In this document: in pieces, positions 1 to 64,000 of the stretch
Numbering within the stretch: position 1 is the stretch's first letter
How the letters are laid out: each line of letters starts with the position of its first letter
From: Haloarcula sp. DT43
GTDB taxonomy: Archaea; Halobacteriota; Halobacteria; Halobacteriales; Haloarculaceae
Length of the DNA stretch: 64,000 nt
Reading direction: 5' to 3'
Assembly (NCBI RefSeq): GCF_037078405.1
Contig: NZ_JAYMGZ010000002.1
Span: 186,001-250,000, forward strand
Position numbers and translations under genes: made by a program
The notes under the pieces: model-generated
What the model was told of the DNA's origin: nothing
Databases searched by the model: none
What the model saw: only the letters and a program-made list of their open reading frames with translations

Positions 1-1052
1 CGTACAACCGGTCTTCGCTCGACGTCGGCGTCGCGGTCGCGGCCGGGTCCCGCGACATCCGGAGCGACTACGCGACGACGAACTTCGAGCGGCAGTTCTT
101 CCAGCAGGACAGCGAACTCGCCCGCGACCGCCTGGTCGACGAGACGCTGACCGACATCGAGAGCCAGCGGACGGACCTGGAACGACGGCACCGGGTCGCA
201 ATCCAGCGGTACGCCAGCGGTGCGATAACCGCCACGGAGTTCCTGCGACAGCGCGCGCTGGTCGACGCCGAGTCCCGGCAGCTGGCCGACCGGCTCGAAC
301 GGGTTCGGACGGCCGCCGGCACCGCGCCGGACTACTCGCTGTCGCCGGACCAGCGCTTCCGGCTGGAGAACAACCGGGGCGTGCTCAGGACGTACCGCGG
401 CCCGATAAGCCAGCGCATCAGCGCCGAAACCGCTGGGACGACCGAGCCCCACGCAGTGTACGTCGAGGCGTCCGCGGAGGGCTACATGCTGTCGACGGTC
501 GCCGACGGGCGGTACACGCGCGAAACGTACCTCGGTCAGGACCGCGAGCCGACGGCGGTTGACCAGTTCGCCCAGACCGACGACCCCCTCGGTGCGGTCA
601 ACACGCGGGCGGAGAGCCTCTACCCGTGGCTCTACAGCGAGCAGTACCCGTCCGTCCAGGCCTACGGCCGGAGCGCGATATACCAGATTCAGGCCGACCA
701 CCCGAACGGACAGTTGACCGCCTACCTCGACGGCGGCACGACGAACGTCTTCTACGAAACCCAGCACCTCGAACTGACGACGGTCGACCGGTCGGAGGTG
801 GCGACGAACGTGAACGGGTCGGTCCGCGTCCGCGTCCAGCAGTCCTTCGAGTCGGGACCGCTGCTACTCACGGTCACCGACAACAGCACGGGCGCTACGA
901 CGGACGCGACCGTCCGGATAAACGGCAAGCGAATCGGAACCACCGGCGCTGACGGCGCTCTCTGGACGGTCGAACCCCGCGGGCAGTACACGGTCACCGC
1001 CACCACGCAGGCCGGCGACCGCGTGCGGGTCCCTGTCAGCGGGGCGGCGTAA
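1..1052 (+). CDS. Hypothetical haloarchaeal protein, 5' end cut by window start
   Basis: The reading frame is open from base 3 to the stop at 1050-1052, so about 349 C-terminal residues are visible and the start lies outside the window. The first half is rich in charged and Gln residues with heptad-like spacing (ERQFFQQDSELARDRLVDE onward) and looks helical or coiled-coil. The last ~90 residues look like a small beta-sandwich domain of the Ig or carboxypeptidase-regulatory type (VRINGKRIGTTGADGALW). I recall secreted or membrane-anchored DUF-type proteins of this kind upstream of haloarchaeal ATP synthase loci, but I cannot name a function. It is convergent with the methyltransferase that follows. 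Confidence 0.6.
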   Translation, partial: YNRSSLDVGVAVAAGSRDIRSDYATTNFERQFFQQDSELARDRLVDETLTDIESQRTDLERRHRVAIQRYASGAITATEFLRQRALVDAESRQLADRLERVRTAAGTAPDYSLSPDQRFRLENNRGVLRTYRGPISQRISAETAGTTEPHAVYVEASAEGYMLSTVADGRYTRETYLGQDREPTAVDQFAQTDDPLGAVNTRAESLYPWLYSEQYPSVQAYGRSAIYQIQADHPNGQLTAYLDGGTTNVFYETQHLELTTVDRSEVATNVNGSVRVRVQQSFESGPLLLTVTDNSTGATTDATVRINGKRIGTTGADGALWTVEPRGQYTVTATTQAGDRVRVPVSGAA

Positions 1053-1104
1053 GCAAAGTGGACGACTGAGGGCGGCCCGGTGGCCGTCTCACGCCTGCCG
1101 TCAC

Positions 1105-1158
1105 TCGGGCACTTGCGCAATCGTCGTAATCGCACACGGACTACCGGGCCGGGACTGC
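1105..1158 (-). repeat. 54-bp copy of the methyltransferase 3' end (53/54 match to 1259-1312)
   Basis: Bases 1105-1158 match 1259-1312 at every position except one (A at 1136, G at 1290). The second copy is the 3' end of the methyltransferase on the minus strand. Read in the same sense, the first copy still encodes the last residues (QSRPGSPCAITTIAQVPE) followed by its own TGA stop. It is therefore a gene-tail duplication, 154 bp downstream of the intact end, in otherwise noncoding DNA between two convergent genes. Confidence 0.9.
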
Positions 1159-1254
1159 CGTACCACCTTTTTCCGGTTCGGGTGACCGTCGGCCACCACT
1201 CACCGCAAAAACGTGGATGAAAAAGCGGCCACTCACTTCACTCGTGGCCGAGGG

Positions 1255-1875
1255 TTATTCGGGCACTTGCGCAATCGTCGTAATCGCACGCGGACTACCG
1301 GGCCGGGACTGCTGGATGTGGTGTTCGAACTCCTCGAACCCGGCCTCGGTGAACATCCTATCGGCCTCTTCCTCGTCGTAAAACAGCATGATGGCGTCGG
1401 CCATCTTCTGGAAGACGGTCGAGTTGGGGTAGTCGGGGCCGACGATGAGGACCCGGCCGCCGGGCTTCGTCAGCCGCCGGCACTCGGCGAGGGCCTCGAC
1501 GGGGTTGGGCCAGTACTCGATTGAGCCCGAGGACCACACGACGTCGAAGCTATCGTCCTTGAACGGTAGCCGCTCGGCGTCGCCGAGGTGGTAGCGGACG
1601 TCGCCGAACTTGCCGAACTTCTCGTAGGCTTTGGAGAGCTGGTGGGGGCTCTGGTCGAGCCCGTACACCGTGTCGACGTGTTCGAGGAGCCCCTCGGTGG
1701 CGAAGCCGGTGCCACAGCCGACGTCGAGAACCCTGTCGTCGGGCGAGAGGTCGAGCATGTCGATTGCCTCGTCGCGCATCCGCTCGTCCCAGATGAAGGG
1801 GTTGATCTGGTCGTACACCTTCGAGAGGTACTTGTAGAACGTCCGCGCGCGGGCTTTGTTCTCGAGGACTCCCAT
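1255..1875 (-). CDS. SAM-dependent methyltransferase, probable quinone (menaquinone-type) methylase
   Basis: This 206-residue class I methyltransferase carries the SAM-binding motif I VLDVGCGTGFATEG (about residues 49-62), an acidic motif II at YGLDQS, and a post-II segment FDVVWSSGSIEYWPNP. The overall shape resembles MPBQ/MSBQ and menaquinone methyltransferases (opening helix FYKYLSKVYDQINPF). In haloarchaea such genes next to the ATP synthase locus have been annotated as menG-like, so menaquinone ring methylation is the likely role, inferred from family and context. It is divergent from atpH and convergent with the truncated gene before it. Its last 54 bp are duplicated at 1105-1158. Confidence 0.75.
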   Translation of the reverse strand: MGVLENKARARTFYKYLSKVYDQINPFIWDERMRDEAIDMLDLSPDDRVLDVGCGTGFATEGLLEHVDTVYGLDQSPHQLSKAYEKFGKFGDVRYHLGDAERLPFKDDSFDVVWSSGSIEYWPNPVEALAECRRLTKPGGRVLIVGPDYPNSTVFQKMADAIMLFYDEEEADRMFTEAGFEEFEHHIQQSRPGSPRAITTIAQVPE

Positions 1876-1952
1876 CGCCGTCGGTTTGGGGCTTGGCGGT
1901 CATAATTCCCCGGATTTCGGCCGGTCCGTCACGCGCGGAAACTTCGCAACTA

Positions 1953-1960
1953 CCAAATAG
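1953..1960 (+). promoter_or_regulatory. Possible TATA box of the ATP synthase operon
   Basis: A small AT-rich patch (CCAAATAG) lies about 34 bp before the atpH start codon in an otherwise GC-rich intergenic stretch. The spacing suits an archaeal TATA box with a very short leader, but the match to a TTTAWA-type core is poor. Confidence 0.3.
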
Positions 1961-1990
1961 CCGCTCTGGCAACGCTCACATGATTAGAGA

Positions 1991-2323
1991 ATGCCACGGC
2001 CAGAAGTTCTCGACAGGATACAAGAGGCCGAGCAGGAGGCCGACGAAATCGTCGCAGAGGCCGAACAAGACCGCGAGGACCGCATCGCGGAGGCTCGCGA
2101 GGAAGCCGAGGAAATCCGCGAAACCGCGCGAGAGGAGGCCGAATCGGCTGCCGAGGACCGCCTCGAATCGGCTCGCGAAGAGATCGAGGCCGAGCGCGAG
2201 CAGCTCATCGAGGACGGTGAGAGCGCCCGCGAGGACCTCGAACAGCAGGCCAGTGAACAGATCGACGAGGTAGTCGAATACGTCACAGACCTGTTCGAGG
2301 AGGCGGTGCATGCTCAGACCTGA
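1991..2323 (+). CDS. atpH: A-type ATP synthase subunit H
   Basis: This 110-residue protein is almost entirely charged and alpha-helical, with heptad-like Glu/Ala/Arg repeats (EEAEEIRETAREEAESAAED) typical of subunit H. Subunit H pairs with subunit E in the peripheral stalk that holds the A1 head against rotor torque. It opens the operon. The ATG at 1991 follows the probable promoter by about 30 nt. Its 3' end overlaps the atpI start by 14 bp, which suggests translational coupling. The length is normal for haloarchaeal AhaH. Confidence 0.9.
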   Translation: MPRPEVLDRIQEAEQEADEIVAEAEQDREDRIAEAREEAEEIRETAREEAESAAEDRLESAREEIEAEREQLIEDGESAREDLEQQASEQIDEVVEYVTDLFEEAVHAQT

Positions 2324-4556
2324 GAAGATGTGCCGCGTCTCGGTGACGGGGTCGAAGCGAACGATGGAGCGGACTATCGAGGCCGTCCACGACCTCGATA
2401 TGCTCCACGTCACCGAATACGACGGCTCCTGGGACGGGTTCGAACCGGGGAACTCGCTTTCGGGGACCAACGAGGTCTCCGATAAGCTCGTCACGGTTCG
2501 CTCGCTGCAGTCCATCCTCGACGTCAGCGAAGAAGACGCCGGTCCGACCCGCGTCGTCACCGACGAGGCCATCGAGGAGCAACTCGAAGCGGTCCGCACG
2601 GCGGTCAACGACCTCGACGACCGGCGCGACGAGGTCCGTGACGAGCTCCGGGCCGTCGAGGACCGCATCAACACGATGGCGCCGTTCGTCACGCTCGGCA
2701 TCGACCTGGACCTTCTCCGCGGCTACGACTCGCTGTCCGTCGTCGTCGGCGAGGGCGACAGCGACGAAATCGAGGCCGAACTCGAAGACAGCGACGTCGG
2801 GACCTTCGAGCTGTTCACCGAGGACGGCGTCGTCGCCGTGTTCGCACAGGCGGAAAAAGACGCCCTGCAGGACGCGCTGGTCGGGGCGACGTTCTCCCGG
2901 CTCGAAATCCCGGACGGCGACGGCGACCCGTCGACGTACCTCGAGGAGCTGGAACACGAGAAACAGCAGCTCGAATCGAAGCTCTCGACCGTCGAGGACG
3001 AACTCGACGAGCTCCGGCTCGACCACGCCGGGTTCCTGCTCGCCGCCGAGGAGAAACTGGCCATCGAGGCCCAGAAGGGCGAAGCGCCGCTGACGTTCGC
3101 GACGACGGAGAACGCCTTCATCGCCGAGGGCTGGATTCCCGACGAGCGCTACGCGGAGTTCGAACGCGCCGTCTCCGACGCCGTCGGCGACGCGGTCGAC
3201 ATCGACAAGATAGAGATAGCCGAGTACGACAGCGAGGGCCACGCCGAGTCCCACGAGGAAGTCGAGCGCGAGGGCGGCAACGGCGGCGAACCCGTCGGCA
3301 GTTCCGTCGACGCGCCTGAAAGCGGGCGCCAACCCCAGGAGACCGTCGCCGACGGCGGCGTCATCACCATGGGCGACGACGCGCCGCCGGTCATCCAGGA
3401 CAACCCGAGCGGGGTCCGGCCGTTCGAGGACCTCGTCGAGGTCGTCAACCGGCCGAAGTACGGCGAGTTCGACCCGACGGTCGCCTTCTTCCTGACGTTC
3501 CCGGCCTTCTTCGGGTTCATGATCGGCGACCTCGGGTACGGGCTACTGTACCTGGCGCTGGGCTACGGGCTGTACTCGAAGGTCGACAGCGACGTGCTGA
3601 AGAGCCTCGGTGGCGTCGGCATGTGGGCGGGCGGATTCACCGCGCTGTTCGGCGTGCTGTACGGCGAAGTCTTCGGGCTCCACCAGCTCGGCGAAATCGT
3701 CTGGGGCGGTCACCCGCCGATGCACAAGGGGCTCCAGCCGGCATACTCCAACTACGCGCTGGCCTGGCTGACGCTGAGCCTGCTCGCCGGGACGGCGCAC
3801 CTCGCCGCGGGCTGGGTGTTCGACTTCGTCGAGAACCTGAGCCACGGCCTCTGGGACGCCATCACCGAGAGCGGCTCCTGGCTGCTGATGCTGTTTGGCC
3901 TCTGGGCGTGGGTGTTCTCCGGTGCGAACGGCGCAGCGCCGGACTTCCTCTACACTGCCGAGGCGGGCGTCTTCGCCGGGAACCCGTACGCGTGGGGCTT
4001 TACGGGACTGCCTGCTATCAACCTCTTTACGATTCCGGGGCTGGGCGCGCCGTTCTCGGCGTGGCTGATTCTCTTCTTCGCCGGTATCGTGTTGCTGGCC
4101 CTCGCCGACCCCATCGAGGTCGTCGAGTTCCTCAACGTGCTGGTGAACGTCCTGTCGTACACGCGGCTGGCCGCCGTGTTGTTGGCCAAGGCCGGGATGG
4201 CCTTCGTGGTCAACCTCCTGTTCTTCGGGGCCTACGTCGACAGTAAGGGCGGTTGGCACTTCGGTATCGGTGGCATGCCGACGATACCCGAAGGGACGGA
4301 GTCGGTGATGTATCACGGCTACGAGGTCACGAGCGTGACCTTCCCCGGGCTCGTCCACTCCGGCATCGCCGCCGCGCTGGTCGGGGTACTCATCTTGGTC
4401 ATCGGGCACCTGCTCGTGCTGGTGCTGGGTATCACCAGCGCCGGCCTGCAGGGCGTCCGACTCGAGTACGTGGAGTTCTTCGGTAAGTTCTTCGAGGGCG
4501 GCGGGAAGCAGTACAATCCGTTCGGCTACGAGCGCAACTACACGACTGAAGACTGA
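2310..4556 (+). CDS. atpI: A-type ATP synthase subunit I (membrane stator, a-subunit equivalent)
   Basis: This 748-residue protein has a cytosolic N-terminal half with coiled-coil segments (roughly residues 80-125 and 205-240), then a membrane domain from about residue 390 with some seven to eight hydrophobic helices. The helix with VEFLNVLVNVLSYTRLAAVLLAKAG contains the conserved Arg (SYTR) that faces the c-ring carboxylate during proton translocation. Between the halves, about residues 310-350, lies a low-complexity Gly/Glu/His linker (GHAESHEEVEREGGNGGEP). The start MLRPEKMCRVSVTG is the usual family start. A 218-bp gap separates it from atpK. Confidence 0.95.
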   Translation: MLRPEKMCRVSVTGSKRTMERTIEAVHDLDMLHVTEYDGSWDGFEPGNSLSGTNEVSDKLVTVRSLQSILDVSEEDAGPTRVVTDEAIEEQLEAVRTAVNDLDDRRDEVRDELRAVEDRINTMAPFVTLGIDLDLLRGYDSLSVVVGEGDSDEIEAELEDSDVGTFELFTEDGVVAVFAQAEKDALQDALVGATFSRLEIPDGDGDPSTYLEELEHEKQQLESKLSTVEDELDELRLDHAGFLLAAEEKLAIEAQKGEAPLTFATTENAFIAEGWIPDERYAEFERAVSDAVGDAVDIDKIEIAEYDSEGHAESHEEVEREGGNGGEPVGSSVDAPESGRQPQETVADGGVITMGDDAPPVIQDNPSGVRPFEDLVEVVNRPKYGEFDPTVAFFLTFPAFFGFMIGDLGYGLLYLALGYGLYSKVDSDVLKSLGGVGMWAGGFTALFGVLYGEVFGLHQLGEIVWGGHPPMHKGLQPAYSNYALAWLTLSLLAGTAHLAAGWVFDFVENLSHGLWDAITESGSWLLMLFGLWAWVFSGANGAAPDFLYTAEAGVFAGNPYAWGFTGLPAINLFTIPGLGAPFSAWLILFFAGIVLLALADPIEVVEFLNVLVNVLSYTRLAAVLLAKAGMAFVVNLLFFGAYVDSKGGWHFGIGGMPTIPEGTESVMYHGYEVTSVTFPGLVHSGIAAALVGVLILVIGHLLVLVLGITSAGLQGVRLEYVEFFGKFFEGGGKQYNPFGYERNYTTED

Positions 4557-4708
4557 GCGCGCGCTTCCCCCGCTTTCGGCCTGACAGTGGCCGTTTACCG
4601 CCGGTTTCCTTTTCTGTCTCGTGAGTGTCGACTGCCACACGCTCACAACCGACGACAGCAGAGCCGCTAAACCGCCCGAACAGCACGCTGACGAACCGTT
4701 TTGGGAAG

Positions 4709-4717
4709 CTTTATGAA
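4709..4717 (+). promoter_or_regulatory. Probable internal TATA box before atpK
   Basis: CTTTATGAA lies in the 218-bp gap between atpI and atpK, whereas most other genes of this operon overlap or nearly touch. Initiation about 25-27 nt downstream would give a leader of about 35-40 nt before the atpK ATG at 4775. It would allow extra transcription of the c-subunit, which is needed in many copies per complex. Confidence 0.4.
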
Positions 4718-4774
4718 CTACGTGGATTCACATACGCCTGTTCGGACACGAGCAATTCCAGAGACTACACATCC

Positions 4775-5032
4775 ATGATCGAAACCATCGCACTCCTTGT
4801 CAACGCAGTACTGCAGGAAGGTGCCAGTGCTCCAGCTATTCCGGCTTCCGCCGGCGCAGCGCTCGCAGTCGGACTCGCCGCGCTCGGTTCGGGGTATGCG
4901 GAACGTGGTATCGGGGCCGCCGCCGTCGGCGCAATCGCTGAGGACGAGAGCATGTTCGGCCGCGGGCTCATCCTAACAGTCCTGCCGGAAACGCTCGTCA
5001 TTCTCGCGCTTGTCGTCGTCTTCGTCGTCTAA
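4775..5032 (+). CDS. atpK: A-type ATP synthase subunit K (c-ring proteolipid)
   Basis: This 85-residue two-helix hairpin is the rotor-ring proteolipid. TM1 is Ala/Gly-rich (SAGAALAVGLAALGSG) and TM2 is FGRGLILTVLPETLVILALVV. Glu72, in PET, is the ion-binding carboxylate. I chose the ATG at 4775 because longer in-frame starts add an implausible polar extension and because MIETIALLVNAVLQ starts like its homologues. It is a single-hairpin form, not the duplicated V-type proteolipid. No Na+-binding signature is obvious, so H+ coupling is inferred. A leader of about 40 nt and its own promoter are likely. Confidence 0.93.
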   Translation: MIETIALLVNAVLQEGASAPAIPASAGAALAVGLAALGSGYAERGIGAAAVGAIAEDESMFGRGLILTVLPETLVILALVVVFVV

Positions 5033-5054
5033 CAACACTCCGCCTTTTCCAATA

Positions 5055-5639
5055 ATGAGCCTTCAAACAGTCGTAGAGGATATCCGCGACGAGGCCCGCG
5101 CGCGTGCTCAGGAGATTAGCGACGAGGCCGACGAACGTGCCGAGGAGATAATCGCCGACGCCGAGGCCGACGCCGAGCAGATCCGCGAGGACCGCGAGGC
5201 CGAGGTCGAGCGGACCATCGAGCAGGAGCGGGAGCAGCGGCTCTCCTCCGCGAAGCTCGAGGCCAAGCAGGCCCGACTCAACGCCCGGCGTGACATCCTC
5301 GAAGACGTTCACGGCGACGTCGAGGACGCGCTCGCGGCCCTCGAAGGGGACAGACGAGAGGAACTGACACGCGCACTGCTTGACGCCGCCGTCGACGAGT
5401 TCGACGACAGCGACGAGCTGTCGGTGTACGGCCGTGCGTCTGACCAGTCGCTTCTCGAGGATGTACTCGAAGACTACGACGGCGCGACCTACGCCGGCGA
5501 GCGGGACTGCCTCGGCGGCGTCGTCGTCGAGAGCAGCGAGTCACGAGTCCGTGTCAACAACACGTTCGATTCCATCCTGGAGGACGTCTGGGAGGACAAC
5601 CTGAAAGCAATCAGCAACCGCCTGTTCGAAGACCAATGA
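5055..5639 (+). CDS. atpE: A-type ATP synthase subunit E
   Basis: This 194-residue peripheral stalk subunit has a long charged N-terminal helix (about residues 1-100, e.g. ARAQEISDEADERAEEIIAD) that pairs with subunit H, followed by a globular C-terminal domain (GGVVVESSESRVRVNNTFDS) that binds the A1 head. The ATG at 5055 is 22 bp after atpK. In-frame codons further upstream would overlap atpK. Its stop overlaps the atpC start as ATGA at 5636-5639. Confidence 0.93.
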   Translation: MSLQTVVEDIRDEARARAQEISDEADERAEEIIADAEADAEQIREDREAEVERTIEQEREQRLSSAKLEAKQARLNARRDILEDVHGDVEDALAALEGDRREELTRALLDAAVDEFDDSDELSVYGRASDQSLLEDVLEDYDGATYAGERDCLGGVVVESSESRVRVNNTFDSILEDVWEDNLKAISNRLFEDQ

Positions 5640-6709
5640 GTTCGCGAACGGGAACGAGCGGCCAGGGAAGCAACTACGAGTACGTCATCGCGCGGGTCCG
5701 AGCCCGTAGCGCGGCGCTGTTCGACGACGACGACTACCGGAAACTGGTCCGCATGGGGACGGGCGAAATCGCCCGCTTCATGGAGGAAACCGAGTACGAG
5801 ACCGAGATGAACGCGCTCGGCTCCCGGTACGACGGCGTCGACCTCGTCGAGTACGCGCTGAACCGGAACCTCGCGAAACACTTCGACGACCTGCTTCGCT
5901 GGTCCGAGGGGGCGCTGTACGACTACATCGCCCGCTACCTGCGGAAGTTCGACGTGTGGAACGTCAAGACCGTCATCCGCGGGCTCTACTCCGACGCCGA
6001 ACGGACGGAGGTCGAGGACGACCTCATCCGGGCGGGGGAGTTCACCGACCGGCGCATCGAGGACCTGCTGAACGCCGGCTCTATCGAGGAGGTCGTCGAG
6101 CGACTCGACGACACTATCTTCGGCGAGTCGCTGGCTGAGGCCTTCGACGTCTACGAGGAGAGCGGCGTCCTCGTGCCCTTGGAGAACGCGCTCGACCGCG
6201 CGTTCTACGAAACGCTGCTGTCGGGGCTGCCGGACAATCCGGAGGTCGACAGCCCGACCGGGCTGTACGTCGAGTTCCTCGAAACCGAGGTCGACTTCCG
6301 GAACCTCCGGAACGCGCTCCGGCTGGCCCACAGTGGTGCCGACATCGACCCCTCCGAGTACTTCATCGAGGGCGGCCAGCTGTTCGACGAACAGACGGTC
6401 GCGCAGCTGTCGACGAACCTCGACCAGCTGGTGGGGGCCGTCCGCGAGAGCAGGTACGGTGAGGACCTCGACCAGGCGCTGTCGGCGCTCGAAGAGGCCG
6501 ACAACCTCATCGACTTCGAGCGGGCGCTGGACGCGGCGCTGCTCGAGTACGCCGACCGGCTCTCGAACCGCTATCCGCTGTCGGTCTGTCCGGTGTTGTC
6601 GTACGTCCTCGCGAAGGAGCGCGAGGTCGACAACATCCGGGCCATCGCCCGCGGTCGCGAGGCCGGCCTCGGTCCCGACGAAGTCGAACAGGAGCTGGTG
6701 ATACTATGA
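5636..6709 (+). CDS. atpC: A-type ATP synthase subunit C (rotor-axle coupling protein)
   Basis: This 357-residue all-helical protein belongs to the V/A-ATPase subunit C/d family (YEYVIARVRARSAALFDDDDY near the start; VCPVLSYVLAKEREVDNIRAIARG near the end). It sits as a funnel on the c-ring and links it to the central stalk. The conserved C-terminal helix containing AKEREVDNIR is diagnostic. It overlaps atpE and atpF by 4 bp each (ATGA), so the three genes are translationally coupled. Confidence 0.93.
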   Translation: MSSRTGTSGQGSNYEYVIARVRARSAALFDDDDYRKLVRMGTGEIARFMEETEYETEMNALGSRYDGVDLVEYALNRNLAKHFDDLLRWSEGALYDYIARYLRKFDVWNVKTVIRGLYSDAERTEVEDDLIRAGEFTDRRIEDLLNAGSIEEVVERLDDTIFGESLAEAFDVYEESGVLVPLENALDRAFYETLLSGLPDNPEVDSPTGLYVEFLETEVDFRNLRNALRLAHSGADIDPSEYFIEGGQLFDEQTVAQLSTNLDQLVGAVRESRYGEDLDQALSALEEADNLIDFERALDAALLEYADRLSNRYPLSVCPVLSYVLAKEREVDNIRAIARGREAGLGPDEVEQELVIL

Positions 6710-7029
6710 GCCAGGAGATAGCTGTCATCGGGAGCCCGGAGTTCACGACGGGCTTTCGGCTAGCTGGCGTCCGCAAGTTCGCGGACGTGCCTGCCGAGGA
6801 GAAAGACGAGCAACTCGACGACGCCGTCGAGGAGATGCTCAACGACGACGACGTCGGCATCGTCGTGATGCACGACGACGACCTGTCGCATCTCTCACGC
6901 GGTGTCAGGCAGGACGCGGAGACGAGTGTCGAGCCGGTGATGGTCACGCTCGGCGGCGGCACTGGGAGCGGCGGACTGCGTGAACAGATAAAACGAGCCA
7001 TCGGTATCGACCTGATGGACGAGGACTAA
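6706..7029 (+). CDS. atpF: A-type ATP synthase subunit F
   Basis: This 107-residue Rossmann-like central-stalk subunit starts [21 protein letters not shown], a conserved opening in which the GSPEFTTGF loop is typical. The middle contains [13 protein letters not shown]. It ends in a helix ([18 protein letters not shown]) that inserts into the catalytic head. It starts inside the atpC stop and ends 2 bp before the atpA ATG. Confidence 0.92.
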
Positions 7030-7031
7030 CC

Positions 7032-8792
<1,761 letters not shown>

Positions 8793-8794
8793 CA

Positions 8795-10207
<1,413 letters not shown>

Positions 10208-10243
10208 CGACGGCCCTACATCTCACGGCCGCCCGCCGTTTGT

Positions 10244-10272
10244 ACCTAATATTTTGGGTATGCCACTATTTC
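10244..10272 (+). promoter_or_regulatory. Putative rhodopsin promoter: Bat-type upstream element plus TATA-like box
   Basis: The 15-mer ACCTAATATTTTGGG at 10244-10258 agrees at 9 of the 13 defined positions with the Halobacterium bop upstream activating sequence as I remember it (ACCCNACTAGTTNGG). It is followed by a TATA-like CTATTTCG around 10266-10273, about 30 bp before the rhodopsin ATG at 10301. The order and spacing copy the bop promoter. The element lies in the atpB-rhodopsin gap and would give the pump gene its own control. The match is by eye and partial. Confidence 0.45.
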
Positions 10273-10300
10273 GCTTTGAGTGCCTAATGTAAACTGCACT

Positions 10301-11053
10301 ATGCCAGCACCAGGGAGCGAAGGAATTTGGCTGTGGTTAGGTACAGCGGGCATGTTCCTCGGCATGCTATACTTCATCGCGCGTGGCTGGGGCCAGACCG
10401 ACGACAGGCGCCAGAAGTTCTACATCGCGACGATACTCATCACGGCAATCGCGTTCGTGAACTATCTCGCGATGGCGCTCGGGTTCGGGCTGACGTTCAT
10501 CGAGTTCGGCGGGTCGGAACACCCCATCTACTGGGCGCGATACACCGACTGGCTGTTCACGACGCCGCTGCTGTTGTACGACCTCGGGCTGCTCGCGGGA
10601 GCAGACCGGAACACAATCTACTCGCTCGTCAGCCTCGACGTGCTGATGATCGGGACCGGTGTGGTCGCGACGCTGAGCGCGGGCAGCGGCGTGCTGTCGG
10701 CCGGCGCGGAACGGCTGGTCTGGTGGGGCATCAGCACCGCGTTCCTGCTGGTCCTGCTGTACTTCCTGTTCAGCTCGCTGTCCGGCCGGGTCAGCGACTT
10801 GCCCAGTGACACGCGCAGCACCTTCAAGACGTTGCGCAACCTCGTGACTGTCGTGTGGCTGGTGTACCCGGTGTGGTGGCTCGTCGGCACTGAGGGGCTC
10901 AGCCTCGTCGGTATCGGCATCGAGACGGCCGGCTTCATGGTCATCGACCTAGTCGCGAAGGTCGGCTTCGGCTTCATCCTGCTCCGGAGCCACGGCGTGC
11001 TTGACGGTGCAGTTGAGTCCACCGCCACCGGCGCGACGCCCGCGGACGACTAA
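10301..11053 (+). CDS. bop: Light-driven proton pump, bacteriorhodopsin of the cruxrhodopsin type
   Basis: This is a 250-residue, seven-helix retinal protein. All functional residues of an outward proton pump are visible: the Schiff-base lysine K220 ([10 protein letters not shown]), the counter-ion pair D83 ([10 protein letters not shown]) and D216, the proton donor D94 (LLLYDLGLL), and the release-group glutamates E198 and E208. Sequence and length match Haloarcula cruxrhodopsins from memory. I chose the ATG at 10301 ([12 protein letters not shown]); a GTG at 10280 adds seven residues not expected in the family. It lies 93 bp after atpB and 104 bp before atpD, on the same strand, with its own promoter signals and a T6 run behind it. 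Confidence 0.95.
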
Positions 11054-11071
11054 CGACGGTCGCCGACTCCG

Positions 11072-11077
11072 TTTTTT
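11072..11077 (+). terminator. Oligo-T terminator after the rhodopsin gene
   Basis: Six consecutive T residues lie 18 bp after the rhodopsin stop, in the short gap before atpD. Archaeal RNA polymerase commonly terminates at such T runs. Together with the upstream element it suggests a discrete rhodopsin transcript within the ATP synthase locus. Confidence 0.5.
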
Positions 11078-11157
11078 CAGTGCCAATCCGGTAGCGACGG
11101 TGCACGGGCCGTAATAACTGGAAACCGTTAACTGCCTACGTCGAAAACAGGCCCGTA

Positions 11158-11847
11158 ATGGCTAAGGACGTCAAACCCACGCGCAAGAACCTGATGCAGA
11201 TAGAGGACCGCATCGAGCTGTCCGAGCGTGGGCACGACACGCTGGAGAAGAAGCGTGACGGCCTCATCATGGAGTTCATGGACATCCTGGACCAGGCACA
11301 GGACGTCCGGGAGGACCTCGACGACTCCTACGACCGGGCCCAGCGCGCTATCAACATGGCGCGGGCGATGGAAGGCGACGTGGCCGTCCGCGGGGCCGCC
11401 GCCGCGCTCAAGGAACATCCCGAACTGACGACCCAGTCCAAGAACATCATGGGCGTCGTCGTCCCGCAGATAGAGTCCAGCAAGGTCCGGAAGTCGCTGG
11501 ACGAACGCGGGTACGGCGTCATGGGGACCTCGGCCCGAATCGACGAGGCCGCGGAGGCCTACGAGGAACTGCTGGAGAACATCATCCTCGCCGCCGAGGT
11601 CGAGACGGCGATGAAGAAGATGCTCGAAGAGATAGAGACGACGAAACGGCGCGTCAACGCCCTCGAGTTCAAACTCCTGCCCGACCTCTACGACAACCAG
11701 GAGTACATCGAGCAGAAGCTCGAAGAGCAGGAGCGCGAGGAAATCTTCCGCATGAAGAAAATCAAGGCCAAGAAGGAAGAAGAGGAAGACGAACTCGCGG
11801 CCGCGGAGACGGAAGAGGAAGTCGAGCCGGTCACTGCCGACGACTGA
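11158..11847 (+). CDS. atpD: A-type ATP synthase subunit D (central rotor shaft)
   Basis: This 229-residue helical protein starts [21 protein letters not shown], the N-terminal helix of subunit D. Its second conserved helix ([20 protein letters not shown]) completes the coiled coil that rotates inside A3B3. The C-terminus is a very acidic tail ([19 protein letters not shown]). It is separated from atpB by the rhodopsin gene. A weak AT-rich patch (GTAATAACTGGAAACCG, near 11110) may be its own promoter. Confidence 0.95.
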
Positions 11848-11856
11848 GCGGTACCG

Positions 11857-11861
11857 TTTTT
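11857..11861 (+). terminator. Oligo-T terminator of the ATP synthase locus
   Basis: A T5 run (CGTTTTTGC) follows the atpD stop by 9 bp and precedes the next gene by 18 bp. It is a weak but well-placed archaeal terminator. Confidence 0.35.
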
Positions 11862-11879
11862 GCGCTCTCCCGCCCGTAG

Positions 11880-12278
11880 ATGAGTATGTCCTGTCCCGAC
11901 TGCGGCGGCGACCTCGTCTCGTTCCCGGTCCCGGCCGACCTCCGGCAGTTCCTCCCCGGTGACGAGCCCGGAGCCAGCGTCTGCCGGGCCTGTTTAGCGC
12001 TCCAGCCGGCGGTCGACCCGCCCGGTACTACCCCGGATTTCGCGGCCCTCGACGGCGCGTTCCCCGACGACGACGCGGCGGCGGTCCCGCTGGCGTTGCT
12101 CGTCGGCCTGCTCGATTCGCTCGCGATGCACCGCGAGGAGATAACCGCCCTGCTGGAACGCGTCGAGCGGGAGGGCGTCGACCCGCTGTTGGTGCTTGAC
12201 CGCCTCGACGCCAGCTACGGGGACCGAGCCCACGTCGACCTTGGGAGCCGCCGCCGACAGCTCGAACAGTTACTGTGA
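11880..12278 (+). CDS. Small zinc-ribbon protein of a haloarchaeal family (DUF6276-like)
   Basis: This 132-residue protein has two Cys pairs near the N-terminus, CPDC (residues 5-8) and CRAC (about 38-41), that can form a zinc ribbon. The rest is a helical domain (HREEITALLERVEREGVDPLLVLDRL) with a C-terminal basic segment GSRRRQLEQLL. I recall this family (DUF6276) next to atpD in haloarchaea, with no known function. The second ATG, at 11886, is an equally good start. It is convergent with the aRF1 gene, 24 bp away. Confidence 0.7.
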   Translation: MSMSCPDCGGDLVSFPVPADLRQFLPGDEPGASVCRACLALQPAVDPPGTTPDFAALDGAFPDDDAAAVPLALLVGLLDSLAMHREEITALLERVEREGVDPLLVLDRLDASYGDRAHVDLGSRRRQLEQLL

Positions 12279-12302
12279 ACGCGAAAACAGCGACGTAGGT
12301 CC

Positions 12303-13559
12303 TCAGACGCCCGTCGAGTACCGGAGCAGGCCGGCGACGCCGCCGAAGGCGGTCAGGAGCTGCTCGCCCTTCTCGAAGTCCGTCGAGATGAACACCGTCT
12401 CGGTGCCGCGCTGGTCGGCCAGTTGCATCAGGTGGTCGATGGCGTCCTCGCGCTCGCCGTCGTCGGCGTCGACTGTGGCACCGCAGCGGGTGCACTCGTG
12501 GTCGTCGGTCGCCGCGGAGCTGTTGATGAGGTCGTACTCGTCGTGGCCGTTCTCGCAGGTGTAGGCGACCACGTCCTTCCGGAGGTCCTCTGAGATGAGC
12601 AGCTGCTCGACGGCCCCCATGTTGAGGTTCTGCCGGGTCTGGTCGAATCCGTAAGTGGCTTTGTCCCCGTTGTGGAGCTGTTTGAAGAAGTCCTCCATGA
12701 GCTCCTTGTCCCGGAGCATCTCGTGTTCGGCCAGCACCTCGTCGGCGGCGTCCACGAGGTCGTACAGCCCGGACTCGTCGGTGTAGGCCACGTCGAACTT
12801 CCCGAGCACCATGTCCTGTAGCTCGTGGTGGAGGTAGTCGCCGTCGAGGAACTCGTCTTTCGTCGGAGAGGGGCCGCCGACGAGGATGCCGTCGATGTCG
12901 TGGCGGTCGGCGACGAACAGGTCGTTGGCCATGCCGGCGACCTCCTGGTAGAAGTTGTCGATTGCTTCGAGCCGGAGGCGGGCGAACCGCTGGGCGGACT
13001 GGCCACCTTTCCGCTGTTTGCCCGGCACCAGCGAGGAGGCGGACTTGACGGGTTCGACCCGTTTGCCCTTCAGCCAGCCGACGTTGGCCTCGCGCCGGTC
13101 GAGCACGATGAGGCCGAACAGCCCCTTGTCGGCCAGCATGTGCTCCAGTGGCTCGGTCAGGAACTCCGAGTCACAGTGGTAGCGGAACGACTCGATGGGG
13201 TCCGGCGGCGACTCCAGTACCTTCGTCACCATGTCGGTCCGGCCGCCGCCGGTGTCGAACGCCCCCGAGAACAGCACCAGGCCGTTCTCCGGCGGCGTGT
13301 TGTCGTAGTACCGGAGCCGGTCCTTGATAGAGGTGAGCGCGTCCTGGACCGCGGTGCGTGTGTCCTTCGATTTGATGTTCGAGGCTTCGGAGTGCTCCTG
13401 GGTGACGTGGGCCACGACGTCGCTTATCTGCTTGTCCTCGGGGACGTAGATAGAGACCAGTTGGGTGCCCGAGCCCTGGTACCCCTTGAGCTCCTCTATG
13501 ACCTTCCGGAACTCGTATTTCTGCTTGTCAGATTGTTCCTGTTCCTGCTGCTCGCTCAT
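12303..13559 (-). CDS. prf1: Peptide chain release factor aRF1
   Basis: This 418-residue aRF1/eRF1-type release factor reads all three stop codons and triggers peptidyl-tRNA hydrolysis. The stop-codon recognition motif NIKS is at residues 61-64 and the catalytic GGQ is at residues 185-187 (GKQRKGGQSAQRF). The C-terminal domain has a zinc-ribbon-like CENGH...CTRCG segment near residue 350. The length is standard for archaea. It is divergent from minD across a repeat-containing 338-bp gap. Confidence 0.97.
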   Translation of the reverse strand: MSEQQEQEQSDKQKYEFRKVIEELKGYQGSGTQLVSIYVPEDKQISDVVAHVTQEHSEASNIKSKDTRTAVQDALTSIKDRLRYYDNTPPENGLVLFSGAFDTGGGRTDMVTKVLESPPDPIESFRYHCDSEFLTEPLEHMLADKGLFGLIVLDRREANVGWLKGKRVEPVKSASSLVPGKQRKGGQSAQRFARLRLEAIDNFYQEVAGMANDLFVADRHDIDGILVGGPSPTKDEFLDGDYLHHELQDMVLGKFDVAYTDESGLYDLVDAADEVLAEHEMLRDKELMEDFFKQLHNGDKATYGFDQTRQNLNMGAVEQLLISEDLRKDVVAYTCENGHDEYDLINSSAATDDHECTRCGATVDADDGEREDAIDHLMQLADQRGTETVFISTDFEKGEQLLTAFGGVAGLLRYSTGV

Positions 13560-13597
13560 TACTCTGTGTTGGCCGAGGTGGCGTAAGAACCTGTTGA

Positions 13598-13658
13598 CAG
13601 CGAGAGCCCGAGCGAAGCGAGGGGTCTCAGACCGGAGCGGCGACCGGCGGGAGCCGTG
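13598..13658. repeat. 61-bp direct repeat, copy 1
   Basis: This copy matches 13716-13776 with three mismatches (58 of 61). Both contain the GAGCGAAGCGAG core that recurs in haloarchaeal intergenic DNA. It starts 38 bp upstream of the aRF1 start codon, so the leader or promoter of that gene is inside or near the repeat. Confidence 0.85.
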
Positions 13659-13715
13659 CGATTCTCGCTTCGTTCGAATTGTAGGACGTGCGAGCGGGGA
13701 GGAACGACCCGCGAG

Positions 13716-13776
13716 CAGCGAGAGCCCGAGCGAAGCGAGGGGTCTCGGACCGGAACGGCGACCGGCGGGAGTCGTG
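13716..13776. repeat. 61-bp direct repeat, copy 2
   Basis: This is the second copy of the 13598-13658 unit, 118 bp downstream in the same orientation. It differs by A/G, G/A and C/T at three positions. The 338-bp gap between aRF1 and minD (13560-13897) holds only these repeats, a short inverted relative of the core (CTCGCTTCGTTCG) and the minD promoter. I saw no gene in it. Confidence 0.85.
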
Positions 13777-13858
13777 GAGGACGGGGACGAAGGGCGCGCG
13801 CCGAACGGGCCGTTCCGGGCAGCAGCCGGCCGTTAGCGGTCCGACAACGACAGTCGCA

Positions 13859-13866
13859 TTTATATA
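13859..13866 (+). promoter_or_regulatory. TATA box of the minD-like gene
   Basis: TTTATATA stands out in GC-rich DNA and is close to the archaeal consensus. Its centre is 35 bp before the chosen ATG at 13898, so the transcript should start a few bases before the gene. Confidence 0.7.
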
Positions 13867-13897
13867 ACTGCCTGCATTGTACCCAAGCAATCAGACT

Positions 13898-14716
13898 ATG
13901 GCCGGGTACGTGTGTACGGTTGCGGGCGGCAAGGGCGGCGTCGGGAAGACGACGACCGCAGTGAACCTCGGGGCCGTCCTTCAGGAGATGGACTACGACG
14001 TCGCCGTCGTTGACGCGGACCTTGGGATGGCGAACCTCGGGTCGATGCTCGCCGTGGAGCCCGAACAGAGCCTCCACGAGGTGCTGGCCGGCGAGGCGGC
14101 CGTGAGCGGGGCCCTGACCGACGTGCCGGGCGGACTCACGGTGATTCCGGGCGAGCAGTCCTTGGAGGCGTTCGCTGACGCCGACCCCGCAAAGCTCAGG
14201 ACAGTCATCAAGACGCTCCGGAACGCCTACGACGTGGTACTGATAGACACCGGGGCCGGTCTGAGCCACGAGGTCGCCGTCCCGCTGGGTCTGGCCGACG
14301 GTATCGTCCTCGTGACGACTCCCGACGACGTCGCGGTGGGCGATACGGTCAAGACGGCCGAGCTGGCGAACCGCATCGACGGGACCGTCCTCGGCGCGAT
14401 AATCAACCGGGCGACCCGACACACCGACGTCGCGGCCATCGCCGAGGGGATGGCGTTCCCGCTGCTCGCGGTCATCCCCGACGACCCGCAGGCGACGACC
14501 GAGGAACCGCTCGTGCTCAACGCCCCACAGAGCGCGGCCGCCGACGCCTACCAGCGGCTGGCGGCGGCCTTGGAGGGCGTGTTCTTCCGCGACGAGAGCC
14601 CCGAAACGGACCTCGAAACGATACTGGACGACGAGTGGTTCCTCGACGACGCCGAGGACCCCTCCGACGTCGACGACGACGAGGACTCCGGCGGCATGTT
14701 CGGGCTGTTCAACTGA
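13898..14716 (+). CDS. minD: MinD/ParA-family P-loop ATPase
   Basis: This 272-residue deviant-Walker ATPase has the motif GGKGGVGKTT at residues 10-19, including the signature Lys12, then DADLGMANLGSM (A') and VLIDTGAGLS (Walker B). Such proteins act as dimeric spatial switches that position cell division, chemotaxis arrays or archaella; haloarchaea encode several paralogues. The acidic C-terminus ends with the short hydrophobic tail GGMFGLFN, which may touch the membrane as in bacterial MinD. The ATG at 13898 is chosen over a TTG at 13877 because of the TATA spacing and the family start MAGYVCTVAGGKGG. The exact client is unknown. Confidence 0.85.
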   Translation: MAGYVCTVAGGKGGVGKTTTAVNLGAVLQEMDYDVAVVDADLGMANLGSMLAVEPEQSLHEVLAGEAAVSGALTDVPGGLTVIPGEQSLEAFADADPAKLRTVIKTLRNAYDVVLIDTGAGLSHEVAVPLGLADGIVLVTTPDDVAVGDTVKTAELANRIDGTVLGAIINRATRHTDVAAIAEGMAFPLLAVIPDDPQATTEEPLVLNAPQSAAADAYQRLAAALEGVFFRDESPETDLETILDDEWFLDDAEDPSDVDDDEDSGGMFGLFN

Positions 14717-14749
14717 CGCGTCCCACCTGTTCCGGTCCCGAACTGTGAC

Positions 14750-15436
14750 TCACTCCGGCAGCGGCGGCCACAGCGTCGCCACCGTCTCCTGGATGATCTG
14801 GGTCTGTGCCCGGCGCAGTCGCTCGGAGAGCGACGACGCCGAGATGTCCAGTTCCCGGGCGACGTCCTCCAGCGACGCACGTCGCGGAATCTCGAAGTAC
14901 CCCAGTTCGTACGCCGTCCGAAGCGCCTCCAGTTGGCGGTCGGTGAGTCCGTCGCCGGGCCGTTTCGGCTCCGACTCGCGGGTCAGCCGCTCCAGCCCGA
15001 AGCCGGCGTTTCGCTGCCAGAACGAGGAGAACGCGGTGAACGCCGCCCGGTCGGCGAACCAGCCCAGTTGCTCCCAGCCGTCGGCGGTCACGGTTATCCG
15101 CTCGATGATGGCGTCCGCGGTGGCGAGCGCTTCGAGCCCGTCGAGGTCGTCTATCTGCTCCCCGAGTTGCGCCTCGAAGCTCAGCGCCGGCACCGCCTGG
15201 TACCGGCGGGTGTCGCCGGCCGACCCGATGTGCGTCCACTCTGCCACGTCGCGGGCGTCGGTGAGTGCCCGCTCGACGGCCGACTCGGACCCACCCGTCA
15301 CGGTGGTGAGAAACAGCGGCTGGCGACCGTGGTTGTACTGCAGCGAGAGGGTAATCGACGCGTCGGGCACCGCGTCCGCGACTGACACGAGCGGCAGTGC
15401 GTCGCAGCGAATCCGAAACTCCGCGATAAGCCCCAT
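14750..15436 (-). CDS. HTH-10 (bacterio-opsin activator type) transcriptional regulator
   Basis: This 228-residue protein has an N-terminal ligand- or interaction-like domain and a C-terminal HTH_10 domain, the domain that defines Bat and its many haloarchaeal relatives: LTDRQLEALRTAYELGYFE followed by ASLEDVARELDISASSLSERLRRAQ (about residues 170-215). It lacks the PAS and GAF sensor regions of true Bat, so I do not call it bat. It is divergent from the hydrolase gene. An AT-rich TTTTAAAC at about 15503-15510 sits between the two and could serve either. Target genes are unknown. Confidence 0.8.
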   Translation of the reverse strand: MGLIAEFRIRCDALPLVSVADAVPDASITLSLQYNHGRQPLFLTTVTGGSESAVERALTDARDVAEWTHIGSAGDTRRYQAVPALSFEAQLGEQIDDLDGLEALATADAIIERITVTADGWEQLGWFADRAAFTAFSSFWQRNAGFGLERLTRESEPKRPGDGLTDRQLEALRTAYELGYFEIPRRASLEDVARELDISASSLSERLRRAQTQIIQETVATLWPPLPE

Positions 15437-15563
15437 ACGCTCCCGTACCCGGCCGAGGATGAAGCGCCTGTCGGAACGGCGGCATCGGCTGACGGAACTC
15501 CCTTTTAAACGGCCGAACCACTGAGAGAACGGCTTAGCCAGGCTCGGCCCGACCTACTGGTGC

Positions 15564-16355
15564 ATGCAGTCGACACACTCCACAGACGAGCTTGCGGTCG
15601 AGTTCGAACGCTACGGCGACGGTCAGCCGCTCCTCCTCCTGCACGGCGGGATGGCACCCACGGAGTACTGGGGGCCTGTCCTCTCGCAGTTCGAGGGCTA
15701 CGGGGCGGTCGTCCCGCAACGGCCCGGCTTCGGGACCTGTCTCGACGCCCCCGAAGAGACGAGCGCCGACGCGGTGCTGGACCGCGAAGCCAGATACGTC
15801 CGGGCGCTCGCCGACGCCGTCGACGGCGACCCGGTTCTGTTCGGCCACTCCTACGGCGCGCTCACCGCCATCGAGGCCGCGACCGCGATGCCAGTCGATG
15901 CGGTCGTCGCGTACGAGCCGGCGGTGCTTCCCGCCGAGTACCGGGCCGAGGCCGACCTCGCCGACCGGATGGCGTCGCTCGTCGCGAACGGACGGCGAGA
16001 GGAAGCGGTGAAACGCTACGTCGAGCAGGTCCTCCACCCCGACGGCATCGACGACCTCGACGCCTGGCTGGCGGAGTGGCCCGTCTGGCCCGACTGCGTG
16101 GCCCTCGCCGAGGAGGTCGTCCGGATGAACCGGTCCGTCGAGCGGTACCGGCTCCCCGACCGTCTCGACGTTGACGCGCCGACCCTCGTTCTGTCCGGCA
16201 CTGACGGACCGGATTTCCTCCGGCAGAGCGCGCGGTCCGTCCACGAGGCACTGCCACACAGCCGGTTCGTCGAGTTCGACGGCGTCAGCCACAGCGGCCC
16301 CGCCGAGGCACCCGCGGTAGTTGCGGCGGAAGTCGAGGCGTTCCTGGAGACATAG
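15564..16355 (+). CDS. Alpha/beta-hydrolase
   Basis: This 263-residue alpha/beta-hydrolase has the oxyanion-region motif LLLHGGMAPTEYW near residue 20 and the nucleophile elbow FGHSYGALTA near residue 95 (Ser in G-H-S-Y-G). A late Asp (SGTDGPDFLR) and a His (DGVSHSGPAEAP) complete the triad. The substrate cannot be told from sequence; the compact cap resembles small esterases and lactonases. It is convergent with argS (57-bp gap) and divergent from the HTH regulator, which may control it. Confidence 0.75.
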   Translation: MQSTHSTDELAVEFERYGDGQPLLLLHGGMAPTEYWGPVLSQFEGYGAVVPQRPGFGTCLDAPEETSADAVLDREARYVRALADAVDGDPVLFGHSYGALTAIEAATAMPVDAVVAYEPAVLPAEYRAEADLADRMASLVANGRREEAVKRYVEQVLHPDGIDDLDAWLAEWPVWPDCVALAEEVVRMNRSVERYRLPDRLDVDAPTLVLSGTDGPDFLRQSARSVHEALPHSRFVEFDGVSHSGPAEAPAVVAAEVEAFLET

Positions 16356-16412
16356 TCGTCGAGTGCGGGGTTCCGCCTGTCGACCGGTCCACACCGAATA
16401 GCCGGTGACGGC

Positions 16413-18152
16413 CTACATCGAGGTCGGCGCGTCGACCCCGAGTGCGTCGAGCGCGTTCGCTATCGTCGTCCGGGTGCCGTCCACGAGCGCCAGCCGCGCG
16501 GCGCGGGTCTCGGGGTCGGCGTCGAGCACGGGACACTCCCGGTAGAAGGCGTTGAACGTCTCGGCGAGGTCCCGAGTGTACGTGGCGACGGTGTGGGGCG
16601 TCAGGTCGTCCGCGGCCGCCTCGACGACGGCCGGGAACCGGGCCAGTTCGCGGAGCAGGTCCCGCTCTTCCGGCTCCGACAGCGGGCCGAAATCGGGCTC
16701 GTCGGGCACGTCGCCCTCCACGTCGTCCAGGATGCCACAGCAGCGGGCGTGGACGTACTGGACGTACGGGGCGGACTGGGCTTCGAAGTCGAGCGCGCGG
16801 TCCCACTCGAAGGTGATGCCCTTCGTCGGCTGCTTCGAGACGATGTCGTAGCGGACCGCGCCGATGCCGACCTGGCGGGCGATGCGCTCGACGTCGTCTT
16901 CGTCGAGGTCGCCGCGGGTCCGGTCGTCCAGTCGGGACTCGACCTCGTCGCGGGCGCGGTCGATGGCCTCGTCGAGCAGGTCGTCGAGGTCGATGCCGGT
17001 CCCCTCGCGGGTGCTCATCCCGCCCTCGGGGAGGTTCACCCAGGAGTAAAACACCTGGCGGAGCTGGTCGGTGTCGTTGCCCAGCAGGCCGAGCGCGGCG
17101 TCGAGCTGGTCGGCCTGGAGCTTGTGGTCCTCGCCCAGCACCGTCACGGCGCGGTCGTAGTTCTCGAACTTCCACTCGTGGTGGGCCAGGTCGCGGGTCG
17201 TGTACAGCGAGGTGTCGTCCGAGCGCAGGAAGACGAGGTTCTTCTCGAAGTCAGGCAGGTCCAGTTGCCAGGCGTCCTCCTCGTAGACCGCGCAGTCGAG
17301 GGCCTTGAGGCGGTCGACGAGTGCGTCGGTGTCGCCGTTGCGCATGAACCGCGTCTCCTTGACGAACTCGTCGAACTCGGCGGGCAGGCGCTCCAGCGTG
17401 GTCTGCATCCCGCCCAGCACCGTGTCGACGACCTCGGCGACCCGCTCGTAGGTCTCCTCGTCGCCGTCTTCGAGGCCCTGCAGGATGGCCTGAATCTCCG
17501 CCTCGGCCGCCTCTACGTCCGCCGGATCGCCGTCTTCGAGGACGGCGTTGCCCTTGCGGTAGTACCGGACCATCTTGTACTCGGGGGAGTCCCGTTCCGG
17601 TTCGGGCAGGTCGTCCTCGTCGAAGGTCTCGTAGGCCCACGTGAACACTGCGATCTGGCGGCCGGCGTCGTTGACGTAGTAGTGGCGGTCGACGTCGTAG
17701 CCGGCGTAGTCGAGCACGCGGGCGACGGCGTCGCCGATGATGGGGTTGCGCGCCCGGCCGACGTGGACGGGGCCGGTCGGGTTCGCCGAGGTGTGCTCGA
17801 CGACGACGCTCGTCTCCCGGTCGGGCAGCCGGCCGAAGCCGTCATCAATCACCGCATCGAGGGTCGCCGCGAAGTACGCCTCGCTCGGCAGAAAGTTCAC
17901 GTACGGGCCCTGGGTCGTCACGTCGCTGACGTAGGTGAGGGCCTCTGCGTCGATGGCTTCGGCGATGTCGGCGGCGACCTCCGGCGGCGGTGCGCCGACC
18001 TCACCGGCCAGCCGGAAGGCGGCGCTGGATGCGAGCACGGCGTCGACGCCCTCCGGCGGCTCCTCGATACCGAGGTCCTCGGCCGGCAGGTCGAGTGCTG
18101 TGAGCGCGTCGGCGAGGGCGTCCTCGACCTCCGCGCGGAGCTGCAGGAACAT
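16413..18152 (-). CDS. argS: Arginyl-tRNA synthetase
   Basis: This 579-residue class Ia synthetase has the ATP-binding HIGH-type signature HVGR in [20 protein letters not shown] (about residue 140). At the KMSKS position it has only a degenerate GMSTREGTG, as is common in ArgS. It ends with the tRNA anticodon-binding DALR domain and the usual C-terminus LGVDAPTSM. It charges tRNA-Arg, which needs tRNA for the activation step. The length is normal. It is followed on the same strand by nothing close; the M50 gene upstream starts well away and may share no promoter. Confidence 0.95.
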
Positions 18153-18196
18153 ACGCCCGGCTTTCGCGGCGGGGAGTAAATGGGTAACGAAACCCC

Positions 18197-19963
18197 TCAG
18201 GTCAGCAGCCGCGGGCCGAACACCATCAGCAGGAGGCCGCTTATCATCGACACCGTAATCGCGACCGAGACGGCCGTCGTCACCCGTCGCCCGTCGGAGA
18301 CCGGCAGCCGCGAGACGAACGACTCGGTCGCCGCCCGGAGGATGTGGCCGCCGTCGAGCGGGAACGTCGGGATGAGGTTGAACTGCCCGATGACGAGGTT
18401 GATCCAGCCGGTCCAGAACAGGACGTTCGCCAGCAGGAACACCGGCGTCGTTCCCAGCGCCCCGAGCGGGCCCTGGACGGTGTAGAAGTTCGTCGCGATA
18501 CCGGTGAAACCGGCGAAGTTGTAGCCGAAGCCGCCAGCGACCCCGATGAACGGGAGCAAGAGCGTGCTGAAAATCCGCTGGGCGAACGAGAACTCGGAGA
18601 CGGACGTGGGGGTGTCGGGCGACCCGCCGAGGAACTCGAGGAACGCGGCCGCGGGGTAGGCGTCGATGCCGAAGTCGCTGACCTGGATGCCGCTGATGCC
18701 CTGCTGGATGCTGACGCCGACGATGCCGTTGTCGACCTGCTCGCTCTCGGCCATCGTCACCTGGTAGGTCTCGCGCGAGCCGTCGACGTAGCCGGTGATA
18801 GTCACCCGGTCGCCGGGCTGACCGCCGTCGAGCGCCTCAATCAGCGCCGTTCCGCTGTGCGTTCGCTCCCCGTCGACCGCGGTGATTATCATGCCCTCGC
18901 CGCTCGGCGCGCCTTCCCCGGCGAGCGGCCCGTCATCGGCGACCAGCACGTACGCCCCGAGTGGAGTCGTGACGGTCTCCCCGGACTCGGTCTCCAGCGT
19001 CGCGACGGGGTGGTCTCGGGCCGCCCGCTCGAACTCGCTACCGGTCGCTACGGCGGTCCCGTTGACGGCGACAATCGTCTCGCCCGTTCCCAGCGGCGCG
19101 CTTTGGAGGGCGGCCGAGACGACCACGGACCGCTCGACGGTGACGGGGTCGCTGTCCTTCCGGGCTATCTCGACGGTCCGCGCGTCGCTTTCGGCCAGTA
19201 CGGTCTCCAGTTCCTGCTGGTTCGCGACGGGCTGGCCGTCGACCGCCGTGATGACGTCGCCCGACTCGATGCCCGCGGCGGCTGCGGGGGTCCCGCTGAC
19301 CGGGCTCCCGACCGGGACGCCGTCGACGACGGCGACAGCGCCGGCGACCGGGCCAAACAGCAACAGGAGCGTGACGATGGCGAGCGCGAAGTTGTTGGTC
19401 ACGCCGGCCGTGTACATCCTGGCCTGTGCGCCGCGGTCCGACCGCAGGAGCTCGTCCTCGTCGGGTTCGACGAACGCGCCGACCGGGACAATCGCGAGCA
19501 GGGCAAGCCCCATCGACTCGATGCCGATGTCCTCGACGCGACAGAAGAGCCCGTGCCCGCCCTCGTGGACGACGAGCCCGAGCAACAGTCCGAGCACGAT
19601 TTCGGGCGCGACCGACAGCGGGAGGAAGTCGTTGACGCCGGGAATCGCCAGCGCGTTCCGGGGTTCGTTCAGGGCGGAGGGCTGTGGGTTGACCAGCGCC
19701 TGGTACGCGCCGAGCGCCACGAGGAGGAAGGAGCCGACCATCACCACCAGCCCGAACCCGACGCCGAGGTTCCCCCAGGCCCGCCAGAACCGCTTTGGCC
19801 GCGCGAGCCAGTCGAGCACGGCCTTGCCTTTCTGCGTGTGAATCGTCGTAATCGGGCCGCTGAAACGGATGTACTCGGGGACGACGCCGCGGGTCCGGAG
19901 CGCCATCGCGAGGAGGGTGTAGGCGACAAGGCCCGCGAGGACCCACGTCAGCGTACTCACCAT
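18197..19963 (-). CDS. Site-2-type membrane metalloprotease (M50) with PDZ domains
   Basis: This 588-residue polytopic membrane protein has the zinc motif HEGGH at about residues 133-137 and the second motif FPLDGGH near residue 540, which supplies the metal-binding Asp. Between them lie two or three PDZ-like segments (about 215-290, 290-350, 350-410), for example [20 protein letters not shown]. Family members cut substrate proteins inside the membrane, usually after a first cut elsewhere. The large insertion between the two metal motifs is typical of the PDZ-carrying archaeal S2P subgroup. The substrate is unknown. A second M50 protease is encoded at 24291. Confidence 0.9.
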
Positions 19964-20066
19964 TTACCCGAAACTAGGCGTAGCCAAGCAAGAGGGTTTG
20001 GTTTGGGATAGGCCGCCGCCCCCCGGCGGCCAACGGTGAAGTGACCGCGCCGCGAACGGCTACACA

Positions 20067-20954
20067 ATGTACGACCACGTTCTCATCCCGGTCGACGGGA
20101 GCGACGAGGCGACGGCCGCCGCGCGGCGCGGCCTCGCACTGGCGAAAGCCTTCGACGCGACCGCCGAGGCGGTCTACGTCGTCGAGGGGCGAGCGCGCAG
20201 ACTCGCACGGACAGACCGCGAGCGCGACCAACTCCGGGACCACGGCGAGGCGGTCCTCGCTGACGTCGAAGCCCTCGCCGCCGATGTCGGCCAGCCCGTC
20301 ACGACGGCACTGCTGGAGGGCAAGCCGAGCGTGCGGATAGACGAGCACGCCCGCGAAACCGACGCGGGGCTCGTCGTCCTCGGCCGACAGGGGATGACCG
20401 GGCTCGGGAAGCGTCTCCTCGGCGGCGTCACCGAGCAGCTCCTGCACCGGGCCACGGTCCCCGTCCTCGTCGTATCGGGCGCGGAACCGACGGAAGGGTT
20501 TGACTACTCGCAGATACTCCTCCCGACCGACGGCAGCGAGAACGCCGAAACGGCGACGCGTCACGGCGCGGCGCTCGCGGCCCGGTACGGCGCGACGGTC
20601 CACGTCCTCAACGTCGTCGACATCCAGGCCGCCGGCGGGACCTTCAACGCCGGCGGGCTGAACGAGGCGTTCGTCGAGCGGCTCGAAGCGAACGGCCGCG
20701 ACGCCGTCGCGTCGGTCGCCGACGCGCTCGACACGGCGACTCCCGACGTGGCCGTCGAAACCGCGGTAGCGCGGACGGACTCGTTCGACGGTGTCGCCCC
20801 CGGAATCCGCGAGTACGTCGCCGACAACGACATCGACCTCGTCGTGATGGGGTCACACGGCCGCTCGAACCTGCAGCGCCGACTGCTCGGCAGCGTCACG
20901 TCCCAGCTCCTCCGCACCGTCTCGGTTCCCGTGCTGGTGACGCCCCGGCGGTAG
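20067..20954 (+). CDS. Universal stress protein with two tandem UspA domains
   Basis: This 295-residue protein is two UspA domains in line (about residues 1-140 and 148-295). Each starts with the DG-S loop (LIPVDGSDEA and LLPTDGSENA) and ends with an ATP-binding G-x2-G-x9-G(S/T) motif (GRQGMTGLGKRLLGGVTEQLL and GSHGRSNLQRRLLGSVTSQLL). Such proteins bind ATP and modulate stress responses. The fusion makes a built-in dimer. It is followed by a small zinc-finger gene 58 bp away on the same strand. Confidence 0.9.
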   Translation: MYDHVLIPVDGSDEATAAARRGLALAKAFDATAEAVYVVEGRARRLARTDRERDQLRDHGEAVLADVEALAADVGQPVTTALLEGKPSVRIDEHARETDAGLVVLGRQGMTGLGKRLLGGVTEQLLHRATVPVLVVSGAEPTEGFDYSQILLPTDGSENAETATRHGAALAARYGATVHVLNVVDIQAAGGTFNAGGLNEAFVERLEANGRDAVASVADALDTATPDVAVETAVARTDSFDGVAPGIREYVADNDIDLVVMGSHGRSNLQRRLLGSVTSQLLRTVSVPVLVTPRR

Positions 20955-21012
20955 GTGGACGAACCACCCGTTCTATGTACTGTGAGAACGTACCGCAAGC
21001 AGGTGTCCGGCA

Positions 21013-21183
21013 ATGCCAGAAACCTGTGGTATCTGTGGCGAGACGGTTCCGTTCGACGCCACGGTCCACGCGATGATTCACACTCACGACGAGGCGGGCG
21101 TCATCGACGCGTACGTCTGTCGGGACTGCTACGACGAGCGCCTCGGACCGATGTTCGAGCGGGCTGCGGAGCAGCCGCTCTGA
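21013..21183 (+). CDS. Small two-CxxC putative zinc-finger protein, 56 residues
   Basis: The ATG at 21013 opens a 56-residue frame ending in TGA at 21181. It has CGIC at residues 5-8 and CRDC at about 38-41, with several His between, a spacing suited to one zinc site. Haloarchaea have many such uncharacterised micro-proteins. It lies between the UspA gene and the convergent lysS gene. Codon use is the same GC-rich type as its neighbours, supporting a real gene. Function is unknown. Confidence 0.65.
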   Translation: MPETCGICGETVPFDATVHAMIHTHDEAGVIDAYVCRDCYDERLGPMFERAAEQPL

Positions 21184-21227
21184 AACCACTGGTCCGTGGC
21201 CGTTCGGGCGAGTAGGGGTCGCCTACC

Positions 21228-22865
21228 CTACCCGTTCCGACGGAACCGTTCGACGACGAACTCGCGGTCCAGTTTCGCGATGAAGGTTCCGAGCTGTGGG
21301 CCCTCGGTGTCGTCGAACAGAAGCCGGTAGCCGGCCGAGAAGAACTCGCCGATGTCGATGTCGTTTCGCTTCGCCGTCTCGTAGATTTCGGCCTGAATCG
21401 CCTCGCCGTCGTGGCCCTCGGCGATGAAATCGGCCAGTTCGTCCAGCGCGGCCGCCGTCTCCGCGTCGAAGGACGCGTCGGGCATCTCGGCGCGCTTGAG
21501 TTCGTAGTTGAACTCGTTGTCCGTGCGGCTGGCCCACTCTTGGGCGCGCTCGACGCGGGCGAGTGCCCCTTCGACGGCCCACTCCGGGGCGTCGTCCGGG
21601 ATGTGGCCCTCCTTCCGGGCGATTTGCTCGCGGAGTTCGGGGTCGTCGGTCATCCCGAGTACGGCCGCGAACGTGTATGGGATGCGCACCCGCTCCTCGC
21701 GCGGTTCGTCCACGACCATCGGATAGGCTCGCTCTGCGAGTTCAGCCTCGTCATCGCTCGCGTCCGCCTCACCGAAGTAGCGCCGCTCGAACCGGTCGAA
21801 CTCGTCGACGAGCCGGTCGACGCTCTCGACGGAGAAGTCCCGCTGTTTCCGCGGGTCCTTCACGAAGAAGTACTTGAACACCTCGGGTTCGAGGATATCG
21901 AGCACTTCGTCGACGGTGATGACGTTGCCCGACGACGAGGAGAGCGGCTCGCCGTCGAGCGTGAACCACTCGTACACCATCGGGACCGGTGGCTGGATGT
22001 CGAGCACGTTCTCGGCGATGTCCTCGCCGGAGGGCCAGGAGCCCTCGGCGTGGTCCTTGCCGAAGGGTTCGAAGTCGACGCCCAGAATCTCCCACTGCGC
22101 GGGCCACTCGAACCGCCACGGGAGCTTCCCGTCCCGGAGCGAGGCCGTCCCCTCGTGGCCACAGCCCTCGATGGTCTGGTCGCCGGCCTCGACGTCTTCA
22201 CAGACGTACTCGACTTCGCCGGCGTCGAGGTCGACCGCAGTGACGCCCTCGGTGAGCTTCCCGCATTCGGCACATTGGGGCAGGAACGGGACGTAGTCGT
22301 CGTCGACCTTGTTCTGGTACTCGGCGAGCACGTCACGGGCGCGGTCCGCGCGTTCGAGCACGCGGCGCGTGACCGCCTCGAACTCCCCGTCGGCGTACAG
22401 TTCGGTGTTGGAGACGAACTCGACGTCGACGCCGACGAGATCGGCGCTCTGTTTCAGGAGGGTCGTGAAGTGCGCGCCGTAGGAGTCACAGCAGCCGAAC
22501 GGGTCCGGGATGTCGGTGTACGGTTTCCCGAGATTGCGCCCGAGCGCGCCGGCGTCGACCTCCCCGAGGCCGACGACGTTCCAGTCGAGGTCGGCCAGCT
22601 GGCGGGGAACCGCACGCAGGCGGTCCTTGTCGTCGGCGGTGAACACCTGCCGGACCTCGTGGCCGCGGTCCCGCAGGGCCTCGGCGACGTAGTAGCCCCG
22701 CATTATCTCGTTGAAGTGGCCGATGTGGGGGACCCCGGAGGGCGAGACGCCGCCCTTGACGACGATGGGCTCCTCGGGGTCGCGCGCCTCGATGGCGTCC
22801 GCGACGGAGTCGGCCCAGAACGCCCGGTCGCTGCCGCGGCCGACCTCGTAGGGGTCTTCCGCCAT
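21228..22865 (-). CDS. lysS: Lysyl-tRNA synthetase, class I type
   Basis: This 545-residue enzyme is the archaeal class I LysRS, unrelated to bacterial class II LysRS. The PHIGH motif is at residues 46-50 and LSSSSGN, a KMSKS variant, is at 308-314. A Cys-rich insertion (CAEC at 198-201, CGH near 235) probably binds zinc. The C-terminal helical domain recognises the anticodon. Its start codon directly abuts the pyrH stop, so the two form a pyrH-lysS operon. Confidence 0.96.
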   Translation of the reverse strand: MAEDPYEVGRGSDRAFWADSVADAIEARDPEEPIVVKGGVSPSGVPHIGHFNEIMRGYYVAEALRDRGHEVRQVFTADDKDRLRAVPRQLADLDWNVVGLGEVDAGALGRNLGKPYTDIPDPFGCCDSYGAHFTTLLKQSADLVGVDVEFVSNTELYADGEFEAVTRRVLERADRARDVLAEYQNKVDDDYVPFLPQCAECGKLTEGVTAVDLDAGEVEYVCEDVEAGDQTIEGCGHEGTASLRDGKLPWRFEWPAQWEILGVDFEPFGKDHAEGSWPSGEDIAENVLDIQPPVPMVYEWFTLDGEPLSSSSGNVITVDEVLDILEPEVFKYFFVKDPRKQRDFSVESVDRLVDEFDRFERRYFGEADASDDEAELAERAYPMVVDEPREERVRIPYTFAAVLGMTDDPELREQIARKEGHIPDDAPEWAVEGALARVERAQEWASRTDNEFNYELKRAEMPDASFDAETAAALDELADFIAEGHDGEAIQAEIYETAKRNDIDIGEFFSAGYRLLFDDTEGPQLGTFIAKLDREFVVERFRRNG

Positions 22866-23552
22866 CTATGCCTCCGGGAGGATTTCGGACCCGTCGAACT
22901 CGCCGTCTTCCACCGCGCGCACGACGCGCTCGGGGTCCGTGCCGTCGAGCACCACCGTTCGGATGCCGGACCGCTGGATGATTTTCGCGGCCAGCAGGTC
23001 GACGGGGGCGCTGCTGCCGGCGTCCATCTCGATGTCGGCGATGACGTCGACGAGTTCGCTCGCGCCGAGTTCGTCGAACCGCGTCGCGTCCTCGTCCTCG
23101 TTCGGGTCGGCGTCGTAGACGCCCGGGACCGACGTGGCGTACACGAGCAGGTCCGCGCCGACGTACTCCGCGAACGCGGCCGCGACGGCGTCGGTGGTCT
23201 GTGCGGCGACGATGCCGCCGAGAACGGGAATGTCCCCCCGGCGGATGGCTTCCCGGCCCTCGTCGTAGCTCTCGGCGGGCGTCGGTGCCGCGCGGTCGTC
23301 CAGGGCGGCGATGAGCAGGCGGCCGTTCAGCCGCGTGACGGAGATGCCCAGCTGGTCGAGTTCGATTTCGTTCGCACCGAGGTCGCGGGCGCTGCCGATG
23401 TAGTCGCGTGCGGTCGGCCCGCCGCCGACGACGGTCCCGAGCGTGTGCCCCTGTGCATCGAGCGACTGGATGGCTTCGGCGTAGTCGGCAACCCGGCCTG
23501 CGTCCAGGTCCGGGGCCAGTACGCTTCCACCGATGGAGACGACGACTTTCAT
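22866..23552 (-). CDS. pyrH: Uridylate kinase (UMP kinase)
   Basis: This 228-residue amino-acid-kinase-family enzyme phosphorylates UMP to UDP. The N-terminus MKVVVSIGGSVLAPDLD holds the phosphate-binding loop and GTVVGGGPTARDY the second Gly-rich loop. DADPNEDEDATRF matches the archaeal UMP kinase nucleotide region. I chose the ATG at 23552, not an upstream in-frame codon at 23576, because the family starts there and a TATA-like box lies 28 bp upstream. It is first in the operon with lysS, with no gap between them. Confidence 0.93.
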   Translation of the reverse strand: MKVVVSIGGSVLAPDLDAGRVADYAEAIQSLDAQGHTLGTVVGGGPTARDYIGSARDLGANEIELDQLGISVTRLNGRLLIAALDDRAAPTPAESYDEGREAIRRGDIPVLGGIVAAQTTDAVAAAFAEYVGADLLVYATSVPGVYDADPNEDEDATRFDELGASELVDVIADIEMDAGSSAPVDLLAAKIIQRSGIRTVVLDGTDPERVVRAVEDGEFDGSEILPEA

Positions 23553-23577
23553 TAGCCCGCCGTAACCGCGATGCACT

Positions 23578-23583
23578 CTTAAG
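23578..23583 (-). promoter_or_regulatory. TATA-like box of pyrH-lysS
   Basis: CTTAAG lies 28 bp before the pyrH ATG on the minus strand. That is the spacing of a leaderless haloarchaeal transcript, and it supports the shorter pyrH start. Confidence 0.45.
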
Positions 23584-23585
23584 GG

Positions 23586-23906
23586 TTGTCAAGGCCGCTG
23601 GGCGCGCTCTTCGTAGTCAGTGCTTTCCGCGTTGGTCGGCGGTGGAACCGCCCGTCTGACGGGTGGCCGACGCGCTGACGCGCGTCTGACGGACCCGGCG
23701 AACTACCAGCGAGATATGCCGCTTATTGGCCCCGTGGAAGGTGATATCCCTCTTTCACAGACTGTTCAAACCACGCCAGACGAACTGGCTATCTGCGGGA
23801 TGAGAAAGCTTCGTAAAACGTCTAAAAGAATCTCAAACGGTCGTAAAGAATCCGTTTTATCCCGATTTGTCCTGAAAGTGACCGAAGCGACCTGAAGGTT
23901 CCCTCC
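23586..23906. other. Intergenic region with a GC-rich hairpin and an AT-rich tract, no gene seen
   Basis: The 398-bp gap between pyrH (minus) and the next gene (plus) contains no convincing reading frame. A hairpin can form at 23635-23671 (GTCGGC with GCCGAC, around an inner CCCGTC/GACGGG palindrome). The 9-mer GTCTGACGG occurs twice (23654 and 23684). From about 23720 to 23880 the DNA turns AT-rich, unlike the surrounding genes, and could hold regulatory sites or a degraded insertion. Confidence 0.5.
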
Positions 23907-23915
23907 TTTATATAC
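23907..23915 (+). promoter_or_regulatory. TATA box and leader with two Shine-Dalgarno-like sites
   Basis: TTTATATAC is a near-consensus TATA box. Initiation about 25 bp downstream puts GAGGTGA (23939-23945) in a short leader, 5 nt before the ATG at 23951. This is one of the few genes in the window with a strong Shine-Dalgarno site. GGAGG at 23931 lies too far from that ATG but would suit a GTG at 23942. Confidence 0.65.
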
Positions 23916-23950
23916 TCCCGGCGGGGTTACGGAGGAGTGAGGTGACAAAG

Positions 23951-24199
23951 ATGAGCGCTACCGCAACGCCCTCCGGCGAGGAAGAGCCCTCCAAAGAAGA
24001 GCGACTGAAGTCGTTCCTCGCAGAGAAGGCCAGTGACGGCGAGATGTATTTCAAGAGCAAGTTCATCGCTGACGAAGTCGGTCTCTCCCCGAAGGAGATC
24101 GGTGCCCTGATGGTCAAGCTCAAGGACAGCGCGTCCGAGATAAACGTCGAGAAGTGGTCGTACACGAGCGCGACCACCTGGCGCGTCGAACCGGCGTAG
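23951..24199 (+). CDS. Small winged-helix-like haloarchaeal protein (DUF7123-like)
   Basis: This 82-residue protein has a Ser/Glu-rich start and a helix-turn-helix-like core FKSKFIADEVGLSPKEIGAL (about residues 35-55), followed by a basic beta segment ending TTWRVEPA. I recall this as a conserved haloarchaeal family of unknown function (DUF7123). A DNA- or RNA-binding role is inferred from the HTH-like region only. The ATG is fixed by a GAGGTGA site 5 nt upstream. A consensus TATA box suggests strong expression. Confidence 0.75.
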   Translation: MSATATPSGEEEPSKEERLKSFLAEKASDGEMYFKSKFIADEVGLSPKEIGALMVKLKDSASEINVEKWSYTSATTWRVEPA

Positions 24200-24290
24200 G
24201 CGACTGGTCCCCGCGTACAGTTCTGTGAGCACCTGCCATCCGCGTGACCGGTCGCGGAGTATTTGTGCGCCCATCGTTTACGAGTAGCCG

Positions 24291-25499
24291 ATGAGTGGTC
24301 CCGCCGCCGACCCGCCGTCGCCCGACCGACTGGCCGGCGTGTTCTCCGTCTCGTCAGTGCAACGGACCGGCGAGACCGTCGAGTACATCGGCGACCCGCT
24401 GGTGCCGCCTGACGCCGTGGCCGAGCAGGTCCGGCCGGTGTTCCGACAGCAGGGCTACGACGTTCGGCTCGAACCGCTTGGCTCCGCGAGCAACGGCGGG
24501 ACGACCGTCGTCGTTGACCCGGGCGACAGCGGTCTCGGGGTTCCGCGCACGCGTTCGGACGGATACGCGCTGGTAGCGGAGCCGGTCGACACGGACGCCG
24601 GCGTCCCGTGGCTCAACATCGGGCTGCTGCTGGCGACTATCGCCTCGACGCTGTACGTCGGGGCGAGCGCCTGGTACTACATCCCGGTCGCCGAGGCCCC
24701 GCTTCGCATCTTCGAGGCCTGGCCGTTCGTCGTGGCGATGCTGGGCGTGCTCGGCATCCACGAACTGGGCCATTACGCCGCGGCCCGCTACCACGGCGTC
24801 GACGTGACGCTCCCGTATTTCATCCCGTTCCCCTCGTACCTGGGGACGATGGGGGCGGTCATCAACATCCGCGGGCGTATCCCCGACCGGACCGCGCTGT
24901 TCGACATCGGCGTCGCCGGCCCGCTGGCCGGCCTCGTCGCGACGACGGTCGTCACGGTCGTCGGCCTCTCGATAGACCCGATTACCGTCCCGGAACGCGT
25001 GGCAAACAGCGACACCGGCGTCCTCATCACGTTCAACTATCCGCTGCTGTTCCAGGCGCTCGAGGCGCTCGTGAACGCGCTGGGACTCGGGAGCGAGATC
25101 GGCCCCGGCGAATCGGTCCACCCAATCGTGTTCGCCGGCTGGGCCGGGATGTTCTTCACGTTCCTGAACCTCCTCCCCGTGGGGCAACTCGACGGCGGCC
25201 ACATCGTGCGGTCCATCGTCGGACAGCGACAGGAAACTGTCGCGGCCGCGGTGCCCGGCGCGCTGTTTGCGCTCGCCGGCTACCTGTATTTCACCCGCGA
25301 CCCGCCGCCGGTCGGCTTCGGGGCCTGGGGGCTGTGGGTGTTCTGGGGCCTGTTCGCCACCGGGCTCGCGTATGCGGGGCCCGCCAGACCGACGGTGGAC
25401 GCGGCGCTGGACCGCCGCCGGGCGCTGCTGGGGCTGTGTACCTTCCTGCTGGGACTTGCCTGTTTCACCCCGGTCCCGTTCGAAATCAGCGCCGTGTGA
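24291..25499 (+). CDS. Site-2-type membrane metalloprotease (M50)
   Basis: This 402-residue protease has an N-terminal soluble region of about 105 residues, then six or seven membrane helices. The zinc motif HELGH is near residue 158 (GVLGIHELGHYAAARYHG) and the second motif LLPVGQLDGGH near residue 300. It lacks the PDZ insertion of the M50 protein at 18197 and belongs to the compact archaeal S2P group. It probably cleaves membrane-anchored regulators; the substrate is unknown. It is convergent with thiL, separated by 20 bp and a T5 run. Confidence 0.9.
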   Translation: MSGPAADPPSPDRLAGVFSVSSVQRTGETVEYIGDPLVPPDAVAEQVRPVFRQQGYDVRLEPLGSASNGGTTVVVDPGDSGLGVPRTRSDGYALVAEPVDTDAGVPWLNIGLLLATIASTLYVGASAWYYIPVAEAPLRIFEAWPFVVAMLGVLGIHELGHYAAARYHGVDVTLPYFIPFPSYLGTMGAVINIRGRIPDRTALFDIGVAGPLAGLVATTVVTVVGLSIDPITVPERVANSDTGVLITFNYPLLFQALEALVNALGLGSEIGPGESVHPIVFAGWAGMFFTFLNLLPVGQLDGGHIVRSIVGQRQETVAAAVPGALFALAGYLYFTRDPPPVGFGAWGLWVFWGLFATGLAYAGPARPTVDAALDRRRALLGLCTFLLGLACFTPVPFEISAV

Positions 25500-25519
25500 C
25501 CGTCACTGGCGGCCCTTTT

Positions 25520-26386
25520 TCAGTGTGAGTACCCCCGGTCCGGGAGCGACTCACCGTCCAGCGTCACGCCGCCATCGGTGACCGTCCCGATTCGGTGGAG
25601 CGGGCAGGGGACGGCTTCCTCGGCCTCGGGAACGGCGGACTCGGGCATCGTACAGACCAGTTCGAAGTCCTCTCCGAAGAACACCCCCAGCTCTCTGCGT
25701 TCCCGTTCGTCCGCTGCGACCGCGTCGACTTGTTCGTCGATGGGCAGTGGCTCCTCGATAGCGAACCCACAGCCGCTGGCCTCGGCCAACTGGTGCAGCG
25801 AGCGGGCCAGCCCGTCGCTGGAGTCCATCATCGCCGTGGCGTGCGGTCGGAGCGCGACGCCCGCACGGACGCGAGGCTCGAACCGGAAGAGGTCGTTCGC
25901 CCCGTCAGTCTCTCCCCGGTCGAACAGTTCGAGGGCGGCGGCCGACCGGCCGAGCGTTCCGGTGACACAGACAGCGTCGCCGGGCGTCGCGCCCGAGCGG
26001 CGGACCGGGTCAGCGGCCGTGCCGATGGCCGTCGTGGCGACGGTGAACTCGTCGTGGGCGTCCAGGTCGCCGCCGACGTACTCCGCGCCGACCGCGTGAC
26101 ACACGTCCTGTGCCCCGTCGACGAACGCCGCGAGTTCCTCGGGCTCGAACGACGGTGCGCCGTAGGCGGCCACCGCGGCGGTCGCGTCGGCCCCCATGGC
26201 GGCCACGTCCGACAGCGAGGCCCCGACGGCCCGCCAGCCGGCCGTGTAGCGGGTCGTCCCCGCCGGGAAGTCCGTCTTCTCGTGGAGCATGTCCGTCGTG
26301 ATGACCTGCCCGTCCACGACGGCGCAGTCGTCGCCCGCGTCCGGGAGCCGGTCGGCGAGGTCGGCGAGTGCAGCCCGCTCGTCCAT
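25520..26386 (-). CDS. thiL: Thiamine-monophosphate kinase
   Basis: This 288-residue enzyme makes thiamine diphosphate from thiamine monophosphate. It belongs to the PurM/ThiL fold: GDDCAVVDGQVITTDMLHEKTDF near the start, then SLSDVAAMGADATAAVAA, and MDSSDGLARSLHQLAEAS in the second half, with the metal- and ATP-binding Asp residues in place. I chose the ATG at 26386 (MDERAALADLADRL), since the upstream 32 codons are atypical. It is divergent from the flippase-like gene with only 96 bp between, so the promoters must be packed closely. Confidence 0.92.
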   Translation of the reverse strand: MDERAALADLADRLPDAGDDCAVVDGQVITTDMLHEKTDFPAGTTRYTAGWRAVGASLSDVAAMGADATAAVAAYGAPSFEPEELAAFVDGAQDVCHAVGAEYVGGDLDAHDEFTVATTAIGTAADPVRRSGATPGDAVCVTGTLGRSAAALELFDRGETDGANDLFRFEPRVRAGVALRPHATAMMDSSDGLARSLHQLAEASGCGFAIEEPLPIDEQVDAVAADERERRELGVFFGEDFELVCTMPESAVPEAEEAVPCPLHRIGTVTDGGVTLDGESLPDRGYSH

Positions 26387-26482
26387 ACCCGGTCGTCGGT
26401 GCCCCCGGGGCAAAACCCCCCGGGTATCGGCCGCCGGGACAGGGTCGGTGGGTTGAAACCGGAGACTGACAATCCCATCCAC

Positions 26483-27517
26483 ATGGACGGGAACCGGATG
26501 GCGACGGTCGCCGGATTCGCGGCGGCGCTCGCCGTCCTCGCGGGGCTGGTGTGGCTCGTCGGCATCGCCGAGACGCTGGACGCGCTCACGAGGGCTGACC
26601 CGGGGGCGCTGCTCGCCGTCGCGGCCATCGCCGTCCTGTGGCTCGTCTCGTGGGGGCTAGCGCTGTGGACGGTCCTGCGGGCGCTCGGCGCGCCGGTCGC
26701 GCCACACACCGCCGTCCTCGTGTTCGTCGCCGCCGTGTTCTCGAACAACGTCACGCCCTTCGGTCAGGCCGGGGGCGAGCCGGTGAGCGCGTTGCTCATC
26801 TCGGCGGCCGCCGACACCGAGTACGAGACCGGGCTGGCGGCCATCGCCACCGTCGACACGGTCCACTTCCTGCCGTCGGTCGGGTACGCCGTCGTCGGCT
26901 TCACCTTCGTCGCCGCCGGCGCGGTCGAACTGACCCGGAACCTGGCCTTTGCCGCCGGGGCCGTCGCGGCGCTCGCGGTCGGTATCCCTGTCGCCGCCGT
27001 CCTGGGCTGGCGACACCGGTACCGGGTACAGGCGGCGGTCATCCGCGGCGTGGCACCGACCCTGACGGCTCTCTCGCGGGTCGTGCCCCGGTGGTCCCCG
27101 CCGTCGGCGGCGAACATCGAGGCACGCATCGCGGGGTTCTTCTCGGCCATCGAACGCATCGCCACCGACCGACGGACGGTGCTCCAGACCTTCGGCCTCT
27201 CTGCCTTCGGCTGGGCCTGCCTGTCGGCGTCGCTGTGGACCGCGCTGTACGCCGTGGGAACGCCGGTGTCGGCCGAAGTCGTCCTGCTCGTCGTCCCCGT
27301 CGCCAGCATCGCCAGCGTCGTGCCGCTCCCCGGCGGGTCGGGGGCCATTGAGACGGTCCTCGTGACGCTGCTGGTCTCGGCGGCCCCGGTTCCGGCCGCC
27401 CTCGCCACCTCGGCGGTGCTGGTCCACCGCGTCGGGAGCTACCTGCTGCCGACGATTGTCGGCGGCGGCGTCGCCGCCGCACTCGGCGTCGACCGCGCCG
27501 CGTCGCCCCCGGAGTGA
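26483..27517 (+). CDS. Integral membrane protein of the UPF0104/LPG-synthase-like flippase family
   Basis: This 344-residue protein has about eight membrane helices. Family marks are NNVTPFGQAGGEP near residue 92 (compare NxxTPxxxGGE) and PLPGGSGAIETVL near residue 285. Such proteins (AglD/UPF0104 and lysylphosphatidylglycerol synthase TM regions) are linked to polyprenyl-lipid or glycolipid translocation, and AglD in Haloferax is a related glycosyltransferase with this domain. Here only the membrane domain is present, with no glycosyltransferase. The substrate cannot be inferred. Confidence 0.8.
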   Translation: MDGNRMATVAGFAAALAVLAGLVWLVGIAETLDALTRADPGALLAVAAIAVLWLVSWGLALWTVLRALGAPVAPHTAVLVFVAAVFSNNVTPFGQAGGEPVSALLISAAADTEYETGLAAIATVDTVHFLPSVGYAVVGFTFVAAGAVELTRNLAFAAGAVAALAVGIPVAAVLGWRHRYRVQAAVIRGVAPTLTALSRVVPRWSPPSAANIEARIAGFFSAIERIATDRRTVLQTFGLSAFGWACLSASLWTALYAVGTPVSAEVVLLVVPVASIASVVPLPGGSGAIETVLVTLLVSAAPVPAALATSAVLVHRVGSYLLPTIVGGGVAAALGVDRAASPPE

Positions 27518-27592
27518 CGCGCTTCCCGAAGTGCATCATCGCCGGCCTGCGGGCGAGTGAACGGTTCACGACCGCCGACTGCGAACGACGCG

Positions 27593-27598
27593 TTTAAA
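27593..27598 (+). promoter_or_regulatory. TATA box of rps19e
   Basis: TTTAAA, centred 28 bp before the rps19e ATG, is a consensus box with leaderless spacing. Confidence 0.7.
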
Positions 27599-27623
27599 TG
27601 ACGGCGACGGAAAGGAATCTGCA

Positions 27624-28085
27624 ATGGCTACACTCTACGACGTTCCCCCCGAGGAACTCATCGAGGCACTCACGGAGACGCTCGCAGACGAAGACGACAT
27701 CGAAGCGCCGGACTGGGCCGAGTACACGAAGACCGGCGTCGACCGCGAACTCCCACCCGAGCAGGAGGACTTCTGGGCGCGACGCGCCGCCAGCCTCCTC
27801 CGGAAGGTCGCCGTCGACGGCCCCGTCGGCGTCAACACCCTCCGCTCCGAATACGGTTCCTCGAAGCAGGGGACGACCCGCTACCGCGTCCGCCCCCACC
27901 AGAAGGCCGAGGGCTCGGGCAACATCATCCGGACGGCGCTCCAGCAGCTCGAAGACGCCGGCTACGTCGAGACCAGCGAGAACGACGGCCGCCGCGTCAC
28001 CGGCGAGGGTCGCAGCCTCCTCGACGACACCGCGGGCGACCTCCTGACGGAACTCGACCGTCCGGAACTCGAGCGCTACGCGTAA
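27624..28085 (+). CDS. rps19e: 30S ribosomal protein S19e
   Basis: This 153-residue S19e protein has the conserved opening MATLYDVPPEELIEALTETL and the RNA-binding segment GPVGVNTLRSEYGSSKQGTT, followed by HQKAEGSGNIIRTALQQLED. The gene is found in archaea and eukaryotes only and acts in small-subunit assembly. A PDCD5-like gene follows 85 bp downstream, the same order as in many archaea. Confidence 0.97.
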   Translation: MATLYDVPPEELIEALTETLADEDDIEAPDWAEYTKTGVDRELPPEQEDFWARRAASLLRKVAVDGPVGVNTLRSEYGSSKQGTTRYRVRPHQKAEGSGNIIRTALQQLEDAGYVETSENDGRRVTGEGRSLLDDTAGDLLTELDRPELERYA

Positions 28086-28170
28086 CTGACGCCTTTTCGC
28101 CGCTCTCTGTGGTCCCGTAGCCCCCGCTCCGAAATCGTTTTCCGGCCGACACCAGTACATTCGTACAACT

Positions 28171-28515
28171 ATGAGTGGCGACCCCAGCGAGGAGGAACTC
28201 GAAGAACTCCGGCAGCAGAAGATGGAGCAGCTCAAGGAACAGCAGGGCGGCGAGGACGAGGCCCAGGAAGCGGCCCAACAGCAGGCCGAGGCCCAGAAGC
28301 AAGCGGTCCTCAAGCAGAACCTCACCGACGGCGCGCGAAAGCGGCTCAACACGGTCAAGATGTCCAAGCCGCAGGTCGGCGAGCAGATAGAACAGCAGGT
28401 CGTCGCGCTGGCGCGAAGCGGCCGCGTCCAGGGCCAGATAGACGAGGACCAGATGAAAGAGCTCCTCTCGGAGCTGACGCCCGACTCGAAGAGTTTCGAC
28501 ATCAAGCGCCGCTAG
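28171..28515 (+). CDS. DNA-binding protein of the PDCD5/TFAR19 family
   Basis: This 114-residue protein has a charged N-terminal helix rich in Gln/Glu ([20 protein letters not shown]) and a compact three-helix core ([20 protein letters not shown]), the PDCD5 family layout. It ends [10 protein letters not shown], a conserved basic tail. Archaeal members bind DNA in vitro, with an unclear role. It directly follows rps19e, and its stop codon is followed at once by the ATG of the next gene. Confidence 0.9.
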
Positions 28516-29127
28516 ATGCGCTGTGCCCTGTTGTACAGCGGCGGGAAGGACTCGACGCTGGCGGCGCTCTTGCTCGACCCCTTTTACGACGTGACGCTCG
28601 TCAGCGGCACCTTCGGCGTCAGTGCCGTCGACCCTGCCCGGGAGAGCGCGACAGCCGTGGGCTTCGACCACGCCACGGTCGACCTGGACCCGGACGTGGC
28701 CCGCGACGCCGTCGAGCGGATGCACGACGACGGCTACCCCCGAAACGGTATCCAGCAGGTCCACGAACACGCCGTCGAGCGCGCCGCGGACGGCGACTGG
28801 CTCGCCGCGGGCGACGACCAGTTCGACGCCGTCGCCGACGGCACGCGCCGGGACGACCGGGTGCCGACCGTCGAGCGCCCGCTCGCCCAGAGCGTCGAGG
28901 ACCGTTTCGGCGTGGACTACCTCGCGCCGCTCGCGGGCATCGGCCGCGGCGCTATCGACGCGATGGCCGCCGACCGGCTCGTCGTCGAAAGCGGCCCGAG
29001 CGCCGAGATTCCGAAGGCCGATTACGAGGTCGAGCTACGGGCACTCCTGCGGGAGCGCTACGGCGAGGGTGCCGTGACCGACGTGTTCCCCGACCACACG
29101 CAGTCCCGCGTCCGGGGCCTGCGGTAG
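28516..29127 (+). CDS. PP-loop ATPase-type enzyme (haloarchaeal DUF7411-like)
   Basis: This 203-residue protein begins with a PP-loop ATP-pyrophosphatase motif, LLYSGGKDSTLAA (residues 5-17). Such enzymes adenylate substrates for amidation or thiolation (diphthine amide ligases, tRNA thiolases). Later segments HDDGYPRNGIQQVHEH and WLAAGDDQFDAVADGTRRDD fit a small alpha-hydrolase-like group I remember from haloarchaea, of unknown substrate. It starts immediately after the PDCD5 stop (TAG then ATG), so it is co-translated with rps19e and the PDCD5-like gene. Confidence 0.75.
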   Translation: MRCALLYSGGKDSTLAALLLDPFYDVTLVSGTFGVSAVDPARESATAVGFDHATVDLDPDVARDAVERMHDDGYPRNGIQQVHEHAVERAADGDWLAAGDDQFDAVADGTRRDDRVPTVERPLAQSVEDRFGVDYLAPLAGIGRGAIDAMAADRLVVESGPSAEIPKADYEVELRALLRERYGEGAVTDVFPDHTQSRVRGLR

Positions 29128-29157
29128 CCGCCGGCGGTCCGGGCGCGGCGTCCCCAG

Positions 29158-29850
29158 CTATGCGATGTCCCGGCTGGTGTCCACGCTGATGCGGTCGGTG
29201 AGGTCGAGGCGTATCGGCTCGGTGAGTGCCCGCCCCCCGCGGAACTTCGGGACGAAGAGCCTGTTCTCGATGACGTCCTCGGCCCGCGTCGTCTCGAGGT
29301 CGAACACCACGTCGCTGGTGTACTCCGTCCGGTGGCGTTGTGCCGGCGCGGCGTCGTGTTTGAGCGCGTACAGCACCGCGACGCTGTCGGTCTGTGCGAG
29401 CCTGGCCTGCAGCGTTTCGAGGAACGCCCGGAACTCCCCCGCGTCGGCACGTTCGAGCGGTCCGACCGGGTCGACGACCAGCAGCGACTCGGACCCGAGG
29501 CTCTCGACGTGTCCCAGCGCATCGCTGACCGGGGCCTCGCGGTTCAGTTGGCTGACCGAGAGGTCGTCGTAGGTCCCTCGCTGGGACCGGAGCGCCGACG
29601 TGACGGCCGTCGGTGCCTGCTCGCCGGAGAGGTACACCGTCGCCTGTCGGGCGGCGAACCCCGAGAGGAACAACTCCGCCTGGCTCGCCGGGTCGGCCAG
29701 CAGTGTGACGAGGCTGCCGGCCGGGATGCCCCCGTCGAGCTTCCGGTCGAGCGCTCGAACCCCCGTCTCGAACCGCCGTGTCACCGTTCCACCCCGCGGC
29801 GCGTCCACGGACACCGTGCCAATCCCATACAGCCCAGCTCGGCTGTACAC
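29158..29850 (-). CDS. RecA/KaiC-like protein with a destroyed Walker A motif
   Basis: This 230-residue protein has the fold order of RAD55/KaiC-type proteins: FETGVRALDRKLDGGIPAGS, then a P-loop position, then LLVVDPVGPLERA (Walker B-like) and late strands FVPKFRGGRALTEP. The P-loop reads LADPASQAE instead of G-x-x-G-x-G-K-T, so the Lys and Thr are gone and ATP hydrolysis is unlikely. The start is uncertain: GTG at 29850 gives 230 residues, while GTG at 29784 gives the more family-like start MTRRFETG. It is probably a regulatory or structural pseudo-ATPase, by inference. Confidence 0.7.
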   Translation of the reverse strand: MYSRAGLYGIGTVSVDAPRGGTVTRRFETGVRALDRKLDGGIPAGSLVTLLADPASQAELFLSGFAARQATVYLSGEQAPTAVTSALRSQRGTYDDLSVSQLNREAPVSDALGHVESLGSESLLVVDPVGPLERADAGEFRAFLETLQARLAQTDSVAVLYALKHDAAPAQRHRTEYTSDVVFDLETTRAEDVIENRLFVPKFRGGRALTEPIRLDLTDRISVDTSRDIA

Positions 29851-30057
29851 GTCTTCGTTGTCGCCTCACTAACGCGGGCCGGCCGCCGGATAGCCGGTCA
29901 CTAGCCCGCTCGACCGGGCGCGTGCTGCCACGCCCCGTGTCACGACCGCGAACGCGGCAGCGTCCCCCCGTTTTAGGGACTCTCTACCGGGCCGAGTCGG
30001 GACACGCTGTCGACGTGAACGAACAGGTTCAAGCGCGCCCTCGCTGTAGGCGCGGGT

Positions 30058-31365
30058 ATGTACGACTCCGTCAAGGGCTTTCGCGATTTCTACCCCGAGG
30101 AGATGCAGGCTCGGCGCTGGGCCATGGACACCCTGGAAGACGTCGCACGGCGGTACGGCTTCCGGGAAATCGGCACGCCGGCGCTGGAGCCGACCGAGAT
30201 GTACGTCGACAAGAGCGGCGAGGAGATAGTCGAGGAACTGTACAGTTTCGAGGACAAGGGCGGGCGCGAGGTGGCCCTGACGCCGGAGCTGACGCCGACC
30301 GTCGCGCGGATGTTCGTCGCGAAGCAACAGGAACTGTCAAAGCCCATCAAGTGGGTGTCGACGCGGCCGTTCTGGCGCTACGAGGAGCCCCAGCAGGGCC
30401 GGTTCCGGGAGTTCTACCAGACTAACGTCGACATCTTCGGGTCGTCGGAGCCGACGGCCGACGCGGAGGTTCTGGCCGTCGCCGTGGACATGCTCACGGA
30501 ACTGGGGCTGACGGCCGAGGACTTCGAAATCCGCGTCTCCCACCGCGACATCCTCTCGGGCGTGCTGGAGTCGTTCGGGGCCGACGTGGACGTGCCCGCG
30601 GCCATTCGCGCCGTCGACAAGCGGGCGAAAATCGACCACGACGAGTACCTCGACGCCCTCGTCGAGGCGGGGCTCAACTACGGCCAGGCCGACACGTTCG
30701 ACGAGATGCTCCAGATTGACGCCGACGAAATCGAGGCGCTGGCCGACATCACCGGCTCCGAGGACGTTCGCGCGGCGACCGACAACCTCCAGGCGGTGCT
30801 CGACGCCGCCGCGGACTTCGGCGTCCGCGAGTATCTCACCGTCTCGCTGACGACCGCACGCGGGCTGGATTACTACACCGGTGTCGTCTTCGAGTGCTTC
30901 GATTCGACGGGCGAAGTGTCACGGTCGGTGTTCGGCGGCGGCCGCTACGACGACCTCATCGAGGGCTTCGGCGGCCAGCCGACGCCGGCCGTCGGCTTCG
31001 CACCGGGTCACGCCACGCTCCAACTCCTCTGCCAGCGGGCCGGCGCCTGGCCCGCCGAGGAGTTGTCGACGGACTACTACGTCCTGCAGGTCGGCGACAC
31101 GCGCCCGACTGCGGCCCGCATCGCCCGGGACCTGCGCGAGCGCGGTCACGTCGTCGAGAGCGACGTTGCCGACCGGTCTTTCGGCGCGCAGATGGGCTAC
31201 GCTGACGGTGTCAACGCCGAGACGGTCGTCATCGTCGGCGAGCAGGACCTGGAAAACGACGAGGTGACGCTCAAGGAAATGGACGACGGCGAGCAGGTCA
31301 GCGTCCCGCTTTCTGAGTTCCCGGGCGACCACGACCGCCCGACGTTCGAGGACTTCACGGAATAG
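30058..31365 (+). CDS. hisS: Histidyl-tRNA synthetase
   Basis: This 435-residue class II synthetase starts KGFRDFYPEEMQARRW and has motif 2 RPFWRYEEPQQGRFREFYQ near residue 103. The HisRS-specific RGLDYYTG segment is near residue 265, and motif 3 GGGRYDDLIEGFGGQPTPAVGF lies around 295 (in part). A C-terminal anticodon-binding domain closes the protein. Family length is normal. The 207-bp upstream gap has no strong promoter that I could see. Confidence 0.96.
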   Translation: MYDSVKGFRDFYPEEMQARRWAMDTLEDVARRYGFREIGTPALEPTEMYVDKSGEEIVEELYSFEDKGGREVALTPELTPTVARMFVAKQQELSKPIKWVSTRPFWRYEEPQQGRFREFYQTNVDIFGSSEPTADAEVLAVAVDMLTELGLTAEDFEIRVSHRDILSGVLESFGADVDVPAAIRAVDKRAKIDHDEYLDALVEAGLNYGQADTFDEMLQIDADEIEALADITGSEDVRAATDNLQAVLDAAADFGVREYLTVSLTTARGLDYYTGVVFECFDSTGEVSRSVFGGGRYDDLIEGFGGQPTPAVGFAPGHATLQLLCQRAGAWPAEELSTDYYVLQVGDTRPTAARIARDLRERGHVVESDVADRSFGAQMGYADGVNAETVVIVGEQDLENDEVTLKEMDDGEQVSVPLSEFPGDHDRPTFEDFTE

Positions 31366-31426
31366 CGCGGCCGAGCGGGCGGTCAACGACAGTAGCTTTT
31401 TGCGACCGCCGTGTTGAGTAGTCGAC

Positions 31427-31849
31427 ATGCAGCTTCCCTCCATTGCCCTCCCGAGGTGGAAGCTCGTCGCGGCTATTCTGATCGTTTCGACGGGCGTCGC
31501 CATGCTCGGCGGGACGGCCGGCCTCGGCAACGTACTCACACCGGTGGCGATAATCCTCGGCTGGTTCATCCTGGCCCCGCTCGTCGCCCTGCTGGGTTCG
31601 GAACTGCCGATGATCGAGTCCCCGGAAGACAAGACAGCGGCCGACGAAACCGCTGTAACTGACACAGCAGAACCGACGGAAGACCCGGTCGATCACCTCC
31701 GGGAGCGCTACGCCCGCGGCGAACTGACCGACAGCGAGTTCGAGCGGCGGCTGGACCGGTTGCTGGAGACCGAATCGCTCTCGGCGACCGACGAGTCCGA
31801 GGACGAGGCCCGTGAGACGGACAGAGAACTCAGTCTCGAAACCGAGTGA
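31427..31849 (+). CDS. Membrane protein with C-terminal SHOCT motif
   Basis: This 140-residue protein has two hydrophobic helices (about residues 12-30 and 36-55), a Glu/Thr-rich linker, and a C-terminal SHOCT segment LRERYARGELTDSEFERRLDRLLETE, a short helical motif that mediates oligomerisation. Such haloarchaeal proteins have no assigned function. A T-rich AGCTTTTTGCG box about 30 bp before the ATG is a likely promoter. The C-terminal 30 residues are strongly acidic. Confidence 0.8.
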   Translation: MQLPSIALPRWKLVAAILIVSTGVAMLGGTAGLGNVLTPVAIILGWFILAPLVALLGSELPMIESPEDKTAADETAVTDTAEPTEDPVDHLRERYARGELTDSEFERRLDRLLETESLSATDESEDEARETDRELSLETE

Positions 31850-31901
31850 CGGCGGGCCGTCGTTCGTGGTCGCCGTGGCCGACTCGCTGGCCACTCTCGT
31901 C

Positions 31902-32136
31902 TCACCCCTTCGTGCTACCGACCTCGATACCGCTGTCAGTCAGGCGGACGTACAGAAGCACGTCGTCGGGTCCCGGGTCGACAACGTCATCTAGTTCGGG
32001 CGCACAGCCCGTCATCCCGAGGTCGTTGAAGCCGCAGGCGTCACAGACCGCCGCGTCGATCAGGGGATGGTACCGTCCCGTTCGGTCGCCGGGAGATAGC
32101 CCGCTCCGCGATATCCGATCCCGTCAGTTCAGACAT
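31902..32136 (-). pseudogene. Frameshifted small gene with Cys residues (about 78 codons)
   Basis: On the minus strand the ATG at 32136 opens MSELTGSDIAERA, then runs into a stop after 31 codons. In the +1 frame the same stretch continues without a stop and reads as a natural acidic protein, including YHPLIDAAVCDACGFNDLG and DDVLLYVRLTDSG, to a TGA at 31902. The two parts together fit one gene with a one-base change between about residues 14 and 30. CDAC plus a later Cys suggests a metal site. It may be a true pseudogene, a sequencing error or programmed frameshifting; I favour decay. Confidence 0.45.
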
Positions 32137-32230
32137 TCGTACTATCCCTGATTACGAAAGGGTAAGTGAAAAACTCTCGCGTAGGATATCAGCTATCAGT
32201 CCGCTTCCGATACACTGGCCAGTAGTGCCC

Positions 32231-32821
32231 CTATACGGCGTCAGTTCCCGTCTCTTTTGCGTGTTCCATGCAGTAATAGTTGCGGGCGTCGACACTCCAT
32301 ATCAGATGAGCACCGAAGATAACAAGATCAGTCGTGGCTACCCGTTCTACCCCGTCTGTTGTCTTTGTATCGCATATTACGCACTTGTCTACCCAGAGCG
32401 TCTTTGTTACCGAGTCAGTCCGATTGTACGTTCCAACGTCAGTTACTGAATATGGGCTTCTAATCAGTTGGAGGATGTAGAATGCAGCTACCGTAAGGCC
32501 GGCATTCACCGCAAGGGAGGTATTAGCAATCGTTCCCAATACAATGATGGAGACGATTCCTATCATGACCATTACCGGGAGTTTTTTCACCCCGTTCGGC
32601 AGGCTCGAATACTGTCTGAATAGCATCCCCCGTTTATTCTTTGGCACGCATGAACTACTACAGAGAGGGGTTCCGTCCACACGCCGGCGTGTCCGAGTGC
32701 CGCAGACCACACAAGGAGCTTTTGTCCTTTCACTCTGTAGCTTCTCTTCGGCTTCGTTCTCAGACTCGGTTGTCTCACCTGCCTGCATTTCATCCTCGCT
32801 CATATCAGTTCGCTCACTCAT
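32231..32821 (-). CDS. Orphan zinc-motif membrane protein in a low-GC islet
   Basis: This 196-residue protein has an acidic, low-complexity start (ETTESENEAEEKLQSERT), a treble-clef-like CVVCGTRTRRRVDGTPLCSSSC (in part, residues 36-57), two hydrophobic helices (about 82-98 and 103-122), and a second CVICDTKT pair with a late C-x-EH. Codon use has many A/T third positions, unlike its neighbours, which points to recent transfer. A TATAAA box 27 bp before the ATG supports expression. I know no family for it; two zinc sites facing one side of the membrane are inferred. Confidence 0.6.
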   Translation of the reverse strand: MSERTDMSEDEMQAGETTESENEAEEKLQSERTKAPCVVCGTRTRRRVDGTPLCSSSCVPKNKRGMLFRQYSSLPNGVKKLPVMVMIGIVSIIVLGTIANTSLAVNAGLTVAAFYILQLIRSPYSVTDVGTYNRTDSVTKTLWVDKCVICDTKTTDGVERVATTDLVIFGAHLIWSVDARNYYCMEHAKETGTDAV

Positions 32822-32844
32822 GACTCTGATTCCTGTCTATTCGG

Positions 32845-32850
32845 TATAAA
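32845..32850 (-). promoter_or_regulatory. TATA box of the orphan membrane protein gene
   Basis: On the minus strand the box reads TTTATA, inside GGTTTATACC, centred 27 bp before the start codon. That is ideal spacing for a leaderless transcript. Confidence 0.6.
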
Positions 32851-33042
32851 CCACCGGAAAGATGACAAATAGTCCTCACGAATATTCACCTCCTGTTGCC
32901 CCTCAGTTGATTGCTCAAATACTCTCGGTCTTGGAAGAGGCTACACTCCGCGCAGATTAGCGTCTCCGGGTGCGAAGCGAGGTCCATACCGCGCTGTTCG
33001 AGTGGACTCTATTTAGACCTGTGCGGCTCATCTCTCCGCCCC

Positions 33043-33549
33043 TCAGAGCGCCCGCTCCATCTCCATCTCCACGCGCTCCTTGGCAACCGTCTCGAAGCCG
33101 ACGGACTCGTACAGCGCTCGTGCGACGTGGTTGGTGTTCGAGACGGAGAGCCAGACCCGTTCGAGGTCGTTTTCCTGTCCGTAGCCGAGCAGCACACGGA
33201 TGAGCCGTGAGCCGATGCCGGCGTACTGGTAGTCCGGATGGACGAAAATCGCCAGTTCGGAGGTGTCCTGATACGGGACGAGGACGGCGTGGCCGACGGC
33301 TTTCCCCTCGTGCCAGACGACGACGTTCAGACCGTTTCCGACGAGATTCGGGAGCCAGTCGCGGATGTCCGCTTCGGTCCGGGGCGGGACGCCCTGTGAC
33401 CGTGAGTCGTTCCCGAAGTCGGCGTACATCTCCACCAGCGGGTCTATGTCGCCGTCGTAAGCCTCGATTGTCACCGTCCGCCCGTCGTGGTCGGTGAACG
33501 TTTCGGGCGGGCGGGGGAAGTCGTGATCCGCCGCGGCGGCGTTGGACAT
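33043..33549 (-). CDS. GNAT-family N-acetyltransferase
   Basis: This 168-residue protein has the GNAT core: SELAIFVHPDYQYAGIGSRL holds strand 4 and the acetyl-CoA pyrophosphate loop (Q-x-x-G-I-G), followed by LERVWLSVSNTNHVARALYESVGF, the usual strand 5/helix 4 region. The acceptor is unknown. I chose the ATG at 33549 (MSNAAAADHDFPRPPE). It is divergent from truA with a 95-bp gap. Confidence 0.85.
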   Translation of the reverse strand: MSNAAAADHDFPRPPETFTDHDGRTVTIEAYDGDIDPLVEMYADFGNDSRSQGVPPRTEADIRDWLPNLVGNGLNVVVWHEGKAVGHAVLVPYQDTSELAIFVHPDYQYAGIGSRLIRVLLGYGQENDLERVWLSVSNTNHVARALYESVGFETVAKERVEMEMERAL

Positions 33550-33644
33550 ACTCTGCCTTTCGTTCTCAGCATGCCTAAGTTCGTCTATCCTTCCCAGCGA
33601 CTGAGATTCGGGCGAGACAAGTGGCTCGCGGTCGAGAAATCGGT

Positions 33645-34487
33645 ATGCGCGCCTATCGCGTGGCCTACGACGGCCGACCGTACCACGGGTTCCAGCGCCA
33701 GCCTGACGTCGATACCGTCGAGGGCCGACTGCGCTCGGCGCTGGTTCGTCTTGGGGTCTGCGAGCGTGGCGACGGCCTGCCGGAGCGGTACGCGGCCGCC
33801 GGCCGGACCGACGCCGGCGTCTCCGCGCGGGCACAGACCGTCGCCTTCGACGCCCCGGCGTGGCTCTCGCCGTCGGCGTTCAACGGCGAACTCCCGACCG
33901 ACGTTCGCGTGTGGGCCAGCACCGACGTCACAGACGACTTTCACGCCACCCACGACGCGACCGAGCGCACGTACACCTACTACCTGTACGCGCCGACGGA
34001 TGCCGACCGGCCCGGACGCGACCCGGTCGACGACGGGCGGTGGGCCGACGCCGTCGCGGCGCTCGCCGGGAGCCACGACTTCCACAACCTCACGTCCGAC
34101 GACACCGGCACCGAGCGGACCGTGGCCATCGACTGGCATCGGGACGGCCCGTTCCTCGTCGTCCGGGTGCGCGCCGGCGGGTTCTGCCGCCAACTGGTCC
34201 GTCGCCTCGTCTCGCTCGCGGCGGCCGTTGCGGACGGCTCGGCCCCGCTGTCGAAGGTCGACCGCGTCCTCTCGCCCGACACCGTCGCCGGCCCCGACGG
34301 CGTCCCCCCGGTCTCGGCCGAGCCGCTGGTGCTTTCGGACGTGTGCTACCCGGACGTGACGTTCACCCCGGACGAGGACGCCGCCGCGGACGCACAGGCC
34401 GTCTTTGCGCGTCGGCGCGCGAACGCACAGACGGCCGCGCGTGTCGCCGGTCACGTCGCCGACGGGCTGTCGGGCGGCCGCGACTGA
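33645..34487 (+). CDS. truA: tRNA pseudouridine synthase A
   Basis: This 280-residue enzyme converts U38-U40 of tRNA to pseudouridine. The start MRAYRVAYDGRPYHGFQRQP is the family opening, and the catalytic Asp is in AAAGRTDAGVSARAQ near residue 57. A further conserved segment is FHATHDATERTYTYYLY. The C-terminal part, VRAGGFCRQLVRRLV, also fits. I chose the ATG at 33645 over an earlier in-frame one. pepF follows after 38 bp on the same strand. Confidence 0.93.
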   Translation: MRAYRVAYDGRPYHGFQRQPDVDTVEGRLRSALVRLGVCERGDGLPERYAAAGRTDAGVSARAQTVAFDAPAWLSPSAFNGELPTDVRVWASTDVTDDFHATHDATERTYTYYLYAPTDADRPGRDPVDDGRWADAVAALAGSHDFHNLTSDDTGTERTVAIDWHRDGPFLVVRVRAGGFCRQLVRRLVSLAAAVADGSAPLSKVDRVLSPDTVAGPDGVPPVSAEPLVLSDVCYPDVTFTPDEDAAADAQAVFARRRANAQTAARVAGHVADGLSGGRD

Positions 34488-34525
34488 AACGAAGGCTTAC
34501 TTCGCCGCCGGCCCAAGAGCGGGCC

Positions 34526-36316
34526 ATGAGTTCGGTACCCGCACGGAGCGACATCGACGAGGCGTACAAGTGGGCCCTCGACTCCCTCTACGCCAGCGAC
34601 GAGGACTGGGAAGCCGCCTACGAAGAGGCGGAGGGCCTCATCGAGGACCTGTCCGCCTACGAGGGGCGGGCCACGGAGGACGCCGCGACCCTGCTAGAGA
34701 CGCTAGAGACCTACGAGGAGCTGATGCGCACGGTCTCGAACGTGGCGGCCTACGCCCGGATGCGACGGGACGAGGACACGACCGACGACACGTATCAGGC
34801 GCTGACCGCGCGCTCGCAGTCGCTGTCCTCGGAGGCCAGTTCGGCGGCCTCGTTCCTCGAACCGGAACTGCAGGACCTGGAGTACGACGACATCAAGGCG
34901 ATGGTCGAGGCAGAACCGGCCCTCGAACCCTACGAGCACTACTTCGACGACGTGCTCCGGATGAAGCCCCACACCCGCTCGGCCGAGGTCGAGACCCTGC
35001 TCGCGGAACTGAGCGAGGTCACCGGCGCGCCGGGCGAGGTGTACAACATGCTCGCCAACGCGGACATGGAGTTCCCGACCGTCGAGGACCCCGACGGCGA
35101 GCAACAGCCCATCACGCTCAACAACTTCACGATGCTGCAGAAACACCCCGACCGCGAGTTCCGAGAGCGCGTCTACGAGGCGTTCTACGACGAGTGGGAG
35201 ACGGTCCGAAACGCCGTCGGCACGGCCTACAAGAACGCCGTCAAGACGGACGTGAAGATGGCCAGCGCGCGCGACTACGACACCGCCCGCGAGGCCGCGC
35301 TGGACGGCCCGAACGTGCCGACCGAGGTGTACGACACGCTCGTCGACACCGTCCACGACAACCTCGACACGCTCCACCGCCACGCCGACCTCAAACGCCA
35401 GTCAATCGGGGCCGACGAACTGCGGATGTGGGACCTCTACGTCCCGCTCGTTCAGGAGGAGTCGCCTGAAATCGAGTACGAGCAGGCCTGCGAGTACGTC
35501 ACCGAGGCCGTCGCGCCGCTTGGCGAGGACTACCAGTCCCGGCTGGCCGAGGGGCTGGACTCCCGGTGGGTCGACGTCTACGAGACGAAACACAAGCAGT
35601 CCGGCGCCTATTCCGGCGGGACCTACGACTCCCAGCCGTTCATCCTGCTGAACTACCAGGACGACGTGGAGTCGATGTACACGCTGGCCCACGAACTGGG
35701 CCACTCGATGCACTCAGAGTACACCAGCGAGGAACAGCCGTTCGTCTACTCCGGCTACGAGATATTCGTCGCCGAGGTCGCCTCGACGGTCAACGAGACG
35801 CTGTTGACCCACCACCTGCTCGACACCGTCGAGGACGCCACTCTGCGCCGGCACATCCTCAACGAGTACCTCGAACGGTTCCGCTCGACCCTGTACCGCC
35901 AGACGATGTTCGCCGAGTTCGAACAGCGGACCCACGAGATGTCCGAGGCCGGCGAGCCGCTGACGCCCGACCGCCTGGACGACCTCTACGCCGACCTGAA
36001 GGGCGACTACTACGAGCCCGCGGCGCTCGACGACCGCATCGCCCGCGAGTGGATGCGCATCCCGCACTTCTACCGGTCGTTCTACGTCTACCAGTACGCG
36101 ACGGGCATCTCGGCGGCCGTCGCGCTCGTCGACGGCATCCTGGAGGAGGGCGAGCCGGCCGCACAGCGGTACGTCGACTTCCTCCGGAGCGGCTCGCGGC
36201 AGTACCCGCTGGAACTGCTCCGGGACGCCGGCGTCGACATGGCCAGTCCCGACCCGGTCGAGTCGGCCCTCTCGACGTACGGCGACTATCTCGACGAGTT
36301 CGCCGAGTTGCTGTAA
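34526..36316 (+). CDS. pepF: Oligoendopeptidase F (M3 metallopeptidase)
   Basis: This 596-residue M3B peptidase has the zinc motif HELGH within TLAHELGHSMHSEY near residue 380, and a downstream zinc-ligand region EVASTVNETLL. It hydrolyses short peptides in the cytoplasm, often those left by the proteasome. The protein is strongly acidic, with a long helical N-terminal half as in all PepF. The proteasomal ATPase gene follows 108 bp downstream, so the two may act in sequence in protein turnover. Confidence 0.93.
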   Translation: MSSVPARSDIDEAYKWALDSLYASDEDWEAAYEEAEGLIEDLSAYEGRATEDAATLLETLETYEELMRTVSNVAAYARMRRDEDTTDDTYQALTARSQSLSSEASSAASFLEPELQDLEYDDIKAMVEAEPALEPYEHYFDDVLRMKPHTRSAEVETLLAELSEVTGAPGEVYNMLANADMEFPTVEDPDGEQQPITLNNFTMLQKHPDREFRERVYEAFYDEWETVRNAVGTAYKNAVKTDVKMASARDYDTAREAALDGPNVPTEVYDTLVDTVHDNLDTLHRHADLKRQSIGADELRMWDLYVPLVQEESPEIEYEQACEYVTEAVAPLGEDYQSRLAEGLDSRWVDVYETKHKQSGAYSGGTYDSQPFILLNYQDDVESMYTLAHELGHSMHSEYTSEEQPFVYSGYEIFVAEVASTVNETLLTHHLLDTVEDATLRRHILNEYLERFRSTLYRQTMFAEFEQRTHEMSEAGEPLTPDRLDDLYADLKGDYYEPAALDDRIAREWMRIPHFYRSFYVYQYATGISAAVALVDGILEEGEPAAQRYVDFLRSGSRQYPLELLRDAGVDMASPDPVESALSTYGDYLDEFAELL

Positions 36317-36424
36317 CCGGCGGCTCCCCCGGTCGCCCGGGCCGCGTCCCGAGACGGATAACTGTTTCACCCCCATGTGACCCGAAGGCACTTTGTGTCT
36401 CAACCGTATAGTACCGACATCCAA

Positions 36425-37645
36425 ATGTCGCGCAGTCCCTCGCTTCCGGAACGACCACGGTTGGAACTCGACCCCGATATGACGCCCGACGAGCGTCTGG
36501 AGGCACTCCGGGAACACTTCAAGGAGATAGTACAGGTCAACGAACAGCTGACCGAGCAACTCGACGACGCCCGTGACCGGCAGAACGACCTCACGGACGA
36601 AGTCGACCAGCTCGAGCGGGAAAACGAGACGCTCAAGACCTCCTCGCTGTACATCGCCACGGCAGAGGAGCTGACCGACGACGGCGTCGTCGTCAAACAG
36701 CACGGCAACAACCAGGAGGTGCTGACCGAGGTCTCGCCGTCCATCCGCGACGGGCTGGAGGCCGGCGACCGCGTCGCCATCAACGACTCCTTCGGCGTCA
36801 AGCAGATTCTCGACCCCGAGACGGACGCCCGCGCGCAGGCGATGCAGGTCGACGGCTCCCCCGACGTGAGCTACTCGGACATCGGCGGCCTCGAAGAGCA
36901 GATACGCGAGGTCCGGGAGGCCGTCGAGGAGCCGCTGGTCAACGCCGACCAGTTCCGCGAGGTCGGCATCGAACCGCCCAGCGGCGTCCTGCTGCACGGC
37001 CCGCCCGGCACCGGGAAGACGATGCTGGCGAAGGCCGTCGCCAACGAGACCGACGCGACGTTCATCAAGATGGCCGGCTCCGAACTGGTCCGGAAGTTCA
37101 TCGGCGAGGGCGCGCGACTGGTCCGGGACCTGTTCGAACTCGCCGCCGAGCGCGAACCGGCTATCATCTTCATCGACGAAATCGACGCCATCGCGGCAAA
37201 GCGAACGGAGTCGAAGACCTCCGGTGACGCCGAGGTCCAGCGGACGATGATGCAACTGCTCTCGGAGATGGACGGCTTCGACGAGCGCGGGGAAATCCGC
37301 ATCATCGCGGCGACGAACCGCTTCGACATGCTCGACCGGGCCATCCTCCGCCCCGGCCGCTTCGACCGCCTCATCGAGGTCCCCAACCCCGACGTCGAGG
37401 GCCGCGAGCGCATCCTCGAAATCCACACCGAGGAGATGAACCTCGACGACGACGTGGACCTGGGCGCGTTCGCGACCGAAACCGACGGGCTGTCCGGCGC
37501 GGAACTGGCCTCGCTGGCGACCGAGGCCGGGATGTTCGCTATCCGCGACGGCCGGACCACGGTCAAGCAGTCCGACCTCCACGACGCCCTGGAGAAAATC
37601 GAAGCCGACGACGACGCCAGCAGCGTGCCGGTCGCGTTCGCGTAA
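36425..37645 (+). CDS. pan: Proteasome-activating nucleotidase (PAN)
   Basis: This 406-residue AAA ATPase has an N-terminal coiled coil (about residues 28-75), an OB domain, then Walker A GPPGTGKT at 192-199, Walker [12 protein letters not shown] and sensor/arginine-finger segments. It unfolds substrates and feeds them to the 20S proteasome. The C-terminus is ...VPVAFA. The docking motif is hydrophobic-Tyr-X in many PANs, and here Phe takes the Tyr place. I chose the ATG at 36425 ([11 protein letters not shown]). Haloarchaea usually carry two PAN paralogues, and which one this is cannot be said. Confidence 0.93.
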
Positions 37646-37671
37646 ACGGCTTCCCGACTGTTACTCCGCGC

Positions 37672-38445
37672 TCACGGAACGGCAACTAGGTTGTCGACCA
37701 CGGTGACGCCGGCCTGTTCGAACGCCCGCTGCATCTCGTCGCTCAGCGACACGTCCGTGATGAACATGTCGATGTCGCTGAGCGTCGCGAACTCGCGGAA
37801 ACTCCGACTGTCCAGTTTACTGCCGTCGGCGACCAGGATGACGTGCCGGCCGCCCTCACAGAGCAGCGTCTTGATGCGTGCCTCGTCCTCGTTCGAGACG
37901 GAGAGGCCGCCGTCGCTCTGGACGGCGTCGGTCTCGAGGAACACGATGTCGAAGTTCGTCTTCCGGAGGTACGACTCGGCGCTGGGGCCGACGAGCGCGT
38001 CCGAGGTCTGGCGCAGCGAGTCGCCGACGACCTTGACTTCCCCGCAGGTCTCGCGGAGTTCGAACGCGCTCTCGGGCGAGTTCGTCGCGGCGAGCAGCGA
38101 CACCTGCTCCGGGATGGCCTTCGCCACTTCCCGCGCTGTCGGCCCCGTGTCGAAGAAGACGGCGTCGCCGTCTTCCAGTTCCTCGATGGCCCGCTCGGCG
38201 ATTGCTCGCTTGCCGCTCGGATTGTCGATGCTGTCGGCCGTCCCGGACCCGTTTGCCGCTTCTTCCGACGCCGGGAGGGCACCGCCGTGAAACCGTTCGA
38301 TGAGTCCGTCCTCCGCGAGTGACGAGAGGTCCCGTCGGATCGTCGCCTCGGAGACACCGAACTCCTCGGTGAGTTCCTCGACCGTGACCCGATCCGACTT
38401 GTTCACTCGTCGGACGATCTCCTTCCGTCGTTCATCAGGTATCAT
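37672..38445 (-). CDS. glpR: DeoR/GlpR-family transcriptional regulator
   Basis: This 257-residue regulator has an N-terminal winged HTH, MIPDERRKEIVRRVNKSDRV followed by TVEELTEEFGVSEATIRRDLS, and a C-terminal sugar-phosphate-sensing DeoRC domain (VFFDTGPTAREVAKAI; LEDGDAVF). Haloferax GlpR, of this family, represses fructose and glucose metabolic genes. It lies downstream of the sugar ABC operon in the same direction, separated by 216 bp with a terminator and palindromes, and is the most likely local regulator. Confidence 0.85.
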   Translation of the reverse strand: MIPDERRKEIVRRVNKSDRVTVEELTEEFGVSEATIRRDLSSLAEDGLIERFHGGALPASEEAANGSGTADSIDNPSGKRAIAERAIEELEDGDAVFFDTGPTAREVAKAIPEQVSLLAATNSPESAFELRETCGEVKVVGDSLRQTSDALVGPSAESYLRKTNFDIVFLETDAVQSDGGLSVSNEDEARIKTLLCEGGRHVILVADGSKLDSRSFREFATLSDIDMFITDVSLSDEMQRAFEQAGVTVVDNLVAVP

Positions 38446-38547
38446 GTTCTGTCACAGTGCTACATCGGCGGGTCCGGACCCTGCGGGCGAGTTCGGCCTA
38501 CGACGTGTGTCTATGTTATTTCCTGTCATCGTCAACCTCGAAAGAAT

Positions 38548-38600
38548 CGGCCCCGCTCTCGGGGCCGGCGTCGCAATACAGCAGTCCGCGAGAGCTCTCG
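38548..38600. promoter_or_regulatory. Palindromes in the glpR upstream region
   Basis: Between the ABC operon terminator and glpR there is an 8-bp perfect inverted repeat CGGCCCCG-CTCT-CGGGGCCG (38548-38567) and a 12-bp perfect palindrome CGAGAGCTCTCG (38589-38600). An AT-rich GTTATATCATC follows at about 38610-38620. The region is a plausible autoregulatory operator or a leader structure. No binding site is known to me to compare with. Confidence 0.4.
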
Positions 38601-38641
38601 ATTACCTTCGATGTTATATCATCTAGTATGAAGACGGTCAT

Positions 38642-38648
38642 AAAAAAA
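38642..38648 (-). terminator. Oligo-T terminator of the sugar ABC operon
   Basis: Read on the minus strand, a T7 run lies 14 bp after the stop of the last small gene. It would end the binding protein-permease-ATPase-peptide transcript before glpR. Confidence 0.65.
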
Positions 38649-38661
38649 CTCTCTCCCAGTA

Positions 38662-38832
38662 TTAGCTAAGGACACCGAACAGTGTCGCGACGACGGTCCC
38701 GATACTGCTGACGATTGCGCCGCCGTAGACACCGCTCGCGTAGTTGATCGCTGCGATGCCGGCCAGCCCGAACGCGGTCCCGAACGCGAGCAGGTCGACG
38801 GCCGTCACCCGCTCGGTAATCTCCGCCGCCAT
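38662..38832 (-). CDS. 56-residue single-helix membrane peptide at the end of the sugar ABC operon
   Basis: The frame from the ATG at 38832 to TAA at 38662 encodes MAAEITERVTAVDLLAFGTA and then a continuous hydrophobic segment (about residues 13-54; Gly/Ala-rich, perhaps one long or two short helices) ending TLFGVLS. It starts 2 bp after the ATPase stop and is followed by a T7 terminator, so it is the last gene of the operon. Codon use is normal. It is too small to be a known transporter subunit, and a role as an accessory membrane subunit or regulator is inferred. Confidence 0.65.
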   Translation of the reverse strand: MAAEITERVTAVDLLAFGTAFGLAGIAAINYASGVYGGAIVSSIGTVVATLFGVLS

Positions 38833-38834
38833 CG

Positions 38835-39965
38835 TCAGACGGTCGCCTGTCGTTCGACCTTCGAGTCGTAGGTCAGCGATTCGCCCGTGGCGGGGTCGAA
38901 ATACTGGAGCGAGTCCCTGTCGAACCGGAGGTTCACCGCGTCGCCCATCTCGACAGTCGTATCGGGGTCGACCGCGGCCTTGATGGTCTGACCGGTGTCG
39001 AGTTCGAGTTCCAGTACGGTCTTCTCGCCCTGTGGCTCGACGACCTCCACCGTCGCCGGGTGGACGTTCGCCGGCACGCCGTCCTGGTTGAGCGCGATGT
39101 TCTCGGGGCGGATGCCGAGCGTCACCCGGTCACCGAGGTACGGTTCGAGCGCGTCGGTGAACTCGTCGGGGACGTTGTGAATCGCGCCGCCGAGGTCCAG
39201 TTCGAACTTGCCGGCGGAGGACTCCTCGAGGGTCCCTTCGAGGAAGTTCATGCTCGGCGAGCCGAGGAAGCCGGCGACGAACATGTTCCGCGGGTTCGAG
39301 TACACGTGGGTCGGTTCCCCGACTTGCTGTATCTGCCCGTTGTCCATGACCGCTATCTGGTCGGCCAGCGTCATCGCCTCCACCTGGTCGTGGGTGACGT
39401 AGACGGTCGTCGTCGAGAGCTCCTCGTGGAGTTTGTTCAGTTCGGCGCGCATCTGGACCCGGAGCTTCGCGTCCAGGTTCGACAGCGGTTCGTCCATCAG
39501 GAACACCGCCGGGTCGCGGACGATGGCTCGCCCCAGCGCCACCCGCTGTTGCTGACCGCCGGACAGCTCCGACGGCCGCCGGTCCAGTAGCTCCTCTATC
39601 TGTAGCAGTTCCGCGGTCTCCTGGACCCGCTCGGTGATGACGTCCTCCGCTGTGTCGTGTTGCTCCAGTCCGAACCGCATGTTGTCCCGCACCGTCTTGT
39701 GCGGGTACAGCGCGTAGTTCTGGAACACCATCGCGATGTCGCGCTCGTATGCGCGCGCGTCGTTGACGACGTTCTCGCCGATGCGGATTTCGCCGTCGGT
39801 CGCCCGTTCGAGCCCCGCGATGAGGCGCAGGGTCGTGGTCTTGCCACATCCCGACGGGCCGACGAGGACGGTGAAGCTCTCGTCTGGGATGTTGAGTGAG
39901 ATGCCGTCGACTGCGGTGACGTCGTCGAATTCCTTTACGAGGTCGGTGAGTTCTACGTGTGCCAT
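38835..39965 (-). CDS. Sugar ABC transporter ATP-binding protein (CUT1, MalK/UgpC/MsmK type)
   Basis: This 376-residue ATPase has Walker A GPSGCGKTTTLR (residues 36-47), the signature LSGGQQQRVALGRAI and Walker B VFLMDEPLSNLDAKLR. A C-terminal TOBE/OB domain (about 240-376) is typical of CUT1 ATPases that couple to sugar importers. It lies 6 bp after the second permease gene. The family usually serves several related transporters. The substrate is not deducible. Confidence 0.93.
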   Translation of the reverse strand: MAHVELTDLVKEFDDVTAVDGISLNIPDESFTVLVGPSGCGKTTTLRLIAGLERATDGEIRIGENVVNDARAYERDIAMVFQNYALYPHKTVRDNMRFGLEQHDTAEDVITERVQETAELLQIEELLDRRPSELSGGQQQRVALGRAIVRDPAVFLMDEPLSNLDAKLRVQMRAELNKLHEELSTTTVYVTHDQVEAMTLADQIAVMDNGQIQQVGEPTHVYSNPRNMFVAGFLGSPSMNFLEGTLEESSAGKFELDLGGAIHNVPDEFTDALEPYLGDRVTLGIRPENIALNQDGVPANVHPATVEVVEPQGEKTVLELELDTGQTIKAAVDPDTTVEMGDAVNLRFDRDSLQYFDPATGESLTYDSKVERQATV

Positions 39966-39971
39966 AGTTAG

Positions 39972-40892
39972 TTACTCCTTGACTGCTCCTTGTGTGAGTC
40001 CGCTCACGATGTACTGCTGGAAGAACAGGCCGAACAGGATGCCGGGTAACGCGGCTATCATCCCGCCGGCCGCGAGGTGCGCCCAGTCCACGAAGTCGTC
40101 GGCTACGAACAGCGAGACGGCTATCGGCAGCGTCTGGGCCTGCTCCGAGGACGTGAGAACGAGCGCGAAGACGAACTCGTTCCACGAGAAGATAAATGCG
40201 AGGATGGCGGTGGCCGCGATGCCCGGCTTCGCCATCGGCAGGATAATCTTGACGAACGCCTCCCAGCGGGAACAGCCGTCGATACGGGCCTGTTCGTCCA
40301 GCGATTCGGGGATGCCGTCGAAGTAGTTCTTCATTATCCAGACGGCAAACGGGAGGTTGAAGAAGGTGTACGTGAGGATGAGCGCGAGCCGCGTGTCGTA
40401 CAGGCTTCCGGTGAATCCGCCGATGAGCGGCGGGTTCGACATTATCTGGAAGAACGGGACGATGAGCGCGATGGGCGGAATCATCCGCGCGCCGACAATC
40501 GACAGCAGCAGCGACTTGTTCCCCATGAAGTCAAAGCGGGAGAAACTGTACCCGGTGACCGTCCCCAGGGTGATACAGATGAGCGTCGTCGTCGTCGCGA
40601 CGAGCATGCTGTTTATCGTGTAGTTGTCGAACGGTCGGTTCGTGAAGATGTCCACGTAGTTCTGTGCCGTCGGGTTCTGCGGGAGGAACGTGATAGGCAG
40701 CGACAGCACTTCGCTCGACGGCTTGAGGCTCGTGATGAAGATGTAGTATATAGGGAACCAGATGATTAGGACGTACACGGCAAGCAGTCCGTAGGCCAGC
40801 AGTCGCTCGCGGGCGACGGACGGCCACTCGTTCTGTGTCTCCAGTCCCAGCGACCGCCGCAGTCGGTTGAGTGGTGATCTCTTCGTACTCAT
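39972..40892 (-). CDS. Sugar ABC transporter permease, MalG type
   Basis: This 306-residue permease has six membrane helices. The EAA-type coupling loop is IPESLDEQARIDGCSRWEAF (about residues 215-234), which docks on the ATPase. The ATG at 40892 overlaps the preceding permease stop by 4 bp. The N-terminus MSTKRSPLNRLRRSLG is cytosolic and basic. It forms the channel with the MalF-type partner. Confidence 0.92.
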   Translation of the reverse strand: MSTKRSPLNRLRRSLGLETQNEWPSVARERLLAYGLLAVYVLIIWFPIYYIFITSLKPSSEVLSLPITFLPQNPTAQNYVDIFTNRPFDNYTINSMLVATTTTLICITLGTVTGYSFSRFDFMGNKSLLLSIVGARMIPPIALIVPFFQIMSNPPLIGGFTGSLYDTRLALILTYTFFNLPFAVWIMKNYFDGIPESLDEQARIDGCSRWEAFVKIILPMAKPGIAATAILAFIFSWNEFVFALVLTSSEQAQTLPIAVSLFVADDFVDWAHLAAGGMIAALPGILFGLFFQQYIVSGLTQGAVKE

Positions 40893-41827
40893 GCTTGGTA
40901 GGGTGACTCGCCGAATATCTTGTACAGACTGGCCACGATGGCGAAGGTCACGGCCAGCAGGACGACCCCGAGTGCAGCGCCGGATCCGGGTTCGTTGAAC
41001 ACCTGTGCGGTCCGGTACAGCCAGGAGGCCCACACCTCGGTCGACTTCCCGGGGCCGCCCTGGGTCATCACCCAGACCAGGTCCAGTGCCCGGATGTCGA
41101 AGATGATACGGATAGTCAGCGCCACCAGTATCGACGGTTTCAGGAACGGGTACGTGACGTTCCAGAACCGGGACCACCGGCTCGCGCCGTCGACCTCGGC
41201 GGCGTCGTACAGTTGCTCGGGGACGTTCTGCAGCCCCGCGAGCAGGATGATGATGATAAACGGCGTGAACACCCAGACGTCGGCGATGATGAGCGCCACC
41301 ATCGCCAGCGCACCGTCCGAGAGGAACGGGATGTTCCCGGAGATGATACCGAGCCGCTGAAGCGCCCCGTTTATCGCGCCGAAGTCGGACTGGAACATCC
41401 AGCGCCACATCAGTCCGCTCATCACGTACGGGAGAATCCAGGGGACGATGACGGCCGTCCGGAACCAGCCCCGCCCCTTCAGGTCCTTATCGAGCAACAG
41501 CGCGATACCCAGTCCCAGCAGGAACGAGATAGAGACGCTGAAGCCGACGTAGATGGCCGTGTTCGTCGTAATCGAGACGAAACTCGGGTTGAACACGCCG
41601 AGGGCGGCCTGGCCCCCCTCGCGTGCGAAAATCAACCGCCGGAAGTTCCGCAGGCCGACGAACTCTATCTCGTTTGTCACCGGGTTCCGGAACTGGAGGC
41701 TACTGAAGAGCAACTTCGCGGTCGGATAGACGATTATTGCGGCAATCCACAGTAGCGTCGGCCCGACGGTCAGCGGGACGAACAGCTTGTCGAGTTTGCG
41801 ACGCAGTGGGCTCTTTTCGATTGACAT
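40889..41827 (-). CDS. Sugar ABC transporter permease, MalF type
   Basis: This 312-residue permease has six to seven membrane helices and the EAA loop LQNVPEQLYDAAEVDGASRW (about residues 218-237). It is paired with the MalG-type gene by an ATGA overlap. The 28-bp gap to the binding protein gene holds an AT-rich ATATATAAAT just 3-12 bp before its ATG, too close to be its own promoter. It is therefore probably expressed from the binding-protein promoter. Confidence 0.92.
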   Translation of the reverse strand: MSIEKSPLRRKLDKLFVPLTVGPTLLWIAAIIVYPTAKLLFSSLQFRNPVTNEIEFVGLRNFRRLIFAREGGQAALGVFNPSFVSITTNTAIYVGFSVSISFLLGLGIALLLDKDLKGRGWFRTAVIVPWILPYVMSGLMWRWMFQSDFGAINGALQRLGIISGNIPFLSDGALAMVALIIADVWVFTPFIIIILLAGLQNVPEQLYDAAEVDGASRWSRFWNVTYPFLKPSILVALTIRIIFDIRALDLVWVMTQGGPGKSTEVWASWLYRTAQVFNEPGSGAALGVVLLAVTFAIVASLYKIFGESPYQA

Positions 41828-41855
41828 GTTATATATAAATCTTGGGCCGCGCCAG

Positions 41856-43181
41856 TCAGAGCAGGCCGATGTCTTGGTAGAGGCGCTCGATGTTGCTGTA
41901 GGCGTCGTTGAGTGCCGCCTCGGGGTCCTTGTTCCCGAGCAGCGCCGGCGTGAGCTGTTCGTTCAGGTAGTCGTCGACCTGTGGCTGTGCCATGTAGGTC
42001 TCGCTCTGCGCGTTTTCGAGGTTGAACCGCATGTCCTCGAGCAGCCAGGACGGGTACTCGCTCTGGACCTCGTCGTCTTCGTACACTTCCGGGACGACGG
42101 CGGGGTTGCCCTCGACGAGCATGTTGTTCTTGGACGACGCCCGGGTCGTCATGAACCGGGCGAACTCCTTGGCCGCGTCCTTGCGCTCGGAGAACGCCGA
42201 GACGCTGATGCCGTTCGTGTCCTGGAAGGTCGCGCGGCTCTCCGGCCCTTTCGGCGGCTTGGCGCTGCCGATGCGGCCCTCTTCCCACTCGTCGATGGCG
42301 CGTGACCCGAGCGGCGTCCAGGACTCGACGGTGGCGTACTGGCCGGCGATGAAGTTGTCGCCGACGCCGCCCTCACCGAGGCTGGACATCCCGTCGGGGA
42401 TGATGCCGCGCTCGCGGAGCCCGTTGAAGAACTCCAGCACTTCCGTCCCTTCCTCGACGAACACGGGTTCGTAGCTGTCGTTGAACAGCTGGCCGCCGGC
42501 CTGGTAGAGGAACTGCTTGAAACTGAACACGGACTTACCGGCCCACGTGAACGCGAATCCGGACTTGTCGCCCTGTGAGAGCTGTTCGCCCTGGCTCAGC
42601 ACCTCGTCCCAGGTGTCCGGCGGCGCGTCGAAGCCCTGTTCGCTCAGGTACTGCTGGTCGTAGAGGTAGCTCCCCCACTTCCCGAACTCCGGGGCCATGT
42701 AGGTCTGGTCGTCGAACTGGACGAGGTCGGTCAGCGAACTAGGGAACTTCCCCATGTGGTCGCTCCCGAGGCCGAGCGGTTCGAGCCAGTCGGAGCTGAC
42801 GAAGTCGGCCAGCCACCACGTCGGCCCGTTGAACGCGTCGACGGTGCTGTCCTGGTTCCGCCAGATGGTCGTCAGGCTGGTCTTGAGGTTGCTCCACGGG
42901 ACCTCGTTGACTTCGACTGAGATGCCGGTCTCCTCCTCGAACCGCTCGATGTTGGCCTCCGTCCCGGGGTCGAACTCCAGCGACCCGGCGTTGTAGAACA
43001 CGATTTCGTCCGCCATCGTCTCCGAGCCGGTGCCGGTCGTGGCCCCGTCGGAACTCTCTCCGTCGGAGCCGCCTTCCGTGGTCGAATCGGAGCCGCCACT
43101 GCAGCCGGCGAGTGCTGCTGTCCCGATGACACCGGCGCTTTTGATGAACGTTCGACGAGTGCGTTTTGAATTCTTCTGCAT
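41856..43181 (-). CDS. Sugar ABC transporter substrate-binding lipoprotein (Tat-exported)
   Basis: This 441-residue family 1 solute-binding protein has a twin-arginine signal (RTRRTFIKSAG) and a lipobox LAGC, so it is exported folded and lipid-anchored outside the cell. A Ser/Thr/Gly/Glu-rich linker of about 35 residues follows, then the periplasmic-binding fold (ADEIVFYNAGSLEFDPGTEANIERF near the start, in part). Aromatic-rich WWLADF and FAFTWAGKSVF segments are plausible sugar contacts. I chose the ATG at 43181 over a GTG at 43193. It is the first gene of the operon. Confidence 0.9.
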   Translation of the reverse strand: MQKNSKRTRRTFIKSAGVIGTAALAGCSGGSDSTTEGGSDGESSDGATTGTGSETMADEIVFYNAGSLEFDPGTEANIERFEEETGISVEVNEVPWSNLKTSLTTIWRNQDSTVDAFNGPTWWLADFVSSDWLEPLGLGSDHMGKFPSSLTDLVQFDDQTYMAPEFGKWGSYLYDQQYLSEQGFDAPPDTWDEVLSQGEQLSQGDKSGFAFTWAGKSVFSFKQFLYQAGGQLFNDSYEPVFVEEGTEVLEFFNGLRERGIIPDGMSSLGEGGVGDNFIAGQYATVESWTPLGSRAIDEWEEGRIGSAKPPKGPESRATFQDTNGISVSAFSERKDAAKEFARFMTTRASSKNNMLVEGNPAVVPEVYEDDEVQSEYPSWLLEDMRFNLENAQSETYMAQPQVDDYLNEQLTPALLGNKDPEAALNDAYSNIERLYQDIGLL

Positions 43182-43206
43182 GCAATCGCTCACGAGACAG
43201 CCATGG

Positions 43207-43217
43207 ATTATAAATTA
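43207..43217 (-). promoter_or_regulatory. TATA box of the sugar ABC operon
   Basis: On the minus strand TAATTTATAAT is centred about 31 bp before the binding-protein ATG. It is a near-consensus box giving a 4-6 nt leader. No other strong promoter was seen inside the operon. Confidence 0.65.
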
Positions 43218-43533
43218 TGGGGGTATCCAAAAACGAAAAGAAATCTCGCACCGCGCAAAATAATTGGAAGAAAAGACGTTTTAGAGGCTAAAAATAGATT
43301 TTAGAATCTGAAGGCGATATTGACTAATTACTTATAAAAATCGTCGAACCATTCTGTGTGATTGATTTCGCTCACAAACCTGAATTCGCGCATGTTTTGC
43401 GCGATTCGTTCACCGAACTGTGCAGCCCCGGGGAGTCGGTCCGAGTCGACGTCCCGTCCCCCATTTCGTCGCCGACGCCCGACCCACCTCGCGGCCCGCC
43501 CGATTTAAGCCACCCCGCCCGGTATCGGTGTCC
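43218..43533. other. AT-rich divergent regulatory region with an inverted repeat, no gene seen
   Basis: The 352-bp gap between the binding protein (minus) and the PQQ-propeller gene (plus) is AT-rich from 43200 to 43400, in sharp contrast with its surroundings. A 7-bp inverted repeat TCGCGCA-TGTTT-TGCGCGA lies at 43386-43404. A TTTAAG box at 43504-43509 lies about 27 bp before the PQQ gene start. The inverted repeat is a candidate operator for the sugar operon, far upstream of its TATA box. Confidence 0.5.
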
Positions 43534-44748
43534 GTGACAGAGCGCGCACGGACGCGGCGGGCGTTTCTGGGGACGCTCGCGGCGACGACGGCGGGGTCGA
43601 TTGCGGGGTGTCAGTCGCAGTTCGACCCGCTCGCGTCGACGGCCCTGGACGAGCACGCCGCCACGCAGTTCCGGCAGGGGCTCCTGAATACGGGGTATCA
43701 GAACGCGGCGGTCCCCGACGCCGTTGAGGTGGCCTGGGAACTGCCGACCAACCGCGGCGACCACACCGCCGCGAAGGGGAGTCCGGCGCTGGCACCGACC
43801 GGCGACCTGATTCTTGCCGACGACACCGGCCGCGTGCGGGCTATCTCGACCGACGGCGAGGTCCGGTGGACGACGACCATCACGCGGGCGACCCGCGGGA
43901 GCCACGGCACGCCGGCCATCGCCAACGACACCGTCTACGTCGGGGCCTACGACGGCGCGCTGTCGGCGCTGGACCTCGAAACCGGGCGGCGTCGCTGGCG
44001 GACGGAGCTGGGCGACGCCATCGGCGCGAGCCCGACCTACTACAACGGGTCGCTGTACGTCGCCGTCGAACACGCGGCTCCGAGCGGCAGCGTCGTCGCC
44101 GTCAACGCCGCGACCGGCGACGTGCAGTGGCGCGACAGCCGGCCGACCGACCACCCCCACTCGACGGTGGCGCTGGACCGCGAGCACGGTCGCCTCCTGT
44201 TCGGGTCGAACGACGGCTACTGCTACGCGTGGTCGTTCCCGGACCTGGAGCGGACCTGGCGGTACGACACCGGCGGCGACGTGAAAGCCCCCGTCGCCGT
44301 CGCCGACGGGACCGCCGTCGTGCCGTCGTGGGCCGAGACGGTCACCGCTGTCGACGTGACCGACGGGTCGGAACGGTGGACCTTCGAGGCCGACGCCGAC
44401 GTGATGTGCGCGCCGGCGGTCCACGACGGCACCGTCTACGTCGGCAGCCACGACGACCGGGTGTACGCAATCGACCTCGACAGCGGCGAGGAGCAGTGGC
44501 GCTACGACACCGGCGGCTGGATTATCGGGAGCGCCGTCGTCACCCGGACCCACGTCCTCGTCGGGTCCTACGACGGCCAACTGTACGCGCTAGACCGGGG
44601 CTCGGGGACAGTGGCCTGGGCCGTCGAGAACCGCGGGCACGTGACGAGCGCGCCGCTGGTCACCGCCGACGGCATCTACTACACGGAGCGTGCGGTCGAT
44701 GGCGACCCGGACCGGCCGGGGATGTGCTACAGGCTGGTCCCGACGTAG
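43534..44748 (+). CDS. PQQ-type beta-propeller lipoprotein (Tat-exported)
   Basis: This 404-residue protein has a twin-arginine signal (RTRRAFLGTLAATTAG) with lipobox IAGC. It then has PQQ/WD-like repeats, each with a variant of V-Y-V-G-(S/A)-x-D-(G/D) followed by A-x-D/E-L and W-R-Y/F-x-T. Examples are DTVYVGAYDGALSALDLETG and GTVYVGSHDDRVYAIDLDSG. About seven blades are visible. The repeats form an outside-facing propeller with a scaffold or assembly role like BamB; no catalytic residues are implied. I chose the GTG at 43534. Family members occur in multiple copies in haloarchaea. Confidence 0.85.
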   Translation: MTERARTRRAFLGTLAATTAGSIAGCQSQFDPLASTALDEHAATQFRQGLLNTGYQNAAVPDAVEVAWELPTNRGDHTAAKGSPALAPTGDLILADDTGRVRAISTDGEVRWTTTITRATRGSHGTPAIANDTVYVGAYDGALSALDLETGRRRWRTELGDAIGASPTYYNGSLYVAVEHAAPSGSVVAVNAATGDVQWRDSRPTDHPHSTVALDREHGRLLFGSNDGYCYAWSFPDLERTWRYDTGGDVKAPVAVADGTAVVPSWAETVTAVDVTDGSERWTFEADADVMCAPAVHDGTVYVGSHDDRVYAIDLDSGEEQWRYDTGGWIIGSAVVTRTHVLVGSYDGQLYALDRGSGTVAWAVENRGHVTSAPLVTADGIYYTERAVDGDPDRPGMCYRLVPT

Positions 44749-44790
44749 CGAAGCGAAACCCCTTACCCCGCGGACCGTCGACAGTCGGCT

Positions 44791-45261
44791 ATGAGCACCA
44801 TCCGGGTCGTGTGGGGGACTGCGACCGGCCCGACCGCGCTGGCCGCGTACGACGCGGCACTCGCAGACGCGGGCGTCCACAACTACAACCTCGTCTCGCT
44901 GTCCTCTGTCATCCCGTCCGAACCGGCCATCGAAGTGACGGGGACGGCACCGGACCTAGGGCCGCCCGGCGAGGCGCTAGAGGTCGTCCAGTCCTCGGCG
45001 ACCGCGCTACCGGGGGAATGCGGGGCGGCGGGCGTCGGCTGGGCCCGGAGCGAGGACGGCCCGGGCATCTTCTACGAGGTCGACGGGACCAGCGCGGACG
45101 CGGTCCGGACGGAAATCCGTGAGGGGCTGGCCGCCGGCCGTGACCTCCGGGACTGGGAGTTCGTCGAGGAGAACGTGTACGTCGAGTCGGCGGCGGCGGA
45201 CACCGAGTACGCCAGCGCCGTCGTCCTCGCCACCTACGGCGAGAGCCACCCGGTCGTGTGA
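44791..45261 (+). CDS. pdaD: Pyruvoyl-dependent arginine decarboxylase
   Basis: This 156-residue proenzyme has the self-cleavage segment LVSLSSVIPSEPAIE (about residues 34-48), in which backbone cleavage at a Ser-Ser pair creates the pyruvoyl group. The later segment GAAGVGWARSEDGPGIFYEV is family-like. It decarboxylates arginine to agmatine. In archaea agmatine is needed for agmatidine at the wobble position of tRNA-Ile2, so the gene is usually essential. It lies between the PQQ-propeller gene and a DUF5811-type gene on the same strand. Confidence 0.9.
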   Translation: MSTIRVVWGTATGPTALAAYDAALADAGVHNYNLVSLSSVIPSEPAIEVTGTAPDLGPPGEALEVVQSSATALPGECGAAGVGWARSEDGPGIFYEVDGTSADAVRTEIREGLAAGRDLRDWEFVEENVYVESAAADTEYASAVVLATYGESHPVV

Positions 45262-45342
45262 GCCGCCCGCGACCGGACCCGGCCAGACCTGCGCTGGACC
45301 CTGGGTTTTTAGTCCTCCCCCCCATAGAGACAGAGAACGTTC

Positions 45343-45696
45343 ATGTACGGTAATACGTCGTTCGGCGGGGAGACGGAAGAAGTGACGCTGACCGCGGAAC
45401 AGCGCGAGGAGCTCCGACGGGACCTCTCGAGCGTCGCCGCCCGGACCCGCGAACTTCTGCCCGGCGAGTTCGTCGTCGGCTCAGAAATCAGCGACAGCAC
45501 GACCGGCCCGCGGGCTACAATCGCGGTCCAGCCCCCGGTTGGGTCGGTCGTCAGCGCCGACTACACGCCTGAGGACCCGGAGAGCGCGAGCATCTCCGAC
45601 GCCGAGCGCGACGACCTGGCCCAGGGCATCGCCGCCTCCGCCGCACTGCAGGTCAAGCAAGTGATGGGCGATGACACGTCGCCGACGGCACAGTAG
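45343..45696 (+). CDS. Small haloarchaeal protein (DUF5811-like)
   Basis: This 117-residue protein has a helical N-terminal half (LTAEQREELRRDLSSVAART) and a beta-rich middle (GEFVVGSEISDSTTGPRATIAVQPPVGSV), then a C-terminal helix. I recall a conserved haloarchaeal family (DUF5811) of this shape; its function is unknown. A GTTTTTAG box at about 45304-45311 is 35 bp before the ATG and fits a promoter. Confidence 0.75.
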   Translation: MYGNTSFGGETEEVTLTAEQREELRRDLSSVAARTRELLPGEFVVGSEISDSTTGPRATIAVQPPVGSVVSADYTPEDPESASISDAERDDLAQGIAASAALQVKQVMGDDTSPTAQ

Positions 45697-45730
45697 CCGC
45701 CGCTCTCAGTTCTCGTCGACGCGCCGCGAG

Positions 45731-45925
45731 TCAGGCGCGGCCGCCGCTGGCGACCGGCGGATTGTAAAATAGCGCGTAGCCGATGGAACCAGTCGCCGGG
45801 AGACTGCCGGCACTCAGTGCGGTCACGAGGCTAACCGAGGTGACAACCGCGCCGAGCGACGCCAGCAGCATCGAGAGCGCGATGCTGGCGAGCACGAGGT
45901 CGGGCATCGACGGCGAGCCGAACAT
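45731..45925 (-). CDS. Small two-helix membrane protein, 64 residues
   Basis: This 64-residue protein has two hydrophobic helices (LVLASIALSMLLASLGAVV and VTALSAGSLPATGSIGYALF) and a short polar tail. It is the gene after infB on the same strand, separated by 70 bp that hold a TATA-rich tract, GGAGG and a 20-bp perfect palindrome touching its start codon. I do not recognise the family. Confidence 0.6.
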   Translation of the reverse strand: MFGSPSMPDLVLASIALSMLLASLGAVVTSVSLVTALSAGSLPATGSIGYALFYNPPVASGGRA

Positions 45926-45926
45926 T

Positions 45927-45946
45927 CGTGTCTCTGCAGAGACACG
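45927..45946. promoter_or_regulatory. 20-bp perfect palindrome CGTGTCTCTGCAGAGACACG at the start of the small membrane gene
   Basis: The palindrome has two exact 10-bp arms with no spacer, one base upstream of the ATG (45923-45925). It lies just downstream of GGAGG and of an AT-rich TATA tract at 45952-45967, so it covers the expected transcription start. It could be an operator for a dimeric repressor or an RNA hairpin that hides the start codon. Confidence 0.6.
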
Positions 45947-45951
45947 CCTCC

Positions 45952-45967
45952 TAATTAAATATTATTA
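45952..45967 (-). promoter_or_regulatory. AT-rich promoter of the small membrane protein gene
   Basis: The only A/T-rich run of the region (TAATAATATTTAATTA on the minus strand) lies about 27-40 bp before the ATG at 45925 and can supply a TATA box. A GGAGG motif (45947-45951 on the minus strand) precedes the palindrome. Confidence 0.55.
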
Positions 45968-45995
45968 CTCGCGCAAAGGGCGCGCTGGGAGCCGC

Positions 45996-47801
45996 TTACT
46001 TCCCCCAGAACGGGTCGCGGTTCCGATGTTTCTCCAGGTACATCGACAGGGCCTCGCGCTCGTCGACGGAGATGTCCTCCTTGAGTTCCTGTTCCAGAAT
46101 CTTCGCGTGTTTCTCCGGAATTTCGACCCAGAGGTCGTCGCCTTCCTCTATCTGGCGGCCGACGGTCGGCCCCTGGATTGAGACGGCCATGCGCTCGCCG
46201 GCACGGGCCGAGTCGACGTCCTCGCCCTCGTCCTGAATCGTCTTGAGAGTCCCGACGCGGTTGGCCTCACCGTCGTCCCACCTGACGACGTTGACGTTCC
46301 GCCGGAGTTCGCCCGAGAGGATTTCGACGCCGACGACGGCGGGGTCGGACTGGCGGAACGTGTGGTCCTGCAGAATCCGGAACTTCGCGGGTCGGGTGAT
46401 GTTCTCCAGAATCTGCTCCTGCTGGGCCTCCTCGATGGCAGTGACGTGGTCGTCGTAGGCCTCGACGAGCTGGTAGATGACGTCGTCCTCGAACAGTTCC
46501 ACGTCCTCCTGCTCGGCGAGGTCCCGCGCGTCGTCGAGCACCTCGACGCTGAACGCCAGAATCGCCTGGTTCGTCGGTTCGCCCGCCGTCTCGGCGACCC
46601 GCACGTCCCGGGGCGCGACCGCGCCGACCTCGGCGCGCATGACCGGGATTTCCTCCTCCTCGAGCGTGCTGGAGAGGGCTTCGAGCGAGCCCAGCGTGTC
46701 GGCCTTGATGACGACCCCCTCCTCCTGTGTCGTGACCTCGATTTCGGCGAGTTCCTCCTCGACTTCGGCGATGACCTCGCTGCGGTCGCGGTCGCGGACG
46801 ACGCGTATCGGCGCGCCGGCCATCGCGTCCCCGAGGTCCGGTGCGGCGATTTTGACGCCGTCGGCGGCGGCGACCTGCTCGACCTGTTCGAACTCCTGTT
46901 CGGTCCGTATCTCTTCGAGCGGGCGGGGGCGAAGCAGCGCACGCACGTCGGTGACGATAGACCCCTGCAGGCCGCCGACGACGATGGTGTCGTCGTTGCG
47001 GATGGTCCCGTCGTAGATGATGGCGTCCAGCGTCGTTCCGAAGCCCTGGGTGTCTTTCACCTCGAGGACGGTGCCGACACCGGGGCCGGTGGTGTCGATT
47101 TCCATCTCCTCTTTCATGTACCGCTGGGACAGCCCCATCATCACCGTCAGCAGGTCGGGGATGCCCTCGCTGGTCTCGGCGGAGACGGGGACGACGCCGA
47201 TGTTGGCCTGGAAGTTCTGGACGCGCCAGTACATGTCCGCGGAGAAGCCGTTGTCCGAGAGTTCGCCGATAATCTCGTACAGTTTCTCGTTCAGGTCGGA
47301 CTGGACGCGGTCGGACTGGGCCTCCATCGTCTGCTGGACCGGCTGCCCCTCGTTGGGGTTCCAGCCCGGAATCGTGTCTATCTTGTTCGCGGCGACGATG
47401 AACGGCGTCTGGGTCCGCTTGAGGATGTCGATGGCCTCCAGCGTCTGGGGCTGGAAGCCGTCGTTGACGTCGACCACGAGGATGGCGATGTCGGCGAGCG
47501 CGCCGCCCCGGGAGCGAAGCGTCGAGAACGAGTGGTGGCCCGGCGTGTCGATGAACAGCAGTCCGGGCAGGTCGAAGTCCGTCGGGTCGACCAGGTCGCC
47601 GGCGATTTCGGAAATCACGTTCAGCGGGACGGCAGTCGCGCCGATGTGCTGTGTAATCGCGCCCGATTCGCCGGCGGTGACGGCCGACCCGCGTATCTTG
47701 TCGAGCAGGCTCGTCTTCCCGTGGTCGACGTGGCCGAGGACGGCGACGATGGGCGTCCGCAGGGTGTCGTCGGTGGCTGGGGTGGGGTCCGTGTCAGACA
47801 T
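45996..47801 (-). CDS. infB: Translation initiation factor aIF5B
   Basis: This 601-residue GTPase joins ribosomal subunits at initiation. The P-loop GHVDHGKT is at residues 23-30, switch II FIDTPGHHSF follows and NKID is near residue 140. Domains II-IV follow in the order of archaeal IF2/eIF5B. The N-terminal extension of bacterial IF2 is absent, as in archaea. It has no intein. A convergent or antisense gene was not found. Confidence 0.96.
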   Translation of the reverse strand: MSDTDPTPATDDTLRTPIVAVLGHVDHGKTSLLDKIRGSAVTAGESGAITQHIGATAVPLNVISEIAGDLVDPTDFDLPGLLFIDTPGHHSFSTLRSRGGALADIAILVVDVNDGFQPQTLEAIDILKRTQTPFIVAANKIDTIPGWNPNEGQPVQQTMEAQSDRVQSDLNEKLYEIIGELSDNGFSADMYWRVQNFQANIGVVPVSAETSEGIPDLLTVMMGLSQRYMKEEMEIDTTGPGVGTVLEVKDTQGFGTTLDAIIYDGTIRNDDTIVVGGLQGSIVTDVRALLRPRPLEEIRTEQEFEQVEQVAAADGVKIAAPDLGDAMAGAPIRVVRDRDRSEVIAEVEEELAEIEVTTQEEGVVIKADTLGSLEALSSTLEEEEIPVMRAEVGAVAPRDVRVAETAGEPTNQAILAFSVEVLDDARDLAEQEDVELFEDDVIYQLVEAYDDHVTAIEEAQQEQILENITRPAKFRILQDHTFRQSDPAVVGVEILSGELRRNVNVVRWDDGEANRVGTLKTIQDEGEDVDSARAGERMAVSIQGPTVGRQIEEGDDLWVEIPEKHAKILEQELKEDISVDEREALSMYLEKHRNRDPFWGK

Positions 47802-47895
47802 AAATGGCTCCAGAAGTTGTCGGAACCGAGTCGTCGGTGGCAGTTAAGTTCGTCGTCATCAGTCGCGCGCGACCGAACGTCGGGCTAAGCGGGCG

Positions 47896-48426
47896 TCACT
47901 CGGTCACAGTGAACGACCCCGTCATCCCGAGGCTCTGGTGGGGGACACAGTGGTACTCGTACTCGCCGGGGGCCGCGAAGGTGTGGGCGTACTCGTACCC
48001 CGAACTGTAGGTCCCGTCCCCCGGGGTTCCCGACCAATCGCTGTCGGCCGGCGTCGCGGTCGGCTTGACGTTGTGGCCGCCGCCTTCCCAGACCCACAGC
48101 ACGGTCCCCCCGACCGGGACGTCGAAGGTCTCCGGGTCGAAGACGAAATCGCCCGGGGCGACGGCGACGACCCGGTCGGCGTCGACTGGCGTGGCAGTCG
48201 GCGTCTCGGTCGCGGTGGGCGTCTGTGTCGCCGTTTCAGTCGGTGTCGCCGTTGGTGTCGGCGTCCCGGTCGGTTCCGCCGTCTCCGTCGCCGCCGTCGT
48301 CTCGGTCGCTGTCGACGTCTGTGTCGTCGGCGACGACGTCCCGCCGCCGTCGCTACTGCATCCCGCGACGGCTCCGACGACGGCGGCCGTGAGGCCCCCG
48401 AGGAACTGCCGCCTTGTCCTGTCCAT
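47896..48426 (-). CDS. Halocyanin-type blue copper protein (Tat-exported lipoprotein)
   Basis: This 176-residue protein has a twin-arginine signal (RTRRQFLGGLTAAVVG), lipobox VAGC, a Thr/Pro/Ala-rich linker of about 55 residues and one cupredoxin domain. Copper ligands are the His in GGGHNVKP and the Cys, His and Met in CVPHQSLGM. It carries electrons on the outer membrane face, between the respiratory chain and a terminal oxidase. The repeated ETPTAT linker may be O-glycosylated. It is divergent from the PRC-barrel gene. Confidence 0.93.
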   Translation of the reverse strand: MDRTRRQFLGGLTAAVVGAVAGCSSDGGGTSSPTTQTSTATETTAATETAEPTGTPTPTATPTETATQTPTATETPTATPVDADRVVAVAPGDFVFDPETFDVPVGGTVLWVWEGGGHNVKPTATPADSDWSGTPGDGTYSSGYEYAHTFAAPGEYEYHCVPHQSLGMTGSFTVTE

Positions 48427-48590
48427 GCCGTACCGTAGGCCGCCTCTCGCATAGGGTTGTGGTCCGCTGTGAGTGCTCTGGTGGCTTGGAGACTACGGCC
48501 ACCGACTGCCAGTACGCACCTGCCATCGCCCGGCAGTCGCCCGTCGGACATCCCCGTGGCGTTTATGTAACCTCGTTCGGAACAAGGGGT

Positions 48591-48830
48591 ATGGCCGCGA
48601 TACTCGCAGAAAACCTGTCGGGGAAAGACGTGATGGGGACTGATGGCGCGGAAATCGGCAGTCTCTACAACATCACGATGGACTTCTCCTCCGGCGCGTT
48701 GCACAACCTCGTCATCGACCCCGCGGACTCGCTTCGCAACACAGACTTCGAGTACAGTGACCAGGGCCGTCTGCTCGTCCCCGTCGGGCGGGTCAAGGCC
48801 GTGAAAGACCACATGATCGTTCAGCGTTAG
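48591..48830 (+). CDS. PRC-barrel domain protein
   Basis: This 79-residue PRC-barrel beta protein reads AAILAENLSGKDVMGTDGAEIGSL, then LVIDPADSLRN and LLVPVGRVKAVKDHMIVQR. PRC-barrels occur in photosynthetic reaction centre H and in RimM-type RNA-processing factors. Here the stop is followed directly by the nob1 ATG, so a link with rRNA processing is plausible. A GTTTATGTAAC box about 25-30 bp upstream gives leaderless transcription. Confidence 0.85.
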   Translation: MAAILAENLSGKDVMGTDGAEIGSLYNITMDFSSGALHNLVIDPADSLRNTDFEYSDQGRLLVPVGRVKAVKDHMIVQR

Positions 48831-49289
48831 ATGTACGTTCTTGACTCCTCGGCGTTTATCAACGAGTACCACACAGACGAGCAGATAGCGACCATTCCGC
48901 TCGTCAGAGAGGAACTGGAAGACGAGGCCGCCTACCGCTTCGACGCGCTCGAAGGCTCGGGGATGCACCTCCACATCCCCGAGGACAACACTGTCGAACG
49001 CATCGAACGCGCCGCCAGCGAGACCGGTGACCTCGCGGAGCTTTCCGAGACCGACATTCGCCTCGTCGCGGCCGCGTTCGAACTCGACAGCCGCCTGGTC
49101 ACGGACGACTACGCGATGCAGAACGTCGCGGAGAAACTCGACGTGGCGGTCGAAGTCATCGCCCGCGAGGGCATCTCCGAACAGCGCGACTGGCTGTTCC
49201 AGTGTGCCGGCTGTGGCCGCGAGTTCGACGAGAACCGCGACCGCTGTCCGGTCTGTGGGAGTTCGCTCTCCCGGAAGAACCCGGCCTAA
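48831..49289 (+). CDS. nob1: Nob1-type endoribonuclease (PIN domain plus zinc ribbon)
   Basis: This 152-residue protein has a PIN domain starting MYVLDSSAFI (catalytic Asp5) and, after the acidic residues of ELSETDIRLVAAA, LVTDDYAMQNVAE. The C-terminal zinc ribbon is CAGCGREFDENRDRCPVCG. Nob1 makes the final cut at the 16S rRNA 3' end. The stop overlaps by 3 bp with that of the small convergent gene. Confidence 0.93.
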   Translation: MYVLDSSAFINEYHTDEQIATIPLVREELEDEAAYRFDALEGSGMHLHIPEDNTVERIERAASETGDLAELSETDIRLVAAAFELDSRLVTDDYAMQNVAEKLDVAVEVIAREGISEQRDWLFQCAGCGREFDENRDRCPVCGSSLSRKNPA

Positions 49290-49432
49290 ACGGTCCGTTC
49301 GTCCCGGGCTTCGAGTCCGAGGTCGACAAGCTGGGCGAGCACCTCCTCCTCCGTGATGCCGTAGCGCCGGGCGAGCGTCTCGATGACTCGCGCCTGGTCG
49401 TCATCACAGACGACAGTGTACCGCCGCGCCAT
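49286..49432 (-). CDS. 48-residue ribbon-helix-helix-like protein
   Basis: The frame from the ATG at 49432 encodes MARRYTVVCDDDQARVIETL followed by helical ARRYGITEEEVLAQLVDLGL. A beta strand, then two helices with a basic N-terminus, is the CopG/RHH layout, so DNA binding as a dimer is inferred. Its stop overlaps the nob1 stop tail to tail. It lies 56 bp upstream of the CPBP protease stop region. It is convergent with nob1 and may regulate near genes. Confidence 0.6.
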   Translation of the reverse strand: MARRYTVVCDDDQARVIETLARRYGITEEEVLAQLVDLGLEARDERTV

Positions 49433-49488
49433 GACCGCCCCTACAGCAGTCGGTCGCATAAACACCCGTCAGACGGCAGTCCGACGGT

Positions 49489-50631
49489 TCAGACGACCGG
49501 CGTTCCCGCAATCTCGACGTACAGCATGAGAAACTGGATGGCGTTGAACGCACCGTGGATGAAGATGGGGACGAGCAGGTTCTCGGTCTTGAGGTAGCTC
49601 AGGCCGAGCAGCGTCGAGAGAACGAACACGAGCAGCAGCGAGAGGACCGTCTGTGTCGGCGTGCCGGTGCTGTACTGGCCGAAGTGGACGACACCGAAGA
49701 CGGCGCTGGTGAGGACAATCGCCTGGAGGTCGCCGAAGTCGTCGTAGAGGTACTTCTGGATGAGGTTCCGGTAGATGAACTCCTCGCTGGGCGCGATGGT
49801 CAGGAACGCGAGCGGGACCATCACGAGCAGGAACGACGGGTCCTCGCGGGCCAGTTCCTCGACGCTGCTGCGGGCCGCTTCCAGGCCCAGTGCCTGTATG
49901 AGGTAACTGAAGCCGACGAGCGCGACCATGAGGACGACGACGCCGCCGACGCTGTAGCCGATATCGCGGAGGGTCAGTCGACGCAGGTCCAGGTCGGCCC
50001 AGTCCCGGCCCAACCGGTTGGCGACGGCCGCGCCGAAGCCGACGAAGCCGACGCCGATGCCGACGGTGAGCGTGATGTACGTCGGCCCGGTGACGGTCCC
50101 GCCGTCGAGCGCTCCGGCGCTGATTAGGCCGGCCAGCGCGGCCCCGAGGACGACGAACTGGGCGAACACCGTCCCCACGAGGAAGCCGGCCAGACCGATG
50201 CCGGTCGCCACCGAGAGCGCCCTGGCGACCGTGTACAGCCGGTCGTTCGCCACGCCGGTCGAGAGCGCCCAGCCCAGCGCGACCGTGACGCCGCCGGCCA
50301 GCACTGCGAGATAGACAGCCAGACCGACGGTCGCTTCGACACCGGCGCGGAACTCCGGCCCGAAGAAGGCGACGAGCGTCGCGAACGTCGCCAGTGCGCT
50401 CGCGCCCGCCGCGCCCAGACCGGCCTGCCGCCCGTCGAGTGCGCCGTGGCGGGCGAGCGAGAAGGCGAGTGCGGCGGCGACGAAGCCCGCGGCGGCGACC
50501 CCGCGGGCGGTGACCGGGCCGACCCCAGTCGGCGGCGTCACCCAGCCGACGACGCCGGTTTCGGTTGCGACGAGCACGACGAGACCGAGGCCTGCGGCGA
50601 GGACGCCCCAGTTCGCGGCAGTGTCGTCCAT
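49489..50631 (-). CDS. CPBP (CAAX protease / Abi) family intramembrane metalloprotease
   Basis: This 380-residue protein has about ten membrane helices. The C-terminal half holds the family motifs: SEEFIYRNLIQKYL (E-E-x-x-x-R), FGVVHFG (F-x-x-x-H) and IFIHGAFN (H-x-x-x-N). Family members are prenyl-protein or bacteriocin-immunity type proteases; archaeal substrates are unknown. I chose the ATG at 50631. It directly precedes the small RHH gene on the same strand, and pgi is 23 bp upstream. Confidence 0.88.
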   Translation of the reverse strand: MDDTAANWGVLAAGLGLVVLVATETGVVGWVTPPTGVGPVTARGVAAAGFVAAALAFSLARHGALDGRQAGLGAAGASALATFATLVAFFGPEFRAGVEATVGLAVYLAVLAGGVTVALGWALSTGVANDRLYTVARALSVATGIGLAGFLVGTVFAQFVVLGAALAGLISAGALDGGTVTGPTYITLTVGIGVGFVGFGAAVANRLGRDWADLDLRRLTLRDIGYSVGGVVVLMVALVGFSYLIQALGLEAARSSVEELAREDPSFLLVMVPLAFLTIAPSEEFIYRNLIQKYLYDDFGDLQAIVLTSAVFGVVHFGQYSTGTPTQTVLSLLLVFVLSTLLGLSYLKTENLLVPIFIHGAFNAIQFLMLYVEIAGTPVV

Positions 50632-50654
50632 TATCGGCAGTCCGTGACGGCGGC

Positions 50655-51965
50655 CTAAAGGGACTCCGTTTCGCCGATACGGAGCCGCTCGCGCTCGTCG
50701 ACGACCGCCGTCTCGTCGGTGGCTTCGCCGCGGATGAGCGCCCGCGTGGCGTTTTTCCCCCACTCGACGGCCGGCTGGGTGAACGTCTCCACGTCGGCGA
50801 GTTCGCCGACCAGGACGCAGGCGGCCTCCATCGCGTACAGGAGTTCGCCGAGGCTTTCGGCGTCGAGCCGGTCGATTTCCACCTCCAACGCCGGTCGGTC
50901 CGCCGCCGGCAGGCTCGCCACCGTCGCCTCGTACTCGGCGTCGATGAGGCCGCCGAGGTCGGTCCCGGCGAGGTACGAGAGGTCCTCGTGGTCCGGGTCG
51001 GGAATCGCCACGTCGGCCCGCTCCCGTGGTCGGACGAACGTGACGACCTTGTCGCGGTGGCCGGCCCGGTACAGCTGGAGCTGGGAGTGCTGGTCGGTCG
51101 CGCCGAGCGCCCGCGCCGGCGTCTGGCCCCGGTCGTCCTTGCCCAGGCTCTCGGCCCAGAGCTGTGCGAACCACTCGCCGAAGGACTCCAGGCGCTCGGC
51201 GTAGGGCATGACGGCGTTGACTTTCGCGCCCGCTTCTTCGAGCGCGTAGGCCATCGCGCCGTAGGCGTAGGCCGGCGAGTCGTACAGCGACGGCGCGAGG
51301 TCGTCGGCCGCGGCCCGGCCGCCGTCGAGCAGCCCCTCGATGTCGATGCCGAGGATGGCCGGCGGGACGAGCCCGACCGCCGACAGCGCGCTGAACCGGC
51401 CCGGAACGCCCTCGGGCACCGGCAGCGTCGGCAGGTCGTGCTGGTCGGCCAGCGCCCGGAGCGGGCCGGACTCGCCCGTCGTGACGACGATGCGCTCGGT
51501 CCAGTCGACGCCGCGGTCCTCGTAGGCCTCGCGGACGACGAGGAAGTTCGCTAGCGTCTCCGCGGTCGTCCCCGACCGGGACACGACGTTGATGGCCGCG
51601 TCGGCGAGCGTGAGGTCGTCGAGCGTCCGCCGGACGTGTTCCGGGTCGACGTTGTCCAGGACGACGTGGCTGCCCGGGTCCTCGACCAGCGCCTCGGTGA
51701 TGGTTTTCGCGCCCAGCGCGGAGCCGCCGATGCCGACGGTGATGACGGACTCGGCGTCGTCGACCGGGGCGACGGCGTCCCGAATCGTCCCGGCGTCGGT
51801 CGTCTCCGGGAGGTTCAGCGACGCGTAGCCGAACTCGCCCTCCGCCCGCCCCTGCTCGATGCGGTCGTGGGCCGCGGCCACCCGCTCGTCTAGCTCCTCC
51901 AGCGTCGCTCGTTCGACGCCCGGGTCGGCGGCACTGGCAAGCGCGGCTCCGATATCGACGTGCAT
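50655..51965 (-). CDS. pgi: Glucose-6-phosphate isomerase
   Basis: This 436-residue phosphosugar isomerase belongs to the Pgi/SIS family. Signatures are VITVGIGGSALGAKTI near residue 75, NVVSRSGTTAETL near residue 125, and the C-terminal FTQPAVEWGKNATRALI that supplies the catalytic Lys. It interconverts glucose-6-P and fructose-6-P. The length is normal for the haloarchaeal type. The start is the ATG at 51965; the CPBP gene follows after 23 bp. Confidence 0.93.
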   Translation of the reverse strand: MHVDIGAALASAADPGVERATLEELDERVAAAHDRIEQGRAEGEFGYASLNLPETTDAGTIRDAVAPVDDAESVITVGIGGSALGAKTITEALVEDPGSHVVLDNVDPEHVRRTLDDLTLADAAINVVSRSGTTAETLANFLVVREAYEDRGVDWTERIVVTTGESGPLRALADQHDLPTLPVPEGVPGRFSALSAVGLVPPAILGIDIEGLLDGGRAAADDLAPSLYDSPAYAYGAMAYALEEAGAKVNAVMPYAERLESFGEWFAQLWAESLGKDDRGQTPARALGATDQHSQLQLYRAGHRDKVVTFVRPRERADVAIPDPDHEDLSYLAGTDLGGLIDAEYEATVASLPAADRPALEVEIDRLDAESLGELLYAMEAACVLVGELADVETFTQPAVEWGKNATRALIRGEATDETAVVDERERLRIGETESL

Positions 51966-52068
51966 ACTGGGGGTGTCGACGGGCGGGTACAAACAACTCC
52001 CGGAGAACGCGGGGCGGCCTCGGCCGGACAACACCGCGCTTAACCTCGCCCTCACCCTATCGACAGCT

Positions 52069-52608
52069 ATGACAGACGCGACGGCAGAGCAGTCCGTCAC
52101 GGACGACGACCGGCCCGAGCCCTACAGCGGGCTCCCCGGCGCGTTCCCGTACGCGTTCCGGGCCAGCGACTCGCTGCTGTTCAAGGCCTACGTCCCGGTC
52201 GCGCTGCTACTCTCGGCGGCGATTACCCTCGTGTTCTCGTTCGGACTGATAACCCAGCTGGCCGAGACCGGGCGCGTCCGCGGCGGGACCTTCACCTTCT
52301 CGCGGAGTTTCTTCCTGTTCGTCGGGCTGTTGCTGGTCGCGCCGCTGCTGGCCCCGGTGCTGTCGGTCGCGCGCCGGCACCGGCGGACCGTCTCCTCGGT
52401 GAGCTACGACCGCGCCATCGCCCTCGCCGCGTTCCTGTTCATCGGGTCGATATACCTCGCGCTGCTGACCTCGGCACCGGCGGCGCTCCGCGAGCCGACA
52501 CAGAGCGCCGTCGTCGGGTTCTTCTACTCGCTGTCGCCGATTGCCGGCGTCGTCCCGCCGCTGCTCGCGACGCTGCTGATGTATCTCACACACCGGCTGC
52601 TGAAGTAG
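52069..52608 (+). CDS. Four-helix membrane protein, uncharacterised
   Basis: This 179-residue protein has a polar N-terminus of 40 residues and four hydrophobic helices (about 45-70, 84-108, 121-141, 150-176). The sequence RRHRRTVSSVSYDRAIA lies between helices 2 and 3. It resembles haloarchaeal DUF-type membrane proteins. I can give no function. It is divergent from pgi, with 103 bp between them. Confidence 0.7.
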   Translation: MTDATAEQSVTDDDRPEPYSGLPGAFPYAFRASDSLLFKAYVPVALLLSAAITLVFSFGLITQLAETGRVRGGTFTFSRSFFLFVGLLLVAPLLAPVLSVARRHRRTVSSVSYDRAIALAAFLFIGSIYLALLTSAPAALREPTQSAVVGFFYSLSPIAGVVPPLLATLLMYLTHRLLK

Positions 52609-52688
52609 CGGGCAGGCCTCCCGCCGGACGAGACCCGAGCCCGTCCGTGGTCGAAACGGGCAAGAACGCCCGCCGCCAACGTCTCTCC

Positions 52689-53156
52689 ATGACAGCGATT
52701 GAGGGGACGTTTCTGGTCACCCACGCCGACGACACGTCGGCGACGCTTCGGAACGTCGCGGACTCGCAAGTACTGACACTGTCGGACAACCCCGGCGTCG
52801 AGGCCGGCGAGGTCGTCGAGGGGACGGTCGAACCCGAGCCGCCGATGGAGGTCACCTACACCGTCACCGACGTCGACGACCGCCGACGCATCCCTGTCGA
52901 GGAGGTCGACCTCGCGCCGACGACACAGGCGACCGACGTCGCCGCCGACCAGGCACCGGGCGAGCTAACGACGGTCGAACGCGCCGGCGAGGGCGAGATA
53001 CACGTCTTGACTGTCCCGGAAGCGGAGACGGCCGCGGCCGCCGCCGACGTCGTCGAGGACGAGGCCACCGTCTCGCGGGCGGCCAGGCTCGGCGTCGACC
53101 GAGTCGAGGTCCGGACGACCGACGGCGTCGTCAGCGTGCGATATCTGCCGGACTGA
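52689..53156 (+). CDS. Small haloarchaeal protein (DUF5812-like)
   Basis: This 155-residue acidic protein is built of an N-terminal beta domain (MTAIEGTFLVTHADDTSATL; VVEGTVEPEPPMEVTYTVTDV) and a C-terminal alpha/beta domain (VHVLTVPEAETAAAAADVV, in part). I recall this as a conserved haloarchaeal family (DUF5812). Function unknown. Its stop is 6 bp from the stop of the convergent gene at 53163. Confidence 0.7.
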   Translation: MTAIEGTFLVTHADDTSATLRNVADSQVLTLSDNPGVEAGEVVEGTVEPEPPMEVTYTVTDVDDRRRIPVEEVDLAPTTQATDVAADQAPGELTTVERAGEGEIHVLTVPEAETAAAAADVVEDEATVSRAARLGVDRVEVRTTDGVVSVRYLPD

Positions 53157-53162
53157 GTCGCC

Positions 53163-53477
53163 CTACTCGGTCGGCCCCGCGGCGCTCTGGACCCGCCAGC
53201 CGCCGGCGACCCCGCAGGCCTCGCGCTCGGTGTAGACGAACGCGGTGTCCTCTGTCACCCGCGGTCCGCCTTCGACGGACTCGACCCGCAGCGGGAAATC
53301 GAGCGTGTCGCCACAGCAGCCGACGCCGACGAACTCCGTCCACACGTCACCGGGCGCGGCGGTGTCGTGTGTCTTCCGGAGGTACGCGCGGAACGGCGAG
53401 CCGTCGATTTTGTCGCGGCCCCAGCCGCTGAGGTCCGCCGGATAGGAGAGTTCGACCCTGGTTGCGCTGTCGGACAT
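53163..53477 (-). CDS. Uncharacterised small haloarchaeal protein with a Cys pair
   Basis: This 104-residue protein is mostly beta (VELSYPADLSGWGRDKIDGS, TEFVGVGCCGDTLDFPL) with CC in the middle and a further Cys near the C-terminus, so a metal site or disulfide is possible. I do not recognise it with certainty. The ATG at 53477 is chosen over a longer start that runs into the upstream secF region. It is divergent from secF. Confidence 0.6.
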   Translation of the reverse strand: MSDSATRVELSYPADLSGWGRDKIDGSPFRAYLRKTHDTAAPGDVWTEFVGVGCCGDTLDFPLRVESVEGGPRVTEDTAFVYTEREACGVAGGWRVQSAAGPTE

Positions 53478-53577
53478 AGACGGACGGACGTGACGCGATG
53501 GCATAGCTGTACGGTACGGCCCTGTCAGTGGCGGGGATTGAGAAGGCTTATTCGCCCCCGTCTCACACCGTTCGGTC

Positions 53578-54438
53578 ATGTTCGAGTTCGAGGTCCCGGA
53601 AGTCGATTACACCAAGTACTCGAACCGCCAACTGGTGGCGGTTCCGCTGGTGGTGCTCGGCCTGGCGCTCGCGGTGCTCGGTGGCTGGTACCTGGTCACC
53701 GGCGCGCCGGTCTCTCCGAGCATCGACTTCACCGGCGGTTCGGAACTCACCGTCGAGTCGTCCCTCTCACAGGCGGAACTCAGGGCCGCCTTCGACGAGC
53801 CAGTGGTCTCCGTCCAGCAGGTCGAGGGCGAGAGCCGCTACATCATCACGTTCGACTCGTCGAACCTGGAGCCAATCGAGGAGACCGCGCGGTCGAGCGA
53901 CCGGATGGAGTTCCTCGGTAGCGGGACGACGTCGCCGATATTCGGCCAGGAGAACCAGCGGCTGGCGGTCGTCGGCATCGGCGTCGCCTTCCTCGGGATG
54001 AGCCTGCTCGTCTTCGCGATGTTCCGCTCGATTGTGCCGAGCATCGCCGTCGTCCTCTCTGCGTTCTCCGACCTGGTCATCCCGCTCGCGGTGATGAACC
54101 TCCTGGGCATCGAACTCTCGCTGGGGACCGTGGCCGCCCTGTTGATGCTCATCGGTTACAGCGTCGACTCCGACATCCTGCTGAACAACCACGTCCTCCG
54201 GCGGTCCGGCGGCTTCTACGAGTCTACCTATCGCGCGATGCGGACCGGCGTGACGATGACGCTGACGTCGATGGCGGCGATGGCGGTGATGGCGGTGTCG
54301 GCGACGATATTCGGTATCGAACTGATGGCCGCCATCGGGTTCGTCCTCGTCGTGGGGCTTGCGGCCGACCTGATGAACACCTACATGCTCAACGTCACGC
54401 TGCTTCGCTGGTACAAGTACGAGGGGGTCAACCGATGA
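53578..54438 (+). CDS. secF: Protein-export membrane protein SecF
   Basis: This 286-residue SecF has six membrane helices, an external P1-like domain after TM1 (PSIDFTGGSELTV motif near residue 42), and the conserved segments VVLSAFSDLVIPLA and LLMLIGYSVDSDILLNNHVLR. It works with SecD to pull secreted proteins outward using the ion gradient. Its stop overlaps the secD ATG as ATGA. The secF-before-secD order is the archaeal one. Confidence 0.95.
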   Translation: MFEFEVPEVDYTKYSNRQLVAVPLVVLGLALAVLGGWYLVTGAPVSPSIDFTGGSELTVESSLSQAELRAAFDEPVVSVQQVEGESRYIITFDSSNLEPIEETARSSDRMEFLGSGTTSPIFGQENQRLAVVGIGVAFLGMSLLVFAMFRSIVPSIAVVLSAFSDLVIPLAVMNLLGIELSLGTVAALLMLIGYSVDSDILLNNHVLRRSGGFYESTYRAMRTGVTMTLTSMAAMAVMAVSATIFGIELMAAIGFVLVVGLAADLMNTYMLNVTLLRWYKYEGVNR

Positions 54439-55991
54439 GCACGCTCAAGGAGAACTGGCGCGTCGTCGCGCTTGTCACGCTGTTGCTCCTCAGCGCCGTC
54501 GCGCTGTTCATCCCCGGCGTGCCGCCGGGCACGTCCGGTTCCGAAGGGGCCGGGGCCGCGAACCAGTCGACGAACCTCCAGTACGGCATCCAACTCAGCG
54601 GCGGGACCCGCATCCAGGCCCCCATCGTCGGCACTACCGCCGAGGGCGTCGAGGTCGAACCTGCCGACGAGACCGCCCTCGCACAGTCGATGTCGGACCG
54701 GCTGGGCGTCGACCCAATCGACGTGCGCGTTTCGAACCGGACCGAAACCGTCGAGGTGTTCTCGAACAACGCGACCGCCGACGAGGTCGAGTCAGCGCTC
54801 GAAGCCGAGGGGTACGAACCCAGCGAGGTTCGCCCCGGCGTGACCCGGGAGACTCGGGAGAACATGGTGACGGTCATCGACGACAAACTGCGCGAGTCGG
54901 CGCTGACGGGGGGGTCCGTCCAGCAGGTCAGCTCCCCGGGCGGCCGGAGCTTCATCAGCGTCACGGCCCCCGACAGGGGTCGCGAGGAACTCATCGGCCT
55001 GCTCGAAGAACGCGGCGTCGTCCGGGTGTACGCCGTCCACGACAACACCGAGAACGGTACCTACGTCCGCGAGGAGGTCCTCTCGCAGGGCGATTTCGCC
55101 GGCATCGGCTCGGCACAGCGAAGCGACACGCAGGGGACACACGTCCCGGTGACGGTCAGACAGAGCGTCGCCGAGCGCTACGCGAACGACATGGTCGAGG
55201 CCGGCTTCGGGAGCGGGTCGACCTGCCGCCGCTCGGACTACGACCACGACAACCTCCAGAACTCGCAGGCGGACTGTCTGGTGACGACGCTGAACGGCGA
55301 GCCGGTGTTCGTCGGCGGCGTCGACCCGGGCTTGGGTGAGTCCTACCGGAACGGCGAGTTCGTCAACAACCCGCAGTTCATCATGCAGACCAGCAACATG
55401 TCCGAGGCGACCGAGCTGGAACTGGCGCTGAAGGCCGGTCGCCTCCCGGCCCCGCTCGACTTCGACAGCGCGGAGAGCCAGACGCTCTCCTCCGCGCTCG
55501 CCCAGGAGTTCCAGCAGCGCTCGCTCCTGACTGGCATCCTCGCGGTCATCGCGGTGAGCCTGGTCGTGTATCTCCGGTACGGTCGGCCCGAGGTCGCCCT
55601 GCCGATGATAGTCACGGCGCTGTCTGAGGTGTTCATCCTCCTCGGGTTCGTCGCCTTCGTCCAGTACCCGCTGAACCTCTCGCACCTGGCCGGGTTCATC
55701 GCGGTCATCGGGACGGGGGTGGACGACCTCATCATCATCGCCGACGAGATACTCCAGCAGGGGAAAGTCGAGACCGGGCGCGTGTTCCAGAGCCGCTTCC
55801 GCAAGGCGTTCTGGGTCATCGGCGCGGCCGCGGCGACGACTATCGTCGCCATGAGCCCGCTGATGGTGCTCTCGCTGGGCGACCTCTCCGGGTTCGCCAT
55901 CATCACCATCGTCGGCGTGCTGGTCGGCGTGCTGGTGACCCGGCCGGCCTACGGTGACATCCTCCGGAACCTCGTGCTGGACGAGGACTGA
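54435..55991 (+). CDS. secD: Protein-export membrane protein SecD
   Basis: This 518-residue SecD has TM1, a large external domain (about residues 40-340) and five more membrane helices. Family segments are YGIQLSGGTRIQAP (D1 region) and TGVDDLIIIADEIL near residue 435, the latter being the SecD TM4 motif. An insertion CRRSDYDHDNLQNSQADC contains two Cys and may form a disulfide outside the cell. A 7-bp stem-loop overlaps its stop codon. Confidence 0.95.
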   Translation: MSTLKENWRVVALVTLLLLSAVALFIPGVPPGTSGSEGAGAANQSTNLQYGIQLSGGTRIQAPIVGTTAEGVEVEPADETALAQSMSDRLGVDPIDVRVSNRTETVEVFSNNATADEVESALEAEGYEPSEVRPGVTRETRENMVTVIDDKLRESALTGGSVQQVSSPGGRSFISVTAPDRGREELIGLLEERGVVRVYAVHDNTENGTYVREEVLSQGDFAGIGSAQRSDTQGTHVPVTVRQSVAERYANDMVEAGFGSGSTCRRSDYDHDNLQNSQADCLVTTLNGEPVFVGGVDPGLGESYRNGEFVNNPQFIMQTSNMSEATELELALKAGRLPAPLDFDSAESQTLSSALAQEFQQRSLLTGILAVIAVSLVVYLRYGRPEVALPMIVTALSEVFILLGFVAFVQYPLNLSHLAGFIAVIGTGVDDLIIIADEILQQGKVETGRVFQSRFRKAFWVIGAAAATTIVAMSPLMVLSLGDLSGFAIITIVGVLVGVLVTRPAYGDILRNLVLDED

Positions 55992-56004
55992 ACGGTCCCG
56001 TTCA
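55989..56004 (+). terminator. Stem-loop at the secD stop
   Basis: TGAACGG-TC-CCGTTCA is a perfect inverted repeat with 7-bp arms, overlapping the secD stop codon. It is not followed by T residues, so it may act as an RNA end stabiliser rather than a classic terminator. Confidence 0.4.
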
Positions 56005-56057
56005 GCCTGCTCACTCAGGTCTTGCCGTCGGCGACTATTTTCATGATACTGAGTGTC

Positions 56058-56082
56058 ATATTATTTTAGATTGACTTATTAT
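56058..56082 (+). promoter_or_regulatory. AT-rich promoter-like tract before the RNA candidate
   Basis: ATATTATTTTA (56058-56068) and CTTATTAT (56075-56082) stand out in GC-rich DNA, at about -20 to -30 and closer to the start of the structured region. There is no open frame downstream on the plus strand that they could serve. Confidence 0.45.
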
Positions 56083-56450
56083 CCCGTCGGTCCAAGCTAC
56101 ACATCCCGCCGGATGCGGGGAGCAATCGGACGACGGGTCTCAGACTGTCCACACAGGACGGAACGGGACGCGTTGGGGGCAACAACCGAGCGGTCCGTCA
56201 CACGACTCCGAGGTGAACGCTCCGAAGGAGAACCGAACCAGCCCACCGCCGGCCCGGCCGGCCGGACCGGTGCGAAGGCCAACTACCGGACGCCACGTAA
56301 GTGACGTTCGGGAACCCAGCACGCCGACAAAACCCGGTGCGAGCCCGGGTAAAGCCCGAGAGGGCGAGGCCGGTGCAAGCCCGGCTACAGTCGGACACGC
56401 GCTGGCAGGGCCGTACGGGCTGTGGAAAACAGCTCCCGTCCGACTCCACA
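56083..56450 (+). ncRNA. Unassigned structured RNA candidate, about 370 nt
   Basis: The 482-bp gap between secD and rnhB holds no gene but a dense series of stems. A 10-bp stem with one bulge pairs 56083-56093 with 56128-56137. Then come GTTG-GGGG-CAAC (56172-56183), CTCC-GAA-GGAG (56220-56230), CCGGT/ACCGG (56267-56289), ACCCGG-TGCGAGC-CCGGGT (56332-56350), GCCC-GAGA-GGGC (56354-56365, a GNRA loop) and GCCGG-TGCAAGC-CCGGC (56369-56385). Two hairpins share the 7-nt loop TGC(G/A)AGC. It lacks the RNase P and SRP RNA core motifs I know. An AT-rich promoter lies just upstream. GC-rich DNA can mimic stems, so confidence is moderate. Confidence 0.5.
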
Positions 56451-56473
56451 CCGCCTCTGTCGGGGTCTCCCGT

Positions 56474-57109
56474 TCAGAAATCGCCCAGCGACGCCTGTTC
56501 CGCCGCGGCCAGCACGTCGTCACACGTCGACCACGACCGGCGGGCACACGCCGGCAGTTCGCCGTGGCGGTCGACGTACTCCGCGAGGAACGCTCGCGTC
56601 GTCGGGTCGCTGGGATAGCCCGACCCCACGTCGCCGTACGCATCGGCCAGCTCCGCGACGTGTGCGTCGCGGGCCACCTTGGCGACAATCGAGGCCGCGC
56701 CGACCAGCGGGTCCGTCTCGTCGGCCCCGTGTTCCGCCCGTACGGTCACGTCGGCTTCGACCGCGTCAGCGACCCGGCGACCGAACCGCGCCGCGTCGGT
56801 GTCGCCGGCGTCGACCGTCCCCGACAGTCCTTCGCGGGCCACCGACGAGAGCGCCGCCGCCTGTGCGTCGACGGTCAGCGTGTTCATGTCCGTCCCGTCG
56901 GCGTCGATGCGCTCGACCGGGACCTCGGCGACCCCGACGGCGTCGGCCGACTCGCGTATTTCGCCGGCCAGTCGCTCCCGGCGCTCCGGCCTGATAGCCT
57001 TCGAGTCGCCGACGCCGTCAGGCAGGGCTGCCGGGTCGGCCCTGACCGCGGCGGCGAACATCGACCCCAGGACCGGCCCTTTCCCGGCTTCGTCGACGCC
57101 GAATCGCAT
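56474..57109 (-). CDS. rnhB: Ribonuclease HII
   Basis: This 211-residue enzyme removes RNA from RNA-DNA hybrids. The start MRFGVDEAGKGPVLGSMFAA holds the catalytic D-E-A-G signature with the first Asp and Glu. Further acidic residues occur in NTLTVDAQAAAL and VGAASIVAKVARDAHV. Length and motif order are normal for archaea. It is convergent with the RNA candidate. Confidence 0.92.
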   Translation of the reverse strand: MRFGVDEAGKGPVLGSMFAAAVRADPAALPDGVGDSKAIRPERRERLAGEIRESADAVGVAEVPVERIDADGTDMNTLTVDAQAAALSSVAREGLSGTVDAGDTDAARFGRRVADAVEADVTVRAEHGADETDPLVGAASIVAKVARDAHVAELADAYGDVGSGYPSDPTTRAFLAEYVDRHGELPACARRSWSTCDDVLAAAEQASLGDF

Positions 57110-57165
57110 GGCTGTCTTCTGGATGGCACTGCAAAAACAGCTTCCGGTTGGACAGCGGCCGCGTG

Positions 57166-58443
57166 CTACTCCTTGAGGTACTCGGCTTTCGCGAACGGCT
57201 CGTCCTCGCCCTGCACGTCGATTACGTCGAGGGCGGTCACCACGGCGTCGGTGCCGAGCAGGCCGGCCAGGCTCGGCTCCGTGCGGCCCTCGTCGCTGGA
57301 GACGAGTTCCTTCACGTACAGGCCGCCCTCGCCGTGGATGCGGAGGTCGGCGTGGCGCTCGTCGGTCAGTTCGCCCTCGGCGTCGTACACCGTTCGCGTC
57401 CGGGTGATGTCGGCCCGGCGATGGGTGACCCGCTGGGGCGTCTCCTGCTCAACCGTGGTGCCGTTCAGTTCCGCCAGCGCGTCCCGGAGCGCGTCGGCGT
57501 CGACCGGCTCTCCGAACTCCACGTCCATCCGGTAGGTCTTCGAGGCGTCCAGTTCCTTGACGCGCTCGACCATCTCGTGGGTCGCCAGGCGGAGGTCCAT
57601 CACTTCGACCTTCCCGTCGGCGAAGGCGTTGATGTCGGCTTCGAGTTCGTCGGTGTCCACGTCGCGCTTTCGGGGTTCCATCACCTCGATGACGAACGGG
57701 CGACCGGAGTCGAGCATCAGCGCGTCGACGTCTTCCCGGCCGGCACCGTGGAACACCGCCTTCTCGCCGTCCATCGCCTCCAGTACCACCGGTGCGGACA
57801 GTTGCTCGACGCTCTCGTCGTAGCGGTACCCGCTGCCGCCGCAGCCGTCGCAGGGCTCGCCCTGCCACAGCCCGGTCCCGTTGCAGTCGTTGCAGGGCCA
57901 CTTCGTCTGGGGGATGTCCCGTTCGAGCTTCCGGTAGCGGCCGTAGACGAACGCGGAGTTGACGTGGGTCTCGACCTCGTCCGTGGCGAGGTCGAGCGTG
58001 AGCTGGACCGCCGGGCGGCCGAACTCCACCTCCGCGCCGGTCAGGTCGCCGATGCGCTTGCCGACCTCGCGGTTGAGTTCGGTCTTCAGCGCCTCGCCGG
58101 CGTCCTCGTCGAGTCCCACGTCCTCTCGAAGGAGGGCGTCGTTCTCTTCGAGCAGCGGCGGCACCTTCGTCCCGACCTGGTAGGTGTCGAACTCGTAGCC
58201 GCGGACGGCGCTGGCGGCCTGTTGGGCCCACCAGTCGAAGCGGTCGCACTCGCCTTCACAGACCCAGCAGTCCTCGCCTTCCTCGAAGGGGTCGTCGTCC
58301 GCGAGCGCGACCGTCACCCGCAGGGCGTGGCCCCGCTGGGCGTTGGCCAGTCCGAAACTCCGGTCGGCGAAGAGCCGGCCGAGACAGGAATCACACAGCG
58401 GCCCCGTCGCAAGCGCCGCGCGGGCGTCCTCCAGTATGCTCAT
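57166..58443 (-). CDS. pus10: tRNA pseudouridine synthase Pus10
   Basis: This 425-residue enzyme makes pseudouridine 54 and 55 in archaeal tRNA. The N-terminal THUMP-type domain has CDSC and CWVC pairs that bind zinc (about residues 17-75). The middle has a second CNDCNGTGLWQGEPCDGCGG zinc cluster (in part). The catalytic Asp is in GREDVDALML. The position after it reads DALML where some homologues have D-x-R-M-L. Length is normal. I chose the ATG at 58443. Confidence 0.92.
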   Translation of the reverse strand: MSILEDARAALATGPLCDSCLGRLFADRSFGLANAQRGHALRVTVALADDDPFEEGEDCWVCEGECDRFDWWAQQAASAVRGYEFDTYQVGTKVPPLLEENDALLREDVGLDEDAGEALKTELNREVGKRIGDLTGAEVEFGRPAVQLTLDLATDEVETHVNSAFVYGRYRKLERDIPQTKWPCNDCNGTGLWQGEPCDGCGGSGYRYDESVEQLSAPVVLEAMDGEKAVFHGAGREDVDALMLDSGRPFVIEVMEPRKRDVDTDELEADINAFADGKVEVMDLRLATHEMVERVKELDASKTYRMDVEFGEPVDADALRDALAELNGTTVEQETPQRVTHRRADITRTRTVYDAEGELTDERHADLRIHGEGGLYVKELVSSDEGRTEPSLAGLLGTDAVVTALDVIDVQGEDEPFAKAEYLKE

Positions 58444-58508
58444 TGCCTGAGCCGACGCGTCGCCCCCGTAACTGCGTTTCGACCTCTCGGTCGCGGGACG
58501 GGTCGGCC

Positions 58509-59609
58509 TCACTCGCCCGCCACGCCGTCCGCCGTGTCCTCCGGCGCTCGGTCGACGCGGTCGCCGTCGTCCGCCGTGGAAATCGAGACGGACCGCTGGG
58601 GGAACGGGATTTCGACGCCCTCGGCCTGGAACCGCTTGTATATGGCGCTGTTGAGTTCGTGCGTCGCGCGGGCCGTCAGGGCCGGGTTGCCGACCCAGCA
58701 CAGCAGTTCGAAGTTCAGCGCCGAGTCGCCGAACGTCCGGAAGCGGACCCGCGGGCTCGGCCGGTCCTGAACGAGGTCCTCGGCCTCGGCTATCTCCAGG
58801 AGCACCTCCTCGACCCGGTCGATGTCGGTGCCGTAGGCCACGCCGACGGGGACGCGAATCCGCCGCTTGCGCCGCGGCGTCGACTCGTTGACGATGGCGG
58901 CGTTGTTGAGCTTCGAGTTCGGGACGGTGACGAGGATGTCGTCGCGGGTGCGGATGACCGTCGAGCGCACGGAGATGTCCTCGACGCGGCCCCGCTCGCC
59001 GGTCTCCAGCACGACGAAATCGCCGACCGCATACGTGCCGTCTAGGTACAGCGACAGCGAGCCGAAGAAGTTCGCCAGCGTGTCCCGGGCCGCCAGGCCG
59101 ACGATGATGCCCATAATCCCCGCCGAGGCCAGCAGCGGCGTCACGTCGATGTCCCACAGAATCAGCAAGAGCAGGATGCCGCCGCCGGAGACGAGCGCGC
59201 TCCAGACGTTCTGGAGAATGGGAACCATCTGACGGTCGATGTACGCCGAATCCGTCGCGACCGCCGACGCGCGGCGGCCGATGCGCAGCAGCGTCACCAT
59301 CCAGACGACGACCACGACCGAGAGGGTCCCGGCTTCGAGCGAGACGGCGACGGCCGGCCGGACGTCGTAAATCTGTGCGCCGGCGTAGGCCCCGCCGAGC
59401 CCGACCGTGACGTACATGGCGGTGTGAATCCCCCGGAAGACGATGTCGTCGATGTCGCCCTCGATGCGGGGCGTGACCTGCCGGAGCAGTCGGTCGCCGA
59501 ACACGCGGATGCCCAGCGCCAGGGCGACCCCACCGCCGACGAGTAGCAGAAACCCCTGCCAGGCCGGCAGCCCCGACAGCAGGTCCACCGCCTCGCTTCC
59601 CAGTTGCAT
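58509..59609 (-). CDS. Small-conductance mechanosensitive ion channel (MscS family)
   Basis: This 366-residue channel has an N-terminal helix pair, further helices (MYVTVGLGGAYAGAQIYDV and after) and an MscS pore region near residue 180-205 (GIMGIIVGLAARDTLANFFG). The cytosolic beta domain DYTYAVGDFVVLETGERGRVEDISVRSTVI (in part) and the mixed C-terminal domain follow. It protects cells during osmotic downshift, which matters for halophiles. The start and length are normal. It is divergent from uppP. Confidence 0.9.
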   Translation of the reverse strand: MQLGSEAVDLLSGLPAWQGFLLLVGGGVALALGIRVFGDRLLRQVTPRIEGDIDDIVFRGIHTAMYVTVGLGGAYAGAQIYDVRPAVAVSLEAGTLSVVVVVWMVTLLRIGRRASAVATDSAYIDRQMVPILQNVWSALVSGGGILLLLILWDIDVTPLLASAGIMGIIVGLAARDTLANFFGSLSLYLDGTYAVGDFVVLETGERGRVEDISVRSTVIRTRDDILVTVPNSKLNNAAIVNESTPRRKRRIRVPVGVAYGTDIDRVEEVLLEIAEAEDLVQDRPSPRVRFRTFGDSALNFELLCWVGNPALTARATHELNSAIYKRFQAEGVEIPFPQRSVSISTADDGDRVDRAPEDTADGVAGE

Positions 59610-59699
59610 GCCCCCCGCTTGGATACCGGCGGTATATATACTGTCCCGTCAGCGGGCCGAACCGAACCGCCTTTGTCCCGCGGCGTCCGCTCCGTGGGT

Positions 59700-60512
59700 A
59701 TGAACCCGATTCTCGTCGCCGTTCTGCTGGGCCTGTTGCAAGGGGTGCTGGAGTGGATTCCGGTCTCAAGCGAGGGCGGCGTCGCGCTCGCGTCGACGGT
59801 AGTCACGGGCGTCTCGCCCGCCGCCGCGACCCGCCTCGCGCTCTTTCTCCACGCCGGGACGGCGGTCGCGGCCACGGCGTACTACCGCGCCGAGGTCGGG
59901 ACGATTCTGCGTTCGATTCGCAGGCTCTCCCGCCGCCCGTTCGCCGACGAGACGGCCGACCTCTCGTTTATCGTCGTCGCCACCGCGGCGACCGCCGTCA
60001 CCGGTCTCCCGGCGTACATGGCCCTCGACGCTGCCGTCTCGGAGCTCGAGGGCGGGCTCTTTCTGGCGCTGGTCGGCGGCCTGCTCGTGCTGACGGGCCT
60101 GCTCCAGCGGTTCGCCGTGGTGCTGTCGCTGGGCGAGCGCGCGGTGCCCGACTGGGTCGACGCCGTCCTCGTCGGGGTCTTGCAGGGGCTGGCTATCCTC
60201 CCCGGCGTCTCCCGGTCGGGGACGACGGTCAGCGCCCTGCTGCTCCGGGGCCACGAGGGCGAGTCGTCGCTTCGGCTCTCGTTCCTGCTGTCGATTCCGG
60301 CCGCCCTCGCCGCGAACGCGCTGGTGCTGGTCGACGACGGCGTGCCGGCAATCGACCCGCTGCCGGCCGTCGTCGCTCTGGCCGTCAGCGCCGTCGTCGG
60401 TTACCTGACCGTCGACGCGCTCGTCCGGCTGGTGCGCCAGGTCCCGTTCTGGGCGGTCTGTACGGTGTTTGGCGGCCTCGGCGTCGTCGGCGGCCTGCTC
60501 GTCGCGCTGTGA
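59700..60512 (+). CDS. uppP: Undecaprenyl-diphosphatase-like membrane phosphatase (UppP/BacA family)
   Basis: This 270-residue protein has about eight membrane helices. The BacA motifs are LLQGVLEWIPVSSEGGVAL near residue 10 and LAILPGVSRSGTTVSALLL near residue 160. The enzyme removes a phosphate from polyprenyl diphosphate. In archaea, which lack peptidoglycan, the substrate is inferred to be the dolichol-type carrier used in N-glycosylation. It is followed by cheF. Confidence 0.88.
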   Translation: MNPILVAVLLGLLQGVLEWIPVSSEGGVALASTVVTGVSPAAATRLALFLHAGTAVAATAYYRAEVGTILRSIRRLSRRPFADETADLSFIVVATAATAVTGLPAYMALDAAVSELEGGLFLALVGGLLVLTGLLQRFAVVLSLGERAVPDWVDAVLVGVLQGLAILPGVSRSGTTVSALLLRGHEGESSLRLSFLLSIPAALAANALVLVDDGVPAIDPLPAVVALAVSAVVGYLTVDALVRLVRQVPFWAVCTVFGGLGVVGGLLVAL

Positions 60513-60567
60513 GCGCAGTGCTGGAACTTATTTATCCTTCGGCGACGAATCTCAAGTATCAGCGGCT

Positions 60568-61434
60568 ATGAGTGGTGACGAACGCAAGCTAGTCGACACG
60601 TCGGGGGACTTCCAGTACGTCGTCCGCGACGGCGACCAGGTGTCCGACCCGCAGTGGCGGTCCTGTCGACTCATCGTCACCAACAAGCGCCTCGTTCTGG
60701 CGACGAACGGCTCGAAACAGCCGATTCCTCACTCCAATATCACGCTTCCCTCGGACCCCGACGACATGGTTCCCGACGGCGGCACCGGCGGTGCGACCGC
60801 TCTGGAGGTAGGCAACAACGTCTTGCTCGTCGACACGCCGAACCTGGACGACTTCGAGACGGAGTACGTCCGAGCCACCCTCCAGGGCGAGGTCATCCTC
60901 GCGCGCCAGCAGGCCGTCGTCGGCGGCGTCGTCCAGGAGGACGCCGAGTGGAGCAAGGCGCGGTTTCAGCTGGACGAGGACGTCATCCGCCTCCAGTTTC
61001 CCGGCGGCGAGCGCATGTCGTTCGAAATCGAGGACGTCGGGACAATCGAGACCGGGACCAGCACCGTGATGGGGCAGGAGCGGTCGGTCATCGAGGTCGA
61101 ACACACCGACGACGAGGGCCGCAGCGTCGAGACGCACCTGTCGGGGATGGACCACCACACCCGCGCGCTGGAGACGCTGTTCACCCGGGTCGTCGAAGGC
61201 CGCGAGGACGACTACGAGCTCTCGGAGATGGAGAGCCAGGTGCTGATGGCGCTGTATTCGGGCGTCTCGCCCTTCGAGATGTCGGATTTCGTCGGGACGA
61301 CACCGGACGAGGTCGAGGAAATCTATCAGAAACTCCTCGATATCGGCGCGGTCGACGAGGTCCGGGTCCGCACCGAGGTCGCGCTGAACGCCCAGGGGCG
61401 GAATATGGCGAGTGAAGCGATGAGCGAGAAGTAG
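60568..61434 (+). CDS. cheF: Archaeal chemotaxis-archaellum adaptor CheF
   Basis: This 288-residue protein (CheF/DUF439) links CheY-P to the archaellum switch. Family features are WRSCRLIVTNKRLVLATNGSK near residue 30 and DVGTIETGTSTVMG, followed by a C-terminal winged-helix-like region (EMESQVLMALYSGVSPFEMS). No other che or fla gene is in the window, so it is detached from its usual cluster. A 7-bp hairpin follows the stop. Confidence 0.92.
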   Translation: MSGDERKLVDTSGDFQYVVRDGDQVSDPQWRSCRLIVTNKRLVLATNGSKQPIPHSNITLPSDPDDMVPDGGTGGATALEVGNNVLLVDTPNLDDFETEYVRATLQGEVILARQQAVVGGVVQEDAEWSKARFQLDEDVIRLQFPGGERMSFEIEDVGTIETGTSTVMGQERSVIEVEHTDDEGRSVETHLSGMDHHTRALETLFTRVVEGREDDYELSEMESQVLMALYSGVSPFEMSDFVGTTPDEVEEIYQKLLDIGAVDEVRVRTEVALNAQGRNMASEAMSEK

Positions 61435-61453
61435 TGTGGCGCTACGCGCCACA
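61435..61453 (+). terminator. Stem-loop after cheF
   Basis: TGTGGCG-CTACG-CGCCACA, immediately after the cheF stop, is a perfect 7-bp stem with a 5-nt loop. No T-run follows. Confidence 0.4.
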
Positions 61454-61600
61454 GAACGAACGGCGAAGCCGTGAGTAGCGAGGGGCGCCGACCACAGGGA
61501 GCGGCCCTCGGACAGCGAGCGGGGCACGCTAGTGACCCGCAGCGACCCGTTCCCGGCGGTACTTGACCGGTTCAGGCCACGCTCGGACCGCCCGTCGCCG

Positions 61601-61825
61601 CTACTCTTCCGGGAAGTCCACGTCGTCGGCCTCCATCACCGACACCCCGTCCGGAAGGTCGGACTCCGGGACCGGCGTCAGGGTGAGTACGTCGCCCGCC
61701 TCGGTTCGAACCCACTCCTGTCCCGTCTCCTGACTCCAGTCGTGTGGTTCCCAGTACCCCGACTCGAAGCGCATCCAGATGTCGAGACCACTGTAATACT
61801 CTCCCGTTGAACTTTGGTATATCAT
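61601..61825 (-). CDS. Hypothetical 74-residue protein with aromatic-rich start
   Basis: The frame MIYQSSTGEYYSGLDIWMRF then SGYWEPHDWSQETGQEWVRT is beta-like and rich in Trp/Tyr, with an acidic C-terminus. The ATG at 61825 is preferred to an upstream TTG at 61864, with a TAATAATAC box about 50 bp upstream. The family is not recognised. It lies between the cheF terminator and a small membrane protein gene. Confidence 0.5.
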   Translation of the reverse strand: MIYQSSTGEYYSGLDIWMRFESGYWEPHDWSQETGQEWVRTEAGDVLTLTPVPESDLPDGVSVMEADDVDFPEE

Positions 61826-62027
61826 TGCTGGGTCCACCGCGTCCGCTGCCGTCGAACAGGTCAATGAACCTACATGGTATTATTACTACCGACGGGACCG
61901 AAAATCGCCAAACCTGAGAATAGAGGGTGCCTGGACAGGACAGGGGCGGTACGCTTTCCGAGAGCATCGCTAGCACGCAGGTGTGTCGACTCGGCGGCGC
62001 TGTGGGTGGCCCGGAAACGGGGCCGGG

Positions 62028-62243
62028 CTACTGCTGTTGCAGCGCCAGTTCGAGCGACCAGAAGAAGCCGTAGTACGCGACGACGCCGCCGGCGAGCGTG
62101 AGGTAGTAGGCCCACTGTGGAGCCGACAGCAGGTCGAAGATGACGCTCACGGCCGTCACCCAGGCGATGGCGAACACGAGGTCGACGAACATGCCACGCT
62201 TGTGGTCGCGCACGTGGTCGCGGATGGTGTCGACGACGCTCAT
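62028..62243 (-). CDS. Small two-helix membrane protein (DUF8119-like)
   Basis: This 71-residue protein starts with a charged segment MSVVDTIRDHVRDHKRGMF and has two hydrophobic helices (VDLVFAIAWVTAVSVIFDLL; YYLTLAGGVVAYYGFFWSLE) and a QQQ tail. It resembles a small haloarchaeal family that I recall near UspA and symporter genes. Function unknown. It is downstream of the UspA gene (45-bp gap) on the same strand. Confidence 0.65.
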   Translation of the reverse strand: MSVVDTIRDHVRDHKRGMFVDLVFAIAWVTAVSVIFDLLSAPQWAYYLTLAGGVVAYYGFFWSLELALQQQ

Positions 62244-62288
62244 CGGTGGCCTCGCGTCGGCCGTGGTCGAGTCAGTTCCATGGTCGTG

Positions 62289-62762
62289 TCAGGCTTCGAC
62301 CTCGGTGTCGCCGTGGACGTCGACGACGAGGACGGGCAGGCGGGTCCGGCGCAGCACCTTCTCGGTGACGCTGCCGAGGATGACGCGCTTGAGCCCCGAC
62401 CGGCCGTGGGACCCCATCACGACGAGGTCGATGTCGTTGTCCTCGACGAACTTCCGGATGGCGCGGGCCGGCTCGCCGGCGGTGACGTGTTCCTCGACTT
62501 CGATGCCGTGTTCGGCGGCGCGGTCCCGGACGTAGCCGGTGGCCTTGTCCGCCGCCTCTTTGACCTCGGTCATCTCGTCGAGGTGGCCCTGCCGGATGCG
62601 GTCGACCTGCTCCGTGCCCAGCGAGTAGCTGGTGGCATCGACGTCGACGACGTAGAGCGCGTGGACCGTCGCGCCGTACTTCGAGGCGATGTCTATCGCC
62701 TGGTCGACCGCGTTCTCTGCGGTTTCGCTACCGTCCGTCGGAACGAGGATGTGTTCGTACAT
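62289..62762 (-). CDS. Universal stress protein UspA
   Basis: This 157-residue single UspA domain has ILVPTDGSETA at the start and the ATP-binding motif GSHGRSGLKRVILGSVTEKV near the end. ATP-binding type. It lies 4 bp after the symporter stop, so it is co-transcribed and may respond to transport or membrane stress. Confidence 0.9.
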   Translation of the reverse strand: MYEHILVPTDGSETAENAVDQAIDIASKYGATVHALYVVDVDATSYSLGTEQVDRIRQGHLDEMTEVKEAADKATGYVRDRAAEHGIEVEEHVTAGEPARAIRKFVEDNDIDLVVMGSHGRSGLKRVILGSVTEKVLRRTRLPVLVVDVHGDTEVEA

Positions 62763-62766
62763 TGGT

Positions 62767-64000
62767 TTAGTCGTCTGCAGGGGTACCGCCGCTACCGCCG
62801 CTTTCGCTCACGATGTCTTCGGCGGACTGTTGCTGGCCCATCGGTTCGGGGCTGTGACACTGTCTGACCATCCGCTTGGTCTCCATCGGTGGCTCCTCGG
62901 TCACCAGCGAGACGGCGATGGTGACGAGGAACACCAGCGGCGTCCCGACGAGCGCCGCGCCGATCGGCGGGACGTACTGGGCGTAGATGGGAATCAGCGC
63001 GCCGCTCTCACCCGCCGCCGCACCGAGCGCGCCGATGTAGTTCGGCAGGACGCTGTTGACGACGGAGCCGATCCACAGCAACAGTCCGACCGTCATGCCA
63101 GCGAGCGCGCCCTCTCGGTTGGTGTTCTCCCACCAGAGGCCGAGGAAGAACATCGGGAACAGCACAGTGCCCGCGAGCGAGAACGCGTAGGCGACCAGTT
63201 CGCCGATGAGCGCGGGCGGGTTGAACGCGGTCACGGTCACCAGTGCGCCGATGGCGACGATAGTGGCCCGACCGATGAGCACCTGCTGGCGCTGGGTCGC
63301 GTCGGGATTGATGAGTTCGGTGTAGATGTCGTGTGCGACCGCCGAGGAGGCCGTGATGAACAGCCCGGCGGTGGTCGCGATCGCCGCGGCCATCGCGCCG
63401 GCCGCGACGAGGCCGACGAACCAGGTCGGGAGGTTGGCGAACTGCGCGGCGAGCACGACGATCACGTCGCCTTCAGCGCCGGACATGCCGCCCTGTGCGG
63501 CGTAGGCGTCCGTACCGGTCACTTTGCCGAAGAGGTCGACACCGAAGGCCGCCATCGCGGGCGCGGCCCAGTACAGCAGGAGGATGAAGAACAGCCCCCA
63601 GACGCAGGACCAGCGCGCGGTCCGCTCGTTCTCGACGGTGTAGAACCGAACCAGGACGTGCGGGAGGCCGCAGGTCCCGAAGATGAGCGAGAACGCCGTC
63701 GCGACCCAGATGTAGTAGGAACTGGCTCGGAACGGGGCCGAGAACTGGCGGCCGAGTTCACTGATCAGCGCGCCGTACTCGATCTGTGGCAGGATCGTCG
63801 AGTACCCCTGCGAGAAGCCGACGACGTAGACGCCCGCGAGGAACGCGATGATGAGGATGACGTACTGGACGGCCATGTTCTTCGTCGCGCCCAGCATCCC
63901 CGAGAGCGCGAGGTAACCGACGGTGATGGTCATCATCACGACGATCATCGGGATGATGTCCAGCCCGAAGACGTACTGACCGACCAGGCCCATGCCGCGG
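62767..64000 (-). CDS. Sodium:solute symporter (SSS family), 5' end cut by window end
   Basis: At least 411 residues are visible, with the start outside the window (the frame stays open to base 64000). There are about nine hydrophobic helices. SSS family segments are FGTCGLPHVLVRFYTVENERTARWS (in part) and GAMAAAIATTAGLFITASSAVAHD. It looks like the acetate/monocarboxylate (ActP/VC_2705-like) subgroup. The C-terminus is cytosolic, ends SGGTPADD, and is followed by the UspA gene. Confidence 0.85.
   Translation of the reverse strand, partial: RGMGLVGQYVFGLDIIPMIVVMMTITVGYLALSGMLGATKNMAVQYVILIIAFLAGVYVVGFSQGYSTILPQIEYGALISELGRQFSAPFRASSYYIWVATAFSLIFGTCGLPHVLVRFYTVENERTARWSCVWGLFFILLLYWAAPAMAAFGVDLFGKVTGTDAYAAQGGMSGAEGDVIVVLAAQFANLPTWFVGLVAAGAMAAAIATTAGLFITASSAVAHDIYTELINPDATQRQQVLIGRATIVAIGALVTVTAFNPPALIGELVAYAFSLAGTVLFPMFFLGLWWENTNREGALAGMTVGLLLWIGSVVNSVLPNYIGALGAAAGESGALIPIYAQYVPPIGAALVGTPLVFLVTIAVSLVTEEPPMETKRMVRQCHSPEPMGQQQSAEDIVSESGGSGGTPADD

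Follow-up and report, generated by a model that had tools for sequence, protein, structure and literature searches.

MetJ is a bacterial ribbon-helix-helix (RHH) repressor of methionine genes, and repressor sites located between the TATA box and the start are a known class in haloarchaea. The haloarchaeal RHH regulator CdrS is encoded with ftsZ2, and the ChIP-Seq results described for Haloferax assign to it a symmetrical motif in the DNA and a small number of targets (18 sites). As given in these reports, the motif lies mostly 41–110 nt upstream of the transcription start site, and the targets include ftsZ1, dacZ, proteasome genes, and others (PMC8406309, PMC7439475). Table 1 of the first report also places CdrS upstream of the PRC-domain gene HVO_1691 (PMC8406309).

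Here, we describe a promoter of Haloarcula sp. DT43 that invites comparison with these systems. It lies within the 64-kb stretch of DNA that was analysed (the window), for which an earlier note had called attention to a 20-bp perfect palindrome touching the start codon of a small membrane gene. Our analysis indicates that the AT-rich element adjoining the palindrome, together with its small putative regulon, is the stronger finding. Also in the window, within a few kb of infB, are a PIN-domain gene and, next to it, a 90-aa PRC-barrel gene (48558–48830).

The gene is an open reading frame of 64 residues with a single long hydrophobic stretch that leaves room for two short helices, as the earlier note had read it. 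The protein matched no family in Pfam or NCBIfam, and a protein search found its relatives in 41 of 60 genomes. The nearest named relatives of the source genome are H. japonica, H. mannanilytica, and H. amylolytica, and 31 Haloarcula orthologues of the gene constituted the set for promoter comparison. The gene is located behind infB in its own genome, as had been noted, but only 14 of the 31 orthologous promoters have the end of infB at most 160 nt upstream of their AT element. The same genomes also encode longer paralogues of the two-helix protein, with open frames of 86–112 residues (L066–L068, L070, L072, L073, L075); no AT element was found in the upstream sequence inspected of these paralogues, which share about 31–49% identity.

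Table 1. Features of the 64-aa gene and its promoter (positions in the window)
Feature	Coordinates	Strand	Basis or conservation
64-aa two-helix small membrane protein gene (target)	45731..45925	-	ORF; orthologues in Haloarcula and other genera
ATG of the 64-aa gene	45923-45925	-	
Predicted transcription start region of the 64-aa gene	45925..45930	-	Inferred from TATA spacing
GC dyad CGTGTCT-N6-AGACACG, putative genus-specific operator	45927..45946	.	Sequence; conservation in 31 promoters
GGAGG between GC dyad and AT element; not a conserved Shine-Dalgarno	45947..45951	-	Exact in 9/31
AGTAATAATATTTAATTA, TATA-like element and putative conserved operator	45952..45969	-	18-mer invariant in 31/31 Haloarcula promoters
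infB (archaeal IF5B), upstream neighbour	45996..47801	-	Pfam

The palindrome CGTGTCTCTGCAGAGACACG was confirmed one base before the ATG, and the window holds no other perfect palindrome of 20 bp. Dinucleotide shuffles of the window (n = 60) contained a mean of 0.2 such palindromes, and at least one was present in 11 of the 60. A single such palindrome anywhere within 64 kb is therefore no rarity, and its existence alone is weak evidence; the weight lies on its position and conservation. The fully symmetrical 20-mer was found in 1 of the 31 Haloarcula promoters, that of its own genome, and the conserved part consists of seven bp per side (the GC dyad). All seven arm pairs are kept in 15 promoters, six in 8, and five or fewer in 8, so that at least six are held in 23 of the 31 genomes. 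The majority base occupies 390 of 434 arm cells versus 123 of 186 centre cells. Thus, the element has the conserved arms and variable centre expected of the DNA operator of a dimeric regulator, at a promoter and in the interval that separates the TATA-like element from the ATG.

The earlier note had proposed a search for further copies; none turned up in the own genome, even when as many as three mismatches to the palindrome were allowed. GTGTCTN6AGACAC with up to two mismatches matched 62 places in this genome versus 87 for the reversed control, and CGTGTCTN6AGACACG with up to one mismatch matched 23 orthologous and 9 other places in 32 Haloarcula genomes versus 28 control places. Since the relaxed searches yielded fewer places than the reversed control outside the orthologous sites, we rejected the GC dyad as a multi-gene operator and regard it as a putative single-target element. 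It has no second site, and in 8 of the 31 promoters at least two of the seven arm pairs are gone while the gene and the AT element are still there, so no regulon backs it. The earlier note had named such loss, in close relatives that still have an intact gene, as evidence against its reading, and it has occurred in part.

The earlier note left two options for the palindrome, a repressor site or a hairpin hiding the start codon. The 16-mer of the AT element ends 25–26 nt before the ATG in 30 of the 31 promoters (the exception, L018, has GTG there). From a TATA-like element at about 26 nt, transcription is expected to begin at the ATG or immediately ahead of it, and the mRNA is probably leaderless or nearly so. 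The report on Haloferax volcanii gives 72% of protein-coding transcripts as leaderless (PMC4983044). The GGAGG that had been likened to a Shine-Dalgarno sequence is 21 nt from the ATG and exact in few of the promoters (Table 1), and it does not behave as a conserved ribosome-binding site. If the palindrome were transcribed, its stem could sequester the start region, and a 51-nt RNA beginning at the palindrome is indeed predicted to fold (−19.6 kcal/mol, z −2.27). The TATA-like spacing, however, predicts a start at or near the end of the palindrome; a perfect 20-bp stem is present in 1 of the 31 species; and among the eight promoters with one broken arm pair, a G.U pair is kept in only two. The changes are thus not those that preserve pairing, and the conservation of the GC dyad in these alignments tracks base identity. 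We consider the hairpin very improbable. The base identity of the arms, the variable centre, and the placement downstream of the TATA-like element and ahead of the ATG fit a DNA operator better. Alternatively, the dyad may have no function and persist by kinship; its erosion in the 8 promoters agrees with this, as does the fact that it was not seen before the two-helix gene in the promoters of other genera inspected. Across the 31 species, however, neither the upstream flank nor the centre is nearly as well kept as the arms, and a dyad without function is improbable. Among the promoters inspected the GC dyad is confined to Haloarcula, and it is probably a second, genus-specific operator.

The AT element is conserved far beyond the genus. 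The 18-mer AGTAATAATATTTAATTA and the AT-rich 16-mer within this promoter, TAATAATATTTAATTA, show no variation in the 31 Haloarcula promoters, and most of the 30 preceding bases are nearly unconserved. Of 392 genomes from the order, 63 contain TAATAATATTTAATTA, each in exactly one copy (reversed control, 0 of 392). All 63 genomes, 26 of Haloarcula and 37 others, were inspected, and a two-helix gene lies downstream in 62: in 26 of 26 Haloarcula genomes and, as a homologue, in 36 of the 37 others. At one exact 16-mer, locus L133 of genome G251, the two-helix gene is missing downstream. A longer AT form with up to three mismatches was found in 83 of 392 genomes versus 3 for the reversed control, and its variants include TAATAACATTTAATTA and the perfect palindrome TAATTACATGTAATTA. 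The reading of this stretch as a promoter agrees with its TATA distance in Haloarcula, but the stretch is better conserved and more widespread than the palindrome and appears to be more than an ordinary promoter.

The sequence TAATAATATTTAATTA belongs to a wider motif, TMATnAnATnTMATnA, which was present in 106 of 125 genomes, usually in one to three places. In its general form, TAATnAnATnTAATTA, the motif has a second place in genomes G000, G027, and G022, where it immediately precedes a gene of the PAPS-reductase family, whose domain (PF01507) was assigned by Pfam on the homologue of L159. A third site was found in all four Haloarcula genomes searched, and the inspection of this site was confined to that genus; it overlaps the start codon of a 113-aa gene (orf113) at L192, L193, L195, and in G012 (L223), and a NIR_SIR gene comes after orf113 at L192 and L223. 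Altogether, 100 of 113 motif loci (93 of 104 distinct ones) precede a gene of one of five kinds: two-helix (63; 61 without duplicates), PAPS-reductase-family (27; 24), RHH (4; 2), orf113 with NIR_SIR (4; 4), or DUF2061 (2; 2). The two DUF2061 sites are weaker, being more than 100 nt from the gene: at L190 and L172, the motif is 104–118 nt before DUF2061 membrane-protein genes. The remaining 13 loci have no assigned gene (L133, L141, L142, L147, L155, L164, L174, L191, L196, L197, L198, L210, and L217); some are weak matches only, and L141/L174 and L147/L164 are the same places. At L191 (G010, contig C6), a perfect AT motif lies ahead of an MBOAT_2 family gene. A further own-genome site, TAATTAAATTTATTTG (C4:144067, also in G027), was left out, as it has two mismatches and no assigned gene.

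The position of the motif differs between promoters. In front of the PAPS-reductase-family genes it is 2–9 nt before the start codon, and a separate TATA-like sequence (loose pattern) lies upstream of it in 21 of 24 promoters. Among the two-helix genes, those of families f14 and f17 carry the motif 1–5 nt before the start, and those of Haloarcula and others carry it at the TATA position. That homologous genes have the motif at either place speaks against a simple TATA box and in favour of a single protein that binds it. The GC dyad of Haloarcula sits where other promoters have the AT motif, which suggests that the AT site took over the TATA role and that a new operator then filled the vacated slot. 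The two-helix genes of f17 also have a conserved, lineage-specific sequence, approximately CCCCAA-N5-TTGG, about 10–30 nt before the AT motif (L202–L205, L207, L208, L211, L214, L216, and weakly L200).

The target domains, PF01507 and NIR_SIR, were matched, and no target reached an NCBIfam cut-off: the PAPS-reductase-family protein is nearest to CysD and the NIR_SIR protein to ferredoxin-nitrite reductase, each below the curated value. Since neither enzyme reaches its cut-off, we infer sulfur assimilation as the process of the regulon only insecurely; it may instead be nitrogen assimilation, or both. Literature searches for a regulator of haloarchaeal sulfate assimilation, for haloarchaeal repressor sites, and for haloarchaeal RHH/CopG proteins with sulfur gave nothing fitting by title, and four exact site sequences did not occur in the literature searched.

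A candidate regulator is encoded in the own genome, namely, a 69-aa RHH protein (C2:761277–761483) that matches RHH_1 (PF01402) at 21.9 bits, above the cut-off of 20.5. No motif was found upstream of its gene. In genome G316, the motif is followed by a 66-aa RHH-like gene and, directly behind that, a two-helix gene, and in G191 by an RHH-like gene and then DUF2061; the G316 protein has no RHH Pfam match and is RHH-like by approximately 40% identity only. The RHH protein was found in 15 of 15 motif-carrying genomes of a first set and, in a second set (n = 21), in 10 of 10 motif-carrying versus 2 of 11 motif-free genomes. Two genomes (G000 and G048) are common to both sets, giving 23 of 23 distinct motif-carrying versus 2 of 11 motif-free genomes when pooled (Fisher p 1e-6 pooled and 2e-4 for the second set, with kinship ignored). 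Two of the 10 matches (G038, G054) and one of the 2 (G098) are at 41–44% only. The 11 motif-free genomes were drawn from 19, and 7 belong to one family; therefore, they represent few independent losses. Genome G176, which has neither RHH protein nor motif, retains the orf113 and NIR_SIR pair, and such a motif is absent upstream of it. The PAPS-reductase-family gene was not found in 2.0 Mb of the 2.595-Mb main contig of G176; infB was also missed in that part, so the absence of the gene cannot be claimed. We regard the RHH protein as the best candidate for the regulator of the AT motif, at about an even chance.

Two other accounts of the AT element have to be weighed against regulation by this protein. 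The element may be only an unusually constrained TATA/BRE, perhaps of one TBP/TFB pair, with no regulator, leaving the GC dyad as the sole operator. It is at TATA distance in Haloarcula, and no other TATA-like sequence is evident there; nevertheless, a core promoter element would hardly be found a few nucleotides before the start codon and downstream of a separate TATA-like sequence, as in front of the PAPS-reductase-family genes, nor immediately before the two-helix genes of other families. This account has a low probability. It is rather unlikely, though less so, that the motif is a true operator whose binding protein is not the RHH protein, the co-occurrence resulting from shared lineage. 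Only about five motif-free lineages were tested, and G146 has a close RHH protein and no motif match. On the other hand, motif-free genomes of four families (f1, f4, f11, and f12) do not have the RHH protein and their relatives in f1 and f4 have both, and in G316 and G191 an RHH-like gene is directly behind the motif.

We favour the model in which the palindrome is a DNA operator, the AT element is both a core promoter and the motif of an order-wide regulator, and the RHH protein is the best candidate; as a whole, and on evidence from sequence comparison, we judge it slightly more probable than its negation. The GC dyad would occupy the gap from the TATA-like element to the start of a transcript that is probably leaderless, and a dimer bound there would block the recruitment of RNA polymerase or its start. 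This dyad would be a Haloarcula-level addition to an older control, in which the AT element serves as a core promoter and is also bound by the order-wide regulator. The same regulator may control the CysD/CysH-like PAPS-reductase-family gene and, in Haloarcula, the nitrite/sulfite-reductase operon. The candidate RHH protein would bind TAATTATATCTCATTA and TAATAATATTTAATTA rather than the GC dyad, which would be occupied by a separate protein.

More broadly, the system may represent an uncharacterised haloarchaeal RHH repressor. Its regulon would be order-wide but very small, consisting of the two-helix microprotein, an enzyme of the PAPS-reductase family, and a nitrite/sulfite-reductase operon; its site would move between the TATA and start positions in the course of promoter evolution; and to the control of the microprotein gene Haloarcula added a second, independent operator. 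We put this forward tentatively, at somewhat less than an even chance. If it is true, the microprotein would be a membrane partner of assimilatory sulfur (or nitrogen and sulfur) metabolism. The microprotein family thereby gains a regulatory context through its putative co-control with assimilation enzymes, and a candidate regulator and binding site are proposed for a metabolic regulon of halophilic archaea. The promoters would also exemplify an operator that has shifted its position but still serves the same target.

The proposed system resembles CdrS in having a small RHH protein, a symmetrical motif, and few targets. It differs in that the CdrS sites, as described in the reports cited above, are further upstream and belong to other targets, and the 69-aa RHH protein scored 16.5 against a cut-off of 100 with the CdrS model NF058555. 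As the protein is not CdrS by score, and in view of the position of the CdrS sites, CdrS was dropped as the binder of the AT motif. MetJ has another operator and is another protein, and no homology is claimed; the likeness is that both would be RHH repressors acting at promoters of genes for sulfur metabolism. The haloarchaeal repressor sites between the TATA box and the start, compared here as a class rather than member by member, differ in sequence and target genes, and they share with our system the position occupied by the GC dyad and by the AT motif in the PAPS-reductase-family promoters.

Follow-up and report, generated by a model that had tools for sequence, protein, structure and literature searches.

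In the 64,000-nt stretch of Haloarcula sp. DT43 DNA analysed here (the window; G000:C2:186001-250000), the interval between secD and rnhB raises the question of whether it contains a free-standing structured RNA, as a first-pass annotation had proposed for positions 56058-56450, and what such an RNA might do. An element is present at this site, but its bounds had to be shifted, as the covariance model (R1) places both start and end later, at 56103-56466. Its length is 364 nt here and about 250-530 nt in relatives.

Folding of the single sequence exceeds that of shuffles by a modest margin only (z -2.24), so that the case for a structured RNA rests on comparison. A blastn search within the family yielded 30 loci. 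An alignment of 23 sequences (A1) is the basis of a 16-helix multibranched fold, in which 97.3% of the cells pair and two-sided changes occur at 44 of the 89 pairs. The covariation score of A1 was 0.361, as compared to 0.177 in shuffles, none of 500 shuffles reached the alignment in any measure, and pairing fell from 97% to 30-48% when the partners were displaced by one to three columns. The more diverse set A3 showed two-sided changes at 52/89 pairs, with 94.1% paired; its alignment was fitted to the model and hence is biased towards the fold. The test for a structured non-coding RNA, i.e. covarying pairs beyond those of shuffles, is met, and a chance fold is ruled out by the A1 covariation and by A3. 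Absence of covariation in relatives, together with absence of a transcript, had been named in the first-pass annotation as what would refute the proposal, and the covariation was found. Covariation across the alignments demonstrates a conserved multibranched fold, laid out as a closing stem (H1-H3) with two arms, one a variable hairpin and the other an inner stem-loop, plus a multibranch domain which holds the conserved strands CCGAAGGAGAACCGAA, GAAGGCCAACTACCGGA and GTGGAAAACAGCTCCCG (Table 1). The pairing of TCGGACG (56126-56132) with CGTCCGA (56437-56443), described earlier as an alternative one, does exist but belongs to the main fold.

Table 1. Features of the RNA element and its surroundings; positions are window coordinates (contig coordinate minus 186000) unless a locus is given
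Feature	Position	Strand	Support or remark
secD, neighbour	54435-55991	+	ORF list; kept as neighbour across the genus; context only
TATA-like tract GACTTATTATCC	56073-56084	+	the 13 genomes of the genus have a similar AT-rich tract at this alignment position
RNA element, full covariance-model match	56103-56466	+	R1 match G000:C2:242103-242466, 350.4 bits
Closing helices H1-H3, 5' strand (GCGG, GGAG, TCGGACG)	56115-56132	+	partner strand 56437-56454; H1, H2 and H3 each with two-sided changes
H4 hairpin arm, variable in length and sequence	56133-56173	+	two-sided changes at 6/9 pairs
H5-H7 stem-loop arm, conserved GTNANA loop	56174-56225	+	alignment
Core strand CCGAAGGAGAACCGAA, including the H8 5' strand (partner CTCC, 56433-56436)	56222-56237	+	near-invariant across families
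H9, CCAGCCC (56238-56244) with GGGCTGT (56417-56423), closing the inner multibranch domain	56238-56423	+	two-sided changes at 4/7 pairs
H10 hairpin	56249-56270	+	two-sided changes at 7/9 pairs
Core strand GAAGGCCAACTACCGGA, used as search pattern	56274-56290	+	conserved
H12 hairpin, GTAA loop	56286-56311	+	two-sided changes at 6/10 pairs
Variable arm closed by H13 (CCAGC/GCTGG)	56316-56405	+	T-loop hairpins here, simple hairpin in many relatives
Putative T-loop hairpin 1 (H14), CCCGG-TGCGAGC-CCGGG	56333-56349	+	two-sided changes at 3/5 pairs
GNRA hairpin (H15), GCCC-GAGA-GGGC, between the T-loop hairpins	56354-56365	+	alignment
Putative T-loop hairpin 2 (H16), GCCGG-TGCAAGC-CCGGC	56369-56385	+	alignment
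Core strand GTGGAAAACAGCTCCCG, GAAAAC nearly invariant, predicted unpaired	56422-56438	+	conserved
Closing helices H1-H3, 3' strand (CGTCCGA, CTCC, CCGC)	56437-56454	+	covariation
rnhB, neighbour, convergent	56474-57109	-	ORF list; kept as neighbour across the genus; context only
Truncated Rnl3 gene	L105:1206-1433 (G000:C1)		beside HARP at 568461-569072

Within the genus of the window, the RNA is always located between secD and rnhB (L001-L013), whereas other sites are occupied in other genera. Its presence at this single site is all-or-nothing, the interval measuring about 480-570 nt where the RNA is present and 39-280 nt where it is missing. On the plus strand of the interval, A strongly exceeds T, the AT skew being about +0.5. 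The AT-rich tract pointed out upstream of the element is the TATA-like GACTTATTATCC, situated about 20-30 nt 5' of the RNA start given by the covariance model; we infer transcription from an own promoter, in the absence of transcript data and of a measured transcription start. The statement that no open frame is present was incorrect, as short open frames cross the interval (ORF list). A protein-coding reading was rejected, since these ORFs are only short and the conservation takes the form of paired helices and indel-rich loops and is not of the coding type.

Membership in a known family, be it RNase P RNA, SRP RNA, Twister-sister or another ribozyme, has next to no likelihood left and is already refuted for the families in Rfam 15. 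The Rfam/Infernal scan that had been recommended as a check gave no family at gathering score in the window; the sole matches in 20 homologous loci were tRNAs, and four diverse homologous loci gave no Rfam match to the RNA even at E 1. In agreement with the earlier assessment that the element is neither of the two, the models for archaeal RNase P RNA (RF00373) and archaeal SRP RNA did not match the window at gathering score, the latter not even at E <= 5 in the interval. The genome's own RNase P RNA is located elsewhere (G000:C2:65509-65959, 146 bits), and an RNase P RNA match occurs in 26/26 genomes checked (the window's genome and 25 relatives). The only point in favour of a known family is a weak match to Twister-sister (RF02681) at 56351-56425, with 21.8 bits as compared to a gathering score of 34 (E 0.03). 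It was rejected because it is below threshold and because the hairpin on which it rests, GCCGGTGCAAGCCCGGC of the variable arm closed by H13, is missing from many homologues.

The distribution of the RNA was surveyed in sampled genomes, 392 from the order, representing 95 genera, with strict filtering of large searches and without a species tree. R1 detected the RNA in 114 of the 392 genomes and in 45 of the 95 genera; R2, a second, more sensitive model derived from short diverse members, added G297 (115/392) and detected the RNA in three genomes outside the order (G453, G462, G471). Judged by these matches, the RNA class spans the haloarchaea and three more distant genomes of the phylum. The core DNA pattern (GAAGGCCAACTACCGGA) was present in 45 named records, 44 of them archaeal, including ten named species or strains of the laboratory genus Haloferax, as well as Halorussus, Haladaptatus, Natrialba, Halapricum and Halorarius. 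In Haloferax prahovense, the homologous locus is L196:5003-5322, on the minus strand. The bacterial record (L172, an Oligoflexia MAG) gave no model match and was taken as chance, and a search of plasmid DNA found nothing. Tandem copies were observed in L079:8001-8732, which contains two full or partial ones, and in Salinigranum salinum (L188:6854-7752), where two larger copies are accompanied by two core fragments. Three genomes, G143, G361 and G381, contain two copies at separate sites of one contig (L064/L065, L077/L078 and L075/L076, respectively). Near the RNA, both f26-family genomes from outside the order encode a protein that, judged by sequence alone, looks like a K+ channel (L235:6227-7207, L236:8710-9705).

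Comparison of the genes around 40 loci identified HARP (TIGR03875, "RNA ligase partner"), a PIN-domain protein-only RNase P, as the protein family most often found directly beside the RNA. In 15 loci from several families, the gap between the RNA and the aligned part of HARP is 31-151 nt. The two are divergent in Halorussus, Haladaptatus, Halogeometricum and others, convergent in Halorarius, G143 and G165, and not neighbours in most genomes, that of the window included. A cis-acting riboswitch or leader, which the first-pass annotation had discounted on account of the convergent rnhB, moreover does not fit the varied neighbours of the RNA in relatives and its occurrence in both orientations relative to HARP. 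Given covariation beyond shuffles, the lack of an Rfam match and the lack of a consistent downstream gene, the original proposal of a free-standing structured RNA is supported.

HARP was detected (E < 1e-20) in 163 of the 392 genomes of the order, comprising 107 of 115 genomes with the RNA (G297 counted) and 56 of 277 without it. Since genomes cannot be treated as independent observations, p values at the genome level exaggerate the association; the safer figures are the counts by genus, tallied by hand from the RNA and HARP tables (HARP in 42/45 RNA-positive vs 17/50 RNA-negative genera), and those within the window's genus (10/10 RNA-positive vs 7/16 RNA-negative genomes, p 0.004). All three RNA-positive genomes outside the order possess HARP (E < 1e-80). 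Eight genomes have the RNA without HARP; six of these are only 63-89% complete, while G144 and G178, both about 99% complete and with low model scores of 114 and 80 bits, respectively, look like real exceptions. No HARP was found in the draft genomes G124 and G103, whose RNAs are divergent. The converse notion that every HARP genome has the RNA was discarded, as R2 gave a clear match in only one (G297) of all 57 apparent exceptions; a partial match of 22.8 bits in G362 was left out of the counts. HARP thus occurs without credible RNA in 56 genomes, indicating that the RNA is not needed wherever HARP is. As far as co-occurrence and gene neighbourhood go, the RNA passes as a partner of HARP: genome counts and gene maps establish that the predicted RNA is nearly confined to HARP genomes and repeatedly linked, physically, to the HARP gene.

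HARP also co-occurs with the RNA ligase Rnl3, the genes being sometimes adjacent, according to a recent paper (Seshadri and Gopalan, mBio 2025, PMC12153264). In our survey, HARP was present in 117/117 genomes with Rnl3 (TIGR01209). The RNA was found in 45 of the 46 HARP genomes without Rnl3, and in 62 of the 117 with the ligase. The sole HARP genome lacking both, G439, is an 85% complete draft with a weak HARP match. No full Rnl3 is encoded in the window's genome, but an N-terminal ligase remnant of about 80 residues (50% identity) adjoins the intact HARP gene, an apparent case of ligase loss. The genome G453, which has RNA and HARP, contains only a fragmentary Rnl3 match (G453:C1:19702-19866, E 1.2e-4), possibly another degraded ligase. 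The pattern reads as if HARP is kept only with Rnl3, with the RNA, or with both.

Two hairpins sharing the loop TGC(G/A)AGC and flanking a GNRA hairpin had been noticed previously, and all three are present in the arm closed by H13. The T-loop of tRNA consists of seven bases, U-G/U-N-R-A-N-N, closed by G-C. UGCGAGC and UGCAAGC, each with G-C closure, satisfy this motif; by sequence only, without 3D evidence, the 7-nt loop common to both hairpins is a canonical T-loop of the tRNA kind. The 23 aligned RNAs contain 40 such hairpins with 5-bp stems, as compared to a mean of 0.085 in mononucleotide shuffles. Depending on the relative, the arm carries none to two or more of them, and as relatives swap T-loop hairpins for a simple hairpin, the T-loop arm is optional and lies outside the core. 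Most short RNAs, including those adjacent to HARP, lack it. In G143, the short copy adjoins HARP and the long copy carries T-loop hairpins. Divergent RNAs occur in the draft genomes G124, G103 and G112 (L241, L242 and L030, respectively), the one in L030 having extra T-loop-like hairpins. A link between the T-loop arm and Rnl3 was looked for and not seen. The identity of the T-loops, the nature of their arm as a variable insertion, and the connection to HARP go beyond the first-pass annotation.

From these observations we infer that the RNA works in the same pathway as HARP. That the RNA represents a new class of large free-standing structured RNA working together with HARP is, in the absence of transcript, binding or genetic data, an evenly balanced proposition. 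Mechanistically, we hypothesize that the RNA serves as a decoy or scaffold which, bound to the HARP oligomer, holds or redirects the nuclease. HARP oligomers grip mainly the shape of the tRNA T-psi-C loop (PMC9051087), which makes the T-loop hairpins suggestive; in RNAs that have them, they could dock at the site with which HARP ordinarily holds the tRNA T-loop. Since HARP-adjacent RNAs usually lack the T-loop arm, such docking could not be the general mode, and the shared core must carry the basic function. Rnl3 and the RNA would be two alternative safeguards or partners of HARP, and a genome that keeps HARP could lose one or the other but not both. The full proposal is that HARP, thought to act RNA-free, is accompanied in haloarchaea and some related archaea by a large RNA, a dedicated partner which controls or retargets it, which is interchangeable with Rnl3 in making HARP tolerable or useful, and which may present T-loops to the HARP oligomer where the arm is present; we advance it tentatively, considering it rather more apt to fail than to hold.

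The main rivals of binding and restraint are simple co-selection and a substrate role. RNA, HARP and Rnl3 might have no direct functional link but be favoured separately by salty habitats, or be co-inherited, with their adjacency incidental: nearly all carriers are haloarchaea, the genes are far apart in most genomes, part of the correlation is due to shared ancestry, and Seshadri and Gopalan connect HARP, with its patchy distribution, to extreme habitats (PMC12153264). However, the whole sampled order is haloarchaeal, and yet the RNA splits by HARP, even within one genus (10/10 vs 7/16). Linkage within 31-151 nt, in two orientations and in different families, likewise argues against a mere coincidence, and the complementarity with Rnl3 is not predicted by it, so we consider this explanation doubtful, albeit one still to be reckoned with. 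The RNA could also be a dedicated substrate of HARP, which would trim a 5' leader to release a mature RNA with a separate job, its ends perhaps being circularised where Rnl3 is present. HARP as a 5'-leader endonuclease and Rnl3 as an RNA-circularising enzyme, as described in the same paper (PMC12153264), would fit this role, as would the pairing of the RNA ends in H1-H3 and the space for a short leader left by the TATA-like tract; occurrence of the RNA without intact HARP would be explained as a relic. A ligase substrate, however, would be expected to show the opposite of what is observed, namely that the RNA is universal where Rnl3 is absent (45/46) and occurs in only about half of the Rnl3 genomes. 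Besides, one HARP genome in three is without the RNA and must use HARP for something else, and the substrate role appears unlikely.

A reading in which the RNA belongs to a selfish or mobile unit, or to an antiviral system, and HARP is a passenger might be suggested by its patchy presence, by clean presence or absence at the secD-rnhB site within the genus, and by the second copies in G143, G361 and G381 and those arranged in tandem in L079 and L188. Among the shared neighbours, however, no conserved transposase or integrase was seen, HARP is the gene most often closest to the RNA, and the core is strongly conserved over great distances; such an origin is very improbable.

As to the significance of a partnership of the RNA with HARP, Haloferax volcanii and Methanosarcina mazei strains from which HARP was knocked out show normal growth, and its function is described as unclear in recent reviews (PMC10941002, PMC12153264). 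A conserved RNA which tracks HARP, adjoins its gene in several lineages and occurs in nearly all sampled HARP genomes without Rnl3 provides a direct handle on the archaeal role of the protein. Besides, the RNA adds a large, well-supported class to the archaea, where few are known. Within open-licence papers, no description of it was found. Judged by Rfam and these papers, the RNA class and its link to HARP are new, while large orphan RNAs as a broad kind are already known; the novelty would be less if the HARP link proved incidental.

The bacterial OLE, ROOL and GOLLD RNAs are large, ornate, free-standing and patchily distributed orphan RNAs of unproven function. The element resembles them in all these respects, but it is archaeal, has no Rfam match and is tied to a specific nuclease. 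With archaeal RNase P RNA (RF00373) it shares size, haloarchaeal occurrence, the free-standing state and the RNase P theme; it differs in lacking a match to the model and in coexisting with the true RNase P RNA, encoded separately. The likeness to Twister-sister (RF02681) is limited to one hairpin sequence, with the loop GGTGCAAGCCC; the match is below threshold, the rest aligns poorly and the hairpin belongs to a dispensable arm. In type III toxin-antitoxin systems such as ToxIN, an RNA antitoxin, encoded as a repeat array upstream of the toxin gene in an operon, binds a nuclease. The element would act alike if it held HARP in check, although toxicity of HARP has not been shown; unlike these antitoxins, it is one large unique fold without a repeat array and is often not adjacent to the nuclease gene. 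An antitoxin upstream of, and co-transcribed with, its toxin gene was rejected as a candidate, as the arrangements with HARP are divergent, convergent or non-adjacent. The HARP-Rnl3 pair offers the same patchy distribution of HARP and a co-occurring second RNA-processing partner, sometimes encoded next to it; the partner there is a protein ligase, with no such RNA mentioned in the available portions of that paper (PMC12153264), whereas the partner proposed here is a large RNA.
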